Below are positions 1 through 64,000 of a DNA stretch of 64,000 nucleotides, piece after piece (the first letter of the stretch is position 1; each line of letters begins with the position of its first letter). The DNA is taken from NCBI GenBank assembly GCA_019115125.1, contig DXEG01000045.1, positions 1-64,000 of the forward strand, in the 5' to 3' direction. Both the position numbers and the translations under genes were made by a program. The notes beneath the pieces were generated by a model, which worked only from the letters and a program-made list of their open reading frames with translations, did no database searches and was not told where the DNA came from. This stretch comes from Candidatus Blautia faecipullorum (GTDB lineage: Bacteria; Bacillota; Clostridia; Lachnospirales; Lachnospiraceae).

Positions 1-73
1 AAGAAATGCGGTTAAATGATTACCGACGGCGAAGAACTCAAGAACAGTCAATTTCGTTCGTCGTGTTTTGATT

Positions 74-102
74 AGTATAGCATTTCTTTTTCGCCCCATC
101 AA
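74..102 (-). promoter_or_regulatory. sigma-A-type promoter reading out of the window to the left
   Basis: On the minus strand TTGATG (97-102) and TATACT (74-79) are separated by 17 bases. It would drive a gene to the left of position 1, divergent from rpsF. The stretch 103-245 between the two promoters holds no gene that I can see. Confidence 0.5.
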
Positions 103-245
103 GAGCAAGTCCCTTACGGGATGGCTTATGTGGTGCCTCAGGCTCAGGAGCCTAAGAACAGTCGTAGGAGTGTAAGACTAAATTCAGCATAGAGGTGGAA
201 TTTAGATTTTCATTCAAGGAAATTATTTATCCGGCAAAAAAATCC

Positions 246-274
246 TTTACATCCGGGAATGTGTATGATAGAAT
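246..274 (+). promoter_or_regulatory. promoter of rpsF-ssb-rpsR
   Basis: TTTACA (246-251), 17-base spacer, TAGAAT (269-274). The predicted leader of about 70 nt before rpsF contains a short hairpin-forming stretch around 305-325. S6:S18 autoregulation of such leaders is known in other bacteria, but I cannot confirm the motif here. Confidence 0.6.
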
Positions 275-352
275 AATCAACTGTGATATATTTTCATATC
301 CTTGCTCTCTGGACAGGCAGAGGGCCATAAAGACCATAAGGAGGTAAAAAGC

Positions 353-640
353 ATGAACAAGTACGAGTTAGCATTAGTTGTGAGTGCCAAAGTGGAAGAC
401 GAAGTACGCGACGCGGTTGTTGAGAAGGCAAAAGGCTACATCACCCGTTACAACGGCACCATCACAGAAGTGGAAGAATGGGGTAAGAAGAAATTAGCTT
501 ACGAAATTCAGAAAATGCATGAAGGCTTCTACTATTTCATTCAGTTTGAAGCAGACGCACAGTGTCCTGCGGAAGTAGAAAGACATGTACGCATCATGGA
601 CAATGTTTTAAGATATCTTGTTGTCCGCAAGGATGCATAG
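353..640 (+). CDS. rpsF: 30S ribosomal protein S6
   Basis: Ribosomal protein S6 of the small subunit, which binds 16S rRNA as a heterodimer with S18. The 95-residue product begins MNKYELALVV and keeps the typical central stretch with YFIQF and the C-terminal RYLVVRKD. The start at 353 was chosen because an AAGGAGG site (about 339-345) sits 7-8 bases upstream. A longer frame from 302 would add 17 residues that do not look like S6. It is first in an operon with ssb and rpsR, the standard order in Firmicutes. Confidence 0.96.
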   Translation: MNKYELALVVSAKVEDEVRDAVVEKAKGYITRYNGTITEVEEWGKKKLAYEIQKMHEGFYYFIQFEADAQCPAEVERHVRIMDNVLRYLVVRKDA

Positions 641-710
641 TCTTTTGCAGATGGATTTTAGAAAGCACCATTAAGAAACCCGTTCACTTATCAGAAGAAG
701 AGGTAGAAAA

Positions 711-1169
711 ATGAACAAAGTAATTTTAATGGGACGCTTGACAAGAGACCCAGAGGTTCGTTATACCGCAGGGGAAAACGCTCTGGCGATCGCCAGATAT
801 ACACTGGCAGTAGACAGAAGATTCCGGCGTGACGGAGAAGCCACCGCTGATTTTATCAGTTGTGTTGTATTCGGACGTGGAGCGGAATTTGCAGAAAAAT
901 ATTTCCATCAGGGAATCCGTATTGTAGTAAGCGGCCGGATCCAGACCGGAAGCTATACGAACAGAGAAGGCCAGAAGGTGTATACCACAGAGGTAGTTGT
1001 GGAGGAACAGGAATTTGCTGAGAGCAAGGCCGCCAGCGATAATTACGCGGCGTCTCACCCGCAGCAGAGCGCTGCTCCGGCGCCGTCCATGCCGGCTCCA
1101 AGCGCGGCCAGCGCAGACGGATTTATGAATATTCCGGATGGAATTGACGAGGAACTGCCGTTTAACTAG
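711..1169 (+). CDS. ssb: single-stranded DNA-binding protein
   Basis: SSB coats single-stranded DNA in replication, repair and recombination. The 152-aa product has an N-terminal OB fold (residues 1-105, beginning MNKVILMGRLTRDPEVRYT), a Pro/Ala/Ser-rich linker and the acidic tip DGIDEELPFN, the usual docking peptide for partner proteins. It lies between rpsF and rpsR as in most Firmicutes; GAAGAGGTAG just upstream is the ribosome binding site. Confidence 0.96.
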   Translation: MNKVILMGRLTRDPEVRYTAGENALAIARYTLAVDRRFRRDGEATADFISCVVFGRGAEFAEKYFHQGIRIVVSGRIQTGSYTNREGQKVYTTEVVVEEQEFAESKAASDNYAASHPQQSAAPAPSMPAPSAASADGFMNIPDGIDEELPFN

Positions 1170-1263
1170 ACCGGTTAAGGCTGTTAGGCAGCGGCCCGTA
1201 GTTTCTTTGCAGAAAGGATGATTCTGCGAAGCATAAAAACTGAAAGAATAGGAGGAATGTATC

Positions 1264-1527
1264 ATGGCTTACAATAGAGGCGAAAGACCGGACTCTCCCA
1301 TGAAGAGAAGAGGCGGACGCAGAAGAAAAAAAGTTTGCGTATTCTGCGGCAAGGAAAACAATGAGATCGATTACAAGGATGTAGCAAAACTGAGAAAGTA
1401 TGTTTCCGAGAGAGGAAAAATTCTTCCCAGAAGAATTACCGGAAACTGCGCGAAGCACCAGAGAGCTCTGACTGTTGCCATCAAGAGAGCACGTCATCTG
1501 TCACTGATGCCTTACGTTCAGGACTAA
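1264..1527 (+). CDS. rpsR: 30S ribosomal protein S18
   Basis: S18 binds the small subunit together with S6. The product is 87 aa, basic, with the conserved VCVFCGKE segment, [19 protein letters not shown] and the [12 protein letters not shown] motif. CXXC-type cysteines are present near residues 26-29. AGGAGG lies 6-7 bases before the start. It is the last gene of the operon, followed directly by a terminator. Confidence 0.96.
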
Positions 1528-1542
1528 TTGAAAATGATCATG

Positions 1543-1576
1543 ATGCCGCTGTCAGAGGCTGACAGCGGCATTTTCA
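1543..1576 (+). terminator. terminator of the rpsF operon
   Basis: ATGCCGCTGTCA pairs perfectly with TGACAGCGGCAT across a 5-base loop and runs into TTTTC, ending the rpsF-ssb-rpsR transcript 16 bases after the rpsR stop. Confidence 0.85.
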
Positions 1577-1672
1577 TATGCAGCAACCTTCCTATGATAG
1601 AAATTCATATGGTAAAATAGGCGGGAATCTGTTATAATAAGAACCAGATTCTTGTTAATTTATATGAAATGA

Positions 1673-3742
1673 ATGGTAATGAAGGCTATGAATGGTAAAT
1701 TTAAATTACGCGGGCATTTAAAGCATATTGCCCGGTGGCCGTTGTATCTGACCGCGCTTTTGATCGCCCTGAACGCGCTTGTATATCTGGCGGATCTGAA
1801 GGCCGGACTTATTGTAACGGCAGGAACGCTGATCTACCTGGCGTGCGCCATAGGAATCCTCATGTATCACAGGCCCCAGATGTTTAATGATCTTGTGGCC
1901 TTTGCCAGTCAGTATGAGTTTTTGGAAAAGAGAGTGCTTGAGGAGCTTGCCCTGCCTTACGCGATCATGGACATGGAAGGAAGAATGATCTGGTCAAATA
2001 AGGTGTTCGCCCAGTTGACAGGAGTGGATCAGTTCTACAGAAAAAATGTGGGTACTATTTTCCCGGATATTACCCGGGATAAACTCCCGGTGCCCGAGGA
2101 AAGGGAAATTTCAGAGATCAGCACTCAGGTGGGAGACCGGACCTACAGGATCTCCATGCAGCGGGTTCTTCTGGGAGAATCCATGATCCATTCAGAGGTT
2201 CTTGAGGGCGTTTCCCAGAATACAAGTCTCATCGCCATGTATCTTTATGATGAGACTGAACTGAAGGAATATATCCAGGCCAATGAGGACAATAAGCTTG
2301 TGCTTGCCCTTGCTTACCTGGATAACTATGAGGAAGCTCTCGAAAGCGTGGAGGATGTCAGAAGGTCTCTTCTGATCGCCTTGATCGACCGGAAGATCAC
2401 CAAGTATTTTTCCAACTATGACGGACTGGTCAAAAAAATTGAAAAGGACAAGTACTTTCTGATCATGCGCCAGAGCTCTCTTGAGGCGCTGAAGGAGCAG
2501 AAATTCCATATCCTTGACGAGGTAAAAACGGTCAATATCGGAAATGAGATGACAGTGACCTTAAGTATCGGCGTCGGCCTGAATGCGGCTAACTATCTCC
2601 AGAATTACGAATACTGCCGTATCGCAATAGAGATGGCCCTGGGGCGCGGAGGCGACCAGGTGGTGATCAAAAACGGAGACTCCATCACCTATTACGGCGG
2701 AAAAGCCCAGCAGATGGAAAAGACCACCCGCGTAAAGGCCCGTGTAAAGGCCCAGGCCCTGAAGGAGTTTATGAGCACTAAGGAGCGGGTAGTGGTAATG
2801 GGACACAAGATCACGGATGTGGACGCCCTTGGCGCTGCCATCGGTATTTACCGGGCGGGCAAAACGCTGGGGAAACCGGTGCATATTGTGGTGAACGATC
2901 CTTCCACCTCGATCCGTCCGCTGATGGCGGGATATATGAATAATCCTGATTACGAGCCCTCCATGTTTATTGACCGGTCTCAGGCAATGGAGCTGGTGGA
3001 CGATAATACGGTAGTTGTTGTGGTGGATACCAATAAGCCCAGCTATACGGAGTGTCAGGAGCTCCTGTATATGACCGGAACTATCGTGGTTCTGGATCAT
3101 CACCGCAGAGGAAACGAGATCATCGAGAACGCGGTTTTGTCCTATGTGGAGCCCTACGCTTCTTCTACCTGCGAGATGGTGGCGGAGATCCTGCAGTACT
3201 TTTCCGATGATCTTCGGCTGAGAAATATTGAGGCTGACTGTATTTATGCGGGAATTGTCATTGATACGAACAACTTTATCACAAGAGCGGGAGTCCGTAC
3301 CTTTGAGGCGGCCGCCTTTTTGAGACGCTGCGGAGCGGATATGACGAGAGTCCGCAAGATGCTCAGAGACAATATTGATTCCTATAAAGCGCGGGCGGAG
3401 GCAGTGCGGACAGCGGACATTTACAGAAAATATTTCGCTATCGCGAAATGTCCCAGCGAGGGTCTGGAGAGTCCGACTGTAGTAGGCGCCCAGGCCGCCA
3501 ATGAGCTCCTGAATATCGCGGGTGTGAAGGCTTCTTTTGTGTTGACAAGCTATAATAAAGAGGTCTACATCAGCGCAAGGGCTATCGATGAGGTGAATGT
3601 TCAGGTCATGATGGAAAAAATGGGCGGGGGCGGCCATCTGAATATTGCCGGCGCCCAGGTAAAACGTCCTATGGAAGAAGTAGAAGAGATGCTGAAGGGC
3701 ATCATTGACGAGTTGTATCAGGAGGAAGAAGACTTAAAATGA
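1673..3742 (+). CDS. gdpP: cyclic-di-AMP phosphodiesterase of the GdpP family
   Basis: Membrane-bound enzyme that hydrolyses c-di-AMP. The 689-aa product has two N-terminal membrane segments (about residues 20-68), a PAS-like domain (about 85-185), a degenerate GGDEF domain (about 200-330) lacking the canonical GGDEF signature, and a C-terminal DHH-DHHA1 phosphodiesterase module. That module shows [12 protein letters not shown] (metal ligands), [10 protein letters not shown] (the DHH motif) and [13 protein letters not shown]. The start is uncertain: in-frame ATGs at 1673, 1679 and 1688 all lack a good Shine-Dalgarno site. A TATAAT at 1633-1638 marks a probable promoter. The stop overlaps the rplI start by 4 bases, the usual GdpP-L9 coupling of Firmicutes. 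Confidence 0.93.
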
Positions 3743-4185
3743 AAGTAATTTTATTGCAAGATGTAAAATCCCTCGGCAAAAAGGGAGAAGTTGTAAATGT
3801 CAGCGACGGCTACGCCCGCAATATGATCCTTCCCAAAAAACTGGGAGTGGAGGCTACTCCGAAAAATCTCAATGATCTCAAGCTGCAGAAGGCAAATGCG
3901 GAAAAAATAGCCCAGGAGAATCTTGAGGCGGCCCGGGCATTTGCCAAGGAGCTGGAAACGAAGGAGATCATACTGACGCTTAAGGTGGGCGAAGGCGGAA
4001 GAACTTTCGGCTCCGTCTCCACAAAGGAAATTTCCGAGGCTGCAAAAGAGCAGCTTGGATTGGATATCGACAAAAAGAAGCTGCAGCTTCCGACTCCGAT
4101 CAGAAACCTTGGCGTGACCCAGGTGCCTGTGAAGCTTCATCCGAAGGTTACCGGAAGCCTGAAGGTGTGGGTAAAAGAAGCGTAG
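3739..4185 (+). CDS. rplI: 50S ribosomal protein L9
   Basis: L9 of the large subunit. The 148-aa product begins [21 protein letters not shown], has the N-terminal RNA-binding domain with GYARN, a long central helix and a C-terminal domain ending in KVWVKEA. ATGA overlap with gdpP implies translational coupling; dnaB follows after 18 bases. Confidence 0.96.
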
Positions 4186-4203
4186 CATGGAGGAATACAG
4201 GAT

Positions 4204-5532
4204 ATGGAAGAAGCGCTGATCAAGAGAATACTTCCTCACAGCATTGAGGCGGAGCAGTCAGTGATCGGCTCTATGCTGATGGACAGAGACGCGATTCTGG
4301 TCGCTTCAGAGATCCTGACAAGTGATGATTTTTATCAGAATCAGTACGGCGTTATTTTTGATGCCATGGTGGAGCTGTGCAACGAGGGACAGCCGGTGGA
4401 TCTGGTCACTCTTCAGAACAGGCTCAGGGAAAAGGATCTTCCCCCTGACATCAGCAGCATGGAATACGTCAGGGAGCTTCTGGATGCGGTTCCTACCTCG
4501 GCCAACGTCAAATATTACGCAAATATTGTCAGTGAGAAGGCAATTCTCCGCCGTCTGATCAAAGCCACGGAGGAAGTGGCAAATGACTGTTATCTGGAAA
4601 AGGAAAGCACAGAAATGATCCTGGAGGAATCAGAAAAAAAACTGTTTCAGATCCTTCAGAGAAACATTGGCGGTGACTTCGTTCCTATCCAGCAGGTGGT
4701 TTTAAATGCCATCAGCAATATTGAAAAAGCATCAAAGCTGAAAGGAAGCGTTACGGGAATCCCCACAGGCTTTGTGGATCTGGATTATAAGACCTCCGGA
4801 ATGCACGCCTCGGATCTGGTGCTGATCGCGGCGCGTCCGTCAATGGGGAAAACGGCTTTTGTGCTGAACATTGCTCAGTACATGGCTTTCCGTAAGGATA
4901 TTACCGTTGCTATTTTCAGTCTTGAAATGTCAAAGGAGCAGCTTGTAAACCGTCTCCTTGCAATGGAATCCCATGTGGATTCTCAGAATATGCGTACCGG
5001 TAATCTGAAGGATGAGGATTGGACAAAGCTTGTGGAGGGAGCCGATATTATCGGCCGTTCCAATCTGATCATTGACGATACGCCTGGGATCAGTATTGCG
5101 GAGCTTCGTTCCAAGTGCAGGAAATACAAGCTGGAGCATAATCTCGGCATTATCATGATCGATTATCTGCAGCTCATGAGCGGACATGGCAAGAGTGATT
5201 CCAGACAGCAGGAGATCTCCGATATTTCCCGTTCTCTGAAATCCCTGGCCCGTGAGCTGGATGTTCCGGTAATCGCGTTGTCCCAGCTCAGCCGCGCGGT
5301 GGAGCAGCGTCCTGATCACCGGCCGATGCTTTCAGATCTCCGGGAATCCGGAGCGATCGAGCAGGATGCCGACGTGGTAATGTTTTTGTACAGAGATGAT
5401 TATTATCATAAAGATACAGAAAAGAAGGACATTGCGGAAGTGATCATAGCCAAGCAGCGAAACGGCCCTATTGGAACCATTGAGCTGGTATGGCTGCCAA
5501 GGTACACGCAGTTTGTGAATATGAAAAAATAG
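4204..5532 (+). CDS. dnaB: replicative DNA helicase
   Basis: Hexameric 5'-3' helicase of the replisome (called DnaC in Bacillus). The 442-aa protein has the N-terminal DnaB domain (residues 10-115) that binds primase, a linker, and a RecA-like domain with Walker A ARPSMGKTAFVL (about 211-222) and the DYLQLM Walker B region. No intein is visible. An AGGA ribosome site lies about 10 bases upstream, and the gene follows rplI as in many Firmicutes. Confidence 0.95.
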   Translation: MEEALIKRILPHSIEAEQSVIGSMLMDRDAILVASEILTSDDFYQNQYGVIFDAMVELCNEGQPVDLVTLQNRLREKDLPPDISSMEYVRELLDAVPTSANVKYYANIVSEKAILRRLIKATEEVANDCYLEKESTEMILEESEKKLFQILQRNIGGDFVPIQQVVLNAISNIEKASKLKGSVTGIPTGFVDLDYKTSGMHASDLVLIAARPSMGKTAFVLNIAQYMAFRKDITVAIFSLEMSKEQLVNRLLAMESHVDSQNMRTGNLKDEDWTKLVEGADIIGRSNLIIDDTPGISIAELRSKCRKYKLEHNLGIIMIDYLQLMSGHGKSDSRQQEISDISRSLKSLARELDVPVIALSQLSRAVEQRPDHRPMLSDLRESGAIEQDADVVMFLYRDDYYHKDTEKKDIAEVIIAKQRNGPIGTIELVWLPRYTQFVNMKK

Positions 5533-5533
5533 C

Positions 5534-5671
5534 GCAGGATGGAAAGCCGCATATCTGTGGAATGATGTCGGTTGACAGTACCTGCGGTTTTTGAAAATGA
5601 AAAAGCAGGTCGGGATGAAAAGCTGCATATCTGTGGAATGATGTCGTTTCATAGTATATGCAGTTTTTTTG
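5534..5671 (+). repeat. tandem duplicated hairpin-terminator unit behind dnaB
   Basis: Two units with a period of 76 bases share a 22-base identical core (5549-5570 and 5625-5646). Each can fold into a hairpin closed by CCGCA/TGCGG (unit 1) or CTGCATA/TATGCAG (unit 2) and each ends in a T run (GGTTTTTG and AGTTTTTTTG). They probably act as tandem terminators. Unit 2's closing stem shows compensatory changes relative to unit 1. Confidence 0.6.
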
Positions 5672-5722
5672 TGAGCAATAACCCAGAAATTGCGGAAATG
5701 CTATGAGTCTCCGGCAATATCT

Positions 5723-5766
5723 TGTCGAACGTTTTTTATTGAAATCCTCTTCTGCTCTGTTATAAT
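5723..5766 (+). promoter_or_regulatory. promoter of the MerR gene with a Spo0A-box-like site
   Basis: TTGAAA (5739-5744), 16-base spacer, TATAAT (5761-5766). Just upstream, TGTCGAA (5723-5729) equals the core Spo0A box. Direct Spo0A control is only inferred from this 7-base match. Confidence 0.5.
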
Positions 5767-5796
5767 AAGTCTAGGAATTTCATAAGGAGGTGCGGC

Positions 5797-6315
5797 ATGG
5801 AGACAAGGTATACTGTCAGGCAGGCTGCGGATATGACAGGAGTGAAGGCATATGTCCTGCGTTACTGGGAGGACGAGCTTGACCTGAATATTCACAGGAA
5901 CGAACTTGGCCATCGCTATTACACCGGATATGATATTCAGGTTTTTATGAATATTAAGGAACTGAAGAAGCGGGGACTGCAGCTCAGGGCTATCAGGGAT
6001 CTGATTCCCCAGATCGCCAGGACGGCGCCCGGTTCTGCAGAAAGCAAAATAAGACTTTTGGAGGGAGAAGTACAGGAGACAGAGATTGAGGAAGAAATTG
6101 GGGCGGAAGAAGTTTATCCGGAGGAGGAAGAGGCTGTGAATCCCAAGATTCTTGAGTTTCAGGCAATTCTGGAGCGGCTGATCACCCAGGAAATACAGTC
6201 AAAAAATGAGGATGAGGAAAGATGCCGTTCTCTTGATCTGGCGATCCGCAGACAGCAGATGGCGAGACGCGAGGCAGCGGCGGCCTCAAATGAAAAGAAA
6301 ACAAGAAGAAAATAG
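5797..6315 (+). CDS. MerR family transcriptional regulator
   Basis: DNA-binding regulator. The 172-aa protein has the MerR winged helix-turn-helix at residues 3-70 (TVRQAADMTGVKAYVLRYWE, then GHRYYTGYDIQVFMNIKELKKRG), an acidic middle (residues 90-125) and a C-terminal basic coiled stretch ending KKTRRK. No effector-binding domain or cysteine cluster is visible, so the signal is unknown. AAGGAGGTG sits 6-8 bases before the ATG. It is a single-gene unit between dnaB and a terminator. Confidence 0.85.
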   Translation: METRYTVRQAADMTGVKAYVLRYWEDELDLNIHRNELGHRYYTGYDIQVFMNIKELKKRGLQLRAIRDLIPQIARTAPGSAESKIRLLEGEVQETEIEEEIGAEEVYPEEEEAVNPKILEFQAILERLITQEIQSKNEDEERCRSLDLAIRRQQMARREAAAASNEKKTRRK

Positions 6316-6317
6316 AA

Positions 6318-6346
6318 AAAAGCTGCAGCGGTGGGCTGCAGCTTTT
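6318..6346 (+). terminator. terminator of the MerR gene
   Basis: AGCTGCAGC pairs with GCTGCAGCT across a short loop, followed by TTTT; it begins just after the MerR stop codon. Confidence 0.75.
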
Positions 6347-6398
6347 ATGATGCCATCATCCAGAAAAACTGTCAAAGACAGATTATGTATTGAATGAA

Positions 6399-6572
6399 TT
6401 ATTCAGCCGGATGGATAGCTTCTGTCGGACAGACATCTGCGCATGTACCGCAGTCAACGCAAGCGTCAGCGTCGATTTCGTAATGCTCTGCGCCTTCAGA
6501 AATAGCCTCGGACGGGCACTCGCTTTCGCATGTACCGCAGCTTACGCACTCATCAGAAATTACATATGCCAT
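6399..6572 (-). CDS. 2[4Fe-4S] bacterial ferredoxin
   Basis: A 57-aa electron carrier beginning MAYVISDECVSCGTCESECP and with a second CVDCGTCADVCP motif. The eight cysteines in two CxxCxxCxxxCP clusters bind two [4Fe-4S] clusters, and the protein is strongly acidic. It is typical of clostridial ferredoxins that serve pyruvate:ferredoxin oxidoreductase and hydrogenases. The start is set by a perfect AAAAGGAGGATTA site (complement of 6578-6591). It is a single-gene unit with its own promoter, divergent from the DUF1858 gene. Confidence 0.95.
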   Translation of the reverse strand: MAYVISDECVSCGTCESECPSEAISEGAEHYEIDADACVDCGTCADVCPTEAIHPAE

Positions 6573-6624
6573 AATTATAATCCTCCTTTTTTCTCGTTAG
6601 TACCTTCACAGGTTCTATATCGTT

Positions 6625-6653
6625 ATTCTAATATATCTGCTCCGGGATTACAA
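6625..6653 (-). promoter_or_regulatory. promoter of the ferredoxin gene
   Basis: On the minus strand TTGTAA (6648-6653), 17-base spacer, TAGAAT (6625-6630), about 45 bases from the ribosome binding site. Confidence 0.6.
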
Positions 6654-6689
6654 GTATAAAATTATAAACATAATTTTATTCTCTGCCCG

Positions 6690-6718
6690 TTGATTCCGGA
6701 CTAATTATGTATTATAAT
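6690..6718 (+). promoter_or_regulatory. promoter of the DUF1858 gene
   Basis: TTGATT (6690-6695), 17-base spacer, TATAAT (6713-6718), about 70 bases before the start codon. Confidence 0.6.
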
Positions 6719-6788
6719 AAATTTGCTGTGAGTATCACAGTGGATTATCAGAGATATGATAGAATTTATATAAAAGGAGGAAACGGTA

Positions 6789-6989
6789 ATGGCAAAGGTC
6801 ACAAAAGACATGCTGATCGGTCAGCTTCTTGCGTTAAACCCGAATATTGCAGCAATTCTTATGAGAGCAGGTATGCATTGTATTGGATGCCCGTCCTCTC
6901 AGATGGAATCTCTGGAAGAGGCTGCAATGGTTCATGGAATGGACGCGGACATTCTTGTACAGCAGATCAATGATTTTCTCGCGGAATAA
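6789..6989 (+). CDS. DUF1858 domain protein
   Basis: Small 66-aa protein of the DUF1858 family, often found beside or fused to redox enzymes. It begins [18 protein letters not shown] and carries the family's CxxC pair in MHCIGCPSS (residues 30-38), which probably forms a redox disulfide or binds a metal. AAAGGAGG lies 8 bases before the ATG. It is a single gene bounded by its own promoter and terminator; the function of free-standing members is not established. Confidence 0.88.
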
Positions 6990-7010
6990 TTATTGATAAA
7001 AATGCTCATG

Positions 7011-7057
7011 AAAAAACCGGGAAACAGATTGTTCTGACAATTTGTTCCCGGGTTTTT
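7011..7057 (+). terminator. terminator of the DUF1858 gene
   Basis: AAAAAACCGGGAAC-type left arm pairs with GTTCCCGGGTTTTTT; strong bidirectional hairpin with T runs. Confidence 0.8.
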
Positions 7058-7138
7058 TATGGGCTGTTTCAGAAAAAAACATTTCCCGAATCAGAGAGCC
7101 GGTAAAGGCGGCTCAGATAATGAAAGCATAAGTCATGT

Positions 7139-7867
7139 TCAAAGCTGTGCAAGCTGTTGAAGTGCATTTATTGAGATCAGCTCTCCGTGTTCCTTCAGAT
7201 AAGCCTCCCCGGCGGGAGTAAAGGCTTTGCCTTTCCCGTATTCCGACAGAATATTGCATACCTTGTTAAAGTCCTCGGGCGTACAGTCCGATTGGTGAAG
7301 AACAAGCTGATACCGGCCGTTGTGCGTTTCTTTGTATAAGGTGTTCTGGCCTGTAAAGAAACCGTTCAGCCCATGAGAGGCGTCGATCACATCATCCAGA
7401 TGAGAGAAGCTGTAGAGCCGTATGATACTTACGGATGGGGCCGGAGCCGCCGGTTCTTCCGGCTGGGCGGCGGTTTTCTGGGCAGCGCTCTTTGCCTTTG
7501 CTTCGCATAATTTCTGGAAAATATCTATGATATTATCGGCTCCGTCCAACTGAACGGAATCCGTCTGACCGCGGTCCTTGTATGGAGTGAATTTCGAGAA
7601 GCGTGTATCCAGCTCCTCCGGATCCTCCACCTTGGTGATGATCAGAATAATGCTGTCCATATTTACCGGAATCGCTTCGATCATCAAAGGGATATTGTCA
7701 GCCTCGAATCCGAACTGTACCTGTGCCTGCTGCATCATGTCGCGAAAAAGCTTTTTGGCTTTTTCGGTTCCGTAGGCCAGTTCACTGAGCCGGATCTGAT
7801 GCAGCTCCAGGTCTTCTCTGGTAAGCGTACAGCGGATTTGGTTTTCATTGATTTTTTCTATTTTCAT
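7139..7867 (-). CDS. mecA: adaptor protein MecA
   Basis: Adaptor that delivers substrates to the ClpC/ClpP protease. The 242-aa product has the N-terminal substrate-binding part (MKIEKINENQIRCTLTREDL, with ELAYGTEKAKKLFRDMMQQA), an Ala/Pro-rich linker (about residues 128-145) and a C-terminal Clp-binding domain (SIIRLYSFSHLDDVI). Length and architecture fit the family (about 220-250 aa). No competence genes are nearby, so the targets are unknown. Confidence 0.92.
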   Translation of the reverse strand: MKIEKINENQIRCTLTREDLELHQIRLSELAYGTEKAKKLFRDMMQQAQVQFGFEADNIPLMIEAIPVNMDSIILIITKVEDPEELDTRFSKFTPYKDRGQTDSVQLDGADNIIDIFQKLCEAKAKSAAQKTAAQPEEPAAPAPSVSIIRLYSFSHLDDVIDASHGLNGFFTGQNTLYKETHNGRYQLVLHQSDCTPEDFNKVCNILSEYGKGKAFTPAGEAYLKEHGELISINALQQLAQL

Positions 7868-8132
7868 ATCATCACATCCTATTCTTTTGATCCTGCCTTC
7901 TCTTATTATATGAAAGAATCATACCGGCAGAGTATAGTCCATGACTTTTTATGTACGGCCGGAAGGATAAAATATCCAAACCTCTGCTGTACAAATGCCT
8001 TCGTTGAAAATGCATCCCAACTTAGCTTATATTATATACCACACATACAGACATTGTAAAGAAATTCAATTTACCTATTTATAAAATATTTGGAAATAAA
8101 ATCGAAAATTTTTTATAAATTGACGGAACCTA

Positions 8133-8160
8133 TTGCAACGCCGGGAGAAAAAGCTATAAT
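8133..8160 (+). promoter_or_regulatory. promoter-like sequence with no gene directly behind it
   Basis: TTGCAA (8133-8138), 16-base spacer, TATAAT (8155-8160). No coding region begins within the next 600 bases, so it may drive an untranslated RNA. Confidence 0.4.
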
Positions 8161-8544
8161 AAGGAATAAGAAAATCTTCTGCATATAATCTGGTCAGAAG
8201 GAAGCGCGGAGATTCGCTTATATATAACTGATTTCTATTTTACCTTTCATTGCCCCCTGGGCGTCCTGCGGCGTTTCTGCCGAGTCACAGACAGTATTCC
8301 CGGATAAGATTAAGGTGTCAAAGGATACCGGACGGATAACCTTGCACTTTGTGCCTGATGAAAAAGGATAAAGCCCGGTTATATGGCGGAAGCATTTTCT
8401 TAAAACCTATCAGGTGTTTTCTGAAATCACAGTAAAAGGAAAGGAGGGACGAGAGAAGAAAATATATCACAGAAAACGGAGCATCCGCTTCGTAAGCTCC
8501 CCGGACTGACGCGGTATCCTGTAGCCGGCATAAAACGGGGACAA

Positions 8545-8607
8545 AAAGGATCTCTCCGCAAAGGCAGAGAATCCCCTTTCATGCTTGACCATGCGGAGAG
8601 ATCCTTT
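8545..8607. repeat. 16-bp perfect inverted repeat, possible terminator or RNA hairpin
   Basis: AAAGGATCTCTCCGCA (8545-8560) and its exact complement (8592-8607) flank a 31-base loop. Read on the minus strand, the stem is followed by a T run, so it could terminate leftward transcription. On the plus strand only a weak T run follows. Confidence 0.55.
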
Positions 8608-8809
8608 CACATGGATAACATACGATCGGCGTCCTTATCTGTTTGTGGCAGGAGGAGAGCGGTATCCTCCGATTACCCAAAATGTGAAAAAAGTATAAAA
8701 ACTCTATTTTTCTAATGCATTCATTTTAAAATATGATATAATAAGAAGACCTGTCCTTTCAGGAGGAAGCGTTAAAACATGAAAACTTTGCACCGAGAGG
8801 GAGAATCTA

Positions 8810-10483
8810 ATGAAGAAGCAAGTAAAGAAGCAAATGAAAAAGCAATATATGCCTGCTGTAATTGTTTGTAGTCTGGTTCTTCTGCTGACAGCGGCCGGCC
8901 TTGGGGTTCACATTATTTCAAAATATATTCCAACCAAGGAGCGTATGGATCTGACAGAGTACTACGGCGCGGTTGGCGATGGTGAAGCAGCAGTGGTTCT
9001 GGGAACTGATATTATGGAGGCCCGGGCCCGGATTTCAGGAGATCAGGTGTATCTGCCGCTTGACGTGGTAAATACATATCTGAACCAGAGATATTACTGG
9101 GACAGCGCCAGTCAGCAGATCCTCTATGCCACTCCGTCAGAGCTCCAGTATTATCCTGCCTCTGAATCAGGAGACGGAGAGGTGTGGCTGAAGGATGGGA
9201 CCGTGTATCTGAGTCTGTCCTTTGTACAGAAATTTACGGATCTGGATGTTTACAGAAATGAGAATCCTGCAAGAGTAGCGATTCAGTACCAATTCAATGA
9301 AGTCAGCACGGCAAAGACATTAAGAGATACCTGTATCCGCTACAGAGGCGGGATTAAATCACCGGTTCTGACAGAAGTACCAAAAGACACGGAGCTGATC
9401 TTTTTGGAGGAGCTGGAGGAGTGGACGCAGGTGGGTACGATGGACGGTTATGTGGGGTATGTGAGGAAGAAAGATATTTCCGCAGCCGAAACCACTGCGT
9501 TTTCACGGGATTTTCAGAAGGAGGAGTACACATACCTTAAGATGGATCAGCCGGTGAATTTGGCCTGGCATCAGGTTACGACCCAGGAGGCCAATTCGTA
9601 TCTGGCTGACGCTACGGCGAATATCAGCGGTGTGAATGTGATTTCTCCTACCTGGTTTTATTTGCAGGATACGGCGGGAAATATTGCCAATATATCGTCG
9701 GCGGACTATGTAAATCAGGCTCATGAAAAAGGGCTGCAGGTCTGGGGCCTGATAGATAATTTTACGGCGGATGTCAGCACAACGGAAACGCTTTCACAGC
9801 TTTCCTCCCGCCAGAATATCATCAGCCAGTTGATGGCAGCGGCGGCCAGTACAGGGCTGGACGGCATCAATGTAGATTTTGAGTCGTTAAGCGAAGACGC
9901 GGGACCGCATTTTCTCCAGTTTCTCAGAGAGCTGTCCATAGAGTGCCACAAAAATAATCTGATACTTTCTGTAGATAATCCTGTGCCGGAAGACTTTACC
10001 AGCCATTACGACCGCAGGGAACAGGGACAGGTAGTGGATTATGTCATTATTATGGGATATGACGAACATTATGTAGGATCAGAAGAAGCAGGATCTGTGG
10101 CCTCTCTGCCGTGGGTGGAGAAAGGGGTTCAGGATACGCTGGCCGAGGTTCCGGCTGAGCGGACGATCCTGGCGATACCGTTTTATACAAGATTGTGGAA
10201 GCAGACAGGAGGCGCTCTGACCAGCGAAGCGATTGGAATGGACCAGGCGCAGCAGGTCATCACGGAAAATCAGGTGCAGACTGTCTGGGATGGAAGCGTA
10301 GGGCAGAATTACGGCTCATATGAGACCCAGGATTCCACCTATGAGATCTGGCTTGAGGACGCGCAGTCCATAGCGGAGAAGGTGAAGCTGATCCCGAAAT
10401 ACCAGCTTGCGGGCGTGGCTCAGTGGAAGCTGGGATTTGAGAACAGCAGCATCTGGCAGGTGATCAGTGAGAATCTTCAGTGA
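8810..10483 (+). CDS. GH18 family envelope glycosidase-like protein with SH3b domain
   Basis: The 557-aa protein resembles spore or wall-associated GH18 proteins (YaaH/YdhD-like). It has an N-terminal membrane anchor (about residues 15-35, after a Lys-rich start), a copper-amine-oxidase-N-like domain (about 60-155), a bacterial SH3 domain (about 165-225) and a GH18 barrel (about 245-557). The barrel motif DGINVDFESL supplies the catalytic Glu, and PFYTRLW and GVAQWKLGFE are typical late GH18 motifs. It probably trims or binds peptidoglycan outside the membrane. A GAGAGGGAG ribosome site precedes the ATG. It is a single gene followed by a strong hairpin. Confidence 0.88.
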   Translation: MKKQVKKQMKKQYMPAVIVCSLVLLLTAAGLGVHIISKYIPTKERMDLTEYYGAVGDGEAAVVLGTDIMEARARISGDQVYLPLDVVNTYLNQRYYWDSASQQILYATPSELQYYPASESGDGEVWLKDGTVYLSLSFVQKFTDLDVYRNENPARVAIQYQFNEVSTAKTLRDTCIRYRGGIKSPVLTEVPKDTELIFLEELEEWTQVGTMDGYVGYVRKKDISAAETTAFSRDFQKEEYTYLKMDQPVNLAWHQVTTQEANSYLADATANISGVNVISPTWFYLQDTAGNIANISSADYVNQAHEKGLQVWGLIDNFTADVSTTETLSQLSSRQNIISQLMAAAASTGLDGINVDFESLSEDAGPHFLQFLRELSIECHKNNLILSVDNPVPEDFTSHYDRREQGQVVDYVIIMGYDEHYVGSEEAGSVASLPWVEKGVQDTLAEVPAERTILAIPFYTRLWKQTGGALTSEAIGMDQAQQVITENQVQTVWDGSVGQNYGSYETQDSTYEIWLEDAQSIAEKVKLIPKYQLAGVAQWKLGFENSSIWQVISENLQ

Positions 10484-10510
10484 TCCGGCAGTTCTTTTGG
10501 CTGAATAGAA

Positions 10511-10557
10511 ACAGCTCCCTCTCATCAGATATTGATCGTCTGATGAGAGGGAGCTGT
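10511..10557. terminator. bidirectional terminator between the GH18 gene and trkH
   Basis: A 19-bp perfect inverted repeat (arms 10511-10529 and 10539-10557, loop of 9). It lies at the 3' ends of the convergent GH18 gene and trkH, and short T runs flank it on the minus strand. Confidence 0.75.
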
Positions 10558-10775
10558 AATATTATGGAATGCAGGTACATTCTCTGTACAAGGAAAATGT
10601 AAAAAAATCCGCCCATAAATGGAAGGAGGCCGGTACTTTCGTACCGGCGCGTATGAAAAAGAAAAATATTTGTTTATAGAAAACTTATCGCTTTCTATGT
10701 TAAATAATATAGACCATAAATGTGAAGAAAATGTGATGGCTCTTTGAAGAAAATGTGAAAAAAATTTGATAAATC

Positions 10776-12215
10776 TTAAAATCTCTTCCATGTTCCTCTG
10801 AAAAACAGCAGCAGCAGAGGGAAGATTTCCAGCCGTCCCGCAAGCATATCGAAGATCAGCACACACTTGGAACGATAGGAGAAGGGACTGAAATTCCCCA
10901 TTGGGCCGGCAATCTCCAGTCCGGGTCCAATATTGTTTAAGGTGGCGGCAACAGAGGTAAAGCTGCTGGCCAGATCGTAGTTGTCGATGGCTATGATCAA
11001 AACAGAGACCGCGAAGATCACCAGATAGACGCTGAGAAAAATGTTGGTGGATCTCAGCATTTCATGAGGTACGGTTTTGTGATCCATCTTGATCTTTTTG
11101 ACCGCATTAGGATGCAGATATAACTGCAGCTCCTTGCTGGCTGCTTTACACAGCAGAACAATTCTGGAAACCTTGATTCCGCCGCCGGTGCTTCCGGCAC
11201 ATGCCCCGATAAACATCAGAAGCACGAGGATTGATTTGGACAGGGACGGCCATGCGTTGAAATCCGTGCTGGAAAAACCTGTCGTGGTAATGATGGATCC
11301 CACCTGAAACGCGGCCTGCTGGACCGCGGTCCCGATTCCTGAAAACATGCCTCTTGTATTGACTGCGATGATCACAATAGCGGCGAAGATAATTCCAAAA
11401 TACCAGCGTACCTCTTCAATGGAGAAGGCCTGCCGGAATTTTTTGGTCAGGATCAGGTAGTAAGCCGAAAAATTCACCCCAAAAGCGATCATAAAAATTG
11501 TGGTAACAACCTGGCAGTATGTACTGTAATCCTCCATGCTGTTGTTTTTTATTCCAAAGCCCCCGGTTCCGGCGGAGCCGAAGGTGATGCAGAGAGTATC
11601 AAAGAGAGGCACCCTTCCCAGAAGGAGAAGAATGATCTGAAGCACAGTCATTCCGAAATATATGGAATACAGGATTTTGGCTGTGGACTGTACCTTAGGC
11701 ACAAGCTTGCTGACAGAAGGCCCGGGGCTTTCCGCGCGCATCAGGTTCATATGATAACCTCCCGCAAGCGGGAGAAGGGACAGGAGAAAAACGAGGACTC
11801 CCATACCTCCGATCCAATGAGTAAAGCTCCTCCAGAAAAGCATACAGTAGGGGAGCGCCTCTACATCCGTCAGGATGCTGGAACCTGTAGTTGTAAAGCC
11901 GGAAACAGTTTCAAATATTGCGTCTATTGGATGCGGAATGCTTCCGCTGATGATGAAGGGAACCGCGCCGGTGAGACTGAGGGCAATCCAGCTTAAAGCT
12001 ACGGCGACACATCCGTCTTTTGTATAAAAAACCTTGTTTTGGGGCTTTTTTACGGTGAAAGGAAGCCCCAGCGCAAGACAGACTGCCATGGAGATCAGAA
12101 AAGAAAAAATTTCTTTTTCCTGATAAATAACTGCGGTAATGCAGGGGAGTACCATAAATACTGCCTGCAGATTTAAAACCCATCCTACAATGTAGGCAAT
12201 GATCCGATAATTCAT
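10776..12215 (-). CDS. trkH: Trk/Ktr-type potassium uptake protein TrkH
   Basis: Membrane subunit that moves K+ into the cell, gated by TrkA. The 479-aa protein has about ten to twelve membrane segments and the four pore loops of the family: TGFTTTGSSI, GSAGTGGFGI, TTTGFSSTDF and LNNIGPGLE. The C terminus AGRLEIFPLLLLF is also conserved. It sits 11 bases downstream of trkA in one operon. A small hairpin (GCCGGTAC/GTACCGGC, about 10629-10648) and the strong repeat at 10511-10557 follow it. Confidence 0.94.
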   Translation of the reverse strand: MNYRIIAYIVGWVLNLQAVFMVLPCITAVIYQEKEIFSFLISMAVCLALGLPFTVKKPQNKVFYTKDGCVAVALSWIALSLTGAVPFIISGSIPHPIDAIFETVSGFTTTGSSILTDVEALPYCMLFWRSFTHWIGGMGVLVFLLSLLPLAGGYHMNLMRAESPGPSVSKLVPKVQSTAKILYSIYFGMTVLQIILLLLGRVPLFDTLCITFGSAGTGGFGIKNNSMEDYSTYCQVVTTIFMIAFGVNFSAYYLILTKKFRQAFSIEEVRWYFGIIFAAIVIIAVNTRGMFSGIGTAVQQAAFQVGSIITTTGFSSTDFNAWPSLSKSILVLLMFIGACAGSTGGGIKVSRIVLLCKAASKELQLYLHPNAVKKIKMDHKTVPHEMLRSTNIFLSVYLVIFAVSVLIIAIDNYDLASSFTSVAATLNNIGPGLEIAGPMGNFSPFSYRSKCVLIFDMLAGRLEIFPLLLLFFRGTWKRF

Positions 12216-12226
12216 AACCGAGCTCC

Positions 12227-13585
12227 TTATTTTTCAAGAATGTCGCAGATGTCGTGAAGTCCCTTGTGCGTGGTTACAATGATAACATTATCGCCTATCT
12301 GTATACTGTCCTGACCTCGCGGGATCCGGATGATGCCGTTTCGGGACAGGCAGCACACCAGAAGATTCTTCTTCAGCTTAAGCTCTGAGAGAGGAACTCC
12401 CACCACAGACGAGTAATCGTGGATGGCGAACTCCAGGGCCTCCGCCTGATTATCCAGAATGTGATAAAGCGTTTCTACATTGCTGCCGATGGTGTTCTGC
12501 ATCGCACGGACATACCGGAGAATGGAATCCGCCGTAAGATATTTGGGATAAATGACGCTTCCGATATCCAGATCGTCAATGATATCTGTATAGGGAAGAC
12601 GGTTTACCTTGGCGACAAGCTTGGCCTTTGAAACTGTTTTAGCGAACATGGAGAGAAAAATATTCTCCTCGTCCAGATTCGTCAGAGTGACGAAGGCTCC
12701 GGCTGTTTCCAGCCCTTCCTCGAAAAGAAGAGAGCGGTCGGTCCCGTCGCCGTTGATGATGGTGGCCTCAGGCAGTTGTTCGCTGAGAAATTCACAGCGC
12801 TGAGGATCCTGCTCTACAATTTTTACAGGTATCTTGGTGCTTGCCATCGCTTTGGCGAGATAGATGGAAATGGTTCCTCCGCCGATGATGAGCACGCTTT
12901 TGACCTGGTGGGTCTTAAAGCCGATTTTCTTGAAAAACAGCGCGGTATTCTGAGGAGTCGCGATGATGGATACAAAATCTCCGTCATGTATAATATGGTC
13001 GCCTCCCGGAATAGAAAGCTCATTTTTATTTTCAATCGCGCAAAAGAGAATATCGCAGCGGTATTTTTCCGTGATCTTGGAAACTGTCATTCCATCGAGA
13101 CCAAATTCGGGAAGCACCTTAAATTTTAGAAGCTCAACCCGGCCTCTGGAAAATGGGTCGATTTTGATAGCTGCCGGAAAACGAAGCAGGCGGGATATTT
13201 CTCTTGCAGCGGCTAATTCGGGATTGATGATCATAGAAATGCCGAGTTTCTCTTTGATAAATCCGATCTCCTGGCTGTAAACAGGATTTCTCACCCGGGC
13301 TATGGTATGACAGTGCCCGGTCTTCTGCGCGATCAGGCAGCAGAGCAGATTGAGTTCATCTGAGGCGGTAACGGCAATAAGAATATCGGCAGTGTCGATC
13401 CCTGCCTCCATGAGTGTGTTGATACTTGCGCCGTTGCCTACAATGCCCATGGCGTCCACGTCCTCGGTGACATCGTTGATAGTCTTTTCCACAGTGTCGA
13501 TCAGGTATAGATCCGTATTTTCTTCCTGAAGCTGTTCTGCAAGAGTGCGGCCTACCTTTCCGCACCCGACAATAATGATATGCAT
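12227..13585 (-). CDS. trkA: Trk potassium transporter regulatory subunit TrkA
   Basis: Cytosolic nucleotide-binding gate of TrkH. The 452-aa protein carries two RCK modules. The first begins MHIIIVGCGKVGRTLAEQL with a Rossmann GxGxxG and an acidic NTDLYLID strand end. The second starts near residue 228 with SVLIIGGGTISIYLAKAM. Each Rossmann fold is followed by a TrkA_C domain, e.g. FSRGRVELLKFKV and HDYSSVVGVPLSELKL. The pair trkA-trkH forms a two-gene minus-strand operon with a promoter at 13626-13654. Confidence 0.94.
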   Translation of the reverse strand: MHIIIVGCGKVGRTLAEQLQEENTDLYLIDTVEKTINDVTEDVDAMGIVGNGASINTLMEAGIDTADILIAVTASDELNLLCCLIAQKTGHCHTIARVRNPVYSQEIGFIKEKLGISMIINPELAAAREISRLLRFPAAIKIDPFSRGRVELLKFKVLPEFGLDGMTVSKITEKYRCDILFCAIENKNELSIPGGDHIIHDGDFVSIIATPQNTALFFKKIGFKTHQVKSVLIIGGGTISIYLAKAMASTKIPVKIVEQDPQRCEFLSEQLPEATIINGDGTDRSLLFEEGLETAGAFVTLTNLDEENIFLSMFAKTVSKAKLVAKVNRLPYTDIIDDLDIGSVIYPKYLTADSILRYVRAMQNTIGSNVETLYHILDNQAEALEFAIHDYSSVVGVPLSELKLKKNLLVCCLSRNGIIRIPRGQDSIQIGDNVIIVTTHKGLHDICDILEK

Positions 13586-13625
13586 GATTTCCTCCGTTGT
13601 AATATAGTTATCGTATATCCAGACA

Positions 13626-13654
13626 ATTATAGCACTGTTCTTTTGAATTTTGAA
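13626..13654 (-). promoter_or_regulatory. promoter of trkA-trkH
   Basis: Minus strand TTCAAA (13649-13654), 17-base spacer, TATAAT (13626-13631), about 40 bases upstream of trkA. Confidence 0.6.
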
Positions 13655-13658
13655 TAGA

Positions 13659-13690
13659 AAAATATACTTATAATTGTTGAAAATATACTT
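13659..13690. repeat. two 11-base direct repeats 21 bases apart upstream of the trk promoter
   Basis: AAAATATACTT occurs at 13659-13669 and 13680-13690. The spacing equals two helical turns and the pair lies directly upstream of the trkA -35 box, so it could be a regulator binding site. Confidence 0.4.
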
Positions 13691-13877
13691 TTAACGGGGC
13701 TGCTTTTTATGGATTTTTTACGTTTTTTTGAGGAGTCCGTATTCCATAATATCTTAGGGTGAAGTCTGCGGCAATATTTGGCGCGGACTTGTGGCTCCGG
13801 GGATGCTGTGATATATTAAAAGTAGTTCCGCGCCGGAGCTATGGTGAAAAATCAAGAATAAAGAAGGGAGGAAGCTT

Positions 13878-14819
13878 ATGGACGCGAATACTGTAAAAGA
13901 AACAGTGGATAAGGTAGACGAAGGCCTTTCCCAGATGGGGATTGACGGTGTGAAAGAAAATCTGAAGGAAATTCTGGATATCAAAAACTATCTTTCCAGT
14001 CAGCTTCCGGCCATTGTAGGCTTCGGACTGAAGGTGGTCATGGCAATCCTTGCGTTTCTTATTGGAAGAAAGCTGATCAAATGGATTATTAAAATAGTAC
14101 GCAAATCACTGGAAAAAGCCCGCCTGGATGCCGGCGTGATCCAGTTTGTCTGTTCAGCGGGAAAGGCGACGCTTTATATTTTGCTGATTTTCAATATAGC
14201 AGTCCGCCTTGGGGTTGAGGAATCCTCCGTGGCGGCTCTTCTTGCCAGCGCGGGCGTGACGGTAGGTCTTGCTCTTCAGGGCGGCCTGGCGAATCTTGCG
14301 GGAGGTATTCTGCTTCTGATGTTTAAACCGTTCGTGGTGGGGGATTATATTGTTCAGAACCAGCAGAACGGATGCGAGGGTACGGTGGCCAGAATTGAGA
14401 TGTGCTATACTACGCTTCTGACTACGGACAACAAAAAGATCGTGGTTCCCAATGGCACTTTGTCCAACAGTACCATTATCAATGCGACGGCCAAGGACAG
14501 CCGGAAGCTGGAGATCAAGGTAGGAATTTCCTATGAATCAAGTATACAGAAGGCAAAGGAGCTTCTGACGGATATTCTTCTGAGGGATCCTGACACCCAG
14601 GGCGAGGAGAGCGAGATGGTGGTCTTTGTGGACGAGCTTGCGGATAGCGCGGTGGTCGTCGGTCTCCGGGTATGGGTTCCTACAGAGGTGTACTGGCCCA
14701 CAAAATGGAGGCTGAATGAGAGGATCAAAGAGGAATTTGACGCAAACGGAATTGTAATTCCGTATAATCAAATGGAGGTTTACGTTCATCACAAAGAGGA
14801 AAAGCAGGGGCATGTATAA
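13878..14819 (+). CDS. mscS: small-conductance mechanosensitive channel, MscS family
   Basis: Pressure-relief channel that opens on hypo-osmotic shock. The 313-aa protein has three membrane segments (about residues 48-70, 95-115 and 120-145). The third carries the Ala/Gly-rich pore helix (LLASAGVTVGLALQGGLANL), followed by the beta domain (LMFKPFVVGDYI, VVPNGTLSNSTIIN) and the C-terminal mixed domain. GGGAGGAAGC lies before the ATG. It is divergent from trkA, so both neighbouring units deal with ion and turgor balance. Confidence 0.92.
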   Translation: MDANTVKETVDKVDEGLSQMGIDGVKENLKEILDIKNYLSSQLPAIVGFGLKVVMAILAFLIGRKLIKWIIKIVRKSLEKARLDAGVIQFVCSAGKATLYILLIFNIAVRLGVEESSVAALLASAGVTVGLALQGGLANLAGGILLLMFKPFVVGDYIVQNQQNGCEGTVARIEMCYTTLLTTDNKKIVVPNGTLSNSTIINATAKDSRKLEIKVGISYESSIQKAKELLTDILLRDPDTQGEESEMVVFVDELADSAVVVGLRVWVPTEVYWPTKWRLNERIKEEFDANGIVIPYNQMEVYVHHKEEKQGHV

Positions 14820-14859
14820 AGCTCAGATGTCTGCTATGCGCACCTTTCTGATTTTATAA

Positions 14860-14867
14860 CATAAAAT
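14860..14867 (+). promoter_or_regulatory. possible sigma-E-type -10 box of the cotJ operon
   Basis: CATAAAAT fits the mother-cell sigma-E -10 consensus and lies 38 bases before cotJA. The -35 half is not convincing. cotJ is known to be sigma-E controlled in Bacillus, so this is a family-based guess. Confidence 0.35.
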
Positions 14868-14904
14868 AAAGAGAAATATAAATAAAACAGAAAGGATGAT
14901 GTTC

Positions 14905-15234
14905 ATGGAAAATTGTAATATGAACCGTCCCTGTGCCCGCCCCTATCAGGCTACCTGCGGGATGGCGAGAAGCTGTCCGGCAGGCCGTCCGGCGGAAAGA
15001 CAGTTTGCATACAGTCAGAACAGACAGCCTTCGTCTTGTGCCTGCCGTATGCGGGGCACATCTTCCAGAGATAAGGAAATGTATGAGCATGTAGATCACA
15101 TGGAACCGGCAATGGCTTACGTTCCCTGCCAGAAATTTACCGATACCTATGATCTTTGCTATGCGCTGAGCGTAGGAACCATCTTTCCTCAGCTTTGCAG
15201 GCCGTTTTGCGGAAAGAGAGGTGTCCGGAGATGA
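14905..15234 (+). CDS. cotJA: spore coat associated protein CotJA
   Basis: First gene of the cotJ operon, encoding an inner coat component made in the mother cell. The 109-aa product has a Cys/Arg/Pro-rich N-terminal part and the conserved C-terminal CotJA domain (residues 70-105: MAYVPCQKFTDTYDLCYALS, then GTIFPQLCRPF). The start at 14905 was preferred over 14896 because AAAGG (14891-14895) is 9 bases away. The stop overlaps the cotJB start by 4 bases. Confidence 0.88.
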   Translation: MENCNMNRPCARPYQATCGMARSCPAGRPAERQFAYSQNRQPSSCACRMRGTSSRDKEMYEHVDHMEPAMAYVPCQKFTDTYDLCYALSVGTIFPQLCRPFCGKRGVRR

Positions 15235-15515
15235 TGAATCATATGCAGTCTGACGCCCGCGCAAGGCTCCTTCAGAGAATAAATGAGGTAAGCTTTGCTG
15301 TAAACGATATCCTCTTGTATCTGGACACCCATCCCTGCTGCGAGGAGGCTCTTGCTTTTTACAAGGAGCAGGCCTGTCAGCGTAAAAAACTGATGACGGA
15401 GTACGCAAGGAATTACGGCCCCCTGACCGTTGACGACGCTCTGGAAACCGATGGAAATACCTGGAAATGGATGGAGCAGCCGTTCCCCTGGGAAAAGGAA
15501 GGAGGGTGCAGATAG
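15231..15515 (+). CDS. cotJB: spore coat protein CotJB
   Basis: Second cotJ gene. The 94-aa product shows the CotJB domain: LLQRINEVSFAVNDILLYLD, then THPCCEEALAFY, and the C-terminal GPLTVDDA and WMEQPFPWE motif. The start is the ATG in the ATGA overlap with cotJA. cotJC begins 3 bases after its stop, so the three genes are translated as a unit. Confidence 0.9.
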   Translation: MMNHMQSDARARLLQRINEVSFAVNDILLYLDTHPCCEEALAFYKEQACQRKKLMTEYARNYGPLTVDDALETDGNTWKWMEQPFPWEKEGGCR

Positions 15516-15518
15516 TCT

Positions 15519-15941
15519 ATGTGGAATTATGAAAAAAGATTGCAGTATCCGATAAATATCAAAACGCCAAACGCGAAGCTGGCCCAGTTTATCATGAGTC
15601 AGTACGGCGGCCCGGATGGCGAGATCAGCGCGTCTCTGCGCTACCTGTCTCAGAGGTTCGCGATGCCGAACCGTATGGCCGCCGCTGTACTGAACGATGT
15701 TGGAACCGAAGAGCTGGCACATCTGGAAATGGTGTCCACGATCGTTCATCAGCTTACCAGGGACCTGTCTATGGAGGAAATTGAGAAAAGCGGGCTTGGT
15801 CCTTATTATATAGATCACACGGTAGGCGTATGGCCCCAGGCGGCGGGAGGAATTCCCTTCAATGCCTGCGAATTTCAGAGTAAGGGGGATCCCATTACTG
15901 ACCTGTTTGAGAATCTGGCAGCAGATGGCGCGAACGCGTAA
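15519..15941 (+). CDS. cotJC: 5' part of split cotJC (manganese catalase-like coat protein)
   Basis: CotJC belongs to the ferritin-like manganese catalase family and is a spore coat component. This fragment encodes residues 1-135 of the family (MWNYEKRLQYP, QYGGPDGEISASLRYLSQRF, DVGTEELAHLEMVSTIVHQL, SKGDPITDLFENLAA). It contains the first Glu and His metal ligands. After position 15925 the frame runs five codons into foreign DNA (DGANA) and stops, giving a 140-aa product instead of about 200. The missing C-terminal third is present at 20060-20279. Joining the pieces at CAGA (15922-15925 = 20056-20059) gives a 627-base frame for 208 aa. Confidence 0.93.
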   Translation: MWNYEKRLQYPINIKTPNAKLAQFIMSQYGGPDGEISASLRYLSQRFAMPNRMAAAVLNDVGTEELAHLEMVSTIVHQLTRDLSMEEIEKSGLGPYYIDHTVGVWPQAAGGIPFNACEFQSKGDPITDLFENLAADGANA

Positions 15942-16077
15942 GGACAACATAATTTACAAAGAACAAAGCGTGCAAGTACACTTCGCGCGCCAGATTTGTA
16001 TATTACAGTTTTACAGTTTAGAACAATTTGGAGTAATTTCCTATAATATAAAAATAAGTGAAGCTTATATCAGGCAT

Positions 16078-16120
16078 ATGTTAAATCTATGTAAAGTTAT
16101 GTTAAATCTATGTATAAGTT
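16078..16120 (+). promoter_or_regulatory. Pho-box-like direct repeats upstream of the Na/Pi gene
   Basis: Four consecutive ATGT-starting units spaced 10-11 bases: ATGTTAAATCT, ATGTAAAGTT, ATGTTAAATCT, ATGTATAAGTT. On the other strand they read TTAACAT/TTTACAT, matching the TT(A/T)ACA-type direct repeats bound by PhoP in Gram-positive bacteria. A possible -10 (TATAAA) lies at 16145-16150. The location ahead of a phosphate transporter supports phosphate control. Confidence 0.6.
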
Positions 16121-16216
16121 CTTGCGGGAATGGAAGAGAACAGGTATAAAGATATAGGTGAATGTTTTATTACTGAAAAAAAAGAAAAAAGTACAGGATA
16201 ACTGTGGAGGGGAAAC

Positions 16217-17857
16217 GTGAAGATTACAGATTTTTTCAGCCTTTTAGGCGGACTGGCATTGTTCCTTTATGGCATGCAGATGATGAGCAGTGGACTGGAA
16301 GCCGCCGCGGGCAATAAGATGAAGCAGATTCTTGAGAAACTGACGGCCAACAGGTTTTTAGGCGTGCTGGTAGGCGCGGGTATCACGGCTGTGATTCAGT
16401 CCTCGTCAGCGACTACGGTCATGGTGGTAGGATTTGTAAACTCGGGTATGATGACCCTGCGTCAGGCGGTTTGGATCATCATGGGCGCGAATATTGGTAC
16501 CACGATTACCGGACAGCTGATCGCGCTGGATATCGGAGCCCTGGCGCCTCTGTTCGCGTTCATCGGCGTGGCGTCTATTGTGTTCATTAAAAAAAGAAAG
16601 ATTCATCACTACGGACTGATCGTTGCCGGGCTGGGTATTCTCTTTATTGGAATGGATATGATGAGTGCAGCGATGATGCCTCTCAGAGAGTCTCCGTCCT
16701 TTGTAGCCCTGATGACCAGATTTTCCAATCCGGTGCTGGGGATTCTGGCAGGTATGGTATTTACGGCGATCATCCAGTCGTCTTCCGCGTCGGTGGGTAT
16801 TTTGCAGGCGCTGTCTTCCAGCGGTCTGATCGGATTGTCCAACGCGGTATTCGTGCTGTTCGGACAGAATATCGGTACCTGTATTACCGCTGTGCTCGCG
16901 TCTATCGGCACCAACCGCAATGCGAAAAGAACTACGATCATCCATCTTCTGTTTAACTTGATCGGTACTGCGCTATTTACTGTCGTTTGTATCGTCACGC
17001 CGCTGACAGCTCTGGTGGAAAGCATCACGCCGGACAATGTGGCGGCGCAGATCGCGAATATGCATACGATCTTTAATGTGGCCACTACGCTGCTGCTTCT
17101 GCCCTTCGGCAACTATCTTGCAAAGCTGGCGACAAAAATTCTGCCGGAGAAGAAAGAAGAAAACGCGGAGTTCATGCATATGGAATATATCCGTCCCATG
17201 GAAATGAAAAGGGAGAATCAGATCGGTCTTTCCGCTATCGCTATGACGGGTATCATCAAGGAGCTCAATCGTATGCTGGGAATGGCAAAGGAAAATGTGG
17301 ACAAGAGCTTTGAAGCGGTAAAATCCGGAAAGACAACTCTGCTTGCGGAGGTTCGGGAGAGAGAAGAATATATCGACTACCTGAATAAAGAAATCTGTAA
17401 ATATATTTCAAAGATCATGGTAAGGGAAAGCAATTCCAAGGATTCCAAATATATGAGCGCTCTGTTTAAGGTATGCGGAAACGTAGAGCGTATCGGAGAC
17501 CATGCCATGAACATCTGCGAGTATACCAAGCACATTGAAGAACGGGGAATTAAGTTCTCAGACGCGGTTATGGTGGAAATCGACGAGATGAGGGAGATCT
17601 GCCACAAGGCGCTGACAGTGCTGGAAACGACCAGGAGAGAAAAAGGATTCCGGATCGACGAGATTGCGGATCTGGAACAGCAAATGGACGATATGACAGA
17701 GGAATTCAGAAGAAAACAGGTAGTCCGGATGCAGAAAGGAAGCTGCTCTGAAGAAGGATGTATTATTTATTCAGAAATGCTGACGGATTTTGAGCGTATC
17801 GGAGACCATATTCTTAATATCGGACAGGAAATGGGAATGGGTAAAGTAAGCGCGTAA
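16217..17857 (+). CDS. Na+/phosphate cotransporter with C-terminal PhoU domain
   Basis: Imports inorganic phosphate with sodium. The 546-aa protein has about eight to ten membrane segments and the duplicated family signature QSSSATTVMVVG (about residues 61-72) and QSSSASVGIL (about 186-195). A cytosolic PhoU-like helical domain (about 340-546) has two ERIGDH-type motifs. It uses a GTG start with GGAGGGGAAAC in front. It is cargo of the element that splits cotJC and is preceded by Pho-box-like repeats. It has no obvious link to recombination, although phosphate limitation often accompanies sporulation. Confidence 0.92.
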   Translation: MKITDFFSLLGGLALFLYGMQMMSSGLEAAAGNKMKQILEKLTANRFLGVLVGAGITAVIQSSSATTVMVVGFVNSGMMTLRQAVWIIMGANIGTTITGQLIALDIGALAPLFAFIGVASIVFIKKRKIHHYGLIVAGLGILFIGMDMMSAAMMPLRESPSFVALMTRFSNPVLGILAGMVFTAIIQSSSASVGILQALSSSGLIGLSNAVFVLFGQNIGTCITAVLASIGTNRNAKRTTIIHLLFNLIGTALFTVVCIVTPLTALVESITPDNVAAQIANMHTIFNVATTLLLLPFGNYLAKLATKILPEKKEENAEFMHMEYIRPMEMKRENQIGLSAIAMTGIIKELNRMLGMAKENVDKSFEAVKSGKTTLLAEVREREEYIDYLNKEICKYISKIMVRESNSKDSKYMSALFKVCGNVERIGDHAMNICEYTKHIEERGIKFSDAVMVEIDEMREICHKALTVLETTRREKGFRIDEIADLEQQMDDMTEEFRRKQVVRMQKGSCSEEGCIIYSEMLTDFERIGDHILNIGQEMGMGKVSA

Positions 17858-17931
17858 ATTCATCCTACAGAAAGCTGTTGCCAGCCGGACTGTCCCACGT
17901 GGATAATCTTAGTGGATAATAGTTGTTGTTC

Positions 17932-17963
17932 AGCGGTCACGCTTCCAGGCGTGACCGCTTTTC
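17932..17963 (+). terminator. terminator after the Na/Pi cotransporter
   Basis: AGCGGTCACGC pairs perfectly with GCGTGACCGCT across a 6-base loop, followed by TTTT. Confidence 0.85.
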
Positions 17964-18224
17964 CATTCAGTCAGCCAGTCGCAAATCCAGGCGCAGGCGG
18001 TGTAATACAGAACCAGATACAAATGGAGGATTTCTATAATCATTTTCCCTTAACTATTTTGGTTTCGATATATGTCCGTATACATCTATTGTAATTTTTG
18101 ACAGCGGAGAAACAATATTACAAGTAGGAGAGAAACCAAGAGCGCATAACAGAGTTGTGCTGGAATAGTGGACTTGCCGCTGCTCATATAGTTGTATCAG
18201 CCATTCTTGGAAAGGGGACTGATC
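17964..18224 (+). other. non-coding stretch with a decayed reading frame inside the element
   Basis: A frame ending at 18173 reads FDSGETILQVGEKPRAH and NRVVLE before a stop, but it has no start codon and an upstream stop. It may be the 3' remnant of a lost cargo gene. Nothing else was recognised here. Confidence 0.3.
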
Positions 18225-18371
18225 ATGGCAAATATTGATAAAAACCAAACTATTTGCAGAAGTGTTTTCAAAAGCGGCGAAAGCACGACCTCAAAAACTC
18301 AATTCACTAAAACGTGGGTTGAAATGATCAATAGAATTGAAAAAAATAAGGCGGTACGCCTTACGAAATAA
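18225..18371 (+). CDS. 48-aa basic protein next to the recombinase; candidate directionality factor
   Basis: The frame starts MANIDKNQTICRSVFKSGES, continues with TSKTQFTKTWVEMINRIEKN and ends in a basic tail. AAAGGGGA sits 6-8 bases before the ATG, supporting expression. I recognise no domain. Its place directly upstream of the serine recombinase, its small size and basic charge fit an excision directionality factor or another accessory protein, but this is inference from position only. Confidence 0.65.
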   Translation: MANIDKNQTICRSVFKSGESTTSKTQFTKTWVEMINRIEKNKAVRLTK

Positions 18372-18373
18372 CA

Positions 18374-18423
18374 ATGACAAGCTGTTTTCTGCATGATATA
18401 ATAATACGCAGGAAGCAGCTTGT
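18374..18423 (+). promoter_or_regulatory. recombinase promoter embedded in an inverted repeat
   Basis: ATGACA (18374-18379), 17-base spacer, TATAAT (18397-18402). The -10 box lies in the 15-base loop of an inverted repeat with arms ACAAGCTGTTTTCTGC (18377-18392) and GCAGGAAGCAGCTTGT (18408-18423). The two mismatched positions would be G-U pairs in RNA. It could be an operator for autoregulation or a hairpin controlling read-through from upstream. Confidence 0.5.
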
Positions 18424-18447
18424 TCCTGTCTCTGAGGAGATATGAAT

Positions 18448-20013
18448 ATGAAAGTAGCTATTTATTGCCGCTTATCCGAAGAAGATAGAAACAAGCAGTT
18501 TGAAACTGACGACAGCAGCAGTATACAGAACCAGAAGGCTATGCTGCTGCAATATGCTATGGAGCAAGGGTGGGAGCTTTACAACATTTACAGCGACGAC
18601 GACTATACCGGCTCTGACAGACGCCGGCCAGAATTTAACCGTTTGTTAAAGGACGCGGAGCGGCACAGATTTGATATTATTCTCTGTAAGACACAATCGC
18701 GTTTTACCCGCGAGCTTGAATTAGTGGAAAAGTATATTCACGGCTTTTTCCCTGTCTGGGGCATTCGTTTCATCAGTATCGTTGACAACGCGGACACCGC
18801 CAACAAGGGGAATAAAAAATCCCGGCAGATTAACGGGCTTGTGAATGAATGGTACTTAGAGGATATGTCTGAAAATATCCGAAGCGTCTTGACGAACAGA
18901 CGGAAAAATGGTTTTCATATCGGCGCCTTTGCCCTTTACGGTTATAAAAAAGACCCGAACCAAAAGGGGCATTTGATAATTGACGAGGAGGCCGCCGCCG
19001 TTGTCCGCGAAGTTTTTACCCTGTTTTCACAGGGTTACGGTAAAACTGCGATCGCCCGTATGCTCAATGACCGGGGCATACCAAATCCAACTGAATATAA
19101 GCGTCTGCATGGATTACGTTACAAGCAGCCGAAAACAAAAAACAGCACACTTTGGAAATATTCTGCTATTTCCGATATGCTGACAAATGAAATCTATATA
19201 GGCAATATGGTACAGGGCAAATATGGGAGCGTTTCTTACAAGACGAAGCAGAACAAGCCCCGGCCAAAAAGTGAGTGGTATATTGTTGAGGGAACTCATG
19301 AACCGATTATTGACCGGGAGTTGTGGAATAAGGTGCAGGCATTAGCCGCACAGAGGGCAAAGCCCTTTGCTGCAGGTACAATCGGTTTGTTCGCGGGAAA
19401 AGCCCGTTGTGCAAACTGCGGATATACAATGCGCTCATCTAAATCTGCCCCGCGGCGCGGAAGCAAACACTACTTACAATGCGCCAGCCGCCATGCGGCG
19501 AAGGACGCCTGTATCGGTTCCTTTATCTCTGTTGACCGATTAGAAAGAATGGTTATCGACGAGATTAACAAACTGGCAGGTGAATATCTTGACAGGGACG
19601 AACTGGAGCAGAACATTGAATTTTGTGATAGCTTACAAGGGCAGAAAAAACGCCTGCTTTCTGATATGTCCGTTTATAAGAAAAAGGCTGCGGATTTTTC
19701 CAAAGGAATCCGGGAGCTTTACCTGGATAAGGTCAAGGGCTTAATATCTGAAAGTGATTATGTTGAAATGTCAAAGGACTTCACTGCGGAGCACGACCGA
19801 CTGGAACGTGTAACTGCGGAGGCCGAAAAGCAGTTAGCCGAAATCGAGGAGAAAATCGCGGCGGGCGATAACCGCCGTCAGATTATTGAGCAATACACAA
19901 ACTTGGAGCACCTTAACCGTGAAATCGTGGAAATACTGATCGATCATATATCAGTTGGGAAACGGATTCCGGGAACAAGAGACGTCCCCATTGAGATTCA
20001 CTGGAATTTTTAA
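18448..20013 (+). CDS. large serine recombinase (site-specific)
   Basis: Catalyses integration and excision by double-strand cuts with a covalent serine intermediate. The 521-aa protein starts MKVAIYCRLSEEDR with the catalytic Ser at residue 10. It then has the resolvase domain (1-150, with SRFTRELELVEKY), the recombinase DNA-binding domain (about 165-290, GYKKDP... to SEWYIVEGTHEPII), a zinc ribbon (about 312-350: CANCGYTM ... YLQCASRH ... C) and a coiled coil (about 370-460). The start at 18448 was preferred over 18442 because GAGGAG is 8 bases away. It is the only recombinase in the element and ends 43 bases before the right boundary, as expected for the enzyme that moves it. Confidence 0.95.
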   Translation: MKVAIYCRLSEEDRNKQFETDDSSSIQNQKAMLLQYAMEQGWELYNIYSDDDYTGSDRRRPEFNRLLKDAERHRFDIILCKTQSRFTRELELVEKYIHGFFPVWGIRFISIVDNADTANKGNKKSRQINGLVNEWYLEDMSENIRSVLTNRRKNGFHIGAFALYGYKKDPNQKGHLIIDEEAAAVVREVFTLFSQGYGKTAIARMLNDRGIPNPTEYKRLHGLRYKQPKTKNSTLWKYSAISDMLTNEIYIGNMVQGKYGSVSYKTKQNKPRPKSEWYIVEGTHEPIIDRELWNKVQALAAQRAKPFAAGTIGLFAGKARCANCGYTMRSSKSAPRRGSKHYLQCASRHAAKDACIGSFISVDRLERMVIDEINKLAGEYLDRDELEQNIEFCDSLQGQKKRLLSDMSVYKKKAADFSKGIRELYLDKVKGLISESDYVEMSKDFTAEHDRLERVTAEAEKQLAEIEEKIAAGDNRRQIIEQYTNLEHLNREIVEILIDHISVGKRIPGTRDVPIEIHWNF

Positions 20014-20059
20014 TAGGAACCCCCGGGCTGAAAGATTGTTCTTATAAGATCGCACCAGA

Positions 20060-20279
20060 GCAAAAGGCCAGGTCAACTTATGACAACATCCTGCGTGTGG
20101 TAAGAGATATCCCGGAAATCGCGGATCCTATCAGATTCCTCCGGGCCAGAGAAGTAGTTCACTTCCAGCGTTTCGGTGAAGCTCTGCGCAGTGTTCAGGA
20201 ACAGCTTGACGCAAAGAATTTTTACGCGTTTAATCCAAGCTTTGACTGTCCCTGTGAGGCGTCCTGCAAAAACGCCTGA
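20060..20279 (+). pseudogene. cotJC: 3' part of split cotJC
   Basis: In frame this encodes EQKARSTYDNILRVVRDIP, then EIADPIRFLRAREVVHFQRF and GEALRSVQEQLDAKNF, with a Cys-containing tail ending CPCEASCKNA and a stop at 20277-20279. It supplies the second Glu and His metal-ligand helix of the catalase fold (REVVHFQRF) that the 5' piece lacks. It has no start codon or ribosome site of its own, so it is silent unless joined to the 5' part. The sequence is undamaged (no frameshift or stop), which argues that it is still under selection. Confidence 0.92.
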
Positions 20280-20287
20280 TTTTAGGT

Positions 20288-20313
20288 TCTCCCCGGTAAT
20301 ACTGCCGGGGAGA
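20288..20313 (+). terminator. hairpin ending the cotJ operon
   Basis: TCTCCCCGG pairs with CCGGGGAGA across an 8-base loop; followed by CTTCCTT, a weak T-rich tail. Confidence 0.6.
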
Positions 20314-20359
20314 CTTCCTTACTGTCAGGACTTTCTTTCAAAGGACTTGGTGAAGATAA

Positions 20360-21004
20360 ATGAAAAATTATGCGATATTTGATATGGACGGGACGCTGGT
20401 GGATTCTATGCCTTACTGGCAGAGGCTGGCGGAAGAATATCTCAGGATCAAAGGCGTCCGTAAAATACGGCGTGAGATTTTGGAGAATATAAGACCCATG
20501 ACGATTTTTGAAGCGGCTGTATACTTTAAGGACGTTTATGGATTTTTAGAGGCTCCGGAGGATCTGGCTCAGGAAGTCAATGAGCTGATGATAAAGCATT
20601 ACAGGGAAGATATTCCATTAAAGCCCGGAGTCAGGGATTATCTGGAAAAGCTGAAAAAAGGAAATGTACGGATGTGCGTGGCTTCCGCCACGGCGGAATA
20701 TCTTATGAAGGCCTGCCTGGAAAGAGCGGGAATACTGGAGGATTTTGAATTCCTGCTGTCCTGCGAAACGGTAGGTATGGGAAAACACAGCCCGGAAATT
20801 TATTTTCTGGCGGCGGAAAAGCTTGGCGCGCGTCCGGAGGATACGGCTGTTTATGAAGACGCCCTTCATGCGGTGGAAACCGCGAAGGCGGCCGGTTTTT
20901 ATGTGACCGCCGTCTATGACGAAAACGGAAAAGAAAACTGGGAAAAAATATGCGGTATAGCAGACGACAGTATTTTTTGCTGGAAGGACGCTCTGCGAAA
21001 ATAG
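20360..21004 (+). CDS. HAD family phosphatase, beta-phosphoglucomutase-like
   Basis: A 214-aa cytosolic hydrolase of the HAD IA type. It has motif I FDMDGTLVDSMPYW (Asp nucleophile and general acid), motif II ASAT, and motif III/IV around KHSPEIYFLAAEKLG and VYEDALHAVETAKAAG. The cap domain is helical (residues 15-85). The substrate cannot be told from sequence; sugar phosphates are usual. It is a single gene between cotJC and the first cobalamin riboswitch. Confidence 0.85.
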   Translation: MKNYAIFDMDGTLVDSMPYWQRLAEEYLRIKGVRKIRREILENIRPMTIFEAAVYFKDVYGFLEAPEDLAQEVNELMIKHYREDIPLKPGVRDYLEKLKKGNVRMCVASATAEYLMKACLERAGILEDFEFLLSCETVGMGKHSPEIYFLAAEKLGARPEDTAVYEDALHAVETAKAAGFYVTAVYDENGKENWEKICGIADDSIFCWKDALRK

Positions 21005-21014
21005 TTTGAAGTTG

Positions 21015-21043
21015 TTGAAATTCAATATAAAAAGTGATATGAT
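21015..21043 (+). promoter_or_regulatory. promoter of cobalamin riboswitch operon 1
   Basis: TTGAAA (21015-21020), 17-base spacer, TATGAT (21038-21043). The same -35/-10 pair and spacing occur before riboswitch 2. Confidence 0.65.
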
Positions 21044-21063
21044 TTAAAAATTAGAATAAGAAA

Positions 21064-21240
21064 AATAACAGGTGCCGGATAATTTTTCTATATTTATCTG
21101 GTTAAAAGGGAAACAGGTGTGAATCCTGTACGATCTCGTCACTGTATTTAAGGAGTATGGAACAATGTGCCTGCGCACAGTCACTGGGGAACCGGGAAGA
21201 CTGCTCCATGCGTTGACTTATAAGCCAGGAAACCTGCCTG
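21064..21240 (+). ncRNA. cobalamin riboswitch 1
   Basis: Adenosylcobalamin-type aptamer with the conserved elements GGTGCC (21071-21076), GGGAAACAGGTGTGAATCC (21108 on), CACTG and AAGCCAGGAAACCTGCC near the 3' end. It is followed by a second conserved hairpin region (GGGGACATATGTCCC, about 21251) and a terminator, so cobalamin binding probably stops transcription before cbiL. About 90 percent or more of the positions appear identical to riboswitch 2 by eye. Confidence 0.93.
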
Positions 21241-21308
21241 CTGTTGGTACGGGGACATATGTCCCGGATCACGAGTAATTGGTTGTACCGTATATGCTGT
21301 CTGCGATA

Positions 21309-21337
21309 CCCTTTTGCCCTTGTGTGAAAGGGTTTTT
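21309..21337 (+). terminator. riboswitch 1 expression-platform terminator
   Basis: CCCTTTT and AAAGGG arms followed by TTTTTTAT; conditional terminator between the riboswitch and cbiL. Nothing else was recognised from 21338 to 21480. Confidence 0.75.
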
Positions 21338-21480
21338 TATATCACAGGAAATACCTTGCTCTATGAATGTGTGAAAGTGATGATTTTCCTACGATGTAAA
21401 AACGCTCCGTCAGGAGCCATACCGCGCAGAACGGCAGACAGAAGCTGTGAAATCAATATTGTTAGAAAGGAACGAAATAT

Positions 21481-22170
21481 ATGAGCGGAATATTATACGG
21501 CGTAGGAGTGGGGCCGGGGGATCCCAGAATGATGACTTATCTGGCGGTAGAGACCATAGCCGCCTGTCCGGTGCTTGCCGTACCTGCGGCTGGAAAAGAG
21601 AATGCGGTCAGCTATAAGATCGCGGCGGGCATCGTGAAAGATCTGGATCAAAAAGAATGTCTGAACCTTGTCACCCCCATGACAAAGGACAAAGAGGTTT
21701 TACAGGCTGCCTATGAGAAGGCGGCGGAGCAGATCATAGAAAAGCTGGACGAGGGAAAGAACGTGGCGTATCTGACTCTGGGAGATCCCACGATCTACTG
21801 TACCTATATCTATGTTCACCGGCTGGTGAAGGAGCGCGGATATCAGGCGGAGATCATAAACGGCGTGCCTTCTTTCTGCGCTGTGAGCGCCAGACTCGGG
21901 GACAGTCTGGCCGACAGATCCCAGCAGCTTCATATCATTCCCTCTACTTATGATATTGAGGAGGCTTTGGAGCTGCCCGGAACGAAGGTGCTGATGAAAG
22001 CTGCGTCAAAAATGCCGAAAGTAAAAAAAATCCTCAAAGAAAAAGGCTTAAAGGGGACTATGATCGAGAACTGCGGGATGGAAAATGAAAGGCGCTACGC
22101 CAGTGTCCGGGAGATTCCGGATCATCCCAGCTATTACTCTGTGATCGTGGTAAAAGAGGAAAATGATTGA
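21481..22170 (+). CDS. cbiL: cobalt-factor II / precorrin-2 C20-methyltransferase
   Basis: Uses SAM to methylate C20 of cobalt-sirohydrochlorin (cobalt-factor II), the step right after cobalt insertion in anaerobic B12 synthesis. The 229-aa protein has tetrapyrrole-methylase motifs: GVGPGDPRMMTYLAVETI (residues 7-24), NVAYLTLGDPTIYCTYIY (about 92-109) and GVPSFCAVSARLG. It stands alone, with no other cbi genes beside it. AAAGGA precedes the ATG, and the stop overlaps the next gene by 8 bases. Control by riboswitch 1 is evident from position. Confidence 0.93.
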   Translation: MSGILYGVGVGPGDPRMMTYLAVETIAACPVLAVPAAGKENAVSYKIAAGIVKDLDQKECLNLVTPMTKDKEVLQAAYEKAAEQIIEKLDEGKNVAYLTLGDPTIYCTYIYVHRLVKERGYQAEIINGVPSFCAVSARLGDSLADRSQQLHIIPSTYDIEEALELPGTKVLMKAASKMPKVKKILKEKGLKGTMIENCGMENERRYASVREIPDHPSYYSVIVVKEEND

Positions 22171-23005
22171 ATTAAGCAATCTTACAAAAAAATATGACGA
22201 GTTCACGGCAGTGGATCACTTGAATCTCAGGATAGAGACGGGGGAATTTTTCGGCCTGCTTGGTCCGAACGGCGCGGGTAAGACTACCACCATCGGAATG
22301 TTATCTACCCTTCTGCTGCCGAGCGAAGGCCAGGTCTGTATCGACGGGGAGAAGCTGACCCGTCAGAATAACAGGCTTAAGAGAAAAATCAGCGTGATCA
22401 CCCAGGAATATTCCATGCGTCAGGATATGACGATGGACGAGATCATGGAATATCAGGGAAGACTGTATTTTATGCCGCTGAAGACCATACGGTCCCGTTC
22501 CCAGGAGCTTTTGGAATTCTGCGGCCTGACCGACTACCGCAGAAGGACGGTCCGGAAGCTCTCCGGCGGTATGAAGCGCAAGCTGATGGTCTGCCGGGCT
22601 CTTCTCACAGATCCGGAAATCCTTCTCCTGGATGAGCCTACAGCCGGTATGGACGCTCTGGCCAGGAGACAGATGTGGAATCTCTTAAAGCAGCTAAATG
22701 GAAGGAATTTGACGATCCTGCTGACTACTCACTATATGGAAGAAGCGGAAAGCCTCTGCGACAGGGTGGGGCTGATGTACGGGGGAAGGCTGGAGGAGAC
22801 AGACTCTCCCCGCAATATGATCGAAGCTTTCGGAAGGTACGCGGTAGATCAGAATTCGGATGAGGGACTGCAGAGCAAATATTTTCATAAAAAAGAGGAT
22901 GCGATCGAATATCTTGCCCGGCTCAGCGGAGAAACGGCATTGAGGAATACCACGCTGGAGGATGTATTTCTGGAAAAAGTCGGAAAGCATCTGGAAAGCA
23001 GGTAA
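22163..23005 (+). CDS. ABC-2 type transporter ATP-binding protein
   Basis: ATPase of an ABC exporter-type system (DrrA/NodI-like). The 280-aa protein has Walker A GPNGAGKTT, a Q-loop (ITQEYSMRQDM), signature LSGGMKRK and Walker B ILLLDEPTAGMD, with the family's C-terminal extension. It overlaps cbiL by 8 bases and is followed 2 bases later by its permease. The substrate is unknown; the B12 riboswitch points to a corrinoid, a precursor or a metal. Confidence 0.9.
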   Translation: MIELSNLTKKYDEFTAVDHLNLRIETGEFFGLLGPNGAGKTTTIGMLSTLLLPSEGQVCIDGEKLTRQNNRLKRKISVITQEYSMRQDMTMDEIMEYQGRLYFMPLKTIRSRSQELLEFCGLTDYRRRTVRKLSGGMKRKLMVCRALLTDPEILLLDEPTAGMDALARRQMWNLLKQLNGRNLTILLTTHYMEEAESLCDRVGLMYGGRLEETDSPRNMIEAFGRYAVDQNSDEGLQSKYFHKKEDAIEYLARLSGETALRNTTLEDVFLEKVGKHLESR

Positions 23006-23007
23006 AA

Positions 23008-23739
23008 ATGGGAATCGTAACAGTATTATGGGAAAAATGGATTGAATTCCGCAGAGATTTTTATAAGATCACTTTGGCGGCTATGATCGCTCCGCTGATG
23101 TATATTCTTGTTTTTGGGCTTGGCGTGCAGACCATATCTCACGGCCAGTCGTACCTGGACTTCCTGATCCCGGGCGTGGTGGCTTTGACTACCATGAACG
23201 GCAGCTTTAACGCCATCGCCCAGAATCTGAACGTGCAGCGTTTGTATGAGAAGGCCTTTGACCAGGTGATGATCTCTCCCACGCCGCTGTGGCAGTTTAT
23301 TGTGGGGCAGATCATAGGAGGAAGCCTCCGGGGCGTATACGCGGGCTGCGTGATCATTCTGCTGGTGCTGCCGATTGGGACGAATCTGCGTTTTAACGGC
23401 TGGTCTTTTCTGATCATGTTTTTGAATGGAGCGGTTTTTTCCACCATCGGCGTGGTGGTGTCCTTCTATGCAAAAAATCACGCGGATGTGCCGCGTTTTT
23501 CCAACTATGTGATTATGCCCATGGCATATCTGTGCAACACTTTTTTCTCGACGGAAAATATGCCGGAGGGGCTGCACCGGGTGATCAGCCTTCTGCCTTT
23601 GTCCCAGACAAGCGGCATGATGCGCCGGATCGCGGCGGGGGAAAGCTGGTCCTGGAGCGGGATCGTGGTGCTTCTTGTTTATCTTGTTGTTTTTGCTGGA
23701 GCCGCCTCCTGGTTCCTCTACAAAAAGAAAAATCTGTAA
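23008..23739 (+). CDS. ABC-2 type transporter permease
   Basis: A 243-aa membrane partner of the preceding ATPase with six predicted membrane segments. It has the ABC-2 family features LDFLIPGVVALTTMNGSFN and FSTENMPEGLHRVISLLPLS. It is translated from an ATG 2 bases after the ATPase stop. It is paired with one ATPase, so the functional unit would be a dimer of each. Confidence 0.88.
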   Translation: MGIVTVLWEKWIEFRRDFYKITLAAMIAPLMYILVFGLGVQTISHGQSYLDFLIPGVVALTTMNGSFNAIAQNLNVQRLYEKAFDQVMISPTPLWQFIVGQIIGGSLRGVYAGCVIILLVLPIGTNLRFNGWSFLIMFLNGAVFSTIGVVVSFYAKNHADVPRFSNYVIMPMAYLCNTFFSTENMPEGLHRVISLLPLSQTSGMMRRIAAGESWSWSGIVVLLVYLVVFAGAASWFLYKKKNL

Positions 23740-23752
23740 CAGAGAGTGGTAT

Positions 23753-24295
23753 ATGATGATAAAATGGATGAAGAAATGCGGAATGTTTCTGCTGGCCGCG
23801 CTGCTGCTGAGTACGGCGGCTCCTTTTCCGGCCCAGGCGGCGGAAACGCTTTCCGACGGTGAATATGCCGTGGAGGTCAGCATGACGGGCGGAAGCGGAA
23901 AGGCCAGCATCGAGACGCCTACGCTCCTGACAGTGGAGGACGGCAGGTACTATGCCCGGATTGCCTGGAGCAGCCCAAATTACGATTACATGCTGGTCCA
24001 GGGAGAAAAATATCTGAATGAAAGCGGCGAGGGTGAAAATTCTGTATTTGTGATCCCGGTTGCGGCGATGGACGAGGATATGACGGTGATCGCCGACACC
24101 CTGGCAATGGGAACGCCTCATGAAGTGGAATATGTGCTCCATTTTTATTCGGACTCTGTCGGTACGAAGAGCAGTCTGCCCCAGGAGGGCGCGAAGCGGG
24201 TGCTGATCATGGCGGCGGTGATCATTGTGGGCGGAGGGATCCTGAATCACTGGGTGAAGAAAAGAGAGCGCAGAGATTATACCGGCAGACGGTGA
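23753..24295 (+). CDS. exported surface protein with one NEAT-like domain
   Basis: The 180-aa protein has a signal peptide (residues 1-30, KWMKKCGMFLLAALLLSTAA, cleavage near AQAAE) and one beta-rich domain of about 110 residues. The domain carries the marks SDGEYAVEVSMTGGSGKA, WSSPNYDYMLVQGEKY and ADTLAMGTPHEVEY. A C-terminal membrane anchor (about 152-170) and a basic tail end the protein. The same domain recurs at the C terminus of the protein at 26481-27437. I assign NEAT-like by pattern and by context with tetrapyrrole uptake; a direct family match could not be tested. The start was chosen at 23753 after AGAGAGTGG, since the signal peptide begins there. Confidence 0.75.
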   Translation: MMIKWMKKCGMFLLAALLLSTAAPFPAQAAETLSDGEYAVEVSMTGGSGKASIETPTLLTVEDGRYYARIAWSSPNYDYMLVQGEKYLNESGEGENSVFVIPVAAMDEDMTVIADTLAMGTPHEVEYVLHFYSDSVGTKSSLPQEGAKRVLIMAAVIIVGGGILNHWVKKRERRDYTGRR

Positions 24296-24306
24296 TGCCC
24301 GGAATT

Positions 24307-24472
24307 GGTAACAGTTCAACCCGCGCCATTCGTAAAACCGCACTGCGTGCTTACTGTGGCTAACACCACTGTTTTACTCATAAATGGGCGCTCAGCTCAT
24401 ACAGTTGTCCGCTCGTAAAAACATGCAAGCATGTTTTATACTTCCCGACCACTGTATGGCTGAACTGTTACC
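24307..24472. mobile_element. 166-bp MITE-like element with target-site duplication
   Basis: Terminal inverted repeats GGTAACAGTTCA (24307-24318) and TGAACTGTTACC (24461-24472) are perfect over 12 bases. The element is flanked by GGAATT direct repeats (24301-24306 and 24473-24478). The interior can fold into at least two further hairpins: GCGCCATT...AATGGGCGC-like arms, and CATACAGT/ACTGTATG around AAAACATG/CATGTTTT. It has no coding capacity. It sits between the two riboswitch operons and could also act as an RNA-level insulator. Confidence 0.8.
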
Positions 24473-24501
24473 GGAATTGTGAAAACTCAGGAAAAAACAT
24501 A

Positions 24502-24530
24502 TTGAAAATTCCTCTGTTAAATGCTATGAT
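24502..24530 (+). promoter_or_regulatory. promoter of cobalamin riboswitch operon 2
   Basis: TTGAAA (24502-24507), 17-base spacer, TATGAT (24525-24530), only 24 bases beyond the MITE-like element. Confidence 0.65.
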
Positions 24531-24550
24531 AAAGAAAATTGAATAGAGAA

Positions 24551-24726
24551 AATAACAGGTGCCGGATAATTTTCGATAATTATCAGGTTAAAAGGGAAAC
24601 AGGTGTGAATCCTGTACGATCTCGTCACTGTATTTAGGGAGTATGGAGCCGGGTGCTTGCGCACAGCCACTGGGAAACCGGGAAGGCCGCTTCATATGCT
24701 GATCTATAAGCCAGGAAACCTGCCTG
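24551..24726 (+). ncRNA. cobalamin riboswitch 2
   Basis: Second AdoCbl-type aptamer with GGTGCC, GGGAAACAGGTGTGAATCC, CACTG and AAGCCAGGAAACCTGCC. It is close to riboswitch 1 over its full length, including the downstream GGTACGGGGACATATGTCCC stretch. It controls the operon from the exported CbiK to the BtuFCD-type importer. Confidence 0.93.
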
Positions 24727-24794
24727 CTATTGGTACGGGGACATATGTCCCAGATCACGAGTAATTGGTTGTACCGTATTTGCTGTCTGCGATG

Positions 24795-24824
24795 CCCTTT
24801 TACCCTTGTGTAAAAGGGTTTTTC
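24795..24824 (+). terminator. riboswitch 2 expression-platform terminator
   Basis: CCCTTTTAC pairs with GTAAAAGGG, followed by TTTTTC; the conditional terminator before cbiK. Confidence 0.8.
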
Positions 24825-25016
24825 TGTTTACAGAAATGTTTTTTCATAATCATAATCCGGGAGTATAGCTGTTTTTGACAGGAATTTAGAAAAGCAGTTC
24901 AGACAGAGAGCTTGTCCTCGTATCTTATAAACATGCTGATGCTTGATTTACATACATCAGGGCATGGAATCAGAAGTATTCCGTGGAAGCATATGATTAA
25001 AAGGAGGACAAGAAAC

Positions 25017-26384
25017 ATGAAAAACAAAATGGTGAAGACGCTTGCGATCGTTATGACTGTGGCGACAGTATCCATGATGGGTACCGTCGGCATCTATGCG
25101 GAGGACGCGGAGGCCGAGGCAACGGAAGCGGCTGCGGAGACAGAGGAGACTGCGGATGCAGAAGAGGCAGAGGCCGGCGCGGACGCAGACCAGGAGGCAG
25201 CCGATCATGCAGCGGCCCTGATCGACAAGATTTATGTGCAGGAGAGAACAGAGACAACGGACGAGGACTGCGCTGCCGCTAAAGAGGCATGGGACGCTTT
25301 GACAGACGCTCAGAAGGAGCTGGTGGAAGGCGAGAACGCAAGTCCTGATTATTTCGGACTTGATACAGGCGACGCCGCTCAGGACGATCCGCTCAACGCA
25401 GATGAGATCGGAGAGAACGAGCTTCTGGTAGTAAGCTTCGGCACCTCTTATAATGACAGCCGTGTAGCAGATATCAAGGGAATTGAGGACGCTCTGCAGG
25501 AAGCGTATCCGGACTGGTCTGTAAGAAGAGCTTTTACCGCTCAGATCATCATTAATCATGTACAGGCGAGAGACGGCGAAGTCATTGACAATATGCAGCA
25601 GGCTCTTGACAGAGCCGTTGCCAACGGAGTGAAGAATCTTGTTGTACAGCCTACACATCTGATGCACGGCGCTGAGTATGATGAGATGATGGAAGCTCTC
25701 GACGCATATCAGGATCAGTTTGAAGCGATCGCTGTTGCTGAACCGATGCTGGGCGAGGTAGGCGACGACGCGACTGTGATCAATGAAGACAAGGCCGCAG
25801 TGGCTCAGGCAGTTGCGGACGCGGCAGCTGCGGACGCAGGCTACGACAGCATGGAGGCAGCCGCGGAGGACGGCACCGCGTTTGTTTTCCTGGGACATGG
25901 CACCTCCCATACCGCAAAAGTAAGCTACAGCCAGATGCAGACCCAGATGAACGAGCTTGGATACACGAACGCGTTTATTGGAACAGTTGAGGGCGAGCCG
26001 GAGGAGACCGCCTGCGAGGCTGTGATCAGCGCGGTTAAGGAAGCGGGATTTACGAAGGTTGTTCTTCGTCCTCTGATGGTAGTTGCCGGAGACCATGCGA
26101 ATAACGATATGGCCGGAAGCGAAGAGGATTCCTGGAAGAGCATGTTTGAAGCAGACGGAAGCTTTGAAAGCGTAGATACTCAGATTGCCGGACTTGGCAG
26201 TATTGACGCGGTAAAAGAGCTTTATGTTGCGCATACGCAGGCAGCGATTGATTCCATCGGAGCAGCGGACGCGGCAGAGACAGAGGAAGCAGACGCAGCA
26301 GAAGCGGAAACCACAGAAGAGGCGGAGACAGAAGCAGCAGACGCTGAAGCGACCGAAACTGCAGAAACAGAAGCAGCGGAATAA
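25017..26384 (+). CDS. cbiK: exported CbiK-type sirohydrochlorin cobaltochelatase
   Basis: Inserts cobalt into sirohydrochlorin. The 455-aa protein has a signal peptide (MKNKMVKTLAIVMTVATVSM to about residue 28), an acidic Ala/Glu-rich linker, the CbiK fold (about residues 140-405) and a second very acidic Ala/Glu/Thr-rich tail (about 410-455). Within the fold are VVSFGTSYNDSR, the first catalytic-type His in QPTHLMHGAEYDEM, and the second in FLGHGTSHTAKVSYSQMQ. CbiK enzymes are normally cytosolic, with periplasmic forms known in Desulfovibrio; a secreted form in a Gram-positive is notable. The start at 25017 follows AAAGGAGGA, and it is the first gene after riboswitch 2. Confidence 0.9.
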   Translation: MKNKMVKTLAIVMTVATVSMMGTVGIYAEDAEAEATEAAAETEETADAEEAEAGADADQEAADHAAALIDKIYVQERTETTDEDCAAAKEAWDALTDAQKELVEGENASPDYFGLDTGDAAQDDPLNADEIGENELLVVSFGTSYNDSRVADIKGIEDALQEAYPDWSVRRAFTAQIIINHVQARDGEVIDNMQQALDRAVANGVKNLVVQPTHLMHGAEYDEMMEALDAYQDQFEAIAVAEPMLGEVGDDATVINEDKAAVAQAVADAAAADAGYDSMEAAAEDGTAFVFLGHGTSHTAKVSYSQMQTQMNELGYTNAFIGTVEGEPEETACEAVISAVKEAGFTKVVLRPLMVVAGDHANNDMAGSEEDSWKSMFEADGSFESVDTQIAGLGSIDAVKELYVAHTQAAIDSIGAADAAETEEADAAEAETTEEAETEAADAEATETAETEAAE

Positions 26385-26424
26385 GAAAACAGGCTCCACA
26401 GCCTGCAGAACAGCAAAAACAGAT

Positions 26425-26463
26425 CTGCCCGGAATGTTCCTGAAACATCCGGGCAGTTATTTT
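26425..26463 (+). terminator. intra-operon terminator after cbiK
   Basis: CTGCCCGGA pairs with TCCGGGCAG, followed by TTATTTTG; it probably lowers read-through from cbiK into the importer genes. Confidence 0.65.
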
Positions 26464-26480
26464 GAAAGGAGTAAATGACA

Positions 26481-27437
26481 ATGAAGCGAAAATTAGCTAT
26501 GGCAATGTGCGCCTTGAGCGCATGTGCACTTTTGGGGAGCTCCAGCCTGGTTCTGGCCCAGGAGGACGCGGAAGCGCAGACAGAGGAAAGCGCCGGAGAA
26601 GAAGCGGAGGAGCAGAACAAAGAGGCGGCACCTGCGTCTTCTGAGACAGAAGCGGAGGATGGAGCCGCGGATTCGGCGTCACAGGCGGGGCAGATTCTGG
26701 AAGACGGGGTATATACGGCGGAATTTGACACGGACAGCACCATGTTCCATGTGAATGAGGCTTATGAGGGAAAAGGAACTCTCACCGTGAAGGACGGAGA
26801 AATGACGATCCATGTCAGCCTTGTGTCAAAGTCCATCGAGAAGCTTTTCGCGGGAACTGCGGAAGACGCCCAGAAGGAAGGCGCGGAGCTTCTGGAGCCT
26901 ACCACGGACAGCGTTACCTACAGCGACGGATATACAGAAGAGGTTTACGGCTTTGATATCCCTGTTCCGGCCCTCGACGAAGAATTTGACGTGGCGCTGA
27001 TCGGAAAAAAGGGAAAATGGTATGATCATAAGGTGAGCGTTTCCAATCCTGTGCCGTCGGAAGCGGAGGAAACCGCGGATACAGAGGGAACCACCGCGGA
27101 GGAGCTGAAGCTGGAAGACGGCAGCTATACTGTGGAAGTGAGCCTTGAGGGAGGTACCGGAAAAGCCACAGTAGAAAGTCCGGCGGAGCTTATTGTGAAA
27201 GGCGGCGAGGTTACAGCCGTACTGACCTGGAGCAGTCCCAACTATGATTACATGATCGTGGACGGCGAAAAATATACAATGACCAATACAGAGGGGAATT
27301 CCACCTTTGAGATCCCTGTCGCGGAGTTTGACAGTAAGCTTGAGATCACAGCCGACACAGTAGCTATGAGCGCGCCACATGAGATCGACTATACGCTGCA
27401 GTTCGATTCGTCTACCCTCGAGGAGGCCGGGAACTGA
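26481..27437 (+). CDS. secreted surface protein with two NEAT-like domains
   Basis: The 318-aa product has a signal peptide (KRKLAMAMCALSACALLGSS), an acidic low-complexity linker (about residues 28-70) and two beta-rich domains. Domain 1 (about 72-190) contains DGVYTAEFDTDSTMFHVNEA and GFDIPVPALDEEFDVALIG. Domain 2 (about 210-315) matches the 23753-24295 protein, with LEDGSYTVEVSLEGGTGKA, WSSPNYDYMIVDGEKY and ADTVAMSAPHEIDY. It is probably a surface binder of a corrinoid or other tetrapyrrole; no membrane anchor or LPxTG is seen. The start at 26481 is 9 bases after AAGGAG. Confidence 0.78.
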   Translation: MKRKLAMAMCALSACALLGSSSLVLAQEDAEAQTEESAGEEAEEQNKEAAPASSETEAEDGAADSASQAGQILEDGVYTAEFDTDSTMFHVNEAYEGKGTLTVKDGEMTIHVSLVSKSIEKLFAGTAEDAQKEGAELLEPTTDSVTYSDGYTEEVYGFDIPVPALDEEFDVALIGKKGKWYDHKVSVSNPVPSEAEETADTEGTTAEELKLEDGSYTVEVSLEGGTGKATVESPAELIVKGGEVTAVLTWSSPNYDYMIVDGEKYTMTNTEGNSTFEIPVAEFDSKLEITADTVAMSAPHEIDYTLQFDSSTLEEAGN

Positions 27438-27505
27438 AATATCCCTGCTGCGGAAAAGGCAGGGATGAGCGGTTTTATTTGGAACAGAGGATGTGAAGAG
27501 AGAAC

Positions 27506-28660
27506 ATGAGAAAAAATTTGAAAAGGTTCAGAAGCATGCTCCTGTGTGTGATTCTGGCGGCTTCGGCGCTGTGCCCGTATCCTGCGGCCGCGGCGGCGGA
27601 AGGGAAGGAGGATCTGGCCGGACTTGCCTATGACCACAGTCTTGAGCTGGAATATGCCACGCAGTTTTCCGTGGATTATTATAAAGACGGCTATAAGCTG
27701 ATCACCATTGTGGACGACGGACAGTTCCTTCTTGTTCCGGAAGGAAAGGAGACTCCGGAGTCTCTTGACAAGGATATTACCGTCATTCAGCAGCCAGTGG
27801 AGAATATCTATCTTGTAGCCACCTCCGCGATGGACTTTTTCTGTGCTCTGGATGGTCTGGATCATATCAGTCTGTCGGGAACAGACGCGGACGGCTGGTA
27901 TATCGATGAGGCAAAAGAAGCGCTGGAAAGCGGACAGATTTCTTATGCCGGGAAATACAGCGCTCCTGACTATGAGCAGATCGTTGACCGGGACTGCGGA
28001 CTTGCCATAGAATCCACCATGATCTATCATACCCCGGAGGTGAAGGAGAAGCTGGAACAGTTCGGGATTCCGGTAATGGTGGAACACTCCAGCTATGAAA
28101 GCCATCCGCTGGGAAGGACGGAGTGGCTGAAGCTGTACGCTGTCCTGCTGGATAAAGAAGAAGAGGCTGAAAAGCTGTTTGACGAGCAGTCCGCTAAGCT
28201 GAAAAGTGTGGAGAACAGTGTAAATACAGAAAAAACGGTTGCTTTTTTCTATATTAATTCTGTGGGAGCGGCAAACGTCCGAAAATCCAACGATTACATC
28301 TCAAAAATGATCGAGCTGGCCGGAGGCCGGTATATTTTTGAGGATCTGGGAGAGGACGACAGCGCGCTTTCCACCATGAATATGCAGATGGAGGAATTCT
28401 ACGCTTCCGCCAGAGACGCGGATTATATTATCTACAACAGCACCATTGACGGAGAGCTGACCACTATGGACCAGCTTCTTTCAAAAAGCTCCCTTCTTGA
28501 GGATTTTAAGGCTGTAAAAGAAGGAAACGTATGGTGTACGGAACAGAATCTGTTCCAGGAGCCTATGGGTCTGGGAACCATGATCGAGGATATTCATACG
28601 ATGCTGACCGCGGACAAAGACGCCGCGGGCGATATGACATACATGCATAAGCTGAAATAG
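27506..28660 (+). CDS. ABC transporter substrate-binding protein, BtuF/FecB type
   Basis: Captures the ligand for the following importer. The 384-aa protein has a signal peptide (RKNLKRFRSMLLCVILAASA) and a two-lobed periplasmic-binding fold of class III joined by a helix. ITVIQQPVENIYLVATSAMD and ENSVNTEKTVAFFYINSVGA lie in the two lobes. Cys in SALCPYP is not preceded by a proper lipobox, so lipid anchoring is uncertain, which is unusual for Gram-positive binding proteins. By riboswitch context the ligand is a corrinoid or a cobalt tetrapyrrole. Confidence 0.87.
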   Translation: MRKNLKRFRSMLLCVILAASALCPYPAAAAAEGKEDLAGLAYDHSLELEYATQFSVDYYKDGYKLITIVDDGQFLLVPEGKETPESLDKDITVIQQPVENIYLVATSAMDFFCALDGLDHISLSGTDADGWYIDEAKEALESGQISYAGKYSAPDYEQIVDRDCGLAIESTMIYHTPEVKEKLEQFGIPVMVEHSSYESHPLGRTEWLKLYAVLLDKEEEAEKLFDEQSAKLKSVENSVNTEKTVAFFYINSVGAANVRKSNDYISKMIELAGGRYIFEDLGEDDSALSTMNMQMEEFYASARDADYIIYNSTIDGELTTMDQLLSKSSLLEDFKAVKEGNVWCTEQNLFQEPMGLGTMIEDIHTMLTADKDAAGDMTYMHKLK

Positions 28661-28680
28661 AGATAAAGGAAGAAAAAAAC

Positions 28681-29697
28681 ATGCTTAGAAGATCAAAACA
28701 CAGAGCGCCGGCCGCATTTATCATACTTTTGATTCTCCTGATATTTTTGGTTGTCTGGAATATCAATTCGGGCAGTATCCATATATCCGTGAAAGAGATT
28801 CTGCAGATCCTGTTTCAGAAACAGGGAGACGAAACAGCCTACAATATCGTGTGGGAGATCCGGCTGCCGAGGATCCTGGCCGCGTTGATCCTGGGCGGGG
28901 CTCTGTCCGTATCGGGGTTCCTTCTCCAGACATTTTTCAGCAATCCTATCGCGGGTCCCTTTGTCCTTGGAATTTCCTCGGGGGCCAAGCTGGTGGTTTC
29001 TCTGGTGATGATCTATATGCTGGAAAAATCTGCCGTGGCTTCCTCGGGCCTTATGGTCGTCGCGGCTTTCGGCGGTTCCATGATCTCTATGGGATTTGTC
29101 ATCCTCATTGCCCGTAAGGTGAAAAATATGTCCATGCTGGTGATCTGCGGAATCATGATCGGATATATTTGTTCCGCTGTAACGGACTTTGTGGTCACTT
29201 TTGCGGACGACTCCAACATTGTGAACCTCCATAACTGGTCTATGGGAAGCTTCTCGGGAATAAGCTGGGAGAATGTAAAGCTTGCGGCGGCAGTGATCTT
29301 TATCTGCATGCTCCTTACTTTCCTTATGTCAAAGCCCATCGGAGCCTATCAGCTCGGGGAATCCTACGCCCAGAACATGGGGGTGAATATCAGGGCGTTC
29401 CGTATAGCGCTGATCCTTCTGTCCAGTATACTTTCCGCCTGCGTCACTGCTTTTGCGGGACCGGTTTCCTTTGTGGGCATCGCGGTTCCGCATCTGGTAA
29501 AGAGCCTTCTGAAAACGGCAAAACCCATCCTGGTGATCCCCGGCTGCTTTTTGGGCGGCGCGGTATTCTGTCTTTTCTGCGATCTGATCGCCCGGACCGT
29601 ATTCGCGCCCACTGAACTTAGCATCAGCACGGTGACGGCCGTATTTGGAGCGCCTGTGGTTATTTACATTATGATACGGAGAAAGAGGTCAATGTAA
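28681..29697 (+). CDS. FecCD/BtuC-type ABC transporter permease
   Basis: The 338-aa membrane subunit has about ten membrane segments. It shows the family motifs RLPRILAALILGGALSVSG and GPVSFVGIAVPHLVKSLLK, the latter being the ATPase contact loop. Its stop codon overlaps the start of the ATPase gene by one base. It is homologous to vitamin B12 and siderophore permeases; only the riboswitch context favours corrinoids. Confidence 0.92.
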   Translation: MLRRSKHRAPAAFIILLILLIFLVVWNINSGSIHISVKEILQILFQKQGDETAYNIVWEIRLPRILAALILGGALSVSGFLLQTFFSNPIAGPFVLGISSGAKLVVSLVMIYMLEKSAVASSGLMVVAAFGGSMISMGFVILIARKVKNMSMLVICGIMIGYICSAVTDFVVTFADDSNIVNLHNWSMGSFSGISWENVKLAAAVIFICMLLTFLMSKPIGAYQLGESYAQNMGVNIRAFRIALILLSSILSACVTAFAGPVSFVGIAVPHLVKSLLKTAKPILVIPGCFLGGAVFCLFCDLIARTVFAPTELSISTVTAVFGAPVVIYIMIRRKRSM

Positions 29698-30800
29698 TGA
29701 GTGAATATTTTATTCGTACGGAACAGATGACGGTAGGATATGATGGAAAACCTCTGATCAAAGATATTGAGATCAGGATGAGGCAGGGAGAGATCCTGAC
29801 GCTGATCGGTCCCAATGGAGCCGGAAAATCAACGATCCTGAAAAGTATGACAAGACAGCTTCGTCTTATCGGCGGAACCGTATACCTGGACAGTGAGATC
29901 ATGAGCCGGATGTCGGGAAACGAGGTGGCGAAAAGGCTTTCGGTGGTTATGACGGAGCGAATACGGCCGGAGCTGATGACCTGCGAGGATATCGTCGCCA
30001 CAGGCCGTTATCCTTATACGGGAACACTTGGAATACTGACAAAAAAGGACAGGGAAAAGGTATGGGAGGCCATGGAGCTTGTCCATACGCTGGATTTTAA
30101 AGACAGAGATTTTACAGCGGTCAGCGACGGGCAGCGTCAGAGAGTCCTTCTGGCAAGGGCAATCTGTCAGGAGCCGGAGGTGATCGTGCTGGACGAGCCG
30201 ACGTCCTTTCTGGATATCCGTCATAAGCTGGAGCTGCTCGCGGTTTTGAAGGACATGGTCCGGAAAAAACACACGGCGGTGCTCATGTCTCTCCATGAGC
30301 TGGATCTTGCCCAGAAGATTTCGGATTATGTGCTCTGCGTTCATGGAGACCGGATCGAGAAATACGGCGCGCCGGAGGAGATTTTTACCTCGGAATATAT
30401 CCACCACCTTTATGGTATCACAACAGGAAGCTACAGCGACCGGTTCGGCTGTCTTGAGATGGAACGGCCGTCAGGAGAGCCCCGGGTATTCGTGATCGGG
30501 GGAAACGGGACGGGTATTTCTGTGTACCGGAAGCTTCAGAGAGCGGGAATCCCATTCGCCGCGGGTGTACTGCACCGCAGTGACATTGATTATGAAGTGG
30601 CAAAGGTTCTGGCCTCTTCCGTTATTTCTGAGGAGCCCTTTTCTCCGGTCAGCAGTGAAAACATTGAAAAAGCGAAAAAGCTTCTGGAATCCTGCGGGAA
30701 GCTGATCTGCTGCACAGATGTTTTCGGGCCGGGCAATATGAAAAACCGGGAGCTGCTTTCAGCCGCTGAGAAACTTGGCATAGAGATTGAAAAGCTCTGA
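29697..30800 (+). CDS. FecE/BtuD-type ATPase with extra C-terminal domain
   Basis: The first 255 residues are a standard ATPase: Walker A GPNGAGKST, signature VSDGQRQRV (variant of LSGGQ), Walker B VIVLDEPTSFLD. The remaining about 110 residues are extra compared with BtuD. They begin near RVFVIGGNGTGISVYRKLQR, a Rossmann-like start, and end in ELLSAAEKLGIEIEKL. Some clostridial ATPases of this class share such a tail; its role, possibly nucleotide or ligand sensing, is unknown to me. Its last bases contain the -35 box of the next gene. Confidence 0.88.
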   Translation: MSEYFIRTEQMTVGYDGKPLIKDIEIRMRQGEILTLIGPNGAGKSTILKSMTRQLRLIGGTVYLDSEIMSRMSGNEVAKRLSVVMTERIRPELMTCEDIVATGRYPYTGTLGILTKKDREKVWEAMELVHTLDFKDRDFTAVSDGQRQRVLLARAICQEPEVIVLDEPTSFLDIRHKLELLAVLKDMVRKKHTAVLMSLHELDLAQKISDYVLCVHGDRIEKYGAPEEIFTSEYIHHLYGITTGSYSDRFGCLEMERPSGEPRVFVIGGNGTGISVYRKLQRAGIPFAAGVLHRSDIDYEVAKVLASSVISEEPFSPVSSENIEKAKKLLESCGKLICCTDVFGPGNMKNRELLSAAEKLGIEIEKL

Positions 30801-30815
30801 GGATTCTGCTATAAT
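30787..30815 (+). promoter_or_regulatory. promoter of the ftsW/rodA gene
   Basis: TTGAAA (30787-30792), 17-base spacer, TATAAT (30810-30815), overlapping the end of the preceding ATPase gene. Confidence 0.6.
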
Positions 30816-30882
30816 GGGTTCCTGAACAGAAACTTGTTATAGCAGAAAATCTGTATGCAGAAAGAAAGTATCAGGTGATGCC

Positions 30883-32082
30883 ATGGAAAAAGCAAAGGGG
30901 CAGAGGAAAGCCCTGTTACCGACCCTCAGCCGTACAGTGAAAAAAAGAAAAAGCGATTATTATGATTACAATCTTGTGGCGATTATTATTTTTCTGACCT
31001 GCTTCGGACTGATCATGCTGTACAGTACCAGCTCTTACATGGCGGAGGTGCAGCAGGGGGACGACATGTTCTATTTCAAAAAGCAGGCGCTGATCAGCGC
31101 CGCCTGTATTGTCGCGGCTCTGGTTATTTCCAGGATTGATTACCATATCCTGACACGCTTTATAACCTTTATTTATGCAGCCGCGATGATTTTGATGATG
31201 CTGGTAAAAACTCCTCTGGGAATTGAGGCCAACGGCGCCCGCAGGTGGCTGGGCGTGGGAGAGTCGCTCCAGTTTCAGCCCTCGGAGATCGCCAAGATCG
31301 CCGTGATCGTCTGTCTGCCCTATATGATCGTACATATGGGCAAGAAGGTACAGACCTTAAAGGCCTGTATGATCCTTGCGGCTATGGGAGGCGGCCTGGC
31401 CTTCGTGGCCTATGCCTTCACGGACAACCTGAGTACGGCGATCATCATCTTCTGCATTACGGCAGGTCTGATCTTTATCGCCCATCCCAGGGTGAAGCCC
31501 TTCCTTATTATCATAGGCGTGGGTTTTGTGGCGGTGGTGATGTTTGTGCTTTATCTGAATGCGACCGTAGACCCAACGGATCTTGACAATGGGTTCCGTA
31601 TCCGCCGTATCCTGGTATGGCTGCATCCGGAGGATTTCGCCTCCGGCTCCGGTTATCAGACGATCCAGGCTCTTTACGCCATCGGCTCGGGAGGACTTCT
31701 GGGCCGAGGACTCGGCAACAGTATCCAGAAGCTGGGAAGCGTTCCGGAGGCACAGAACGATATGATCTTCTCTATCGTGTGCGAGGAGCTTGGGATTCTG
31801 GGCGGGATCTTTGTGATCGTGATGTTTGCCTATCTTTTGTACCGGCTGTTCTTTATCGCTCAGAACGCGCCGGACATGTTCGGATCCCTGATGGTAGCGG
31901 GAATTTTTATCCATATCGCGCTTCAGGTGATCTTTAATATTGCCGTTGTGGTGAATCTGATGCCGAATACCGGCGTTACGCTTCCGTTTATCAGCTATGG
32001 GGGCACCTCTATTTTGTTCTTGATGGCGGAGATGGGTCTGGCGCTCAGTGTGTCCAGGCAGATTAAATTCCAGGACGCCTGA
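30883..32082 (+). CDS. SEDS family peptidoglycan glycosyltransferase (FtsW/RodA/SpoVE)
   Basis: Polymerises lipid II into glycan strands together with a class B PBP. The 399-aa membrane protein has about ten segments after a basic N-terminal tail. It shows NGARRWLGVGESLQFQPSEI, GLLGRGLGNSIQKLGSVPEA and LMPNTGVTLPFISYGGTS, the catalytic and C-terminal SEDS signatures. FtsW, RodA and SpoVE cannot be separated safely from sequence alone; no partner PBP gene is beside it. It is a single gene. Confidence 0.9.
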   Translation: MEKAKGQRKALLPTLSRTVKKRKSDYYDYNLVAIIIFLTCFGLIMLYSTSSYMAEVQQGDDMFYFKKQALISAACIVAALVISRIDYHILTRFITFIYAAAMILMMLVKTPLGIEANGARRWLGVGESLQFQPSEIAKIAVIVCLPYMIVHMGKKVQTLKACMILAAMGGGLAFVAYAFTDNLSTAIIIFCITAGLIFIAHPRVKPFLIIIGVGFVAVVMFVLYLNATVDPTDLDNGFRIRRILVWLHPEDFASGSGYQTIQALYAIGSGGLLGRGLGNSIQKLGSVPEAQNDMIFSIVCEELGILGGIFVIVMFAYLLYRLFFIAQNAPDMFGSLMVAGIFIHIALQVIFNIAVVVNLMPNTGVTLPFISYGGTSILFLMAEMGLALSVSRQIKFQDA

Positions 32083-32153
32083 AGGACGGGCCGTAAAATA
32101 CCCGGGTTCGCGGGAAATATAGCCGTTTCACCCATAAAATAACAGAAAATCTA

Positions 32154-32182
32154 TTGACAAATAGGTTTACAGAATATATACT
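32154..32182 (+). promoter_or_regulatory. promoter of acpP
   Basis: Near-ideal TTGACA (32154-32159), 17-base spacer, TATACT (32177-32182). Confidence 0.75.
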
Positions 32183-32231
32183 TTCCACATCAAAGCAGTG
32201 TTGAAACACGTTGATAAAGGAGAAGATAGCA

Positions 32232-32465
32232 ATGTTAGAAGAAATGAAAAAATTAATTGCGGAGCAGTTAAACTGTGAAGAAAGCGAAATCACCGCAGAA
32301 ACTTCTTTCAAGGATGACCTGGGGGCGGATTCTCTTGATCTTTTCGAGCTGGTAATGGCTCTGGAGGATGAGTACAATGTTGAGATTCCGGCGGAAGAGC
32401 TCGCGGAGCTCGCGACAGTAGGCGATGTGATCGAATATCTGAAGGGCAAAGGCATCGAAGCGTAA
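32232..32465 (+). CDS. acpP: acyl carrier protein
   Basis: Carries fatty acyl chains on a phosphopantetheine arm. The 77-aa acidic protein contains the [13 protein letters not shown] motif, whose Ser (residue 37) is modified. The start at 32232 follows AAAGGAG by 8 bases. It has its own promoter and terminator rather than sitting in a fab operon. The 4'-phosphopantetheinyl transferase gene at 35919 might serve it. Confidence 0.95.
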
Positions 32466-32476
32466 TCGAGAAGAAC

Positions 32477-32508
32477 TCCCTGGGGCAGAGATGCCTCAGG
32501 GAATTTTT
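32477..32508 (+). terminator. terminator of acpP
   Basis: TCCCTGGGGC and GCCTCAGGGA arms with a short loop, followed by ATTTTT. Confidence 0.8.
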
Positions 32509-32626
32509 ATGTATGCCGGCGGAGCGGGGAAGCTTTGCTCCGGGGAGAAGCCCCGGTCAGAGAGGGAAGCTTAACCGGGCCGCATTTTATATATTAATAT
32601 TACAGCATGGGAAAGGAAACCGGAAA

Positions 32627-34075
32627 ATGACAAAGATCAGGACAAGATTTGCACCAAGTCCGACTGGAAGAATGCATGTGGGAAATCTGCGTACCGCGCT
32701 GTACGCTTACCTTATCACGAAGCATGAAGGCGGAGATTTTATTCTCAGGATTGAAGATACAGATCAGGAAAGATATATGGAGGGAGCGGTGGATATCATC
32801 TACCGTACTCTGGAAAAGACGGGACTGGTTCATGACGAAGGACCGGATAAGGATGGAGGAGTCGGCCCCTATGTGCAGAGCGAGCGCCAGGCGTCTGGTC
32901 TTTACCTGGACTATGCCAGAAAGCTGGTGGAGCAGGGCAACGCCTATTACTGCTTCTGCGGTCAGGAGGAGCTGGCGTCTATGAAGCGCGTAGTGGCGGG
33001 CAAGGAAATCTCCATTTATGACAAGCGCTGTCTCCATCTTCCGAAGGAAGAGGTGGAGAGAAGACTTGCGGCGGGAGAGCCTCATGTGATCCGTTTTAAT
33101 ATGCCGACAGAGGGGACGACCACCTTTCATGATGTGATCTACGGAGATATCACGGTCAATAACGAGGAGATGGAGGATCTGATCCTGATCAAATCGGACG
33201 GATATCCCACCTATAATTTTGCCAATGTGGTGGACGACCATCTGATGGGGATCACCCATGTGGTAAGAGGCAACGAGTATCTCTCCTCCGCGCCGAAATA
33301 TAACCGTATATATGAGGCGTTCGGCTGGGAGATCCCGGTCTATGTGCATTGTCCGCTGATCACCAATGAGGAGCATCAGAAGCTGAGCAAGCGCTCCGGC
33401 CATTCTTCCTATGAAGATCTGGTGGATCAGGGATTTTTGACAGAGGCTATCGTGAATTTTGTGGCTCTTCTTGGATGGAGCCCTCAGGAAAACCGGGAGA
33501 TTTATTCTCTTCCGGAGCTGGTGGAGGCTTTTGACTACCACCATATCAGTAAATCTCCGGCGGTGTTCGACGTCACCAAGCTGCGCTGGATGAACGGAGA
33601 ATATATTAAGAAAATGGATCCGGAGGCCTTCTATGAAAAAGCGCTTCCCTACATGAAGCAGGTACTTAAGAGAGAGTATGATTTCCGCAGGATCGCGGCC
33701 ATGGTTCAGACAAGGATCGAAACCTTCCCGGATATCCCGGCCCTGATCGACTTTTTTGAGGAAGTGCCGGAATATGACGCTTCTATGTACAGACATAAAA
33801 AAATGAAGACGACAGAGGAATCCTCTCTGGAGGTGCTGAAAGAGGTGCTTCCCATCCTCGAGGCCCAGGAGGATTACACCAACGATCCCCTGTATGCTTC
33901 ATTAAGTGAATTTGTAAAAGAAAAAGGCTATAAAAACGGATATGTGATGTGGCCGCTGCGCACCGCCGTTTCCGGAAAACAGATGACTCCTGCCGGAGCT
34001 ACGGAGATCATGGAGATCATTGGAAAAGAAGAGACTCTGAAACGCGTAGAAGCAGCCATCGAAAAGCTGGGCTGA
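32627..34075 (+). CDS. gltX: glutamyl-tRNA synthetase
   Basis: Charges tRNA(Glu), and often tRNA(Gln) in Firmicutes. The 482-aa class I synthetase has the HIGH-type motif [13 protein letters not shown] (about residues 8-20) and the KMSKS-type motif KLSKRSG (about 250). The start at 32627 is 10 bases after GAAAGGA; an in-frame extension upstream is not synthetase-like. The 120 bases before it hold only small GC-rich hairpins. Confidence 0.95.
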
Positions 34076-34092
34076 CGGGAAGAACAGACCAT

Positions 34093-35922
34093 ATGAACAG
34101 AAATCCATCTCAAAAACGGGCAATCGCCCACCTGTCAGGACCGATGATGGTTCTGGCAGGCCCCGGTTCGGGGAAAACTTCCGTAATTGTTGAGAGAACT
34201 GCATATATGACAGACGGAGGGAAGATACCGCCGTCCTCCGTGCTTGTGGTAACCTTTTCCAGGGCGGCCGCGGCGGAGATGAAGGAACGTTTTCTGGCCT
34301 TTACAGGACAGACGCGCACCCAGGTGACCTTCGGCACCTTTCACGGGGTGTTTTACGGCATCCTGAAGCAGGCCTACGGGCTCACTGCCGCCAATATTCT
34401 TTCAGAGGAGGAAAAGTACGGGATCCTGAAGGAGCTGACTCTTTCCTATGGAGGAGATCTGGCGGAGGAGGGAGATTTTCCGGAGGAGATCGCAAAGGAG
34501 ATCAGCCTGGTGAAGGGGAACAGGATCTCCTTGGAGCATTATTATTCCTCCTGCTGTCCCGACGAGGTGTTCCGCCAGATTTATCAGGGCTATCTTTCGG
34601 CCTGCCGGTCCCGGCGCAAGCTTGACTTTGACGACATGCTTCTTTACTGCTATGAGCTTTTCGACAGGAGGAAGGATATTCTCCAGGCCTGGCAGAGGAA
34701 ATTTCAGTATATTCTTGTGGATGAATTTCAGGATATCAATAAGCTTCAGTATGATATCGTACGTCTTCTGGCAAAGCCCCAGGACAATCTTTTTATCGTC
34801 GGGGACGACGATCAGTCGATCTACCATTTCCGGGGAGCCAGACCGGAGATCATGCTGAATTTTACCCGGGATTATCCCAAAGCGGAGCAGGTGGTCCTGA
34901 ATGTAAATTACAGGTGCAGCGGAAAAATCCTGTCCGCGGCCATGAAGGTGATCGGCGGGAATAAAACAAGATTTTCCAAGGAGCTGTCCACGCCCAACGA
35001 AGAGGGCGAGAACGTAAGGCTCTGCGCCTTTGAAAATCCAAGAGAAGAGTATATAGAATTGGCGGGAAGGCTGAGAAAGAAGCTGGATTCCGGGGAAGAG
35101 TTGGAAAACACGGCTGTGCTTTTAAGGACCAACCAGGAGGCGGAGGGGCTGATCGGCGCTTTGATGGAGCGGCAGGTACCCTTTTCCATGAAAGAAAAGC
35201 TCCCCAACATTTTTCATCACTGGATCTGCCGTAATATGCTGGCCTATATGCGTTTCGCGGCGGGAGACCGGAGCAGAAAAAATTTTCTGGAGATCATGAA
35301 CCGCCCCAACCGCTATCTGTCCAGAGACGCCCTCGGGACGGACAGGGAGATTTCCTTTGACCGGCTGAGAGAATTTTACAGAGATAAGGACTGGATGTGC
35401 GACAGGATCACCACACTGGAGACGCACTTTCGGATACTCAGAGGGCTGGCTCCTTTCGCGGCCATGAATTTCATACGGAAAGGCATGGGGTATGAAGAAT
35501 ACCTGGAGGAATACGCCCGGTACCGGAAAATTAAACCGGAGGAGCTTACAGAAATCCTGGACCGTCTTCTGGAGAGCGCGAAAGGAATGGATAGCCTGAA
35601 AGACTGGGAGGCTTACATAGAAGATTATACCCGCAGGCTTGAGGAGCAGGCCGCAAAGCAGGAAAAAGAACAGAAGGGCGTGCTGATCTCCACTCTGCAC
35701 GGGGTAAAAGGCCTGGAATATGACGAGGTTTATATTCTGAATGTGAACGAAGGGAGCATACCCTATAAAAAAGCGGTTCTCGAGCCTGCTGTGGAGGAGG
35801 AACGAAGACTGTTCTATGTGGGAATGACCAGGGCGAAGAAGCGGCTTACATTATGTTATGTAAAAAAACAATATGAAAAAAAGCGGGAGCCTTCCCGTTT
35901 TTTAAAGGAGGCAGGAGTATGA
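34093..35922 (+). CDS. UvrD/Rep-type superfamily 1 DNA helicase
   Basis: 3'-5' DNA helicase of the PcrA/UvrD family, 609 aa, about 100 residues shorter than PcrA. Motifs run in order: Q-motif NPSQKRAIAHL, Walker A AGPGSGKTS, Ia VTFSRAAAAEM, II VDEFQDINKLQYD, III GDDDQSIYHFRGA, V STLHGVKGLEYDEVYI, VI RRLFYVGMTRAKKRL. The short C terminus suggests a second-copy helicase rather than the main PcrA. It lies 17 bases after gltX, and its stop overlaps the next gene. Confidence 0.92.
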   Translation: MNRNPSQKRAIAHLSGPMMVLAGPGSGKTSVIVERTAYMTDGGKIPPSSVLVVTFSRAAAAEMKERFLAFTGQTRTQVTFGTFHGVFYGILKQAYGLTAANILSEEEKYGILKELTLSYGGDLAEEGDFPEEIAKEISLVKGNRISLEHYYSSCCPDEVFRQIYQGYLSACRSRRKLDFDDMLLYCYELFDRRKDILQAWQRKFQYILVDEFQDINKLQYDIVRLLAKPQDNLFIVGDDDQSIYHFRGARPEIMLNFTRDYPKAEQVVLNVNYRCSGKILSAAMKVIGGNKTRFSKELSTPNEEGENVRLCAFENPREEYIELAGRLRKKLDSGEELENTAVLLRTNQEAEGLIGALMERQVPFSMKEKLPNIFHHWICRNMLAYMRFAAGDRSRKNFLEIMNRPNRYLSRDALGTDREISFDRLREFYRDKDWMCDRITTLETHFRILRGLAPFAAMNFIRKGMGYEEYLEEYARYRKIKPEELTEILDRLLESAKGMDSLKDWEAYIEDYTRRLEEQAAKQEKEQKGVLISTLHGVKGLEYDEVYILNVNEGSIPYKKAVLEPAVEEERRLFYVGMTRAKKRLTLCYVKKQYEKKREPSRFLKEAGV

Positions 35923-36467
35923 ACGGCGTCATCTATTACACAGAAATTCCGGAGATGTACAAGAACAAGAGAATGGAGCATATGATCGGAGAAAAGCTGC
36001 TGGAGACAGGACTGAAAAAGGAGTACGGCCTGAATCTGAAATATGAGCCAAGAGCCAGAGGCGAGCATGGGAAGCCGTTTTTTACCCTGCAGCCAAGGAT
36101 CCACTATAATATCAGCCATTCCGGGAAGTATGTGGTATGCGTTTTTGCGGGCGAGGAGGTAGGAATTGACATCCAGGAGCATAAAGAGGTGAACTATGCC
36201 CGGCTTTTGGAGAGAATGGTTCCCGCGGCCATGATCAGGGAGATCCTGGAGGCGGACAGCCTTCAGAAGGCTTTCTTTGCACAGTGGGTGCTGCGGGAGG
36301 CTTATATTAAATGGACGGGAGAGGGCTTCTCCAGAGATGTCCGCACCATTCCCATGGATCAGGGCTTCTATCTGATGCTGGATCTGGATCCGGGGTACAG
36401 CGGGGCGGTATGGTCGGAGAATCCTATGGAACTCCGCTGGGAGTATGTGGAAGTACAGCTCCCGTAA
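35919..36467 (+). CDS. 4'-phosphopantetheinyl transferase, Sfp type
   Basis: Transfers phosphopantetheine from CoA to a carrier-protein serine. The 182-aa protein carries the core motifs VGIDIQEHKE (Mg ligand Asp) and WVLREAYIKWTGEGF, plus NISHSGKYVVCVF. It is translationally coupled to the helicase by a 4-base overlap. The substrate may be AcpP or a secondary-metabolite carrier; no synthase genes are in the window. Confidence 0.87.
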   Translation: MNGVIYYTEIPEMYKNKRMEHMIGEKLLETGLKKEYGLNLKYEPRARGEHGKPFFTLQPRIHYNISHSGKYVVCVFAGEEVGIDIQEHKEVNYARLLERMVPAAMIREILEADSLQKAFFAQWVLREAYIKWTGEGFSRDVRTIPMDQGFYLMLDLDPGYSGAVWSENPMELRWEYVEVQLP

Positions 36468-36494
36468 AAATATTTTGGTTTTCCGGGTAACAAA

Positions 36495-36571
36495 ACACCC
36501 CTTTTGGAGATCTGAGAAGAGACGGGCGGCGCGGCCTGTTCTTTTCTCCGGTGTCTGAAAGGGGATTTTTT
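36495..36571 (+). terminator. terminator upstream of spoIIIA
   Basis: ACACC/GGTGT and CCCCTTT/AAAGGGG arms enclose a GC-rich middle; followed by a T6 run. It closes the gltX-helicase-transferase group. Confidence 0.65.
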
Positions 36572-36592
36572 GTACTAAATCGGGATTGTCCA

Positions 36593-36600
36593 CATATATT
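36593..36600 (+). promoter_or_regulatory. possible sigma-E -10 box of the spoIIIA operon
   Basis: CATATATT, 24 bases before the spoIIIAA start. spoIIIA is sigma-E dependent in Bacillus; the -35 half is not clear here. Confidence 0.35.
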
Positions 36601-36623
36601 AAGTGTAAAGAGAGGTGAGGGAT

Positions 36624-37544
36624 ATGGAAGCCAGCCAGATTCAGGATCTGTTTGCGGGAAATGTCCGGAAGCTTCTGATCGAGGCGGATCTGGACTACGA
36701 AAAGCTATATGAGATACGGATGCGGGCGGGACGGCCGCTGTTTCTGACCTATGACGGAGGAGAATGTTTTCTTCGTGGAAGAGGAAGAGAACCCTACCTG
36801 GTCACCAGGGAGGATCTCAGGGAAACTCTGGAATATGTCAGCGGATATTCGCTTTACGCATATGAGGATGAAATCCGCCAGGGATATTTAAGCGTGCAGG
36901 GCGGCCACCGGGTGGGCGTTACCGGCAAGGTGATCCTGGATGGGGACAGGATCAGGGGAATGAAATATATCTCCTGCATCAATCTGCGGCTTGCGCATCA
37001 GATCCCCGGCTGTGCGGACGCGGTTATGCCTTATATCCGGACAAAGGACTGGACAGCCCATACGCTGGTCATATCTCCGCCCAGGTGCGGGAAGACGACC
37101 CTTCTCAGGGACATGATCCGCCAGCTCAGCAACGGGCGCGGGGATGTCCCCGGCCTGACAGTGGCAGTGGTGGATGAACGGAGCGAGCTGGCCGGGTGTT
37201 ATCAGGGGATTCCCCAGAATGATCTGGGAATGAGAACAGATGTACTGGACAGTTGTCCAAAGGCGGAGGGGATGCAGATGCTGATACGTTCCATGTCTCC
37301 TTCTGTGGTGGCTGTAGACGAGCTGGGAAAAGAGGAGGACTTTAAAGCAGTGGAATCGGTGATACACTGCGGATGCAAGCTGATCGCCACCGCTCACGGA
37401 AACTCTGTGGAGGATGTACTGAGCACCCCTTTTTTCAGCAGACTGAAGGAAATGAAGGTGTTTGAGAGATATATTGTCCTCGGAAAAGAAAAAAGAGCCG
37501 GGACGGTACTGGGGATCTTTAACGGAAAGGGTGAACGATGCTGA
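36624..37544 (+). CDS. spoIIIAA: stage III sporulation protein AA
   Basis: Cytosolic ATPase of the SpoIIIA-SpoIIQ channel between mother cell and forespore, related to secretion ATPases. The 306-aa protein has Walker A SPPRCGKTTLLRDM (about 153-166) and VAVVDERSELAG. The start at 36624 follows GAGGTGAGG; the GTG at 36615 is inside the ribosome site. It is first in the eight-gene spoIIIA operon and overlaps spoIIIAB by 7 bases. Confidence 0.94.
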   Translation: MEASQIQDLFAGNVRKLLIEADLDYEKLYEIRMRAGRPLFLTYDGGECFLRGRGREPYLVTREDLRETLEYVSGYSLYAYEDEIRQGYLSVQGGHRVGVTGKVILDGDRIRGMKYISCINLRLAHQIPGCADAVMPYIRTKDWTAHTLVISPPRCGKTTLLRDMIRQLSNGRGDVPGLTVAVVDERSELAGCYQGIPQNDLGMRTDVLDSCPKAEGMQMLIRSMSPSVVAVDELGKEEDFKAVESVIHCGCKLIATAHGNSVEDVLSTPFFSRLKEMKVFERYIVLGKEKRAGTVLGIFNGKGERC

Positions 37545-38056
37545 AAAATGCAGGCATACTCCTGATTCTGATCGCGGGCGTGGGAATGGGCTACAGCAGG
37601 AGCAGAGAGCTGACCCTGCGGGAAAGAAATCTCCGACTGTTTCTTCAGATGGTGATCTGTCTGAAGGGAGAGATCCGCTGCGGGAATTTGTCGCTTCCTG
37701 AGGCTTTCAGGGAGATCGCCGGAAAACTGCCGGGAAAATATGGAGAATTTCTGGAGGAGATCTGTCTCAGCCTGAGAGAAGCTTCGGGACGTCCGTTGGG
37801 AGAGATTTACCGTCAGTGCGCGGAGCAAAAATTCAAGGACCTTGATTTCTCCAGGGAGGAGAGAGAGCTGTTCTGTTCTCTGGGAGGACGTCTCGGTTAT
37901 CTGGACAGAGAAATGCAGCTTCGCCAGCTTGACCTGTGCGAGGAAGAAATTTTGAGATATCTGGATGTGCTGAGAAAGGAGATGCCGGAAAAAAAGAAAA
38001 TCTATCAGAGTCTGGGTGTACTGGGCGGAGTTCTTCTGGCAGTACTTTTGTGGTGA
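37538..38056 (+). CDS. spoIIIAB: stage III sporulation protein AB
   Basis: Membrane protein of the SpoIIIA channel, related to GspF-type platform proteins. The 172-aa protein has an N-terminal membrane segment (residues 4-20), a helical cytosolic body with LRLFLQMVICLKGEIRCGNL, and a C-terminal membrane segment (LGVLGGVLLAVLLW). It overlaps spoIIIAA. Confidence 0.92.
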   Translation: MLKNAGILLILIAGVGMGYSRSRELTLRERNLRLFLQMVICLKGEIRCGNLSLPEAFREIAGKLPGKYGEFLEEICLSLREASGRPLGEIYRQCAEQKFKDLDFSREERELFCSLGGRLGYLDREMQLRQLDLCEEEILRYLDVLRKEMPEKKKIYQSLGVLGGVLLAVLLW

Positions 38057-38080
38057 CGCGGACTTGGAAAGGAGAAGAGA

Positions 38081-38275
38081 TTGGAAGTCGGCATAATATT
38101 TAAAATAGCGGCGGTGGGAATCCTGGTTTCCATTCTCTCCCAGATCCTGAAGCACAGCGGCAGGGATGAACAGGCCTTCCTGGTAAGCCTTTCAGGGCTT
38201 TTGATTGTTTTATTCTGGATTGTTCCATATATCTACGATCTGTTTGAAAGTATTCAAAATTTATTTGTTTTATAG
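38081..38275 (+). CDS. spoIIIAC: stage III sporulation protein AC
   Basis: A 64-aa protein with two membrane helices (residues 4-21 and 33-55), matching the family's usual 65 residues. The start is TTG at 38081, preceded by AAAGGAGAAGAGA; no ATG gives a full-length product. The sequence includes LSQILKHSGRDEQAFLVSLS. Confidence 0.93.
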   Translation: MEVGIIFKIAAVGILVSILSQILKHSGRDEQAFLVSLSGLLIVLFWIVPYIYDLFESIQNLFVL

Positions 38276-38298
38276 GCGGCTTTGACGGAGGCGGCGGA

Positions 38299-38685
38299 AT
38301 GGATATTGTAAAAATTTCATTACTTGGAGTATGCGGTGTAATGCTGGGGTTTTTCCTGAAGGGAACCAGACCAGAATACGCCGCGTTTGTGACTATGGGC
38401 ATTGGAATCATGATCCTGGGGCTGGCGGTAGGAAAGCTGGAATATCTTTTTGAGGCCATCGGACGTCTGAAGGACAGCCTGCCATCGGACAACGGATACC
38501 TTTCCACGCTTGTGAAGATGGTGGGGATCACCTATATCGGTCAGTTTTCAGCCGGTATCTGCCGGGACGCGGGCCATCAGGCAACGGCGGCTCAGATCGA
38601 GCTTTTCTGTAAGCTGTCTATTATGGTGCTCAGTATTCCGATCCTGATGGCGCTTCTTGATACCATACAGGAGTTCCTGATATGA
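38299..38685 (+). CDS. spoIIIAD: stage III sporulation protein AD
   Basis: A 128-aa membrane protein with four predicted helices, beginning MDIVKISLLGVCGVMLGFFL and with YIGQFSAGICRDAGHQATAA, a family hallmark shared with SpoIIIAC. It overlaps spoIIIAE by 4 bases. Confidence 0.93.
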   Translation: MDIVKISLLGVCGVMLGFFLKGTRPEYAAFVTMGIGIMILGLAVGKLEYLFEAIGRLKDSLPSDNGYLSTLVKMVGITYIGQFSAGICRDAGHQATAAQIELFCKLSIMVLSIPILMALLDTIQEFLI

Positions 38686-39908
38686 GAGGAGCTGTCCTGA
38701 AATGGGCGGCGTTTTTTCTTGCGGCGCTGTTTTTCTGCCTTTGGCGGCCGGAACCGCTGATGGCGGCGGAAGGGACGGAGAAGACGGGCTCTCCGGGCGA
38801 TGGAGAAGAGAAGAAAGAAGATTCCGGAAGCAGCGCGGAAGAGGAGGAAGAGATCCAGCGGGAGCTGACGGAGGAGCTGGATCTTGCCGGGATACAGAAA
38901 ATGCTGGATGATATGCTGGGAGAAGAAAGCTTTTCCTTCCGGGACGCTCTGGAAAACCTGCTGAACGGAGAGGAGGCGTTTTCAGAGGAGGCCGCGCGGG
39001 AGCTGCTGAGGGGAGTTTTGTTTTCCGGTCTGAAACAGGAGAAGGCGCTGTTCATAAAGCTGCTGCTGCTGATCCTGCTGGCTGCGGTGCTTTCTAATTT
39101 CGCGTCGGTTTTTGATAATGGCCAGATCGGAGAGATCAGCTTTTATATTGTGTATCTTCTTTTGTTCATGCTTCTCATGGATTCTTTTTCTGAGACAAGC
39201 ATATCCCTTCAGAGCGTGATCGCGTGGATGTCGGATTTCATGAAAACCCTGGCTCCGGCTTATTTTATGACGGTATCCGCATCCTCCGGAACTGCCGCCG
39301 CCGCGGTTTTTTATGAGGGGGTGCTGATCCTTGTGTGGCTGATCCAGTGGGTGCTCCTGACCGTGATACTGCCGGGAACCAATCTCTATGTGCTTCTCTG
39401 CCTGGTGAATCATCTCTCACGGGAAGAGATGCTGGGCAAGCTTTCGGAGCTGCTGGCTACGGTTATCAACTGGGGGCTGAAATCCCTTCTTGGAATCGTA
39501 GCGGGTCTCCAGATCGTAAAGGGGCTTGTGGCTCCGGTGGTAGATTCACTGAAGCGGAGCCTTATCGGAAAAGCGGCGGGCGCTCTTCCCGGGGTGGGAA
39601 ACGCGGTAAATATGGTGACGGAGCTGGTGGTGACAAGCGCTGTACTGGTGCGCAACTGTCTGGGTGTGATGATTCTGATCGCTTTTGTCCTTGCCGGGGC
39701 GGGACCGGTGATCCACTACGGTCTGCTTTCCCTTGTTTACCGTTTTCTGGCGGCGGCGGCTCAGCCTGTTTCCGACAGGAGGATCGTGGAATGTCTGAGT
39801 ACGGTGGGGGAAGGGTACGGGCTTTTATTAAAAATTCTTTTTACCGCGGAGGTGCTTTGTATGCTGACGTTTTTAATTCTGACGGCAAGTCTGGGAGGCG
39901 GAGCATGA
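38682..39908 (+). CDS. spoIIIAE: stage III sporulation protein AE
   Basis: Polytopic membrane protein of the feeding-tube channel. The 408-aa product has a signal-like N terminus, an acidic Glu/Ser-rich stretch (about residues 25-65), a body domain (FSGLKQEKALFIKLLLLILL) and about seven C-terminal membrane helices. Gene order and length agree with the family. It overlaps spoIIIAF by 4 bases. Confidence 0.93.
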   Translation: MRGAVLKWAAFFLAALFFCLWRPEPLMAAEGTEKTGSPGDGEEKKEDSGSSAEEEEEIQRELTEELDLAGIQKMLDDMLGEESFSFRDALENLLNGEEAFSEEAARELLRGVLFSGLKQEKALFIKLLLLILLAAVLSNFASVFDNGQIGEISFYIVYLLLFMLLMDSFSETSISLQSVIAWMSDFMKTLAPAYFMTVSASSGTAAAAVFYEGVLILVWLIQWVLLTVILPGTNLYVLLCLVNHLSREEMLGKLSELLATVINWGLKSLLGIVAGLQIVKGLVAPVVDSLKRSLIGKAAGALPGVGNAVNMVTELVVTSAVLVRNCLGVMILIAFVLAGAGPVIHYGLLSLVYRFLAAAAQPVSDRRIVECLSTVGEGYGLLLKILFTAEVLCMLTFLILTASLGGGA

Positions 39909-40507
39909 AGGAAGAGCTGTATCTCTGGATGAAAAACCTGGCCGTTTTTTATATGATGTTTACCGCGGTGCTGCATCTGGTGCCGGACAAAAAATATGAA
40001 CGCTATGTGCGCTCCTTCATGGGACTTCTTCTGATCTATATGCTCTGTACGCCGGTATTTGTCATTTTTGGAAAGAGCAGAGAGCTTATGGAAAACTTCC
40101 GCGTCAATTTTCAGCAGGAGCAGATCCTGCTGGAGGAGAAGGGCACTGAAAATCTGCAGGCCTTTTACCTGAACCAGGGCTACGAGAACGAGCTGGCGGA
40201 AAAAATTATAGAAAGCTTTGCTGATACAGGCATAAAGCTTGAGGATACGGCCGTAAATATAGTAGGGGAGAAGGTATCGGTAACTCTTTATGTGCCAAAT
40301 GACATGACGGAAGAAGAGGAGGGGAGGATTTACGATGCACTCAGGCAGAACTTCGGAATCGAAAAAAAGGACTGTCAGATCGTGGCTGACGGGAATGACG
40401 AAGCAGCAGTGGGCAGTGATCCTTCTTCTGGGGCTTCTGCTGGCAGTAATCGCGGTTCCGGTGTCGGCGCCGGAGGGACAGGAAACGAAGAGCGGGAACA
40501 CAGGTGA
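39905..40507 (+). CDS. spoIIIAF: stage III sporulation protein AF
   Basis: The 200-aa membrane protein has two N-terminal helices (about 8-28 and 36-55: RSFMGLLLIYMLCTPVFVIF) and a soluble domain (EKIIESFADTGIKLEDTAVN). The last about 55 residues are Gly/Ser-rich and lie in a region also used by spoIIIAG in another frame, so they may be of little structural importance. The start at 39905 overlaps spoIIIAE by 4 bases. Confidence 0.88.
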   Translation: MKEELYLWMKNLAVFYMMFTAVLHLVPDKKYERYVRSFMGLLLIYMLCTPVFVIFGKSRELMENFRVNFQQEQILLEEKGTENLQAFYLNQGYENELAEKIIESFADTGIKLEDTAVNIVGEKVSVTLYVPNDMTEEEEGRIYDALRQNFGIEKKDCQIVADGNDEAAVGSDPSSGASAGSNRGSGVGAGGTGNEEREHR

Positions 40508-40781
40508 AAAAGCTTCGGAAAACCAGGCGGAAAAGACGGAGCTGGAATCCAGGCTGGAGGCAGTTCTGGAAAGTGTGGAGGGAGTGGGAAGGATACAGGT
40601 GATGCTGATGACCGGGCAGGATGAGGAGAGCTTTTACAGTTCCGGAAATACAGAGGTGACGGGGGTGCTGATTGCGGCGGAGGGAGCGGATGATTCTGTG
40701 ACCGTACAGAATATTCAGGAGGCTGTAATGGCATTATTCCAGATAGAAGCCCATAAAATTAAAATAATGAAAATGAAATGA
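40335..40781 (+). CDS. spoIIIAG: stage III sporulation protein AG
   Basis: Ring-forming channel component. The 148-aa form has a short basic N terminus, one membrane helix (QQWAVILLLGLLLAVIAVPV), a linker and the ring-building domain (ESVEGVGRIQVMLMTGQDEE). Bacillus SpoIIIAG is about 229 aa, so this one is short. The start at 40335 is 7 bases after GGGGAGG. This gives a 173-base overlap with spoIIIAF; the alternative ATG at 40395 still overlaps by 113 bases. Confidence 0.85.
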   Translation: MHSGRTSESKKRTVRSWLTGMTKQQWAVILLLGLLLAVIAVPVSAPEGQETKSGNTGEKASENQAEKTELESRLEAVLESVEGVGRIQVMLMTGQDEESFYSSGNTEVTGVLIAAEGADDSVTVQNIQEAVMALFQIEAHKIKIMKMK

Positions 40782-40791
40782 GGAGAGTAAA

Positions 40792-41610
40792 GTGAAGAAA
40801 ATTATCAAAAAGAATCAGGTGATTATCACCTCCCTTGCAATCCTGATCGCCGTAGCCGGATATCTGAATTTCGCGGATGTGGATCTGGGATATAAGGATA
40901 AGGAGACCAGCACAGACAGCAGCAGTATTCTTGAAGAGGTGGATTATGATCTGACAGATGAAACAGCCCTTCTGGATGAGAACGGGGCGGATGGCCAGGA
41001 TATGGGAGCGGAAGCGGATGAAAACGGAACTCCCGGCGAGGCCGTACTTACAGGAGCATCTGACTTTGCCGCCCAGGCGAAGCTTTCCAGGGAACAGGTA
41101 CGCTCCCAGAATAAGGCGGATCTCCAGGAGATCATCAATAACGCGGAAATCGGGGACGAACAGAAGCAGGAGGCCGTCAATACCATGGTGGCCATGACGG
41201 ATACAGCGGAAAAAGAGGCTGCGGCGGAGCTCCTTCTGGAAGCCAAGGGCTTTGAAAACGTTGTGGTGAACCTCACCGGGGAGACCGCGGATATTGTTGT
41301 GCCCCAGAGCGAGCTGGACGACGCCCAGAGAGCTCAGATCGAGGATATTGTAAAACGGAAAACAGGAATCGCCGCCGAAAATATTGTGATCACTCCTCTG
41401 AATGAGGGAGAGGATGCGTCCGCGGCGGCGGAAAGCACAGAAACCGCGGCTTCCGGGGAGACCTATGAGGATGCGTCCGCGGAGGAGACATCCGCAGATT
41501 CCGCCGGGACAGAAGAGTATGAGGACAGTGTGGAATACGAGGACGAAAGCGGAGATTCCACGGAGACCTCAGGAGATTATGTGATCGAAACAGAGGGAAT
41601 CTATGACTGA
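40792..41610 (+). CDS. spoIIIAH: stage III sporulation protein AH
   Basis: Mother-cell partner of forespore SpoIIQ that zips the two membranes together. The 272-aa protein has one N-terminal membrane helix (residues 7-25), an acidic linker, the ring domain (LSREQVRSQNKADLQEIINN, ENVVVNLTGETADIVVP) and a long acidic Glu/Ser/Thr-rich tail of about 60 residues. It is last in the operon; no clear terminator follows. Confidence 0.92.
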   Translation: MKKIIKKNQVIITSLAILIAVAGYLNFADVDLGYKDKETSTDSSSILEEVDYDLTDETALLDENGADGQDMGAEADENGTPGEAVLTGASDFAAQAKLSREQVRSQNKADLQEIINNAEIGDEQKQEAVNTMVAMTDTAEKEAAAELLLEAKGFENVVVNLTGETADIVVPQSELDDAQRAQIEDIVKRKTGIAAENIVITPLNEGEDASAAAESTETAASGETYEDASAEETSADSAGTEEYEDSVEYEDESGDSTETSGDYVIETEGIYD

Positions 41611-41643
41611 CCGTGTTGATGTGAATCCGAGGTACAAAATTCC

Positions 41644-41673
41644 TTGACAGTGCGGCTGTGCTTATACTAGAAT
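41644..41673 (+). promoter_or_regulatory. promoter of prfC, followed by a GC hairpin
   Basis: TTGACA (41644-41649), 18-base spacer, TAGAAT (41668-41673). In the leader, GCCGCGGC (41700-41707) and GCCGCGGC (41712-41719) form a tight hairpin with a TTCA loop about 35 bases before the ribosome site. Confidence 0.6.
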
Positions 41674-41765
41674 AACATGTTGGATAACTTATTCCCCGGC
41701 CGCGGCTTCAGCCGCGGCACCGTATACAATCTGGAAATTATACATGATATCATAGGAGGCCAAAC

Positions 41766-43355
41766 GTGTCTAAGTATGCGAAAGAAATAGAAAAAAGAAG
41801 AACCTTTGCCATCATCTCTCACCCGGACGCGGGAAAGACGACTCTTACAGAAAAGTTTCTCCTGTACGGCGGCGCCATCAACTTGGCCGGAAGCGTAAAG
41901 GGTAAGGCCACTGCCCGGCACGCGGTGTCGGACTGGATGGAGATTGAGAAGGAGAGAGGTATTTCCGTAACCTCGTCCGTACTTCAGTTTCATTACGACG
42001 GCTACTGCATCAATATCCTGGATACGCCGGGCCATCAGGACTTTTCGGAGGATACCTACCGTACCCTGATGGCGGCGGACTCCGCCGTTATGGTGATCGA
42101 CGCCAGCAAGGGCGTAGAAGCCCAGACCAGAAAGCTGTTCAAGGTCTGCGTCATGCGTCATATTCCTATTTTTACTTTTATCAATAAAATGGACAGAGAC
42201 GCCAACGACACCTTTGACCTTCTGGACGAAATAGAAAAGGAGCTGGGGATCGCTACCTGCCCGGTAAACTGGCCCATAGGCTCAGGAAAGAAATTCCGCG
42301 GCGTCTACGACAGGAATACCCGTAAGGTGCTGAGCTTTTCTGATACCCAGAAGGGAACCAGGGAGGGGCAGATCGAGGAGATCGCCGTTGACGATCCTCA
42401 TCTGGACGAGATCGTGGATCCGGATCAGAAGGAACAGCTTCTGGAGGAGATCGAGCTTCTGGACGGAGCCAGCGTGGATTTTGACCAGGAGCAGGTGAGC
42501 CGGGGAAACATGACTCCTGTATTTTTCGGTTCCGCCCTGACGAATTTTGGAGTGGAAACCTTCCTGGAGCATTTCCTGGCTATGACGACATCCCCTCTTC
42601 CCCGTATGTCGGACGAGGGAGAGATCGATCCTATGTCCGATGATTTTTCCGCCTTTGTTTTTAAGATCCAGGCGAATATGAACAAGGCCCATCGGGACAG
42701 GATCGCCTTTATGCGTATCTGCTCCGGAAAGTTTGACGCCTCCGGAGAGGTGTTCCATGTTCAGGGAGACAAGAAAATGCGCCTCCTCCAGCCCCAGCAG
42801 ATGATGGCTGAGAGCCGTCATGTGGTGGACGAGGCTTACGCGGGAGATATTATCGGAGTGTTTGACCCGGGTATTTTTTCTATCGGAGACACCATCTGCG
42901 CGCCGGGAAAGAAATTCGCCTTTGAAGGAATCCCTACCTTCGCGCCGGAGCATTTTGCCAGAGTGCGCCAGCTCGACACCATGAAACGGAAGCAGTTTGT
43001 GAAGGGTATCAACCAGATCGCCCAGGAGGGAGCCATCCAGATCTTCCAGGAGTTTAACACCGGCATGGAGGAGATCATCGTAGGCGTAGTGGGCGTCCTG
43101 CAGTTTGATGTGCTGAAATATCGTCTGGAAAACGAATATAACGTAGAGATCCGTCTAGAGAACCTGCCTTATGAACACATCCGCTGGATCGCCAACAAGG
43201 ACGAGGTGGACGTATCAAAGATCACAGGAACTTCCGATATGAAGAAAGTAACGGATCTGAAAGGGAATCCTCTTCTCCTCTTTGTCAACGCCTGGAGCGT
43301 GGGTATGACTGAGGACCGGAATCCGAACCTGGTGCTGACAGAATTCAGTAAATAA
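41766..43355 (+). CDS. prfC: peptide chain release factor 3
   Basis: GTPase that recycles release factors RF1/RF2. The 529-aa protein has G1 SHPDAGKTTLTEK, switch region ERGISVTSSV, G3 DTPGHQDFSEDT and G4 NKMDRDA, followed by RF3-specific C-terminal domains. GTG start with TAGGAGG 8 bases upstream. It is a single-gene unit. Confidence 0.95.
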   Translation: MSKYAKEIEKRRTFAIISHPDAGKTTLTEKFLLYGGAINLAGSVKGKATARHAVSDWMEIEKERGISVTSSVLQFHYDGYCINILDTPGHQDFSEDTYRTLMAADSAVMVIDASKGVEAQTRKLFKVCVMRHIPIFTFINKMDRDANDTFDLLDEIEKELGIATCPVNWPIGSGKKFRGVYDRNTRKVLSFSDTQKGTREGQIEEIAVDDPHLDEIVDPDQKEQLLEEIELLDGASVDFDQEQVSRGNMTPVFFGSALTNFGVETFLEHFLAMTTSPLPRMSDEGEIDPMSDDFSAFVFKIQANMNKAHRDRIAFMRICSGKFDASGEVFHVQGDKKMRLLQPQQMMAESRHVVDEAYAGDIIGVFDPGIFSIGDTICAPGKKFAFEGIPTFAPEHFARVRQLDTMKRKQFVKGINQIAQEGAIQIFQEFNTGMEEIIVGVVGVLQFDVLKYRLENEYNVEIRLENLPYEHIRWIANKDEVDVSKITGTSDMKKVTDLKGNPLLLFVNAWSVGMTEDRNPNLVLTEFSK

Positions 43356-43437
43356 GCCTTTTATTTTCGGAACGATTTTGATATAATAACCATATTAGGA
43401 AAAATATCAGATTCGTTAATCCTTAGGAGGAGTTGAA

Positions 43438-43824
43438 ATGGCAGAAAAGAGAACAACCTATAAACTGCAGGATGTAGGCGGCATTGGTGAAGTAAAGATC
43501 GCGGACGAGGTTGTGACGATCATCGCGGGACTTGCGGCTACAGATGTTGAGGGAGTTGCCTCCATGGGCGGAAATATCACCAATGAGCTGGTAGGCAAGC
43601 TTGGAATGAAGAATTTATCCAAGGGAGTGAAGGTCACAGTTCTGGAGGGTGTCGTAAGTGTGGATCTGACCCTGAATATTGAGTTTGGCAAAAATGTGCT
43701 GGATGTAAGCAAAAAGGTTCAGGATAAGGTAAAAACATCCATCGAGAATATGACCGGCCTGGAAGTGGCGGACGTTAATATCCGTATTGCAGGCGTGGAT
43801 ATGGAGAACGAAAAAGGAAAGTAA
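43438..43824 (+). CDS. Asp23/Gls24 family envelope stress protein
   Basis: A 128-aa cytosolic protein of the Asp23 family, associated with membrane and envelope homeostasis. It has GEVKIADEVVTIIAGLAATD at the N terminus and IEFGKNVLDVSKKVQDKVKT and VADVNIRIAGVDM towards the C terminus. A placement before nusB is common in Clostridia. AGGAGG precedes the ATG, and TATAAT at 43382-43387 marks a probable promoter. Confidence 0.92.
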   Translation: MAEKRTTYKLQDVGGIGEVKIADEVVTIIAGLAATDVEGVASMGGNITNELVGKLGMKNLSKGVKVTVLEGVVSVDLTLNIEFGKNVLDVSKKVQDKVKTSIENMTGLEVADVNIRIAGVDMENEKGK

Positions 43825-43838
43825 CCCTTTCCTTTTTT
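43813..43838 (+). terminator. weak terminator between the Asp23 gene and nusB
   Basis: AAAGGAAAG pairs with CTTTCCTTT, with the stop codon in the loop, followed by TTT. It likely passes part of the transcription into nusB. Confidence 0.55.
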
Positions 43839-43855
43839 CTATATTAGGAGGAAAC

Positions 43856-44368
43856 ATGCGAAGAAGGGAACAGAGAGAACATATTTTTAAACTGCTGTTT
43901 ATGACGCAGTTTAATTCAGAGGGGGACATGCCGGAGCAGCTTTCCCTTTATTTTGACAGCCTTGGGGAGCTTTCGGAGGAGGAACAGTCCTCCATGCAGA
44001 AAAAATACGACAGCATTCTCGCGAATCTGGAGGAGATCGACCGGACGCTGAACGAATACAGCTACGGCTGGAAAACCGGCCGTATGAGCAGGGTGGATCT
44101 CACCGCTCTGCGGCTCGCGGTGTTCGAGATGAAGTTTGACGAGGATATTCCCACGGGAGTCGCCATCAATGAGGCCGTGGAGCTGGCAAAAAGATTCGGC
44201 GGGGAGGATTCCGGATCTTTTGTAAACGGCGTTCTCGGCAAGATCGCCAGCGGGAGGACAGATCCCGGCGAGGCCCATAAAACCCGCCGTCCGACGCACC
44301 AGGCAAAGATCATCATCCGGTCCAAAAAGAATCCGGCTGACAGGGAATCCGAAAAGAGCAAGAACTGA
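43856..44368 (+). CDS. nusB: transcription antitermination factor NusB
   Basis: Binds boxA RNA with NusE (S10) in rRNA antitermination. The 170-aa protein begins MRRREQREHIFKLLFMTQF and has YSYGWKTGRMSRVDLTALRL and PTGVAINEAVELAKRFGGED with GVLGKI. About 25 basic C-terminal residues exceed the usual length. AGGAGGAAAC fixes the start. It opens the nusB-xseA-xseB-ispA-dxs-tlyA-nadK-argR-recN run. Confidence 0.94.
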   Translation: MRRREQREHIFKLLFMTQFNSEGDMPEQLSLYFDSLGELSEEEQSSMQKKYDSILANLEEIDRTLNEYSYGWKTGRMSRVDLTALRLAVFEMKFDEDIPTGVAINEAVELAKRFGGEDSGSFVNGVLGKIASGRTDPGEAHKTRRPTHQAKIIIRSKKNPADRESEKSKN

Positions 44369-44370
44369 TC

Positions 44371-45582
44371 ATGAAAACAATCTATTCTGTGGGCCAGGTA
44401 AACCGCTATGTAAAAAATATGTTCGTCCAGGATTTTGTCCTGAAAAAGATCTATATAAAGGGAGAGGTGTCCAACTGCAAATATCATCCCAGCGGCCATA
44501 TTTATTTTTCGCTGAAGGACGAGACCGGGGTTCTCTCCTGTGTCATGTTCGCTGGAAACCGCCGCGGCCTTGCCTTCCGCATGAAGGACGGAGACCGGGT
44601 GGTGGCCGGAGGCACTGTGGATGTCTATGAACGGGACGGACGGTATCAGCTTTACGCGAAGGAGATCACTCTGGAAGGAGCCGGAGCGCTCTATGAGCGT
44701 TTCCTTGCCCTGAAGGCTGAGCTGGAGGAAATGGGAATGTTTGCCCCGGAGTACAAGCAGCCCATACCGAAATATATCAAGAGACTGGGCGTAGTGACGG
44801 CCCCCACAGGAGCGGCGGTCCAGGACATCAAAAACATTTCTTTAAGAAGGAATCCGTATCTGCAGATCATTCTTTATCCTGCTCTTGTTCAGGGAGAGGG
44901 CGCCGCGGACAGCATTGTGAAAGGAATACGTATGCTGGATCAGGCCGGGGTGGATGTGATCATTGTAGGCCGGGGCGGCGGCTCTATCGAGGATCTCTGG
45001 GCTTTTAATGAAGAAAAGGTGGCCAGGGCTGTTTTTGAGTGCGGAACTCCGGTGATATCGGCAGTGGGGCATGAAACGGATTTTACCATTACGGATTTCG
45101 CGGCGGATCTGAGAGCTCCCACGCCTTCGGCCGCGGCGGAGCTGGCAGTGGACAACTACCGGAATACCGTGGAATCCTTCTGGAATTACCACGACCGTAT
45201 GAGACGCGGCATGAAAGGAAAGCTGGAGCTTTATCAGACCAGGCTCCGCGGTTATCAGATGCAGCTTCAGTATTTAAGTCCCGAGAGCCGGCTGAGAGAA
45301 AACAGGGAACGGCTTCTCAGACTGGAAGAATCCCTCAGAGGCGGAATGGAATGGAAGCTTCAGCGGTACAGGCATACGCTTGGAATTTATCTGGAACGCT
45401 ACAAGGGCCTCTCGCCTCTTCAGAAGCTGAATCAGGGATATTCCTTTGTGGCGGATAAAGGAGGACATGCCGTGACAGGGATCTCCCAGGTAAAACCGGG
45501 GGACAGATTGGAAATCTCCGTCACCGACGGAGTGGTCGAGGCGGAGGTTTTAGGATGCAGGAAGGAAAGCTGGAACGTATGA
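44371..45582 (+). CDS. xseA: exodeoxyribonuclease VII large subunit
   Basis: Catalytic subunit of the single-strand nuclease exoVII. The 403-aa protein has an N-terminal OB fold (KKIYIKGEVSNCKYHPSGHI), the nuclease core (GVVTAPTGAAVQDI, GRGGGSIEDLWAFNEE, ISAVGHETDFTI) and a C-terminal coiled coil. ATGA overlap with xseB couples the subunits. Confidence 0.95.
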   Translation: MKTIYSVGQVNRYVKNMFVQDFVLKKIYIKGEVSNCKYHPSGHIYFSLKDETGVLSCVMFAGNRRGLAFRMKDGDRVVAGGTVDVYERDGRYQLYAKEITLEGAGALYERFLALKAELEEMGMFAPEYKQPIPKYIKRLGVVTAPTGAAVQDIKNISLRRNPYLQIILYPALVQGEGAADSIVKGIRMLDQAGVDVIIVGRGGGSIEDLWAFNEEKVARAVFECGTPVISAVGHETDFTITDFAADLRAPTPSAAAELAVDNYRNTVESFWNYHDRMRRGMKGKLELYQTRLRGYQMQLQYLSPESRLRENRERLLRLEESLRGGMEWKLQRYRHTLGIYLERYKGLSPLQKLNQGYSFVADKGGHAVTGISQVKPGDRLEISVTDGVVEAEVLGCRKESWNV

Positions 45583-45815
45583 CAGACAAAAAAGACCAGA
45601 ACAGGGAACTTTTGGAGGAAAGGCCTTTGGATGAAGTATTTGAGGAGCTGGACCGGCTGGCGGAAAAGCTGGAGGACAGCGGTACTTCCCTGGAGGATTC
45701 TTTTCATTTATATAAAAAAGGAATGGAGCTTTTGAAATACTGTAATGAAAAACTGGACACAGTAGAAAAAAAGATGCTCCAGATGGATGAAGATGGGACA
45801 TTACGGGAATTTTAA
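45579..45815 (+). CDS. xseB: exodeoxyribonuclease VII small subunit
   Basis: A 78-aa helical protein that coats the coiled coil of XseA. It contains LDEVFEELDRLAEKLEDSGT, then SLEDSFHLYKKGMELL. The start at 45579 forms the ATGA overlap with xseA and has GAAGGAAAG upstream; 45555 is an in-frame alternative. It overlaps ispA by 29 bases. Confidence 0.93.
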   Translation: MTDKKDQNRELLEERPLDEVFEELDRLAEKLEDSGTSLEDSFHLYKKGMELLKYCNEKLDTVEKKMLQMDEDGTLREF

Positions 45816-46692
45816 TGATGAACTGAAAAAAAGGACGGAAAAGGCGGAGGAAGTGATCCGCCGCTGGCTGCCGGAGGAAACAGGCTTTGCGAAGACCATG
45901 GCCGAGGCCATGAACTACAGTATGTGCGCGGGAGGAAAACGACTGCGTCCCATCCTGCTTTTGGAAACCTGCCGTCTTTTTGGAGGAGACGAGGCGCTTG
46001 CGGAGCCTTTTATGGCGGCGATCGAGATGATCCATACACATTCGCTGATCCATGATGATCTTCCGGCCATAGATAACGACGATTACCGGAGAGGGCGCCT
46101 GACCACCCATAAGGTTTACGGAGAGGCTATGGGCGTATTAAGCGGCGTGTGCCTTTTGAATTATGCCTATGAGACCATGTTCCGCGCCTTTTCCATGGCG
46201 CCGGGAGACGGGCGCGTTCTCAAAGCAGTCAAGATCATGGCGGAAAAAACCGGGATCCGCGGTATGCTGGGCGGACAGAGCGTGGATGTGGAGAACGACG
46301 GCAAGCCCATAACGAAAGATATGCTGGATTACATTTATCAGCATAAAACCTCCGCGCTGATCGAGGCCGCTATGATGGCTGGAGCGGTGCTGGCCGGAGC
46401 GGACGAAAGGCAGACCTCCCTGGTGGAGGAGGCGGCCCTTAATATCGGCCTGGCCTTTCAGATCCGGGACGATATCCTGGATGTGACAAGCACCAGCCAG
46501 GAGCTGGGCAAGCCTGTCCGCAGCGACGAAAAAAATAATAAAGTCACCTATGTGACGCTTTTAGGCATAGAGGAAGCATCCCGGCAGGTGGCCGGACTTT
46601 CGGAAAAAGCATTGTCGGCTCTTTCGGGGCTGAACAAAAAAAATGAATTCCTGACGGATCTGATCCGTGAGATGGTCAGCCGCAGGAAGTGA
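45787..46692 (+). CDS. ispA: short-chain polyprenyl diphosphate synthase
   Basis: Condenses IPP with allylic diphosphates to farnesyl or geranylgeranyl diphosphate. The 301-aa helical protein has the first Asp-rich motif DDLPAIDND, the chain-length region upstream HTHSLIH, and the second Asp-rich motif RDDILD. GGKRLRP is the N-terminal substrate-binding motif. It lies directly before dxs, the entry enzyme of the MEP pathway. The exact start (45787 or 45793) is uncertain. Confidence 0.93.
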   Translation: MKMGHYGNFNDELKKRTEKAEEVIRRWLPEETGFAKTMAEAMNYSMCAGGKRLRPILLLETCRLFGGDEALAEPFMAAIEMIHTHSLIHDDLPAIDNDDYRRGRLTTHKVYGEAMGVLSGVCLLNYAYETMFRAFSMAPGDGRVLKAVKIMAEKTGIRGMLGGQSVDVENDGKPITKDMLDYIYQHKTSALIEAAMMAGAVLAGADERQTSLVEEAALNIGLAFQIRDDILDVTSTSQELGKPVRSDEKNNKVTYVTLLGIEEASRQVAGLSEKALSALSGLNKKNEFLTDLIREMVSRRK

Positions 46693-46708
46693 AAGAAGGA
46701 TACGAAGG

Positions 46709-48571
46709 ATGTTGGAGAAGATAAAAAAACCAAACGACATTCATAAGATCGCTCTGGCGGATTTCCCGGCTCTGGCCCAGGAAATCCGGGAATTTCTGAT
46801 AGAATCAGTAAGCCGTACAGGCGGCCATCTTGCTTCCAATCTGGGAGTGGTGGAATTAACTCTGGCCCTTCACAATGTACTGGATCTTCCCAAGGATAAA
46901 ATCATCTGGGACGTAGGCCACCAGGCCTATACCCATAAAATCCTCACAGGAAGGAAGGACGGCTTTGAACAGCTGCGGAAGGAAGGCGGCATGAGCGGCT
47001 TTCCCAAAAGAAAAGAAAGTCCCTGCGACGCCTTTGACGCCGGTCACAGCTCGAATTCTGTTTCCGCGGGCCTTGGCTATGTAAGGGCGAGGGATCTTTC
47101 CGGGGACGATTATCATGTGGTTTCGGTCATCGGAGACGGCGCCCTGACAGGCGGGATGGCCTATGAAGCGCTGAACAACGCCGCGGAGCTGAAAACGAAC
47201 TTTATTATTATCCTCAATGACAATAATATGTCCATATCCCGGAACGTGGGCGGGATGTCGTCCTATTTAAGCGCTCTGCGTACGGCGGAGGCCTACACGG
47301 GAATGAAGCTGGGCGTGACAAAAACGCTGAAAAAGGTTCCGAAGGTGGGAACGGCGCTGGTAGATACAGTGCGCAAGACAAAAAGCAGCATCAAGCAGCT
47401 TATCATCCCGGGAATGCTGTTCGAAAATATGGGCCTTACCTATCTCGGCCCTGTGGACGGGCACAATATGCGCCAGATGATGAAGCTTTTCAACGAGGCC
47501 AAAAGAGTGGAAGGCCCGGTGATCGTCCATGTTCTTACGGAAAAAGGACGGGGGTACGCCCCTGCCAGCCGTTATCCGGACAGGTTCCATGGAACGGGCC
47601 CCTTTGATATACAGACAGGCAAACCGCTTTCCGTAAAAAAAGGGAGCACCTGGACGGACGTGTTTGGGGAAACCATGAAAAAACTGGGAAAAGAAGAGAA
47701 AAAGCTGGTGGGGATCACGGCGGCCATGCCGGAGGGCACCGGGCTGAAAAGCTTCGGCAAGATGTTTCCTGAGAGATTTTTTGACGTGGGGATCGCCGAG
47801 GAACATGCGGTGACCTTTGCCGCGGGTCTGGCCCTGGGAGGAATGATCCCTGTGGTTGCCATTTATTCTTCGTTCCTGCAGAGGGCGGTGGATCAGATGC
47901 TCCATGATGTCTGTATGCAGAAGCTTCATGTGATATTCGCCGTGGACAGAGCCGGGCTTGTGGGAGCGGACGGAGAGACTCATCACGGATGCTTTGATCT
48001 TTCTTATCTTACCATGATGCCGAATATGACGGTAATGGCGCCGAAGAACCAGTGGGAGCTGGAAAAAATGCTGGAATTTTGTGTGAGGGCGGAGGGCCCC
48101 TGTGCCGTACGTTACCCAAAAGGGTCTGCCTGTCAGAAATTCGAAGAATTCCAGGCGCCCGTCGAGCATGGGAAGAGCGAGGTGCTTTACAGAGGACAGA
48201 ATACAGCGATCCTTTCCGTAGGCAGTATGACAGAGGTCTGCGGGCAGGTCTATCAGGAATTGAAGGCGCGGGGCGAGAATCCTACCTTTGTCAACGCGCG
48301 GTTTGTGAAACCGCTGGATACCGCTTTGTTGGATGAGCTGGCAAAGGACCACACCCTTTTTGTGACTGTGGAGGAAAATGTAAAAAACGGCGGTTTCGGA
48401 GAGCATGTTGCGGCTTACATGGAAGCCTGCCATCCTGAGGCGCGGGTGCTTCCCATCGCGATCTGGAACCGTTTTATTGAGCATGGAGAGATCAGCAGCC
48501 TGCGGGCCAAAATCGGCCTGTCAGCGCCGGACATTCTCAGCGCCATCGAGGAGTATGAGGAGCAGGAATGA
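46709..48571 (+). CDS. dxs: 1-deoxy-D-xylulose-5-phosphate synthase
   Basis: Joins pyruvate and glyceraldehyde 3-phosphate in the first step of the MEP isoprenoid pathway, using thiamine diphosphate. The 620-aa protein has GDGALTGGMAYEALNNA (ThDP motif), NDNNMSISRNVGGMS, and EEHAVTFAAGLALGG with the catalytic Glu. AAGGAT precedes the ATG. It overlaps tlyA by 4 bases. Confidence 0.96.
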   Translation: MLEKIKKPNDIHKIALADFPALAQEIREFLIESVSRTGGHLASNLGVVELTLALHNVLDLPKDKIIWDVGHQAYTHKILTGRKDGFEQLRKEGGMSGFPKRKESPCDAFDAGHSSNSVSAGLGYVRARDLSGDDYHVVSVIGDGALTGGMAYEALNNAAELKTNFIIILNDNNMSISRNVGGMSSYLSALRTAEAYTGMKLGVTKTLKKVPKVGTALVDTVRKTKSSIKQLIIPGMLFENMGLTYLGPVDGHNMRQMMKLFNEAKRVEGPVIVHVLTEKGRGYAPASRYPDRFHGTGPFDIQTGKPLSVKKGSTWTDVFGETMKKLGKEEKKLVGITAAMPEGTGLKSFGKMFPERFFDVGIAEEHAVTFAAGLALGGMIPVVAIYSSFLQRAVDQMLHDVCMQKLHVIFAVDRAGLVGADGETHHGCFDLSYLTMMPNMTVMAPKNQWELEKMLEFCVRAEGPCAVRYPKGSACQKFEEFQAPVEHGKSEVLYRGQNTAILSVGSMTEVCGQVYQELKARGENPTFVNARFVKPLDTALLDELAKDHTLFVTVEENVKNGGFGEHVAAYMEACHPEARVLPIAIWNRFIEHGEISSLRAKIGLSAPDILSAIEEYEEQE

Positions 48572-49377
48572 AGAAACGACTGGATATTCTGATGACGGAG
48601 AGGGCGCTTGCCCCCTCCCGTGAAAAGGCGAAAGCCTATATTATGTCCGGAAACGTCTATGTGGACGGACAAAAAGAAGATAAGGCCGGAACGATGTTCC
48701 AGGAAACCGTGAACATCGAAATACGGGGAAATACGCTGCCCTATGTGAGCCGGGGCGGACTGAAGCTGGAAAAGGCCATGAAAAATTTTGACGTTGCCCT
48801 GGAAGGAAAAATCTGTATGGATGTGGGAGCTTCCACGGGAGGGTTCACGGACTGTATGCTCCAGAACGGAGCTGTGAAGGTATATTCTATTGACGTTGGA
48901 TACGGACAGCTTGACTGGAAGCTGAGAAATGATCCGAGGGTCGTCTGTATGGAAAAAACCAACATCCGCTATGTGCTGCCGGAGAATTTGGAAGGGCCCG
49001 CTGATTTTTCCTCCATCGACGTATCGTTTATTTCCCTCACCAAGGTGCTTCTGCCTGTGAGAAATCTTCTGACAGCGGAGGGGGAGATCGTCTGCCTGAT
49101 CAAGCCTCAGTTTGAGGCTGGCAGAGAGAAGGTGGGAAAGAAAGGCGTGGTGCGCGATCCCTCCGTGCATCTTGAAGTGATCGAAAAGGTGATCGCGTAC
49201 GCGGCTTCCATCGGGCTGGAGCCCCTTCATCTGTCGTTTTCACCGATCAAAGGGCCGGAAGGAAATATTGAGTATCTTCTGCACCTGAGGAAGCGTCCCG
49301 AAGAACAGGAAATCCTTTCCCGGCCGGATATCATGCCGGAGACTGTGGTGCGGGAAGCGCACCTGCAGTTGGATTGA
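48568..49377 (+). CDS. tlyA: TlyA family rRNA methyltransferase
   Basis: Probable 2'-O-methyltransferase of ribosomal RNA, often annotated as hemolysin A. The 269-aa protein has an N-terminal S4 RNA-binding domain (KKRLDILMTERALAPSREKA) and an FtsJ/RrmJ-type fold with the SAM motif DVGASTGGFTDCML and SIDVSFISLTKVL. It is coupled to dxs. Confidence 0.92.
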   Translation: MKKRLDILMTERALAPSREKAKAYIMSGNVYVDGQKEDKAGTMFQETVNIEIRGNTLPYVSRGGLKLEKAMKNFDVALEGKICMDVGASTGGFTDCMLQNGAVKVYSIDVGYGQLDWKLRNDPRVVCMEKTNIRYVLPENLEGPADFSSIDVSFISLTKVLLPVRNLLTAEGEIVCLIKPQFEAGREKVGKKGVVRDPSVHLEVIEKVIAYAASIGLEPLHLSFSPIKGPEGNIEYLLHLRKRPEEQEILSRPDIMPETVVREAHLQLD

Positions 49378-49388
49378 GGAAGACAGAG

Positions 49389-50249
49389 ATGGATAAGTTT
49401 TATATTATCACAAACACAGCAAAAGACAAAAACCTTGAGATTACAGGCGAGATCGAGGCGTATCTGAAAAAACGGGGAAAACAGTGCCGGGTGCAGCCGG
49501 CGGAGCGAAAGCTGGAGGGCAGTTATCATTACACCAACCCGGATCTGATACCGGAGGGAACGCAGTGTATCCTCGTGCTGGGCGGAGACGGCACGCTTCT
49601 CCAGGCTGCCAGAGACGTGGTACATAGAGAAATTCCCATGCTGGGGATGAATCTTGGAACATTAGGATTTCTGGCAGAGGTGGACAAAAGCTCCATCCCT
49701 TCCGCTCTGGATCAGCTTATCAGCGGCGATTACGAGATCGAGGAGAGGATGATGCTCCAGGGAACCGTCTACCGGGACGGTGAGATCATCGGAAGAGACG
49801 TGGCTCTGAACGACATCGTGATCAGCAGGGAAGGCTCCCTGAGGGTAGTACGCTTCAAAAATTACGTCAATAACGAATATCTGAATTCTTACAACGCCGA
49901 CGGGATCATTATAGCCACTCCCACAGGCTCTACAGGCTACAGCCTCTCCTGCGGGGGGCCGATTGTATCTCCAAACGCAGCCATGACGCTGATGACACCC
50001 ATCGCTCCCCATACGCTGAACACCAGAAGCATTATTTTTCCTGCGGAGGACGTGATCACCGTAGAGCTTGGAGAAGGCCGGAGGCAGGATAAGGAGAAGG
50101 GACTGGCGTCCTTTGACGGCGACACGGTGGTGCCGATGGTGACCGGAGACAGAATTGTGATACAGAAGGCTTCTGTCAGCAGCAGGATCCTCAAGCTGAA
50201 CCATATGAGCTTTGTGGAGGTTCTGCGTCAGAAGATCGGGAATAATTAG
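49389..50249 (+). CDS. nadK: NAD kinase
   Basis: Phosphorylates NAD+ to NADP+. The 286-aa protein has GGDGTLLQAARDV, NLGTLGFLAEVD and TPTGSTGYSLSCGGPIVSP, the ATP and NAD binding signatures. The start at 49389 follows GAGGAAGACAG. It occupies the usual place between tlyA and argR. Confidence 0.95.
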   Translation: MDKFYIITNTAKDKNLEITGEIEAYLKKRGKQCRVQPAERKLEGSYHYTNPDLIPEGTQCILVLGGDGTLLQAARDVVHREIPMLGMNLGTLGFLAEVDKSSIPSALDQLISGDYEIEERMMLQGTVYRDGEIIGRDVALNDIVISREGSLRVVRFKNYVNNEYLNSYNADGIIIATPTGSTGYSLSCGGPIVSPNAAMTLMTPIAPHTLNTRSIIFPAEDVITVELGEGRRQDKEKGLASFDGDTVVPMVTGDRIVIQKASVSSRILKLNHMSFVEVLRQKIGNN

Positions 50250-50267
50250 GAGGCCGGAGGTAATACT

Positions 50268-50717
50268 TTGAAGGTAGCTAGACATGAAAAAATAAAAGAA
50301 CTGATTCAGGAATATGACATTGATACACAGGAGGAGCTGGCGGCCAGACTGAACGAGGCGGGGTTCCGGGTGACTCAGGCTACAGTTTCCCGGGACATCC
50401 GGGCGCTGAAAATGACGAAGGTGGCCGGAGCCGACGGGAAATCCCACTACGCGATCCTGAAGGAATTTCCCGAGGAGCTGGGCGACAAATATACAAGAGT
50501 ACTCCATGACGCGCTGCTGTCCATCGATCAGGGGCAGAATATGGTGGTGATCCGCACGGTGCCGGGTATGGCTATGGGCGTGGCCGCTGCCCTGGACGCA
50601 CTCAAATGGGAGGAAATTCTTGGAAGCATCGCCGGAGACGATACTGTGATGTGCGCGGCGCGGACCTCGGAGCAGGCCTCCGCCGTTGTAAAGCGCCTGA
50701 AGAGCATTCTGCATTAA
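50268..50717 (+). CDS. argR: arginine repressor/activator ArgR
   Basis: Arginine-sensing regulator of arginine metabolism. The 149-aa protein has an N-terminal winged helix (EELAARLNEAGFRVTQATVS RDIRAL) and a C-terminal hexamer domain with GSIAGDDTVMCAAR. TTG start with GGAGG 7-8 bases upstream. Its place in the nusB-recN run is standard in Firmicutes. Confidence 0.94.
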   Translation: MKVARHEKIKELIQEYDIDTQEELAARLNEAGFRVTQATVSRDIRALKMTKVAGADGKSHYAILKEFPEELGDKYTRVLHDALLSIDQGQNMVVIRTVPGMAMGVAAALDALKWEEILGSIAGDDTVMCAARTSEQASAVVKRLKSILH

Positions 50718-50728
50718 GAGGAGAGAAT

Positions 50729-52414
50729 ATGTTAGTTCATTTGCATGTGAAAAATCTGGCTCTGATCGAGGATATTGAAGTGGAATTCGGTCCGGGGCTG
50801 AATATCCTTACCGGTGAGACCGGCGCGGGAAAATCTATCCTTCTGGGCTCCATGCAGTTAATTCTCGGAGGCAGGAGCGCCAGGGATATGATCCGGGCCG
50901 GGGCGCCCTACGCGCTTGTGGAGCTGTTGTTCCAGGTGGAAAATAAAAAGGCCTGGGAAGCGCTGGAAGCCATAGGGATCTTTCCGGAAGAGGGCCAGGT
51001 GCTTTTATCCAGAAAAATTCTTGAAGGCCGCAGCATCAGCAAGATCAACGGCGAGACATGTACCGTCGGCCAGATGAAGGCCGCCGCGTCCTGCCTGCTG
51101 GATATCCACGGGCAGCATGAGCATCAGTCGCTGCTTTATCAGGATAAGCAGCTTGAAATTCTGGACGCCTACGGCAAAGAGAAAACCGATCCCGCAAAGG
51201 CGAAGGTAAAAGAGGCGTACAGGGATTACCGGAATTGTCTGCAGTCCTTAAAGAGTCTGGATACGGACGAGGAGCAGAGAAACCGGGAAAAAGCCTTTCT
51301 GGAATTTGAGCTGAAGGAGATCGACAGCGCCCATCTGACCCCGGGGGAAGACGAGGAGTTGGAGCGGCAGTACAGGAAGCTCAGCAACAGCAGGCTGATC
51401 CTGGAGACTCTTCAGAGTATCCATGTACTGACCGGATACGACCAGGGAGCGGGGGAGTCTGTCGGTTCCGCGGTCCGGGAGCTTTCCAGGGTGACAGAGT
51501 ATGACGAGCAGCTTGAAACAATGGAAACATCCCTTCAGGAGATCGACGCCCTGCTGAATGATTTCAACAGAGAGCTGTCCTCCTATGTGGAGGAAATGAC
51601 CTTTGATGACGAAGCCTTCTATGAGACGGAGAAACGGCTGGATCTTCTGAACGGCCTCAAGGCAAAATACGGGAGAACCATAGAAGATATACAGGCTTAT
51701 CAGGAAGAACGCCTGAAAAAGCTGGAAGATATTGAAAAATATGAGGAACGCTTCCAGGAGGCTCAAAAAAATCTGGAAAAAGCAAAGAGCAGGCTTGAAA
51801 AATATTCGCATGAACTGTCGAAAATCCGGCAAGAATATAGTCATACCCTGACAGAAAAAATCCTGGAGGGGCTCAGAGACCTGAATTTCCTTGACGTAAA
51901 ATTCCGCATCAGCTTTAAAAAGAAAAAGGAATTTACGGATAATGGATTTGACGATATCGAATACGAAATTTCCACGAATCCCGGCGAGGATGTGAAGCCT
52001 CTGGGAAAAATCGTATCCGGAGGAGAGCTTTCCAGGATCATGCTTGCCCTGAAAGCGATCCTGGCTGACCGCGACCAGATCGAGACTTTGATTTTTGATG
52101 AGATCGATACCGGGATCAGCGGAAGGACCGCTCAGAAGGTATCCGAAAAAATGGCCGTGATCGGAAAGCATCATCAGGTGCTGTGCATCACGCACCTTCC
52201 TCAGATCGCCGCAATGGCGGATACTCATTTTGAGATTGAAAAGCACCAGAAAGGAGCAGAGACGATCACAGAGATCCATCCCCTTGAGGGCGACGCTTCG
52301 GTTCGCGAGCTGGCGAGACTTCTGGGCGGCGCTGAGATCACGGAGGCTGTTTTCAGAAACGCCAAAGAAATGAAAGAATTGGCACAGGTACATAAAAATA
52401 CAAGACTGAAATAG
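50729..52414 (+). CDS. recN: DNA repair protein RecN
   Basis: SMC-like ATPase acting at double-strand breaks. The 561-aa protein has Walker A GETGAGKSILLGS, two coiled-coil arms (about 165-380), the ABC signature KIVSGGELSRIMLALKAIL and Walker B LIFDEIDTGISG. The start at 50729 follows AGAGGAGAGA, 11 bases after argR. Confidence 0.95.
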   Translation: MLVHLHVKNLALIEDIEVEFGPGLNILTGETGAGKSILLGSMQLILGGRSARDMIRAGAPYALVELLFQVENKKAWEALEAIGIFPEEGQVLLSRKILEGRSISKINGETCTVGQMKAAASCLLDIHGQHEHQSLLYQDKQLEILDAYGKEKTDPAKAKVKEAYRDYRNCLQSLKSLDTDEEQRNREKAFLEFELKEIDSAHLTPGEDEELERQYRKLSNSRLILETLQSIHVLTGYDQGAGESVGSAVRELSRVTEYDEQLETMETSLQEIDALLNDFNRELSSYVEEMTFDDEAFYETEKRLDLLNGLKAKYGRTIEDIQAYQEERLKKLEDIEKYEERFQEAQKNLEKAKSRLEKYSHELSKIRQEYSHTLTEKILEGLRDLNFLDVKFRISFKKKKEFTDNGFDDIEYEISTNPGEDVKPLGKIVSGGELSRIMLALKAILADRDQIETLIFDEIDTGISGRTAQKVSEKMAVIGKHHQVLCITHLPQIAAMADTHFEIEKHQKGAETITEIHPLEGDASVRELARLLGGAEITEAVFRNAKEMKELAQVHKNTRLK

Positions 52415-52502
52415 GTCTGTTCACCGCATAATAAGAGAGGATGATCCAGGAGAGATGATTCTCTCTTTTTTTCTTGAACTGAGGATGAAAGGATGTGGCA
52501 GA

Positions 52503-53711
52503 ATGGACAAAAGAAGGAAATACCGAAGGTTTTTATTGTGGTGTCTCTGTCTGGACCTGCTGGGAATGTGCTGGCTGGGATACCGCTATATAGACCGGAA
52601 GGTTCCCGATGAGATCCGTGTGTCGAAGGGCACGGAAGGCCAGGTGCAGGAGCTTCTGGATTCGCCTTTTCTGGCCTTCGACGAGGCGGTCACGGCTTCC
52701 GGCGGGGGCAGCTATCTGCTTCCCTGCCGCCTTCTGGGTTTTATTCCTTTTAAAGAGATCAAAGTGACGCCGGCGGACAGCTCGTCTGTGTTTGTAAGCG
52801 GTAATACGGTGGGGATTTATATGGAAACAGAGGGAGTGCTGATCATAGATACAGGAGCGATCCAGTCGGAGGACGGAAAAACTCAGGAACCGGCGAAGAA
52901 TATTGTAAAACCGGGGGATTATATCGTGGCCTTTAACCAGGAAAAGGTATCGAGCAAAAAAGAACTGATGGAGGATCTGGATCTTCTCGACGGAGGCGAC
53001 GTAACGCTGGATGTGATGCGGGACGGAGAGACGATTCCTGTATCGCTTACGCCTGTAAAGGATTCGGCGGGAGAGTATAAGCTTGGTATCTGGGTGCGGG
53101 ATAATACCCAGGGGATCGGAACGCTGACTTTTGTGGACGGGCAGGGAAATTACGGCGCTCTCGGACATGGGATCAGCGATGTGGATACCGGGGATCTTCT
53201 GAATATCAGCGCGGGAGCCCTGTATCAGGCGGAGATCCTGGGCATCCAGAAGGGAAGCAGCGGAAGCCCGGGCGAGCTTTCCGGCCTCATTCGATACGAG
53301 CCCGGCAGGATACTTGGCAGTATTACAGACAACAGTAAAAACGGCATCTACGGAAAGTTTTCTCAGGGAAGCGAAAATCTGTCTCTCAGAAAACTGGAGG
53401 TGGCCTACAAACAGGAACTGGAAACAGGCCCCGCCTCCATTCTCTGCTGTGTGGACGGAGAAGTGAAGGAATATGCGGCCGAGATCACAAGAATCGATAT
53501 GAATCATGAGGACACCAATAAAAGCTTTGTGATCCAGGTGACGGACCCTGAGCTTCTGAACCTGACAGGCGGAATCGTCCAGGGAATGAGCGGAAGTCCG
53601 GTGCTCCAGAACGGTAAATTCGCGGGAGCCGTCACCCATGTATTTGTTCAGGATTCTACAAGCGGCTACGGAATCTTCGCGGAAACCATGCTGGAAAATC
53701 TGACGAAATAA
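52503..53711 (+). CDS. spoIVB: SpoIVB peptidase
   Basis: Forespore-made serine protease that crosses into the intermembrane space and triggers pro-sigma-K processing in the mother cell. The 402-aa protein has an N-terminal membrane segment (residues 8-28), a PDZ domain (about 100-190) and an S55 peptidase domain. That domain carries GALGHGISDVDTG (catalytic His) and GIVQGMSGSPVLQNGKF (catalytic Ser). The start at 52503 follows AAAGGATG. It lies between recN and spo0A, as in Bacillus. Confidence 0.94.
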   Translation: MDKRRKYRRFLLWCLCLDLLGMCWLGYRYIDRKVPDEIRVSKGTEGQVQELLDSPFLAFDEAVTASGGGSYLLPCRLLGFIPFKEIKVTPADSSSVFVSGNTVGIYMETEGVLIIDTGAIQSEDGKTQEPAKNIVKPGDYIVAFNQEKVSSKKELMEDLDLLDGGDVTLDVMRDGETIPVSLTPVKDSAGEYKLGIWVRDNTQGIGTLTFVDGQGNYGALGHGISDVDTGDLLNISAGALYQAEILGIQKGSSGSPGELSGLIRYEPGRILGSITDNSKNGIYGKFSQGSENLSLRKLEVAYKQELETGPASILCCVDGEVKEYAAEITRIDMNHEDTNKSFVIQVTDPELLNLTGGIVQGMSGSPVLQNGKFAGAVTHVFVQDSTSGYGIFAETMLENLTK

Positions 53712-54170
53712 GGCGGGGCTTTTGTAAAAATCCGTCGCGCGGGATTTGTGGAATAAAAGCAGAAAAGCCTGGCTTTGCCGGAACAGAACAGGAGCGCTTC
53801 AAAACCGCTGTTTTCAAGAGGTTTGGGCGCGGCCTGTTTCTTTTGTCCGGAATAATTTGGAGGAAAATGGAAGATTATGCTGCGGCAAAATAAGAAAGAA
53901 CCGTGGAACAGCTCGAAAAACAGAGAAAAAAGAGAGAAAAAGATGTTTTAAAAGCTCGAAAGTCAACGAACGAAAATCCAGTATTTCGGCCACTTTCGGC
54001 TTGATTTCGCACCAGCCTTTCTTCTATAATATCCTTGATGTGCAAGAGCAGAATGAACGGGCCCGTTGTTTTGTACATAGCAGTCCGGGTGATACGAGGG
54101 GTGCCCTGGGACAGTGATCTGACAGAAATACAGAAGGTTCCAAGTTAGAAGTTAGGAGGAAACTGGCCTC
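53712..54170. other. intergenic region upstream of spo0A
   Basis: 459 bases without a convincing gene; a 123-codon frame here has no ribosome site and no protein-like composition. AGCTCGAAA occurs twice (about 53911 and 53951). The spo0A promoter at 54001-54030 lies in this stretch. No clear sigma-H promoter or Spo0A box was found. Confidence 0.5.
54001..54030 (+). promoter_or_regulatory. candidate spo0A promoter
   Basis: TTGATT (54001-54006), 18-base spacer, TATAAT (54025-54030), leaving a leader of about 135 nt. Confidence 0.5.
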
Positions 54171-54977
54171 ATGGAAAAATTAAATGTGGCGATTGCAGAT
54201 GATAATGAGAAAATGCTGGAGATACTTGGTCGCGTGATCGATGAAGATAAAGACCTGACATTAGTCGGTAAAGCACACAACGGAGAGGAAATTTGCAGTA
54301 TTATCAGAGAAAAAGAACCGGATGTGGTCATTCTCGATATTATAATGCCGAAAATGGACGGCCTGACAGTAATGGAGCAGTTCAGCCATGATTCCGCGGT
54401 GAAAAAAACGCCGTCCTTTATTGTTGTGTCTGCTGTGGGCCAGGAACGGATCACAGAAGACGCTTTCAATCTGGGAGCCGATTATTATATGCTTAAGCCT
54501 TTTGATAATCAGGTGCTTTTAAACAGGATCAAGCAGCTCAGGCGCTCAGGAGAGCGGCGGGTCAGAGAACCTGTGCGGCAGGCGGTGAAGGAGGAAGCGG
54601 CGGTATACGGCGCCCGCAATCTGGAAGCGGATGTGACCAATGTGATCCATGAGATCGGAGTTCCGGCTCATATTAAAGGATACCAGTATCTGAGAGACGC
54701 CATCATTTTGTCGGTAAATGATATGGAAATGCTCAATTCTATTACAAAGATACTGTATCCTACCATTGCCAAAAAGCATCAGACATCCCCGAGCAGAGTG
54801 GAGAGAGCCATCCGCCATGCCATCGAGGTGGCCTGGAGCAGGGGAAAAATGGACACTATCGACGCGCTTTTCGGATATACGGTCAGCACCGGTAAGGGAA
54901 AACCCACCAACTCTGAGTTTATTGCCCTGATCGCGGACAAGATACGGCTGGAATACAAAAATCACTCTTTCCAATAG
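54171..54977 (+). CDS. spo0A: sporulation master regulator Spo0A
   Basis: Response regulator that starts sporulation when phosphorylated. The 268-aa protein has a receiver domain (residues 1-125) with the phospho-acceptor Asp in [18 protein letters not shown] variable linker follows, then the Spo0A DNA-binding domain (about 150-268) with [17 protein letters not shown] as recognition region. GGAGGAAAC precedes the ATG. No sensor kinase gene lies nearby, as usual for Clostridia. Confidence 0.96.
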
Positions 54978-55034
54978 GTTTGTTTTGGGTTATAATAAAC
55001 ACATGCAGAAGTTACCAAGGAGGGGTATTTACAG

Positions 55035-56480
55035 ATGAAAAGGATATTATTCGCAACCTCAGAGGCAGTACCGTTTATCAAAACCGGAGGATTGGCCGAT
55101 GTAGCGGGGGCACTTCCGAAATGCTTTGACAAGCGTTACTTTGATATTCGTGTCATTCTTCCGAAATATGCCTGCATGAAACAGGAATGGAAGGACAAAA
55201 TGCAGTATATCACACATTTTTACATGGATCTGGGATATAAAAACTGCTATGTCGGAATCATGCAGATGGAATATGACGGGATTCAGTTCTATTTTATTGA
55301 CAACGAATATTATTTCAGCGGTCCGAAACCATATGACGGAGGAACCTGGGATCTGGAGAAGTTTGCTTTCTTCTCCAAGGCCGTTCTGTCCGTGCTTCCG
55401 GTGATCGGCTTCCGCCCGGATATCATCCACTGCCACGACTGGCAGACGGGACTTGTTCCGGTGTATCTTCATGATACCTTCCAGCAGAATGATTTCTTCT
55501 GGAATATCAAGACGATCATGACCATTCATAACCTGAAATTCCAGGGCGTCTGGGATGTAAAAACGATCAAGGCGATCACAGGTCTTTCCGACTACTATTT
55601 CGCTCCGGACAAGCTGGAGGCATATAAAGACGCAAACTACCTGAAGGGAGGAATCGTTTTCGCGGACGCCGTGACTACGGTAAGCAATACTTACGCGGAG
55701 GAGATCAAGACTCCGTTTTACGGAGAGCGTCTTGAGGGACTGCTCCAGGCTCGTTCCAACAGTCTGAGAGGCATTGTGAACGGTATCGACTATGACGTGT
55801 TCAATCCGGAGACGGACCAGTATATCACAAAGACCTATAACGCGAAGACTTTCCGCAAGGAAAAGGTGAAAAATAAGATACAGCTTCAGAGAGATTTCGG
55901 CCTCAATGAGGATCCCAAGGCAATGCTGATCGGTATTGTATCCCGTCTGACGGACCAGAAGGGATTTGACCTGATCGCCTATATTATGGACGAGCTGTGC
56001 CAGGACGCGGTTCAGATCATTGTTCTGGGAACCGGCGACGAGCGCTATGAAAACATGTTCCGTCATTTTGACTGGAAATACCACGGCAAGGTTTCCGCTC
56101 AGATTTATTATGACGAACCGCTGTCTCACCGGATCTACGCGGCGTCCGACGCGTTTTTGATGCCTTCGCTCTTTGAGCCCTGCGGTCTGAGCCAGCTTAT
56201 GAGCCTGCGCTACGGCACGCTTCCCATCGTCCGCGAAACAGGCGGTCTGAAGGATACGGTAGAGCCCTACAATGAGTTTGAGGGAACGGGCACCGGATTC
56301 AGCTTCCGGAACTATAATGCTCACGAGATGCTGTCTACCATACGGAACGCGGAGCGCGTGTTCTATGACAATAAGCGGGAATGGAACAAGATGGTTGACC
56401 GCGCCATGGCGGCTGACTTCTCCTGGAATAATTCCGCAAGGCAGTATGAGGAAATGTACAACTGGCTCATCGGCGAGTGA
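55035..56480 (+). CDS. glgA: glycogen synthase
   Basis: Extends alpha-1,4-glucan from ADP-glucose. The 481-aa GT5 enzyme has the ADP-glucose binding motif KTGGLADVAGALPK (residues 17-30), CHDWQTGLVPVYL, and the C-terminal PSLFEPCGLSQLMSLRYGTL. The start follows AAGGAGGGG, with TATAAT about 40 bases upstream. No other glg genes are in the window; storage glycogen is often linked to sporulation in Clostridia. Confidence 0.95.
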   Translation: MKRILFATSEAVPFIKTGGLADVAGALPKCFDKRYFDIRVILPKYACMKQEWKDKMQYITHFYMDLGYKNCYVGIMQMEYDGIQFYFIDNEYYFSGPKPYDGGTWDLEKFAFFSKAVLSVLPVIGFRPDIIHCHDWQTGLVPVYLHDTFQQNDFFWNIKTIMTIHNLKFQGVWDVKTIKAITGLSDYYFAPDKLEAYKDANYLKGGIVFADAVTTVSNTYAEEIKTPFYGERLEGLLQARSNSLRGIVNGIDYDVFNPETDQYITKTYNAKTFRKEKVKNKIQLQRDFGLNEDPKAMLIGIVSRLTDQKGFDLIAYIMDELCQDAVQIIVLGTGDERYENMFRHFDWKYHGKVSAQIYYDEPLSHRIYAASDAFLMPSLFEPCGLSQLMSLRYGTLPIVRETGGLKDTVEPYNEFEGTGTGFSFRNYNAHEMLSTIRNAERVFYDNKREWNKMVDRAMAADFSWNNSARQYEEMYNWLIGE

Positions 56481-56500
56481 ATAGAATCGTGAGTTTTTGG

Positions 56501-56537
56501 GATACTATCTACCATAAAACGATGAGGAGGTAGTATC
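56501..56537 (+). promoter_or_regulatory. hairpin that covers a ribosome binding site
   Basis: GATACTATCT (56501-56510) pairs with AGGTAGTATC (56528-56537), mostly by Watson-Crick pairs with one T-G. The paired right arm includes part of the AGGAGGT site (56525-56531) of the gene at 56538. Confidence 0.5.
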
Positions 56538-56723
56538 ATGACAGAAATTTCAGAATTGGATTTACAGAATCTGCGTCATCTGATCGGAGGTTTTGATACC
56601 ACGCACTGTAAAATGCAGGATTATGCTGAAAAGGCACAGGATATGGAAGTGAAACAGTTTTTCCAGAAATCCGCCCAGTCCGCGCAGCAGACAAAGCAGC
56701 AGCTTATGCAGTTCTTACAGTAG
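56538..56723 (+). CDS. small helical protein, probably coat-associated
   Basis: A 61-aa helical protein beginning MTEISELDLQNLRHLIGGFD and rich in Gln and Lys. It shares a style with the CotF family and is followed 12 bases later by a CotF-like gene, so a spore-coat role is plausible but unproven. The strong AGGAGGT site can be hidden in a hairpin. Confidence 0.75.
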   Translation: MTEISELDLQNLRHLIGGFDTTHCKMQDYAEKAQDMEVKQFFQKSAQSAQQTKQQLMQFLQ

Positions 56724-56735
56724 GAGGTATTGAAA

Positions 56736-56984
56736 ATGAATGAAAAGACAATGGTAGCAGATACACTGGCAGGAATTAACGGAGAGCTCGTACGCTACGG
56801 CGAGATGATTCCTCAGACCGAAAACCCACAGTTAAAGCAGACGCTGAAACAGATCCGCAATCAGTGCGAGATGTCTCAGGAAGAGATTTACAACATCGCG
56901 CGGGCGAAGGGCTATTATGTTCCCGCCGCGAAGGCCACCCGGGAAGAGGTGGAGCATGTGCGCTCCGTATTATCCCAGGGCTGA
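56736..56984 (+). CDS. CotF-like spore coat protein
   Basis: An 82-aa protein resembling the Coat_F family. It is helical, with NPQLKQTLKQIRNQCEMSQE, then EIYNIARAKGYYVPAAKAT. The ATG at 56736 is 8 bases after AGGAGG; a TTG at 56730 is too close to the site. It forms a two-gene unit with the preceding small gene. Confidence 0.78.
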   Translation: MNEKTMVADTLAGINGELVRYGEMIPQTENPQLKQTLKQIRNQCEMSQEEIYNIARAKGYYVPAAKATREEVEHVRSVLSQG

Positions 56985-57002
56985 TAAAGAAATTATTTGA
57001 AC

Positions 57003-57057
57003 AGAGCTTCTGTGCGGAAATTTCTATGACGGGAATTTCCGTGCGGGGGCTCTTTAT
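57003..57057 (+). terminator. terminator of the small coat gene pair
   Basis: CGGAAATT pairs with AATTTCCG and outer GAGC with GCTC, followed by TTTATT. Confidence 0.55.
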
Positions 57058-57094
57058 TATCAGCGGAAGATATTTTTGGTGAGTTTACACAAAA

Positions 57095-57115
57095 TTGATT
57101 AATAATTTTAATCAA
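57095..57115. promoter_or_regulatory. palindromic operator-like site before the sulfosugar operon
   Basis: TTGATTA, 7-base spacer, TAATCAA, centred 45 bases upstream of the -35 box. A related half site TTAATCAA recurs at 57271-57278, next to the ribosome site of the first gene. It is likely bound by a regulator not encoded in the window. Confidence 0.5.
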
Positions 57116-57149
57116 AATAGACGAAAATAAAATTTATGTAAAAAAGCTA

Positions 57150-57178
57150 TTGATTGGTGGTTGCTAAGAGGATATAAT
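57150..57178 (+). promoter_or_regulatory. promoter of the sulfosugar operon
   Basis: TTGATT (57150-57155), 17-base spacer, TATAAT (57173-57178). Confidence 0.65.
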
Positions 57179-57187
57179 GCATATAAA

Positions 57188-57242
57188 GATCACCGGTAAG
57201 GCACTTGTAATTAAGCAAATATAACAATATATGCCGGTGATC
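57188..57242 (+). promoter_or_regulatory. 5' leader hairpin of the sulfosugar operon
   Basis: GATCACCGG (57188-57196) pairs perfectly with CCGGTGATC (57234-57242). The left arm begins near the predicted transcription start, so the stem would sit at the very 5' end of the mRNA; a T-rich stretch follows. Confidence 0.5.
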
Positions 57243-57293
57243 AAATTTTAAAACTTATTAATTAAAAGATTTAATCAAAAGGAGGAACGAGAG

Positions 57294-57980
57294 ATGAAGT
57301 ATTTTCTGGACAGCGCAAAGATTGAGGAGATCAAAGAGGCTTACCACACATTCGGGATTGACGGGGTGACCACGAATCCGAGACATATCATGGTCAGCGG
57401 AAAGCCGTTTCTTACGGTGATCAAGGAACTGGCTGACTGGGTAAAGGAAGAAGGGATCGAAGGTTATGACAAGTTTCCAATTTCAGTGGAGATCAATCCG
57501 CACCTTGACGACGCTGACATGATGTATGAAGAGGGTAAGAAGATTGCCGCGATGAGCAGCAACTTCGTGATAAAGATCCCGTCTACATACGCAGGGATCC
57601 AGGCAGCGCGCAGGCTTGAGGCAGACGGCGTACGCACCAACGTAACTCTGGTATTCTCCCCGGCGCAGGCGATCCTTCCGGCGAAGAATGGCTCACTTTT
57701 CGTATCCCCCTTTATCGGATGGAAAGAGGCTAACGGAGAGGACTGCCGGGAGTATATCAGAAATATCGTAAAGATTTATGAGAATTACGGGTTCAAGGGC
57801 AAGACCCAGATCATCTGCGCGGCCATTAGGACGCCGAAGCAGATCGCTGACTGCGCTGAGGCCGGGGCTGACATTGTGACAACAGGACTTGCGGTATATC
57901 AGGACAGCATCAAACATGCGTATACGAACCAGGGACTGGATACATTCAGGAATGCATGGGACAATACAGCGGCAGAGTAG
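57294..57980 (+). CDS. sftT: transaldolase, probable 6-deoxy-6-sulfofructose transaldolase
   Basis: The 228-aa TIM-barrel protein belongs to the transaldolase/fructose-6-phosphate aldolase family. It starts MKYFLDSAKIEEIKEAYHTF and has the Schiff-base Lys in SNFVIKIPSTYAG (about residue 91). In the sulfo-TAL pathway the homologous enzyme splits sulfofructose into 3-sulfolactaldehyde and a C3 unit moved to an acceptor. The assignment to sulfofructose rests on the operon, chiefly the YihQ-like GH31 enzyme. AGGAGG precedes the ATG. It is first behind the operator-like sites. Confidence 0.85.
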   Translation: MKYFLDSAKIEEIKEAYHTFGIDGVTTNPRHIMVSGKPFLTVIKELADWVKEEGIEGYDKFPISVEINPHLDDADMMYEEGKKIAAMSSNFVIKIPSTYAGIQAARRLEADGVRTNVTLVFSPAQAILPAKNGSLFVSPFIGWKEANGEDCREYIRNIVKIYENYGFKGKTQIICAAIRTPKQIADCAEAGADIVTTGLAVYQDSIKHAYTNQGLDTFRNAWDNTAAE

Positions 57981-58063
57981 TAAGCGGCTGACGCAATATA
58001 CAGATTATTTTAAATAGGACGTCAGGCCTTTGCCGGCCTGACATGGTCTGGGGGTTAAACGAT

Positions 58064-59509
58064 ATGGCAAAAATTAAAGTAAAAGAAAACGCAGCGCCGT
58101 TTGGCTGGAAGGATAAAATTGGATACGCTCTGGGAGATTTCGGATGTAATCTGTCCTTTGTTATGCAGAGCTCATTTTTTATGGTATATTATGTGACCTG
58201 TCTGGGAATTAATCCCGCGCATTTTGGTCTTCTGATCTTGCTGACGAAAATATGGGATGGAATCAATGATCCGCTGATCGGTTCGCTGACGGATAAGATC
58301 CGGCCAAAAGAAGGAAAGGATAAATTTAAACCATGGCTGTTTTACGGCAGTATTCTTCTGAGCATTGTGACGATGTTCATGTTTATGCCGATCCACAACG
58401 CGTCTTACGGAGTACGGATGATAGTATGTGTTCTATCCTATGTGATGTGGGATATGTGTTATACGATCGTCAACGTACCTTACGGCAGTATGGCTTCCGT
58501 TATGACGACCGATGATCTGGAGCGGGCAGATTTATCCAAGTACCGTTCCCTGGGAAGCCTTTTGGGAAATGTTCCAGCAGGCGTGATTCTCCCGCTGTTC
58601 CTTTATGACAGCGTTACAGGCGATCCTTTAAGCAATCGTTTTCTGTGGACTGCTGTGATCATCGGTATTTTCAGCTGGGTCTGCCTGCAGGGTACCATCC
58701 GCCTGTGTACTGAGCGAGTGGTTCATGTTCCTGAGGCGGGGGATGACAAGCAGGAGAAACCTCACTTTTTCAGAACCTTTATCAACTGTATGCAGAGTCG
58801 TCCAATGATCGGCCTTATCATCGCCAGCGTAGCGCTTTTAATGTTCATGCAGTCCAATAACTCAACGAATCAGTATGTGTTCATGCTTTATTATGGGGAT
58901 ACGAATTGGATCAGCGTGACTATGCTGCTCTCCTATGCGGCGCAGATTCTGACTATGATTTTTATTCGCCCATTGTTAAAGCGAATTGACCGCAAGGTGC
59001 TTTGCTCTGTACCGTTTATCGCGATCATTGCCATCACGGTGTTTATGATCATGAATCCTATGACGAATCCCATAAGCTGGGTTATCTGCCAGTTTGCCAT
59101 CGGAATCCTGCAGGGCTCCTTCGTAATGCTGGTGTGGGCTTTGATTTCCGACTGTATTGACTACATGGAAGCCACTACCGGACGCAGGGAAGAAGGATCG
59201 GTTTACTCCTGCGTGACACTGTTCCGCAAGATCGGATCCGGAGTAGGTTCTGCCCTCCTGGGAGTCGCCCTTGGCATGACCGGATATGACCAGAATCTGG
59301 ATGTGGCCCAGCAGGCAGCCAATGTTGGAATGAACGTAAAGAACCTTGCCGCCGGATATCTCCTGGTGGGAGCAGTGCTGATCTTCATATCCATGGGATT
59401 GATCTATAACTTAAACAACAAGAAGATGGAAGAAGTGGAGAAGAAGCTGGGACGTCAGGACCGTCAGGAGAAGCTGGCAAAGGCCTTGGAAGGCGGAATG
59501 GACGACTGA
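58064..59509 (+). CDS. GPH-family cation:sugar symporter
   Basis: The 481-aa protein has twelve predicted membrane segments. It resembles melibiose carriers, with FGWKDKIGYALGDFGCNLSF at the N terminus and DGINDPLIGSLTDKIRPKEG as the first cytosolic loop signature. In E. coli, GPH-type YihO is proposed to import sulfoquinovose, so import of sulfoquinovose or its glycosides is likely. The start at 58064 was preferred over 58043 because of spacing from GGGGG. Confidence 0.88.
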   Translation: MAKIKVKENAAPFGWKDKIGYALGDFGCNLSFVMQSSFFMVYYVTCLGINPAHFGLLILLTKIWDGINDPLIGSLTDKIRPKEGKDKFKPWLFYGSILLSIVTMFMFMPIHNASYGVRMIVCVLSYVMWDMCYTIVNVPYGSMASVMTTDDLERADLSKYRSLGSLLGNVPAGVILPLFLYDSVTGDPLSNRFLWTAVIIGIFSWVCLQGTIRLCTERVVHVPEAGDDKQEKPHFFRTFINCMQSRPMIGLIIASVALLMFMQSNNSTNQYVFMLYYGDTNWISVTMLLSYAAQILTMIFIRPLLKRIDRKVLCSVPFIAIIAITVFMIMNPMTNPISWVICQFAIGILQGSFVMLVWALISDCIDYMEATTGRREEGSVYSCVTLFRKIGSGVGSALLGVALGMTGYDQNLDVAQQAANVGMNVKNLAAGYLLVGAVLIFISMGLIYNLNNKKMEEVEKKLGRQDRQEKLAKALEGGMDD

Positions 59510-59580
59510 GATTTATGCAGGAATGTATGGATCGGACCGTCAGAAGATTGTTTTAAATAATAAGAAAGAAGGCAGAAGAA

Positions 59581-60444
59581 ATGAAAATAGGTTTTATTGG
59601 ACTTGGGATCATGGGAGAATCCATGAGCGAAAATATTATCAAAAAGCATGACGATAAAGTTTACGTATTTGACTTTGTAAAAGAAAAGGTAGAACTGCTG
59701 GAGAAAAAAGGCGGGATCGGCTGTGAAAGTTCACTGGAGCTGGCAGGGCTGGCGGATGTGATCATCTCCATGGTTCCGAAGTCAGAGCACTCCATGTCCG
59801 TTTATAAGGAGATCCTTCCGGCTTTGAATGAGAGCAAGCTCTGTATCGACATGAGCACCATCGACCCGTCGGTGTCTGTGGAGATCTCCGAGATGGTCAA
59901 GAAAACCGGAGCGCAGTTTGTGGACGCCCCTGTCGTAAAGTCAAAACCGGCGGCTATTGCAGGAAAGCTGGGGATCTACATGGGAGGAGACGAAGAGGCA
60001 TGTAAAAAGGCGGAGCCAATCCTGGCGTATATGGGAGAAAATATTATCCGCATGGGCGGCAACGGAAAAGGCCTTGTCATGAAGATCTGCCATAATGCCC
60101 TTGTATCTCAGATCCAGAACGGCGTGAACGAGACGCTTACATTGGCGCAGAAATACGGGATCGGCATTGACAGCTACACCACGGCGATCTCCTACGGCGG
60201 AGGCCAGAACTTCTACCTTGATTCCAAGGCAGCGCCGATCAAGAATGAGGACTATACGACGGCATTCTCTGTCGAGAACATGTACAAGGACGTAAATATC
60301 TGCATGAACATGGCGAAGGAGCAGGGAATAAATCTTGCGGGAGAAGCGGCTGCAAAGGCAGTTTACGACAAGGCCATGGAGTGCGGATACGGCAAAGAAG
60401 ATTTCTGCGCGACGATCAAAGCCGTCCGGGAGATGCAGAAATAG
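59581..60444 (+). CDS. beta-hydroxyacid dehydrogenase family reductase, probable sulfolactaldehyde reductase
   Basis: The 287-aa enzyme has an N-terminal Rossmann motif GFIGLGIMGESMSENI, the family substrate motif FVDAPVVKSKPAAIAGKL and the catalytic Lys in GNGKGLVMKICHNALVSQI. It belongs to the same family as E. coli YihU, which reduces 3-sulfolactaldehyde to dihydroxypropanesulfonate (DHPS). In an anaerobe this step would reoxidise NADH. The substrate assignment depends on the operon. Confidence 0.85.
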   Translation: MKIGFIGLGIMGESMSENIIKKHDDKVYVFDFVKEKVELLEKKGGIGCESSLELAGLADVIISMVPKSEHSMSVYKEILPALNESKLCIDMSTIDPSVSVEISEMVKKTGAQFVDAPVVKSKPAAIAGKLGIYMGGDEEACKKAEPILAYMGENIIRMGGNGKGLVMKICHNALVSQIQNGVNETLTLAQKYGIGIDSYTTAISYGGGQNFYLDSKAAPIKNEDYTTAFSVENMYKDVNICMNMAKEQGINLAGEAAAKAVYDKAMECGYGKEDFCATIKAVREMQK

Positions 60445-60486
60445 AAGCGTCTCAAAAGGAACTGGAACGAATAAGGATGTGGAAAT

Positions 60487-61152
60487 ATGCTGAAAAGATT
60501 AAATCAGAAAAACGACGTTGTGATCCACAGTGTCAGGGAAGCATGTTTTAAAAGCTATGGACGGGTGGTTGAAGGGTATGATTTCTCGGAGCTGGCGGCC
60601 TACATGGAAGAAAAAACAGAGATCCCGGCGGAAGGAAATGTATATACGCCCTCTGTCCCTGAGATGGAGCAGACCGAAGCGGCTGAGAAACTCCAGGCAG
60701 TGATGTACGGGGGAATGCCCATCGAGATCGGTTACTGCAACGGGCGGAATACAACGTATAACGGATTTGAGTACCACAAAGGAAGCGAGATCAACATTGC
60801 GGTGACGGATTTTATGCTTGTGCTCGGACATACATGGGATATCAAGGAGAATACCTACAAAGTGGAGGATGCCGAGGTATTCTATGTGGAGAAGGGGACG
60901 GCCATTGAGATGTACCAGACGACTCTGCATTTGTCTCCCTGCCGTGTATGCGATGAGGGCTTTAAGGACATTGTCGTTCTCCCGAAGGGCACCAATACTC
61001 CTCTGGAGCGCAGGGAAGAATGCGACGAGGGGGAAGGCAGGCTCCTGCTCCAGAAGAACAAATGGGTACTGGCACATCCCCAGAGAGAGCCGCTGATCCG
61101 CCAGGGGGCGCACCCGGGAGTGATCGGCGAGAACAAAGAACTGTATTATTAA
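60487..61152 (+). CDS. sftI: DUF4867 family protein, probable sulfoquinovose isomerase
   Basis: The 221-aa protein resembles DUF4867. It has a cupin-like beta-rich body (EINIAVTDFMLVLGHTWDIK, FYVEKGTAIEMYQTTLHLSP, FKDIVVLPKGTNTPL) with candidate metal-binding His residues. In Firmicutes sulfo-TAL clusters a protein of this kind is, to my knowledge, the isomerase that turns sulfoquinovose into sulfofructose. The name is given on that basis and on position. Confidence 0.78.
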   Translation: MLKRLNQKNDVVIHSVREACFKSYGRVVEGYDFSELAAYMEEKTEIPAEGNVYTPSVPEMEQTEAAEKLQAVMYGGMPIEIGYCNGRNTTYNGFEYHKGSEINIAVTDFMLVLGHTWDIKENTYKVEDAEVFYVEKGTAIEMYQTTLHLSPCRVCDEGFKDIVVLPKGTNTPLERREECDEGEGRLLLQKNKWVLAHPQREPLIRQGAHPGVIGENKELYY

Positions 61153-61333
61153 AAAAATCCATACATTACCGGAGGCGAAATACTGGACATATTTGGCTGC
61201 TTCCGGCTTGTATGGAAATGAAAATAAAAATTTTCAAGGGTATTTTATCATATCGGGAATAAGGACGAAAGTGTCAGTTTGCACAAATATTCCTGGGGAG
61301 CGAAAGGAGATATTGTAAAGGAGGTATATCATT

Positions 61334-63343
61334 ATGATGCAGATCAAAAAGGAACAAGACGGCTTTACGCTTACGGCCAACGGACAGGAAATCCTGTCCT
61401 GCGGTCAGACATCCCCCATGGTGTATGTGGGATACGGGCAGGAAGACGTGGATATGTACCGCGGGAACTTCAAGATCCGGGATTATGTGATCGAGCGCTG
61501 TCCGCTGAGCGTCACTGGCATAAAAGAGACGGACGGGGCTCTGGAGCTTGATTTTGAAGGAAGGCTCACGGCCCTGGTGAAGGTGGAAAATGATGTCTGC
61601 ACACTGGACTTTACCCGGAAGGATGAGCGCATCAACCGCTTCTGGTTCCGCGTGTCCGCAGACAAGGAAGAGAAATGCTACGGCTGCGGCGAGCAGATGT
61701 CCTACTTTAACTTGAGAGGACGCAATTTCCCGCTCTGGACATCCGAGCCGGGTGTGGGCAGGGACAAGACGACCTATGTGACATGGCGTTCGGATGTGGA
61801 AAACAAAGCGGGCGGAGACTACTATAATACCAACTATCCGCAGCCGACCTTTGTCTCCACGAAGCGTTATTACCTGCATGTGGATTCCACAGCTTACGCT
61901 GATTTTGACTTCCGCAATGCAGATTTCCACGAGCTTCAGATCTGGGAAGTGCCGAAACAGATCCGCATCGAGGCGGCACCGGATTATCTTACGCTTCTGG
62001 AAAAACTGACCGCGTATTTCGGCAGACAGCCGGAGCTTCCGGACTGGGTGTACAACGGCCTGATCATCGGCGTGCAGGGAGGAAACGAGCGCTCCTTCGG
62101 TCTGCTTGACAAGACCCTTGGGAAGGGAATCAAGGTATCCGGTATCTGGTGCCAGGACTGGTGCGGCAAGAGGGTGACTTCTTTCGGGAAGCGGCTCCAG
62201 TGGGACTGGAAATACCATAAAGAGATGTACCCTGATCTTCCGGAAAAGATAAAGGAAGTAAACAAAAAAGGCGTTCGGTTCCTGGGGTATGTGAACCCGT
62301 ATCTTGTAAATGACGGCGAACTTTATAAAGAAGGAAAAGAGAAGGGATATTTTGCCACAAAAAGTGACGGGAGCGATTATCTGGTAGATTTCGGCGAGTT
62401 CGACTGCGGTGTGGTAGACCTGACCAACCCCGATGCCTTTGAGTGGTTCAAGGGTGTGATCAAGGAATATACGCTGGGGATCGGTATAGATGGCTGGATG
62501 GCGGACTTCGGAGAGTACCTTCCCACAGACGATATCAAGCTTTACAACGGGGTGTCTCCGATGATCGAGCACAACCACTGGCCGGTGCTCTGGGCGAAAT
62601 GTAACTATGAGGCGGTAAAAGAATCCGGCAAGCTGGGAGAGGCAGTCTACTTCATGAGAGCCGGAGGCGCCGGCAGCCAGAAATACTGCACCCTCCTGTG
62701 GGCGGGCGATCAGTCCGTAGACTTTACCATCCATGACGGTCTTGCGTCCGTGATCTGCGGGGCGTTAAGCGCCGGAATGATGGGCTGCGGGATCACCCAC
62801 AGCGACATCGGGGGATATACCTCCCTGTTTGACAATACAAGGACAAAAGAACTGTTCCTGCGCTGGATCGAGATGGCGGCGTTCACACCGTTTATGAGAA
62901 CCCACGAGGGCAACAGGCCGGATACGAATTTCCAGTATTATGACGATGACGACACCATGAACCGGATGGCAAGGCTGGTGGACGTATACACCATGCTGGC
63001 CCCGTATACAAAAGAACTGGTCAAAGAAAATTCCCAGACGGGACATCCGGTTCAGAGACCGCTGTTCATGCACTATGAGGACGACCAGAGAGCTTACGAT
63101 ATTCAGTACGAATACCTTTTCGGCCGCGACATGCTGGTAGCCCCGGTATATGAGGAGGGCAGGCATGACTGGACGCTGTACCTGCCGGAGGATGAGTGGA
63201 TCCATCTCTGGACCGGCGAAGCGTACGGCGGCGGAGAAGTGACCGTATCAGCAGAGCTGGGATATACGCCGGTATTTTACCGCAAAGGCAGCGGCTACGC
63301 GGGTCTGTTTGAGGAGATCGGAGAGAAATACGGAGTAAAGTAA
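61334..63343 (+). CDS. sftG: GH31 sulfoquinovosidase, YihQ-like
   Basis: Cleaves sulfoquinovosyl glycosides derived from plant sulfolipid. The 669-aa protein closely follows E. coli YihQ (678 aa). Examples are GVQGGNE (the Gln that contacts the sulfonate in YihQ), GIWCQDWCGKRVTSFGKRL followed by QWDWKY (Arg and Trp of the sulfonate pocket kept), and DGWMADFGEYLPTD (nucleophile Asp). Others are LLWAGDQSVDF (acid/base Asp) and RPLFMHYEDD. No signal peptide is visible, so it works in the cytosol after import. The start is 9 bases after AAGGAGGT. Confidence 0.92.
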   Translation: MMQIKKEQDGFTLTANGQEILSCGQTSPMVYVGYGQEDVDMYRGNFKIRDYVIERCPLSVTGIKETDGALELDFEGRLTALVKVENDVCTLDFTRKDERINRFWFRVSADKEEKCYGCGEQMSYFNLRGRNFPLWTSEPGVGRDKTTYVTWRSDVENKAGGDYYNTNYPQPTFVSTKRYYLHVDSTAYADFDFRNADFHELQIWEVPKQIRIEAAPDYLTLLEKLTAYFGRQPELPDWVYNGLIIGVQGGNERSFGLLDKTLGKGIKVSGIWCQDWCGKRVTSFGKRLQWDWKYHKEMYPDLPEKIKEVNKKGVRFLGYVNPYLVNDGELYKEGKEKGYFATKSDGSDYLVDFGEFDCGVVDLTNPDAFEWFKGVIKEYTLGIGIDGWMADFGEYLPTDDIKLYNGVSPMIEHNHWPVLWAKCNYEAVKESGKLGEAVYFMRAGGAGSQKYCTLLWAGDQSVDFTIHDGLASVICGALSAGMMGCGITHSDIGGYTSLFDNTRTKELFLRWIEMAAFTPFMRTHEGNRPDTNFQYYDDDDTMNRMARLVDVYTMLAPYTKELVKENSQTGHPVQRPLFMHYEDDQRAYDIQYEYLFGRDMLVAPVYEEGRHDWTLYLPEDEWIHLWTGEAYGGGEVTVSAELGYTPVFYRKGSGYAGLFEEIGEKYGVK

Positions 63344-64000
63344 ATGAACAATATCGCATTCTACCTCATAATATTTCTGACAAATATCATACAGGGCATT
63401 ACGGGCTTTGCGGGGACGATCCTCGCAATGCCCCCGGGCCTGATGTTGGTTGGGTATGATGTGGCGAAACCGGTTCTCAACGTGCTGGGAATACTGGCCG
63501 GGATCTATGTGTTCATCAGCCAGGGAAAGCATGTGAACTGGAAGGAATTAAGGAAAGTGGTGCTGGTCATGGCTGTGGGCATCTTTTCCGGGATCTTCCT
63601 GAAGGCTCTGTTTGCCAACTATGAGAGCCTTCTCTACAAATGTCTCGGGGCGTTCGTTCTTGTTCTGGCTGTACAGGGATATTGGAAGCTTGTGCGGCCG
63701 GAGAAGAAGGAAAAAACCACACGGCATGGGGCGGTAGAGGTGAAATCCTACGCACTTCTGGTGGGATCGGGAGTGGCGCACGGCATGTTTGTTTCCGGAG
63801 GACCTCTGCTTATCAGCTATCTGTCAGAAAAGATCCGGGATAAGGTGGGGTTCCGGGCGACCATATCGACAGTGTGGATCATCCTGAACACTATTATACT
63901 GATTGATGATATCCGCGAGGGACTGTGGACACAGGATTTGATCGTGACACAGATGATCTCCATCCCGTTCTTTGCGGCGGGAATGATCGCGGGAACCGTG
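63344..64000 (+). CDS. TauE/SafE family sulfonate exporter, partial
   Basis: The reading frame starts right after the sulfoquinovosidase gene and is open to the window end (219 codons visible of about 250). It encodes membrane segments such as FLTNIIQGITGFAGTILAMP and LLVGSGVAHGMFVSGGPLLI, a TauE pattern with its Gly-rich repeats. In sulfoglycolysis operons such exporters are thought to release DHPS or sulfolactate. The C terminus is cut off by the window. Confidence 0.88.
   Translation, partial: MNNIAFYLIIFLTNIIQGITGFAGTILAMPPGLMLVGYDVAKPVLNVLGILAGIYVFISQGKHVNWKELRKVVLVMAVGIFSGIFLKALFANYESLLYKCLGAFVLVLAVQGYWKLVRPEKKEKTTRHGAVEVKSYALLVGSGVAHGMFVSGGPLLISYLSEKIRDKVGFRATISTVWIILNTIILIDDIREGLWTQDLIVTQMISIPFFAAGMIAGTV

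Follow-up and report, generated by a model that had tools for sequence, protein, structure and literature searches.

The spore coat gene cotJC of Candidatus Blautia faecipullorum is interrupted by a 4134-bp element that carries its own serine recombinase gene. The element sits at a fixed codon of cotJC, of which the genome searches found no other copy, and with a probability of about three in four it is excised in the sporulating mother cell, which would rebuild the gene. The features described below (Table 1) are located in the window, the whole stretch of 64,000 nucleotides that was analysed (contig DXEG01000045.1, positions 1 to 64,000, forward strand).

The interrupted gene and the element

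The element breaks the reading frame of a sporulation gene: it splits cotJC at codon 136, 3' of cotJA and cotJB. Both parts of the gene were found undamaged and 4.1 kb apart, at the coordinates given in the sequence-only reading. The 5' frame continues inside the element as ..DGANA and ends at a stop codon at 15939-15941. When position 15925 was joined to 20060, a single cotJC frame of 627 nt (208 aa) was obtained, and recomputation of the 4134-base removal reproduced the earlier values exactly. The sequence CAGA is common to both junctions (15922-15925 and 20056-20059). A comparison with uninterrupted genes, proposed earlier, was made by alignment with five congeners, and the rebuilt sequence AAEQKARSTYD agreed with theirs. 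The restored part of CotJC carries E136 and H170 (alignment to the Lactobacillus plantarum enzyme), which we take to be the later Mn-ligand positions; the earlier statement that a second metal-ligand helix is restored was corrected to these two residues. Exact rejoining had served as the main argument for a sporulation element. The rejoining is indeed exact, but it is a weak argument on its own and no evidence of a sporulation programme, since precise excision by any site-specific integrase restores the target.

Table 1. Positions of the cotJ genes, the intervening element and its predicted signals in the window
Feature	Positions	Strand	Remarks
sigma-K-like promoter of cotJABC	14842..14868	+	AC (14842-14843), 16 bp, CATAAAATA (14860-14868)
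cotJA	14896..15234	+	PF11007, E 1.9e-17
cotJB	15156..15515	+	PF12652, E 2.1e-29; longest frame taken as extent
5' part of cotJC	15519..15925	+	codons 1-135 and most of codon 136; PF05067 profile 1-150, E 2.1e-33; aligned with intact genes
attL	15900..15950	+	half attB, half attP; core GA 15924-15925
cotJC-intervening element	15926..20059	+	4134 bp
cargo, Na/Pi cotransporter with PhoU domains, 546 aa	16217..17857	+	PF02690, PF01895
sigma-E-like promoter	18165..18188	+	ATA (18165-18167), 17 bp, CATA (18185-18188); precedes 48-aa gene
48-aa protein, candidate recombination directionality factor (RDF)	18225..18371	+	position and conservation
sigma-A-like promoter, recombinase alone	18374..18402	+	ATGACA (18374-18379), 17 bp, TATAAT (18397-18402)
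inverted repeat around sigma-A-like -10	18377..18423	.	arms 18377-18392, 18408-18423; 14/16 paired, by eye
serine recombinase (integrase), 523 aa	18442..20013	+	PF00239, PF07508, PF13408, PF14287; phrog_95 integrase
attR	20034..20084	+	half attP, half attB; core GA 20058-20059
3' part of cotJC	20060..20279	+	PF05067 profile 144-198, E 1.6e-7

Searches of the genome (draft, 67 contigs, 97% complete) with PF05067 and the CotJC profile gave these two pieces only, so that a second intact cotJC, named earlier as an observation that would speak against programmed excision, was not found here. In six other genomes of the genus a cut copy is accompanied by a full-length one. In a draft genome of 67 contigs unrelated DNA might have been joined inside cotJC by the assembly, but other assemblies, some of them from isolates, repeat this junction with its recombinase and att arms in 74 of 80 loci, and this recurrence makes an artefact very unlikely, with a chance close to nil.

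The recombinase has the architecture of the large serine recombinases, a resolvase catalytic domain (N-terminal motif IYCRLS) followed by the Recombinase and zinc-ribbon domains (PF00239, PF07508 and PF13408, all above cut-off). Its gene adjoins the junction, and recombination between the att sites would restore the frame exactly. The circle joint is symmetric around the GA at 16 of 24 pairs, which was equalled by 1 of 20000 shuffles. When free circles (attP) were searched for in viral contigs, the first pattern matched contig L160 only and the second none; the L160 match, judged from its DNA, lies in an unrelated region and was rejected. Among the fetched loci complete attP-like sites were present in L060 and L076 only.

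Scanning of four element frames against Pfam and NCBIfam revealed the Na/Pi symporter and the recombinase, and no phage structural or conjugation gene. The cotransporter has no relatives in the other loci compared, and within its own genome it was the sole match at E 1e-120. The seven related elements whose two ends lie within a single locus measure 3.2 to 10.1 kb; those of genomes G012 and G036 reach approximately 17 kb and 29 kb. The small number of clear genes (three in 4.1 kb), the failure to recognise phage or conjugation genes and the larger size of some relatives would fit a decayed remnant of a larger element that has lost excision, leaving cotJC dead in this strain. This is highly improbable, however, because the recombinase is full length and retains every domain, the att sites, promoter sequences and small gene are all in place, both cotJC halves are open, and the recombinase family is under purifying selection (median dN/dS 0.06, 355 pairs).

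The small protein and the predicted promoters

Upstream of the recombinase gene lies a short gene encoding a 48-aa protein. A tblastn relative was found at this place in 74 of the 80 loci having at least 450 bp of upstream sequence. The protein had no match among Pfam or PHROG families, and its model, a single C-terminal helix with a mean pLDDT of 75, was too slight for a fold search. Its position and conservation make it a candidate excision factor (RDF).

In 55 of 76 loci a sigma-E-like sequence, [AC]ATA-N17-CATA, lies no more than 450 bp before the recombinase gene, versus a mean of 1.5 (maximum 5) in dinucleotide shuffles; this pattern was fixed after inspection of the same sequences, and L139-L142, which have no small-gene match, were left out of the 76. 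It was found in 3/76 loci on the opposite strand and in 1/15 control recombinases (1/16 before removal of control L046, whose upstream sequence is incomplete). Earlier patterns gave 0/65 with a wrong spacing, and 45/65 and 55/80 in looser forms. The spacing is exactly 17 in 45 of 51. The exact motif is missing from 21 of the 76 loci, and its conservation is partly due to shared ancestry.

The recombinase would in addition be transcribed alone from a sigma-A-like promoter. TATAAT was present in 45 of 87 100-bp stretches upstream of recombinases, as compared to 7.4 (maximum 16) in mononucleotide shuffles, and in 26 of 87 it was accompanied by a -35 box (0.5, maximum 3, in such shuffles). Arms similar to those of the inverted repeat around the -10 box are visible in many other recombinase upstream sequences. 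SpoIIID boxes, scanned for with what we take to be the consensus, were detected in 19 of 65 loci, compared to 4.9 (maximum 11) in shuffled sequence; the window has none, and the enrichment is only suggestive.

Upstream of the cotJ operon, AC-N15-18-CATAAAATA was found in 9 of 19 relatives (L016-L018, L020-L024, L026), and the nine congeners with close-type CotJC are among those having this sigma-K-like sequence. It is absent in L012 and L015, two congeners with more divergent CotJC. SigE and SigK are both encoded in the genome, SigK in one open frame (profile positions 24-223 of 227). The cotCB and cotD operons of C. difficile are sigma-K dependent, according to excerpts of PMC3789822.

These sequences suggest the following order of events. 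In growing cells the recombinase alone would be made from the sigma-A-like promoter, and the element would be held integrated. Once sigma-E is active in the mother cell, the 48-aa candidate excision factor and more recombinase would be produced, attL and attR would recombine at the GA core, and a circle with a palindromic attP would be released. Later sigma-K would transcribe cotJABC in its rejoined form. The element would be retained in the forespore and thus inherited.

The recombinase family and the cut sites in cotJC

Recombinases at least 66% identical to that of the window were found in 4 of 64 genomes of the genus (its own, and at 93, 69 and 66%), all beside a cotJC piece cut at codon 136; the next best relative in the genus is 41% identical. 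Among the best 80 relatives in named genomes, 74 adjoin a cotJC piece cut at the same codon, and the family occupies this one codon in dozens of further species, among Lachnospiraceae and Oscillospiraceae. The comparison supports a recombinase family dedicated to cotJC. In 58 of 59 plus-type loci the frame of the adjoining cotJC piece stays open from the cut up to at least profile position 175, the one exception stopping where its contig does; in 15 of 15 minus-type loci it stays open back to codon 1 or until it reaches a second cut. Broken pieces may have escaped these counts.

The median dN/dS was 0.22 for the 3' pieces (84 pairs) and 0.19 for the 5' pieces (2 usable pairs), compared to 0.06 for intact cotJC (4 pairs). 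As proof of rejoining these values were rejected, because dS has largely reached saturation and the elements seem to be recent arrivals; as the family moves between species, purifying selection on the halves may predate insertion. The observation that 19/19 5' pieces are stop-free was also discarded, the pieces being delimited by stops and the window being included twice. Selection for rejoining could be weak, since loss of cotJC in B. subtilis is reported, in the excerpted text of PMC12122855, to cause no apparent defect.

Recombinases 92% identical to that of the window are present in Blautia sp. An249 and Anaerotignum lactatifermentans, versus 69% and 66% in two congeners. Recombinase and cotJC divergence were uncorrelated in 12 Oscillospiraceae loci (Spearman 0.03), and vertical descent in this group was dismissed as unsupported. 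As judged by these comparisons, the element family moves horizontally between species, and it does so across bacterial families. Relatives of the recombinase also occur on 10 IMG/VR contigs.

Two further recombinase lineages cut cotJC at other codons, near 33 and 63, and an interrupted cotJC was found in 22 of the 44 cotJC-bearing genomes of the genus (not counted were G033, whose apparent cut at 135 is a match with four stops, and G007, with one fragment at a contig end). Of the recombinases at codon 63, 3 of 4 are preceded by the strict sigma-E-like motif (two L151 frames that are not recombinases were excluded), and of those examined at codon 33, 0 of 6; the sigma-E programme is therefore not generalisable to all cotJC elements.

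The horizontal movement, the IMG/VR relatives, the missing motif at codon 33 and the reported harmlessness of cotJC loss in B. subtilis (PMC12122855, in part) would all be expected of an ordinary mobile element that uses cotJC as a mere attachment site and excises rarely or on stress, cotJC being knocked out and its loss tolerated. Such an element would not readily account for a sigma-E-like promoter that is conserved before the 48-aa gene and that 14 of 15 control recombinases lack, for the open state of nearly all adjoining cotJC pieces, or for the convergence of three distinct recombinase lineages on a late spore gene, and we consider this explanation unlikely. Excision programmed in the mother cell, the layout proposed by the sequence-only reading, gained from the dedicated family, the interrupted gene with no second copy found, the small gene, the sigma-E-, sigma-A- and sigma-K-like promoters and the likeness to the C. 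difficile skin element; what that reading had missed were the several cut codons and the horizontal movement.

We are somewhat inclined to a wider view, in which cotJC would be a landing pad used generally, in gut Firmicutes, by DNA that is excised during development. Three or more lineages of serine recombinase, each with its own site, would recognise different highly conserved motifs (codons near 33, 63 and 136, at metal-ligand positions; a fourth may lie near 178) and would pass from species to species with an inbuilt excision timed to the mother cell, which in some species would have to remove two or three elements to assemble one coat catalase. Somatic rearrangement at sporulation would then be commonplace, beyond a Bacillus curiosity.

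Comparison with known intervening elements

Elements of this kind are already known from sigK, spsM, gerE and yabG. The closest parallel is the skin element in sigK of C. difficile, whose recombinase is constitutive under sigma-A and whose RDF is under sigma-E and SpoIIID, excision following the RDF (excerpts of PMC5025042). The layout predicted here from sequence resembles it in a serine recombinase with a sigma-A-like promoter, a separate small candidate RDF behind a sigma-E-like promoter and a probable mother-cell gene that excision would restore. The element is not skin proper, since it sits in cotJC, a structural spore gene, whereas skin interrupts a sigma factor gene; it also differs in its 4.1 kb, in a small protein without Pfam or PHROG family and in a family that crosses bacterial families.

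The gin element in gerE of Bacillus cereus, which GirC and GirX have been shown to excise during sporulation, is likewise a non-phage intervening element with a serine recombinase, GirX being its RDF where the 48-aa protein is the candidate here; unlike the present element, it is 28.6 kb long and has three recombinase genes (PMC5595907, in part). SP-beta (spsM), phi12-5 (kamA), vfbin (spoVFB) and yin (yabG) are also mobile DNA in sporulation genes excised by serine recombinases, but are mostly prophages or prophage-like (excerpts of PMC6957869 and PMC10747680). In none of these excerpts is cotJC named.

In PMC6957869 cotJ has 0 occurrences, and cotJC was not found as the target of such an element in the literature searched, which was without preprints and had few subscription journals; the elements of this kind that came up there, as judged from titles and opening lines of abstracts, were known ones. 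Programmed excision in sporulation is on record for a handful of genes, most of them in Bacillus and C. difficile. Should excision be confirmed, rearrangement of the genome in development would be common in the gut microbiota, "broken gene" annotations of cotJC would be wrong in many genomes, and the element would offer a compact set of recombinase, candidate excision factor and att sites.

In C. difficile R20291 the attR of prophage phi027 adjoins cotG, a gene for a CotJC-like Mn-catalase; a rebuilt interruption is absent from the excerpted descriptions (PMC12122855, PMC11222575), which place phi027 adjacent to cotG.

The split gene and the contents of the element

The sequence-only reading had claimed that removal of 4134 bases rejoins cotJC. 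When this segment was removed a single frame of 208 aa was indeed obtained, and in an alignment with five congeners (genomes of the same genus) the rejoined product matched their uninterrupted cotJC. The tetranucleotide CAGA is common to both junctions. A second intact cotJC elsewhere had been named among the findings that would speak against this reading; none was found in the organism's own genome, nor was any further cotJC copy, by searches with PF05067 and with a profile built from 18 intact CotJC proteins. The in-frame joint is no evidence of a sporulation programme, because any integrated element that is cut out precisely leaves its target restored. The joint of the circle that excision would release is nearly palindromic around GA (16 of 24 pairs, a level reached in 1 of 20000 shuffles), which fits the attP of a serine integrase, where such symmetry is expected.

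Features of the split gene and of the intervening element (window positions)
Feature	Position	Length	Remark
cotJC 5' piece	15519-15925		open frame; cotJA and cotJB upstream
Element	15926-20059	4134 bp	inserted at codon 136 of cotJC
Na/Pi cotransporter		546 aa	PhoU domains; in element
Small frame	18225-18371	48 aa	candidate recombination directionality factor (RDF); in element
Serine recombinase	18442-20013	523 aa	in element
cotJC 3' piece	20060-20279		open frame

No phage or conjugation genes were recognised in the four element frames scanned. Relatives of the transporter (59-69% identity, E <= 1e-120) occur in 4 of 63 other genomes of the genus, and with the window's own locus set aside tblastn found none in the other loci examined. 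On these two grounds the transporter looks like captured cargo.

The recombinase family next to cotJC

Recombinases at least 66% identical to that of the window were present in four of the 64 genomes of the genus (its own, G036 with 93%, G012 with 69% and G080 with 66%), the next best recombinase of the genus being 41% identical. Next to each of the four is a piece of cotJC with its cut at the window's codon, and the same four genomes are the ones in the genus in which that codon is cut.

A search of named genomes yielded 400 stretches encoding relatives of the recombinase, of which the best 80 (78-92% identity) were taken. Judged by record titles these 80 come from Lachnospiraceae and Oscillospiraceae, among others, and the carriers include Roseburia faecis, Clostridium fessum, Anaerotignum lactatifermentans and Flintibacter muris. 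In 74 of the 80, a cotJC piece whose cut falls at profile position 123-138 is located no more than 400 bp from the recombinase; this proportion is drawn from the best matches and says nothing on the other 320 relatives. In 59 of these loci the recombinase is beside the 3' part of cotJC, and in 15 it is inverted and beside the 5' part. The reversed unit was seen, among others, in L053, L054, L055, L057, L124, L128 and L131. Of the 59 3' pieces, 58 kept an open frame from the cut at least as far as profile position 175, the last one ending with its contig; the 15 5' pieces were open back to codon 1 in ten cases and to a second cut in five. The remaining six loci are L056, L060, L076, L087, L117 and L122; in L076 and L122 such a cotJC piece is present but farther off. 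Among ten IMG/VR loci, a cotJC piece adjoins the recombinase in five, is 3 kb away in one and is missing from four, two of which stop at the recombinase.

Whichever way the unit is oriented, its recombinase-side att arm is conserved, as the symmetry of attP allows, and we infer that the direction is set solely by the two core bases. In L076 the stretch from the recombinase to the cotJC 3' part (11557-14382) contains a complete attP-like site together with a second remnant of the small gene, as if two elements stood in tandem. In L056 (1980-2030) and L087 (6111-6200) the recombinase-side arm is followed by sequence unlike cotJC, and these arms possibly mark a different integration target.

The recombinase family is mobile: the divergence of the recombinase was unrelated to that of cotJC in 12 Oscillospiraceae loci (Spearman 0.03), and recombinase dS (0.19-0.82) was mostly lower than cotJC dS. 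Since the family is mobile, the low dN/dS of the cotJC halves can predate the insertion.

Cuts at several sites of cotJC

Matches to cotJC were found in 44 of the 64 genomes of the genus. A cut copy was present in 22 of the 44, with one or more cuts at profile positions of about 33, 63 and 135, and 16 of the 22 had no full-length cotJC (both 22 and 16 are tallies from hand-copied search rows). Two cuts were found in G036 and G080; at least two excisions per protein would be needed in such a gene. Double-cut pieces were seen in L143-L145 (G036), L148 (G080), L066, L072, L079, L090, L095 and L136-L138. Outside the genus, where one genome per family was searched, PF05067 matched in 17 of 24 genomes, and cut pieces occurred in seven (G040, G046, G049, G052, G054, G058 and G059). 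By alignment to solved Mn catalases the three cuts fall at or beside E35, E65/H68 and E136, which we take to be metal ligands.

Eleven cuts at the 33- and 63-sites (loci L143 and L148-L159; genomes G036, G080, G023, G013, G073, G083, G027, G086, G077, G004 and G066) were fetched. The elements at these congener sites measure about 2 to 55 kb, and in 10 of the 11 a serine recombinase lies in the element beside the cut end; none was found in the element of G073 (L151). The 33-site recombinases were 52-82% identical to each other (six compared) and the 63-site recombinases 42-73% (four compared), with 22-31% identity between recombinases of different sites, that of the window included. By these identities, each of the three cotJC sites has its own recombinase lineage.

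A further cut near codon 178 was observed in L026, L073, L075, L099 and L105, where the conserved FGEAL becomes FGEAN and foreign sequence follows, the residues after FGEA being NREDC or NHT. In an order-wide search, eight CotJC matches were counted in G423, six in G440 and five each in G450, G564 and G568, all genomes of other families.

Known intervening elements and promoter-like signals

Intervened sporulation genes named in the portions of the literature consulted are sigK, spsM, spoVFB, spoVR, gerE, kamA and yabG, and cotJC, an intervening element and sporulation were not found together in the literature searched. The closest lead there is the phi027 prophage of C. difficile R20291, whose attR adjoins cotG, a CotJC-like Mn-catalase gene. 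We rate the logic as that of known intervening elements and the target cotJC as new; likewise rated as new are a dedicated, widely spread recombinase with its candidate RDF, and the use of several recombinase lineages on one gene.

Of 80 loci in which the sequence upstream of the recombinase extends for 450 bp or more, viral loci and the window being counted, 74 encode there a relative of the 48-aa protein. The consensus of 45 sequences, CKSVFKSGExTTxKxxFTxKWIELIN, characterizes this small protein, for which no match to a known family was obtained. The motif [AC]ATA-N17-CATA was present upstream in 55 of 76 loci, as against a mean of 1.5 (maximum 5) when dinucleotide-preserving shuffles were scanned; the opposite strand had it in 3 of 76 loci, and it stood upstream of 1 of 15 other serine recombinases of the genus. 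An ATA/CATA pair lies near the small gene in 51 of 65 loci, and 45 of these 51 have a spacing of precisely 17. The strict sigma-E-like motif preceded three of the four codon-63 recombinases versus none of the six codon-33 recombinases. According to PMC3789822, the -35 element in C. difficile is ATA for sigma-E and AC for sigma-K, with very similar -10 boxes, and CATATAAT is the -10 named there for a sigma-K promoter.

The small gene is separated from the recombinase by ATGACA-N17-TATAAT within an inverted repeat. Of 87 stretches of this kind 45 contain TATAAT, compared with 7.4 in mononucleotide shuffles. At the cotJABC operon AC-N16-CATAAAATA was found; this type of AC/CATAAAATA motif is likewise present in 9 of 19 relatives, including the nine close-type congeners, and is missing in two congeners with more divergent CotJC. 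Among the genes of the genome are those for SigE, which scores above the NCBIfam cut-off, and for SigK, which lies in a single open frame and scores above the subfamily and slightly below the equivalog cut-off. Combined with these genes, the promoter-like signals predict an order of events: in growing cells the recombinase would be made alone, the candidate RDF would appear with sigma-E, and cotJABC would be expressed with sigma-K. This predicted order resembles that of the C. difficile skin element, for which PMC5025042 describes a recombinase expressed constitutively from a sigma-A promoter and an RDF under the control of sigma-E and SpoIIID.
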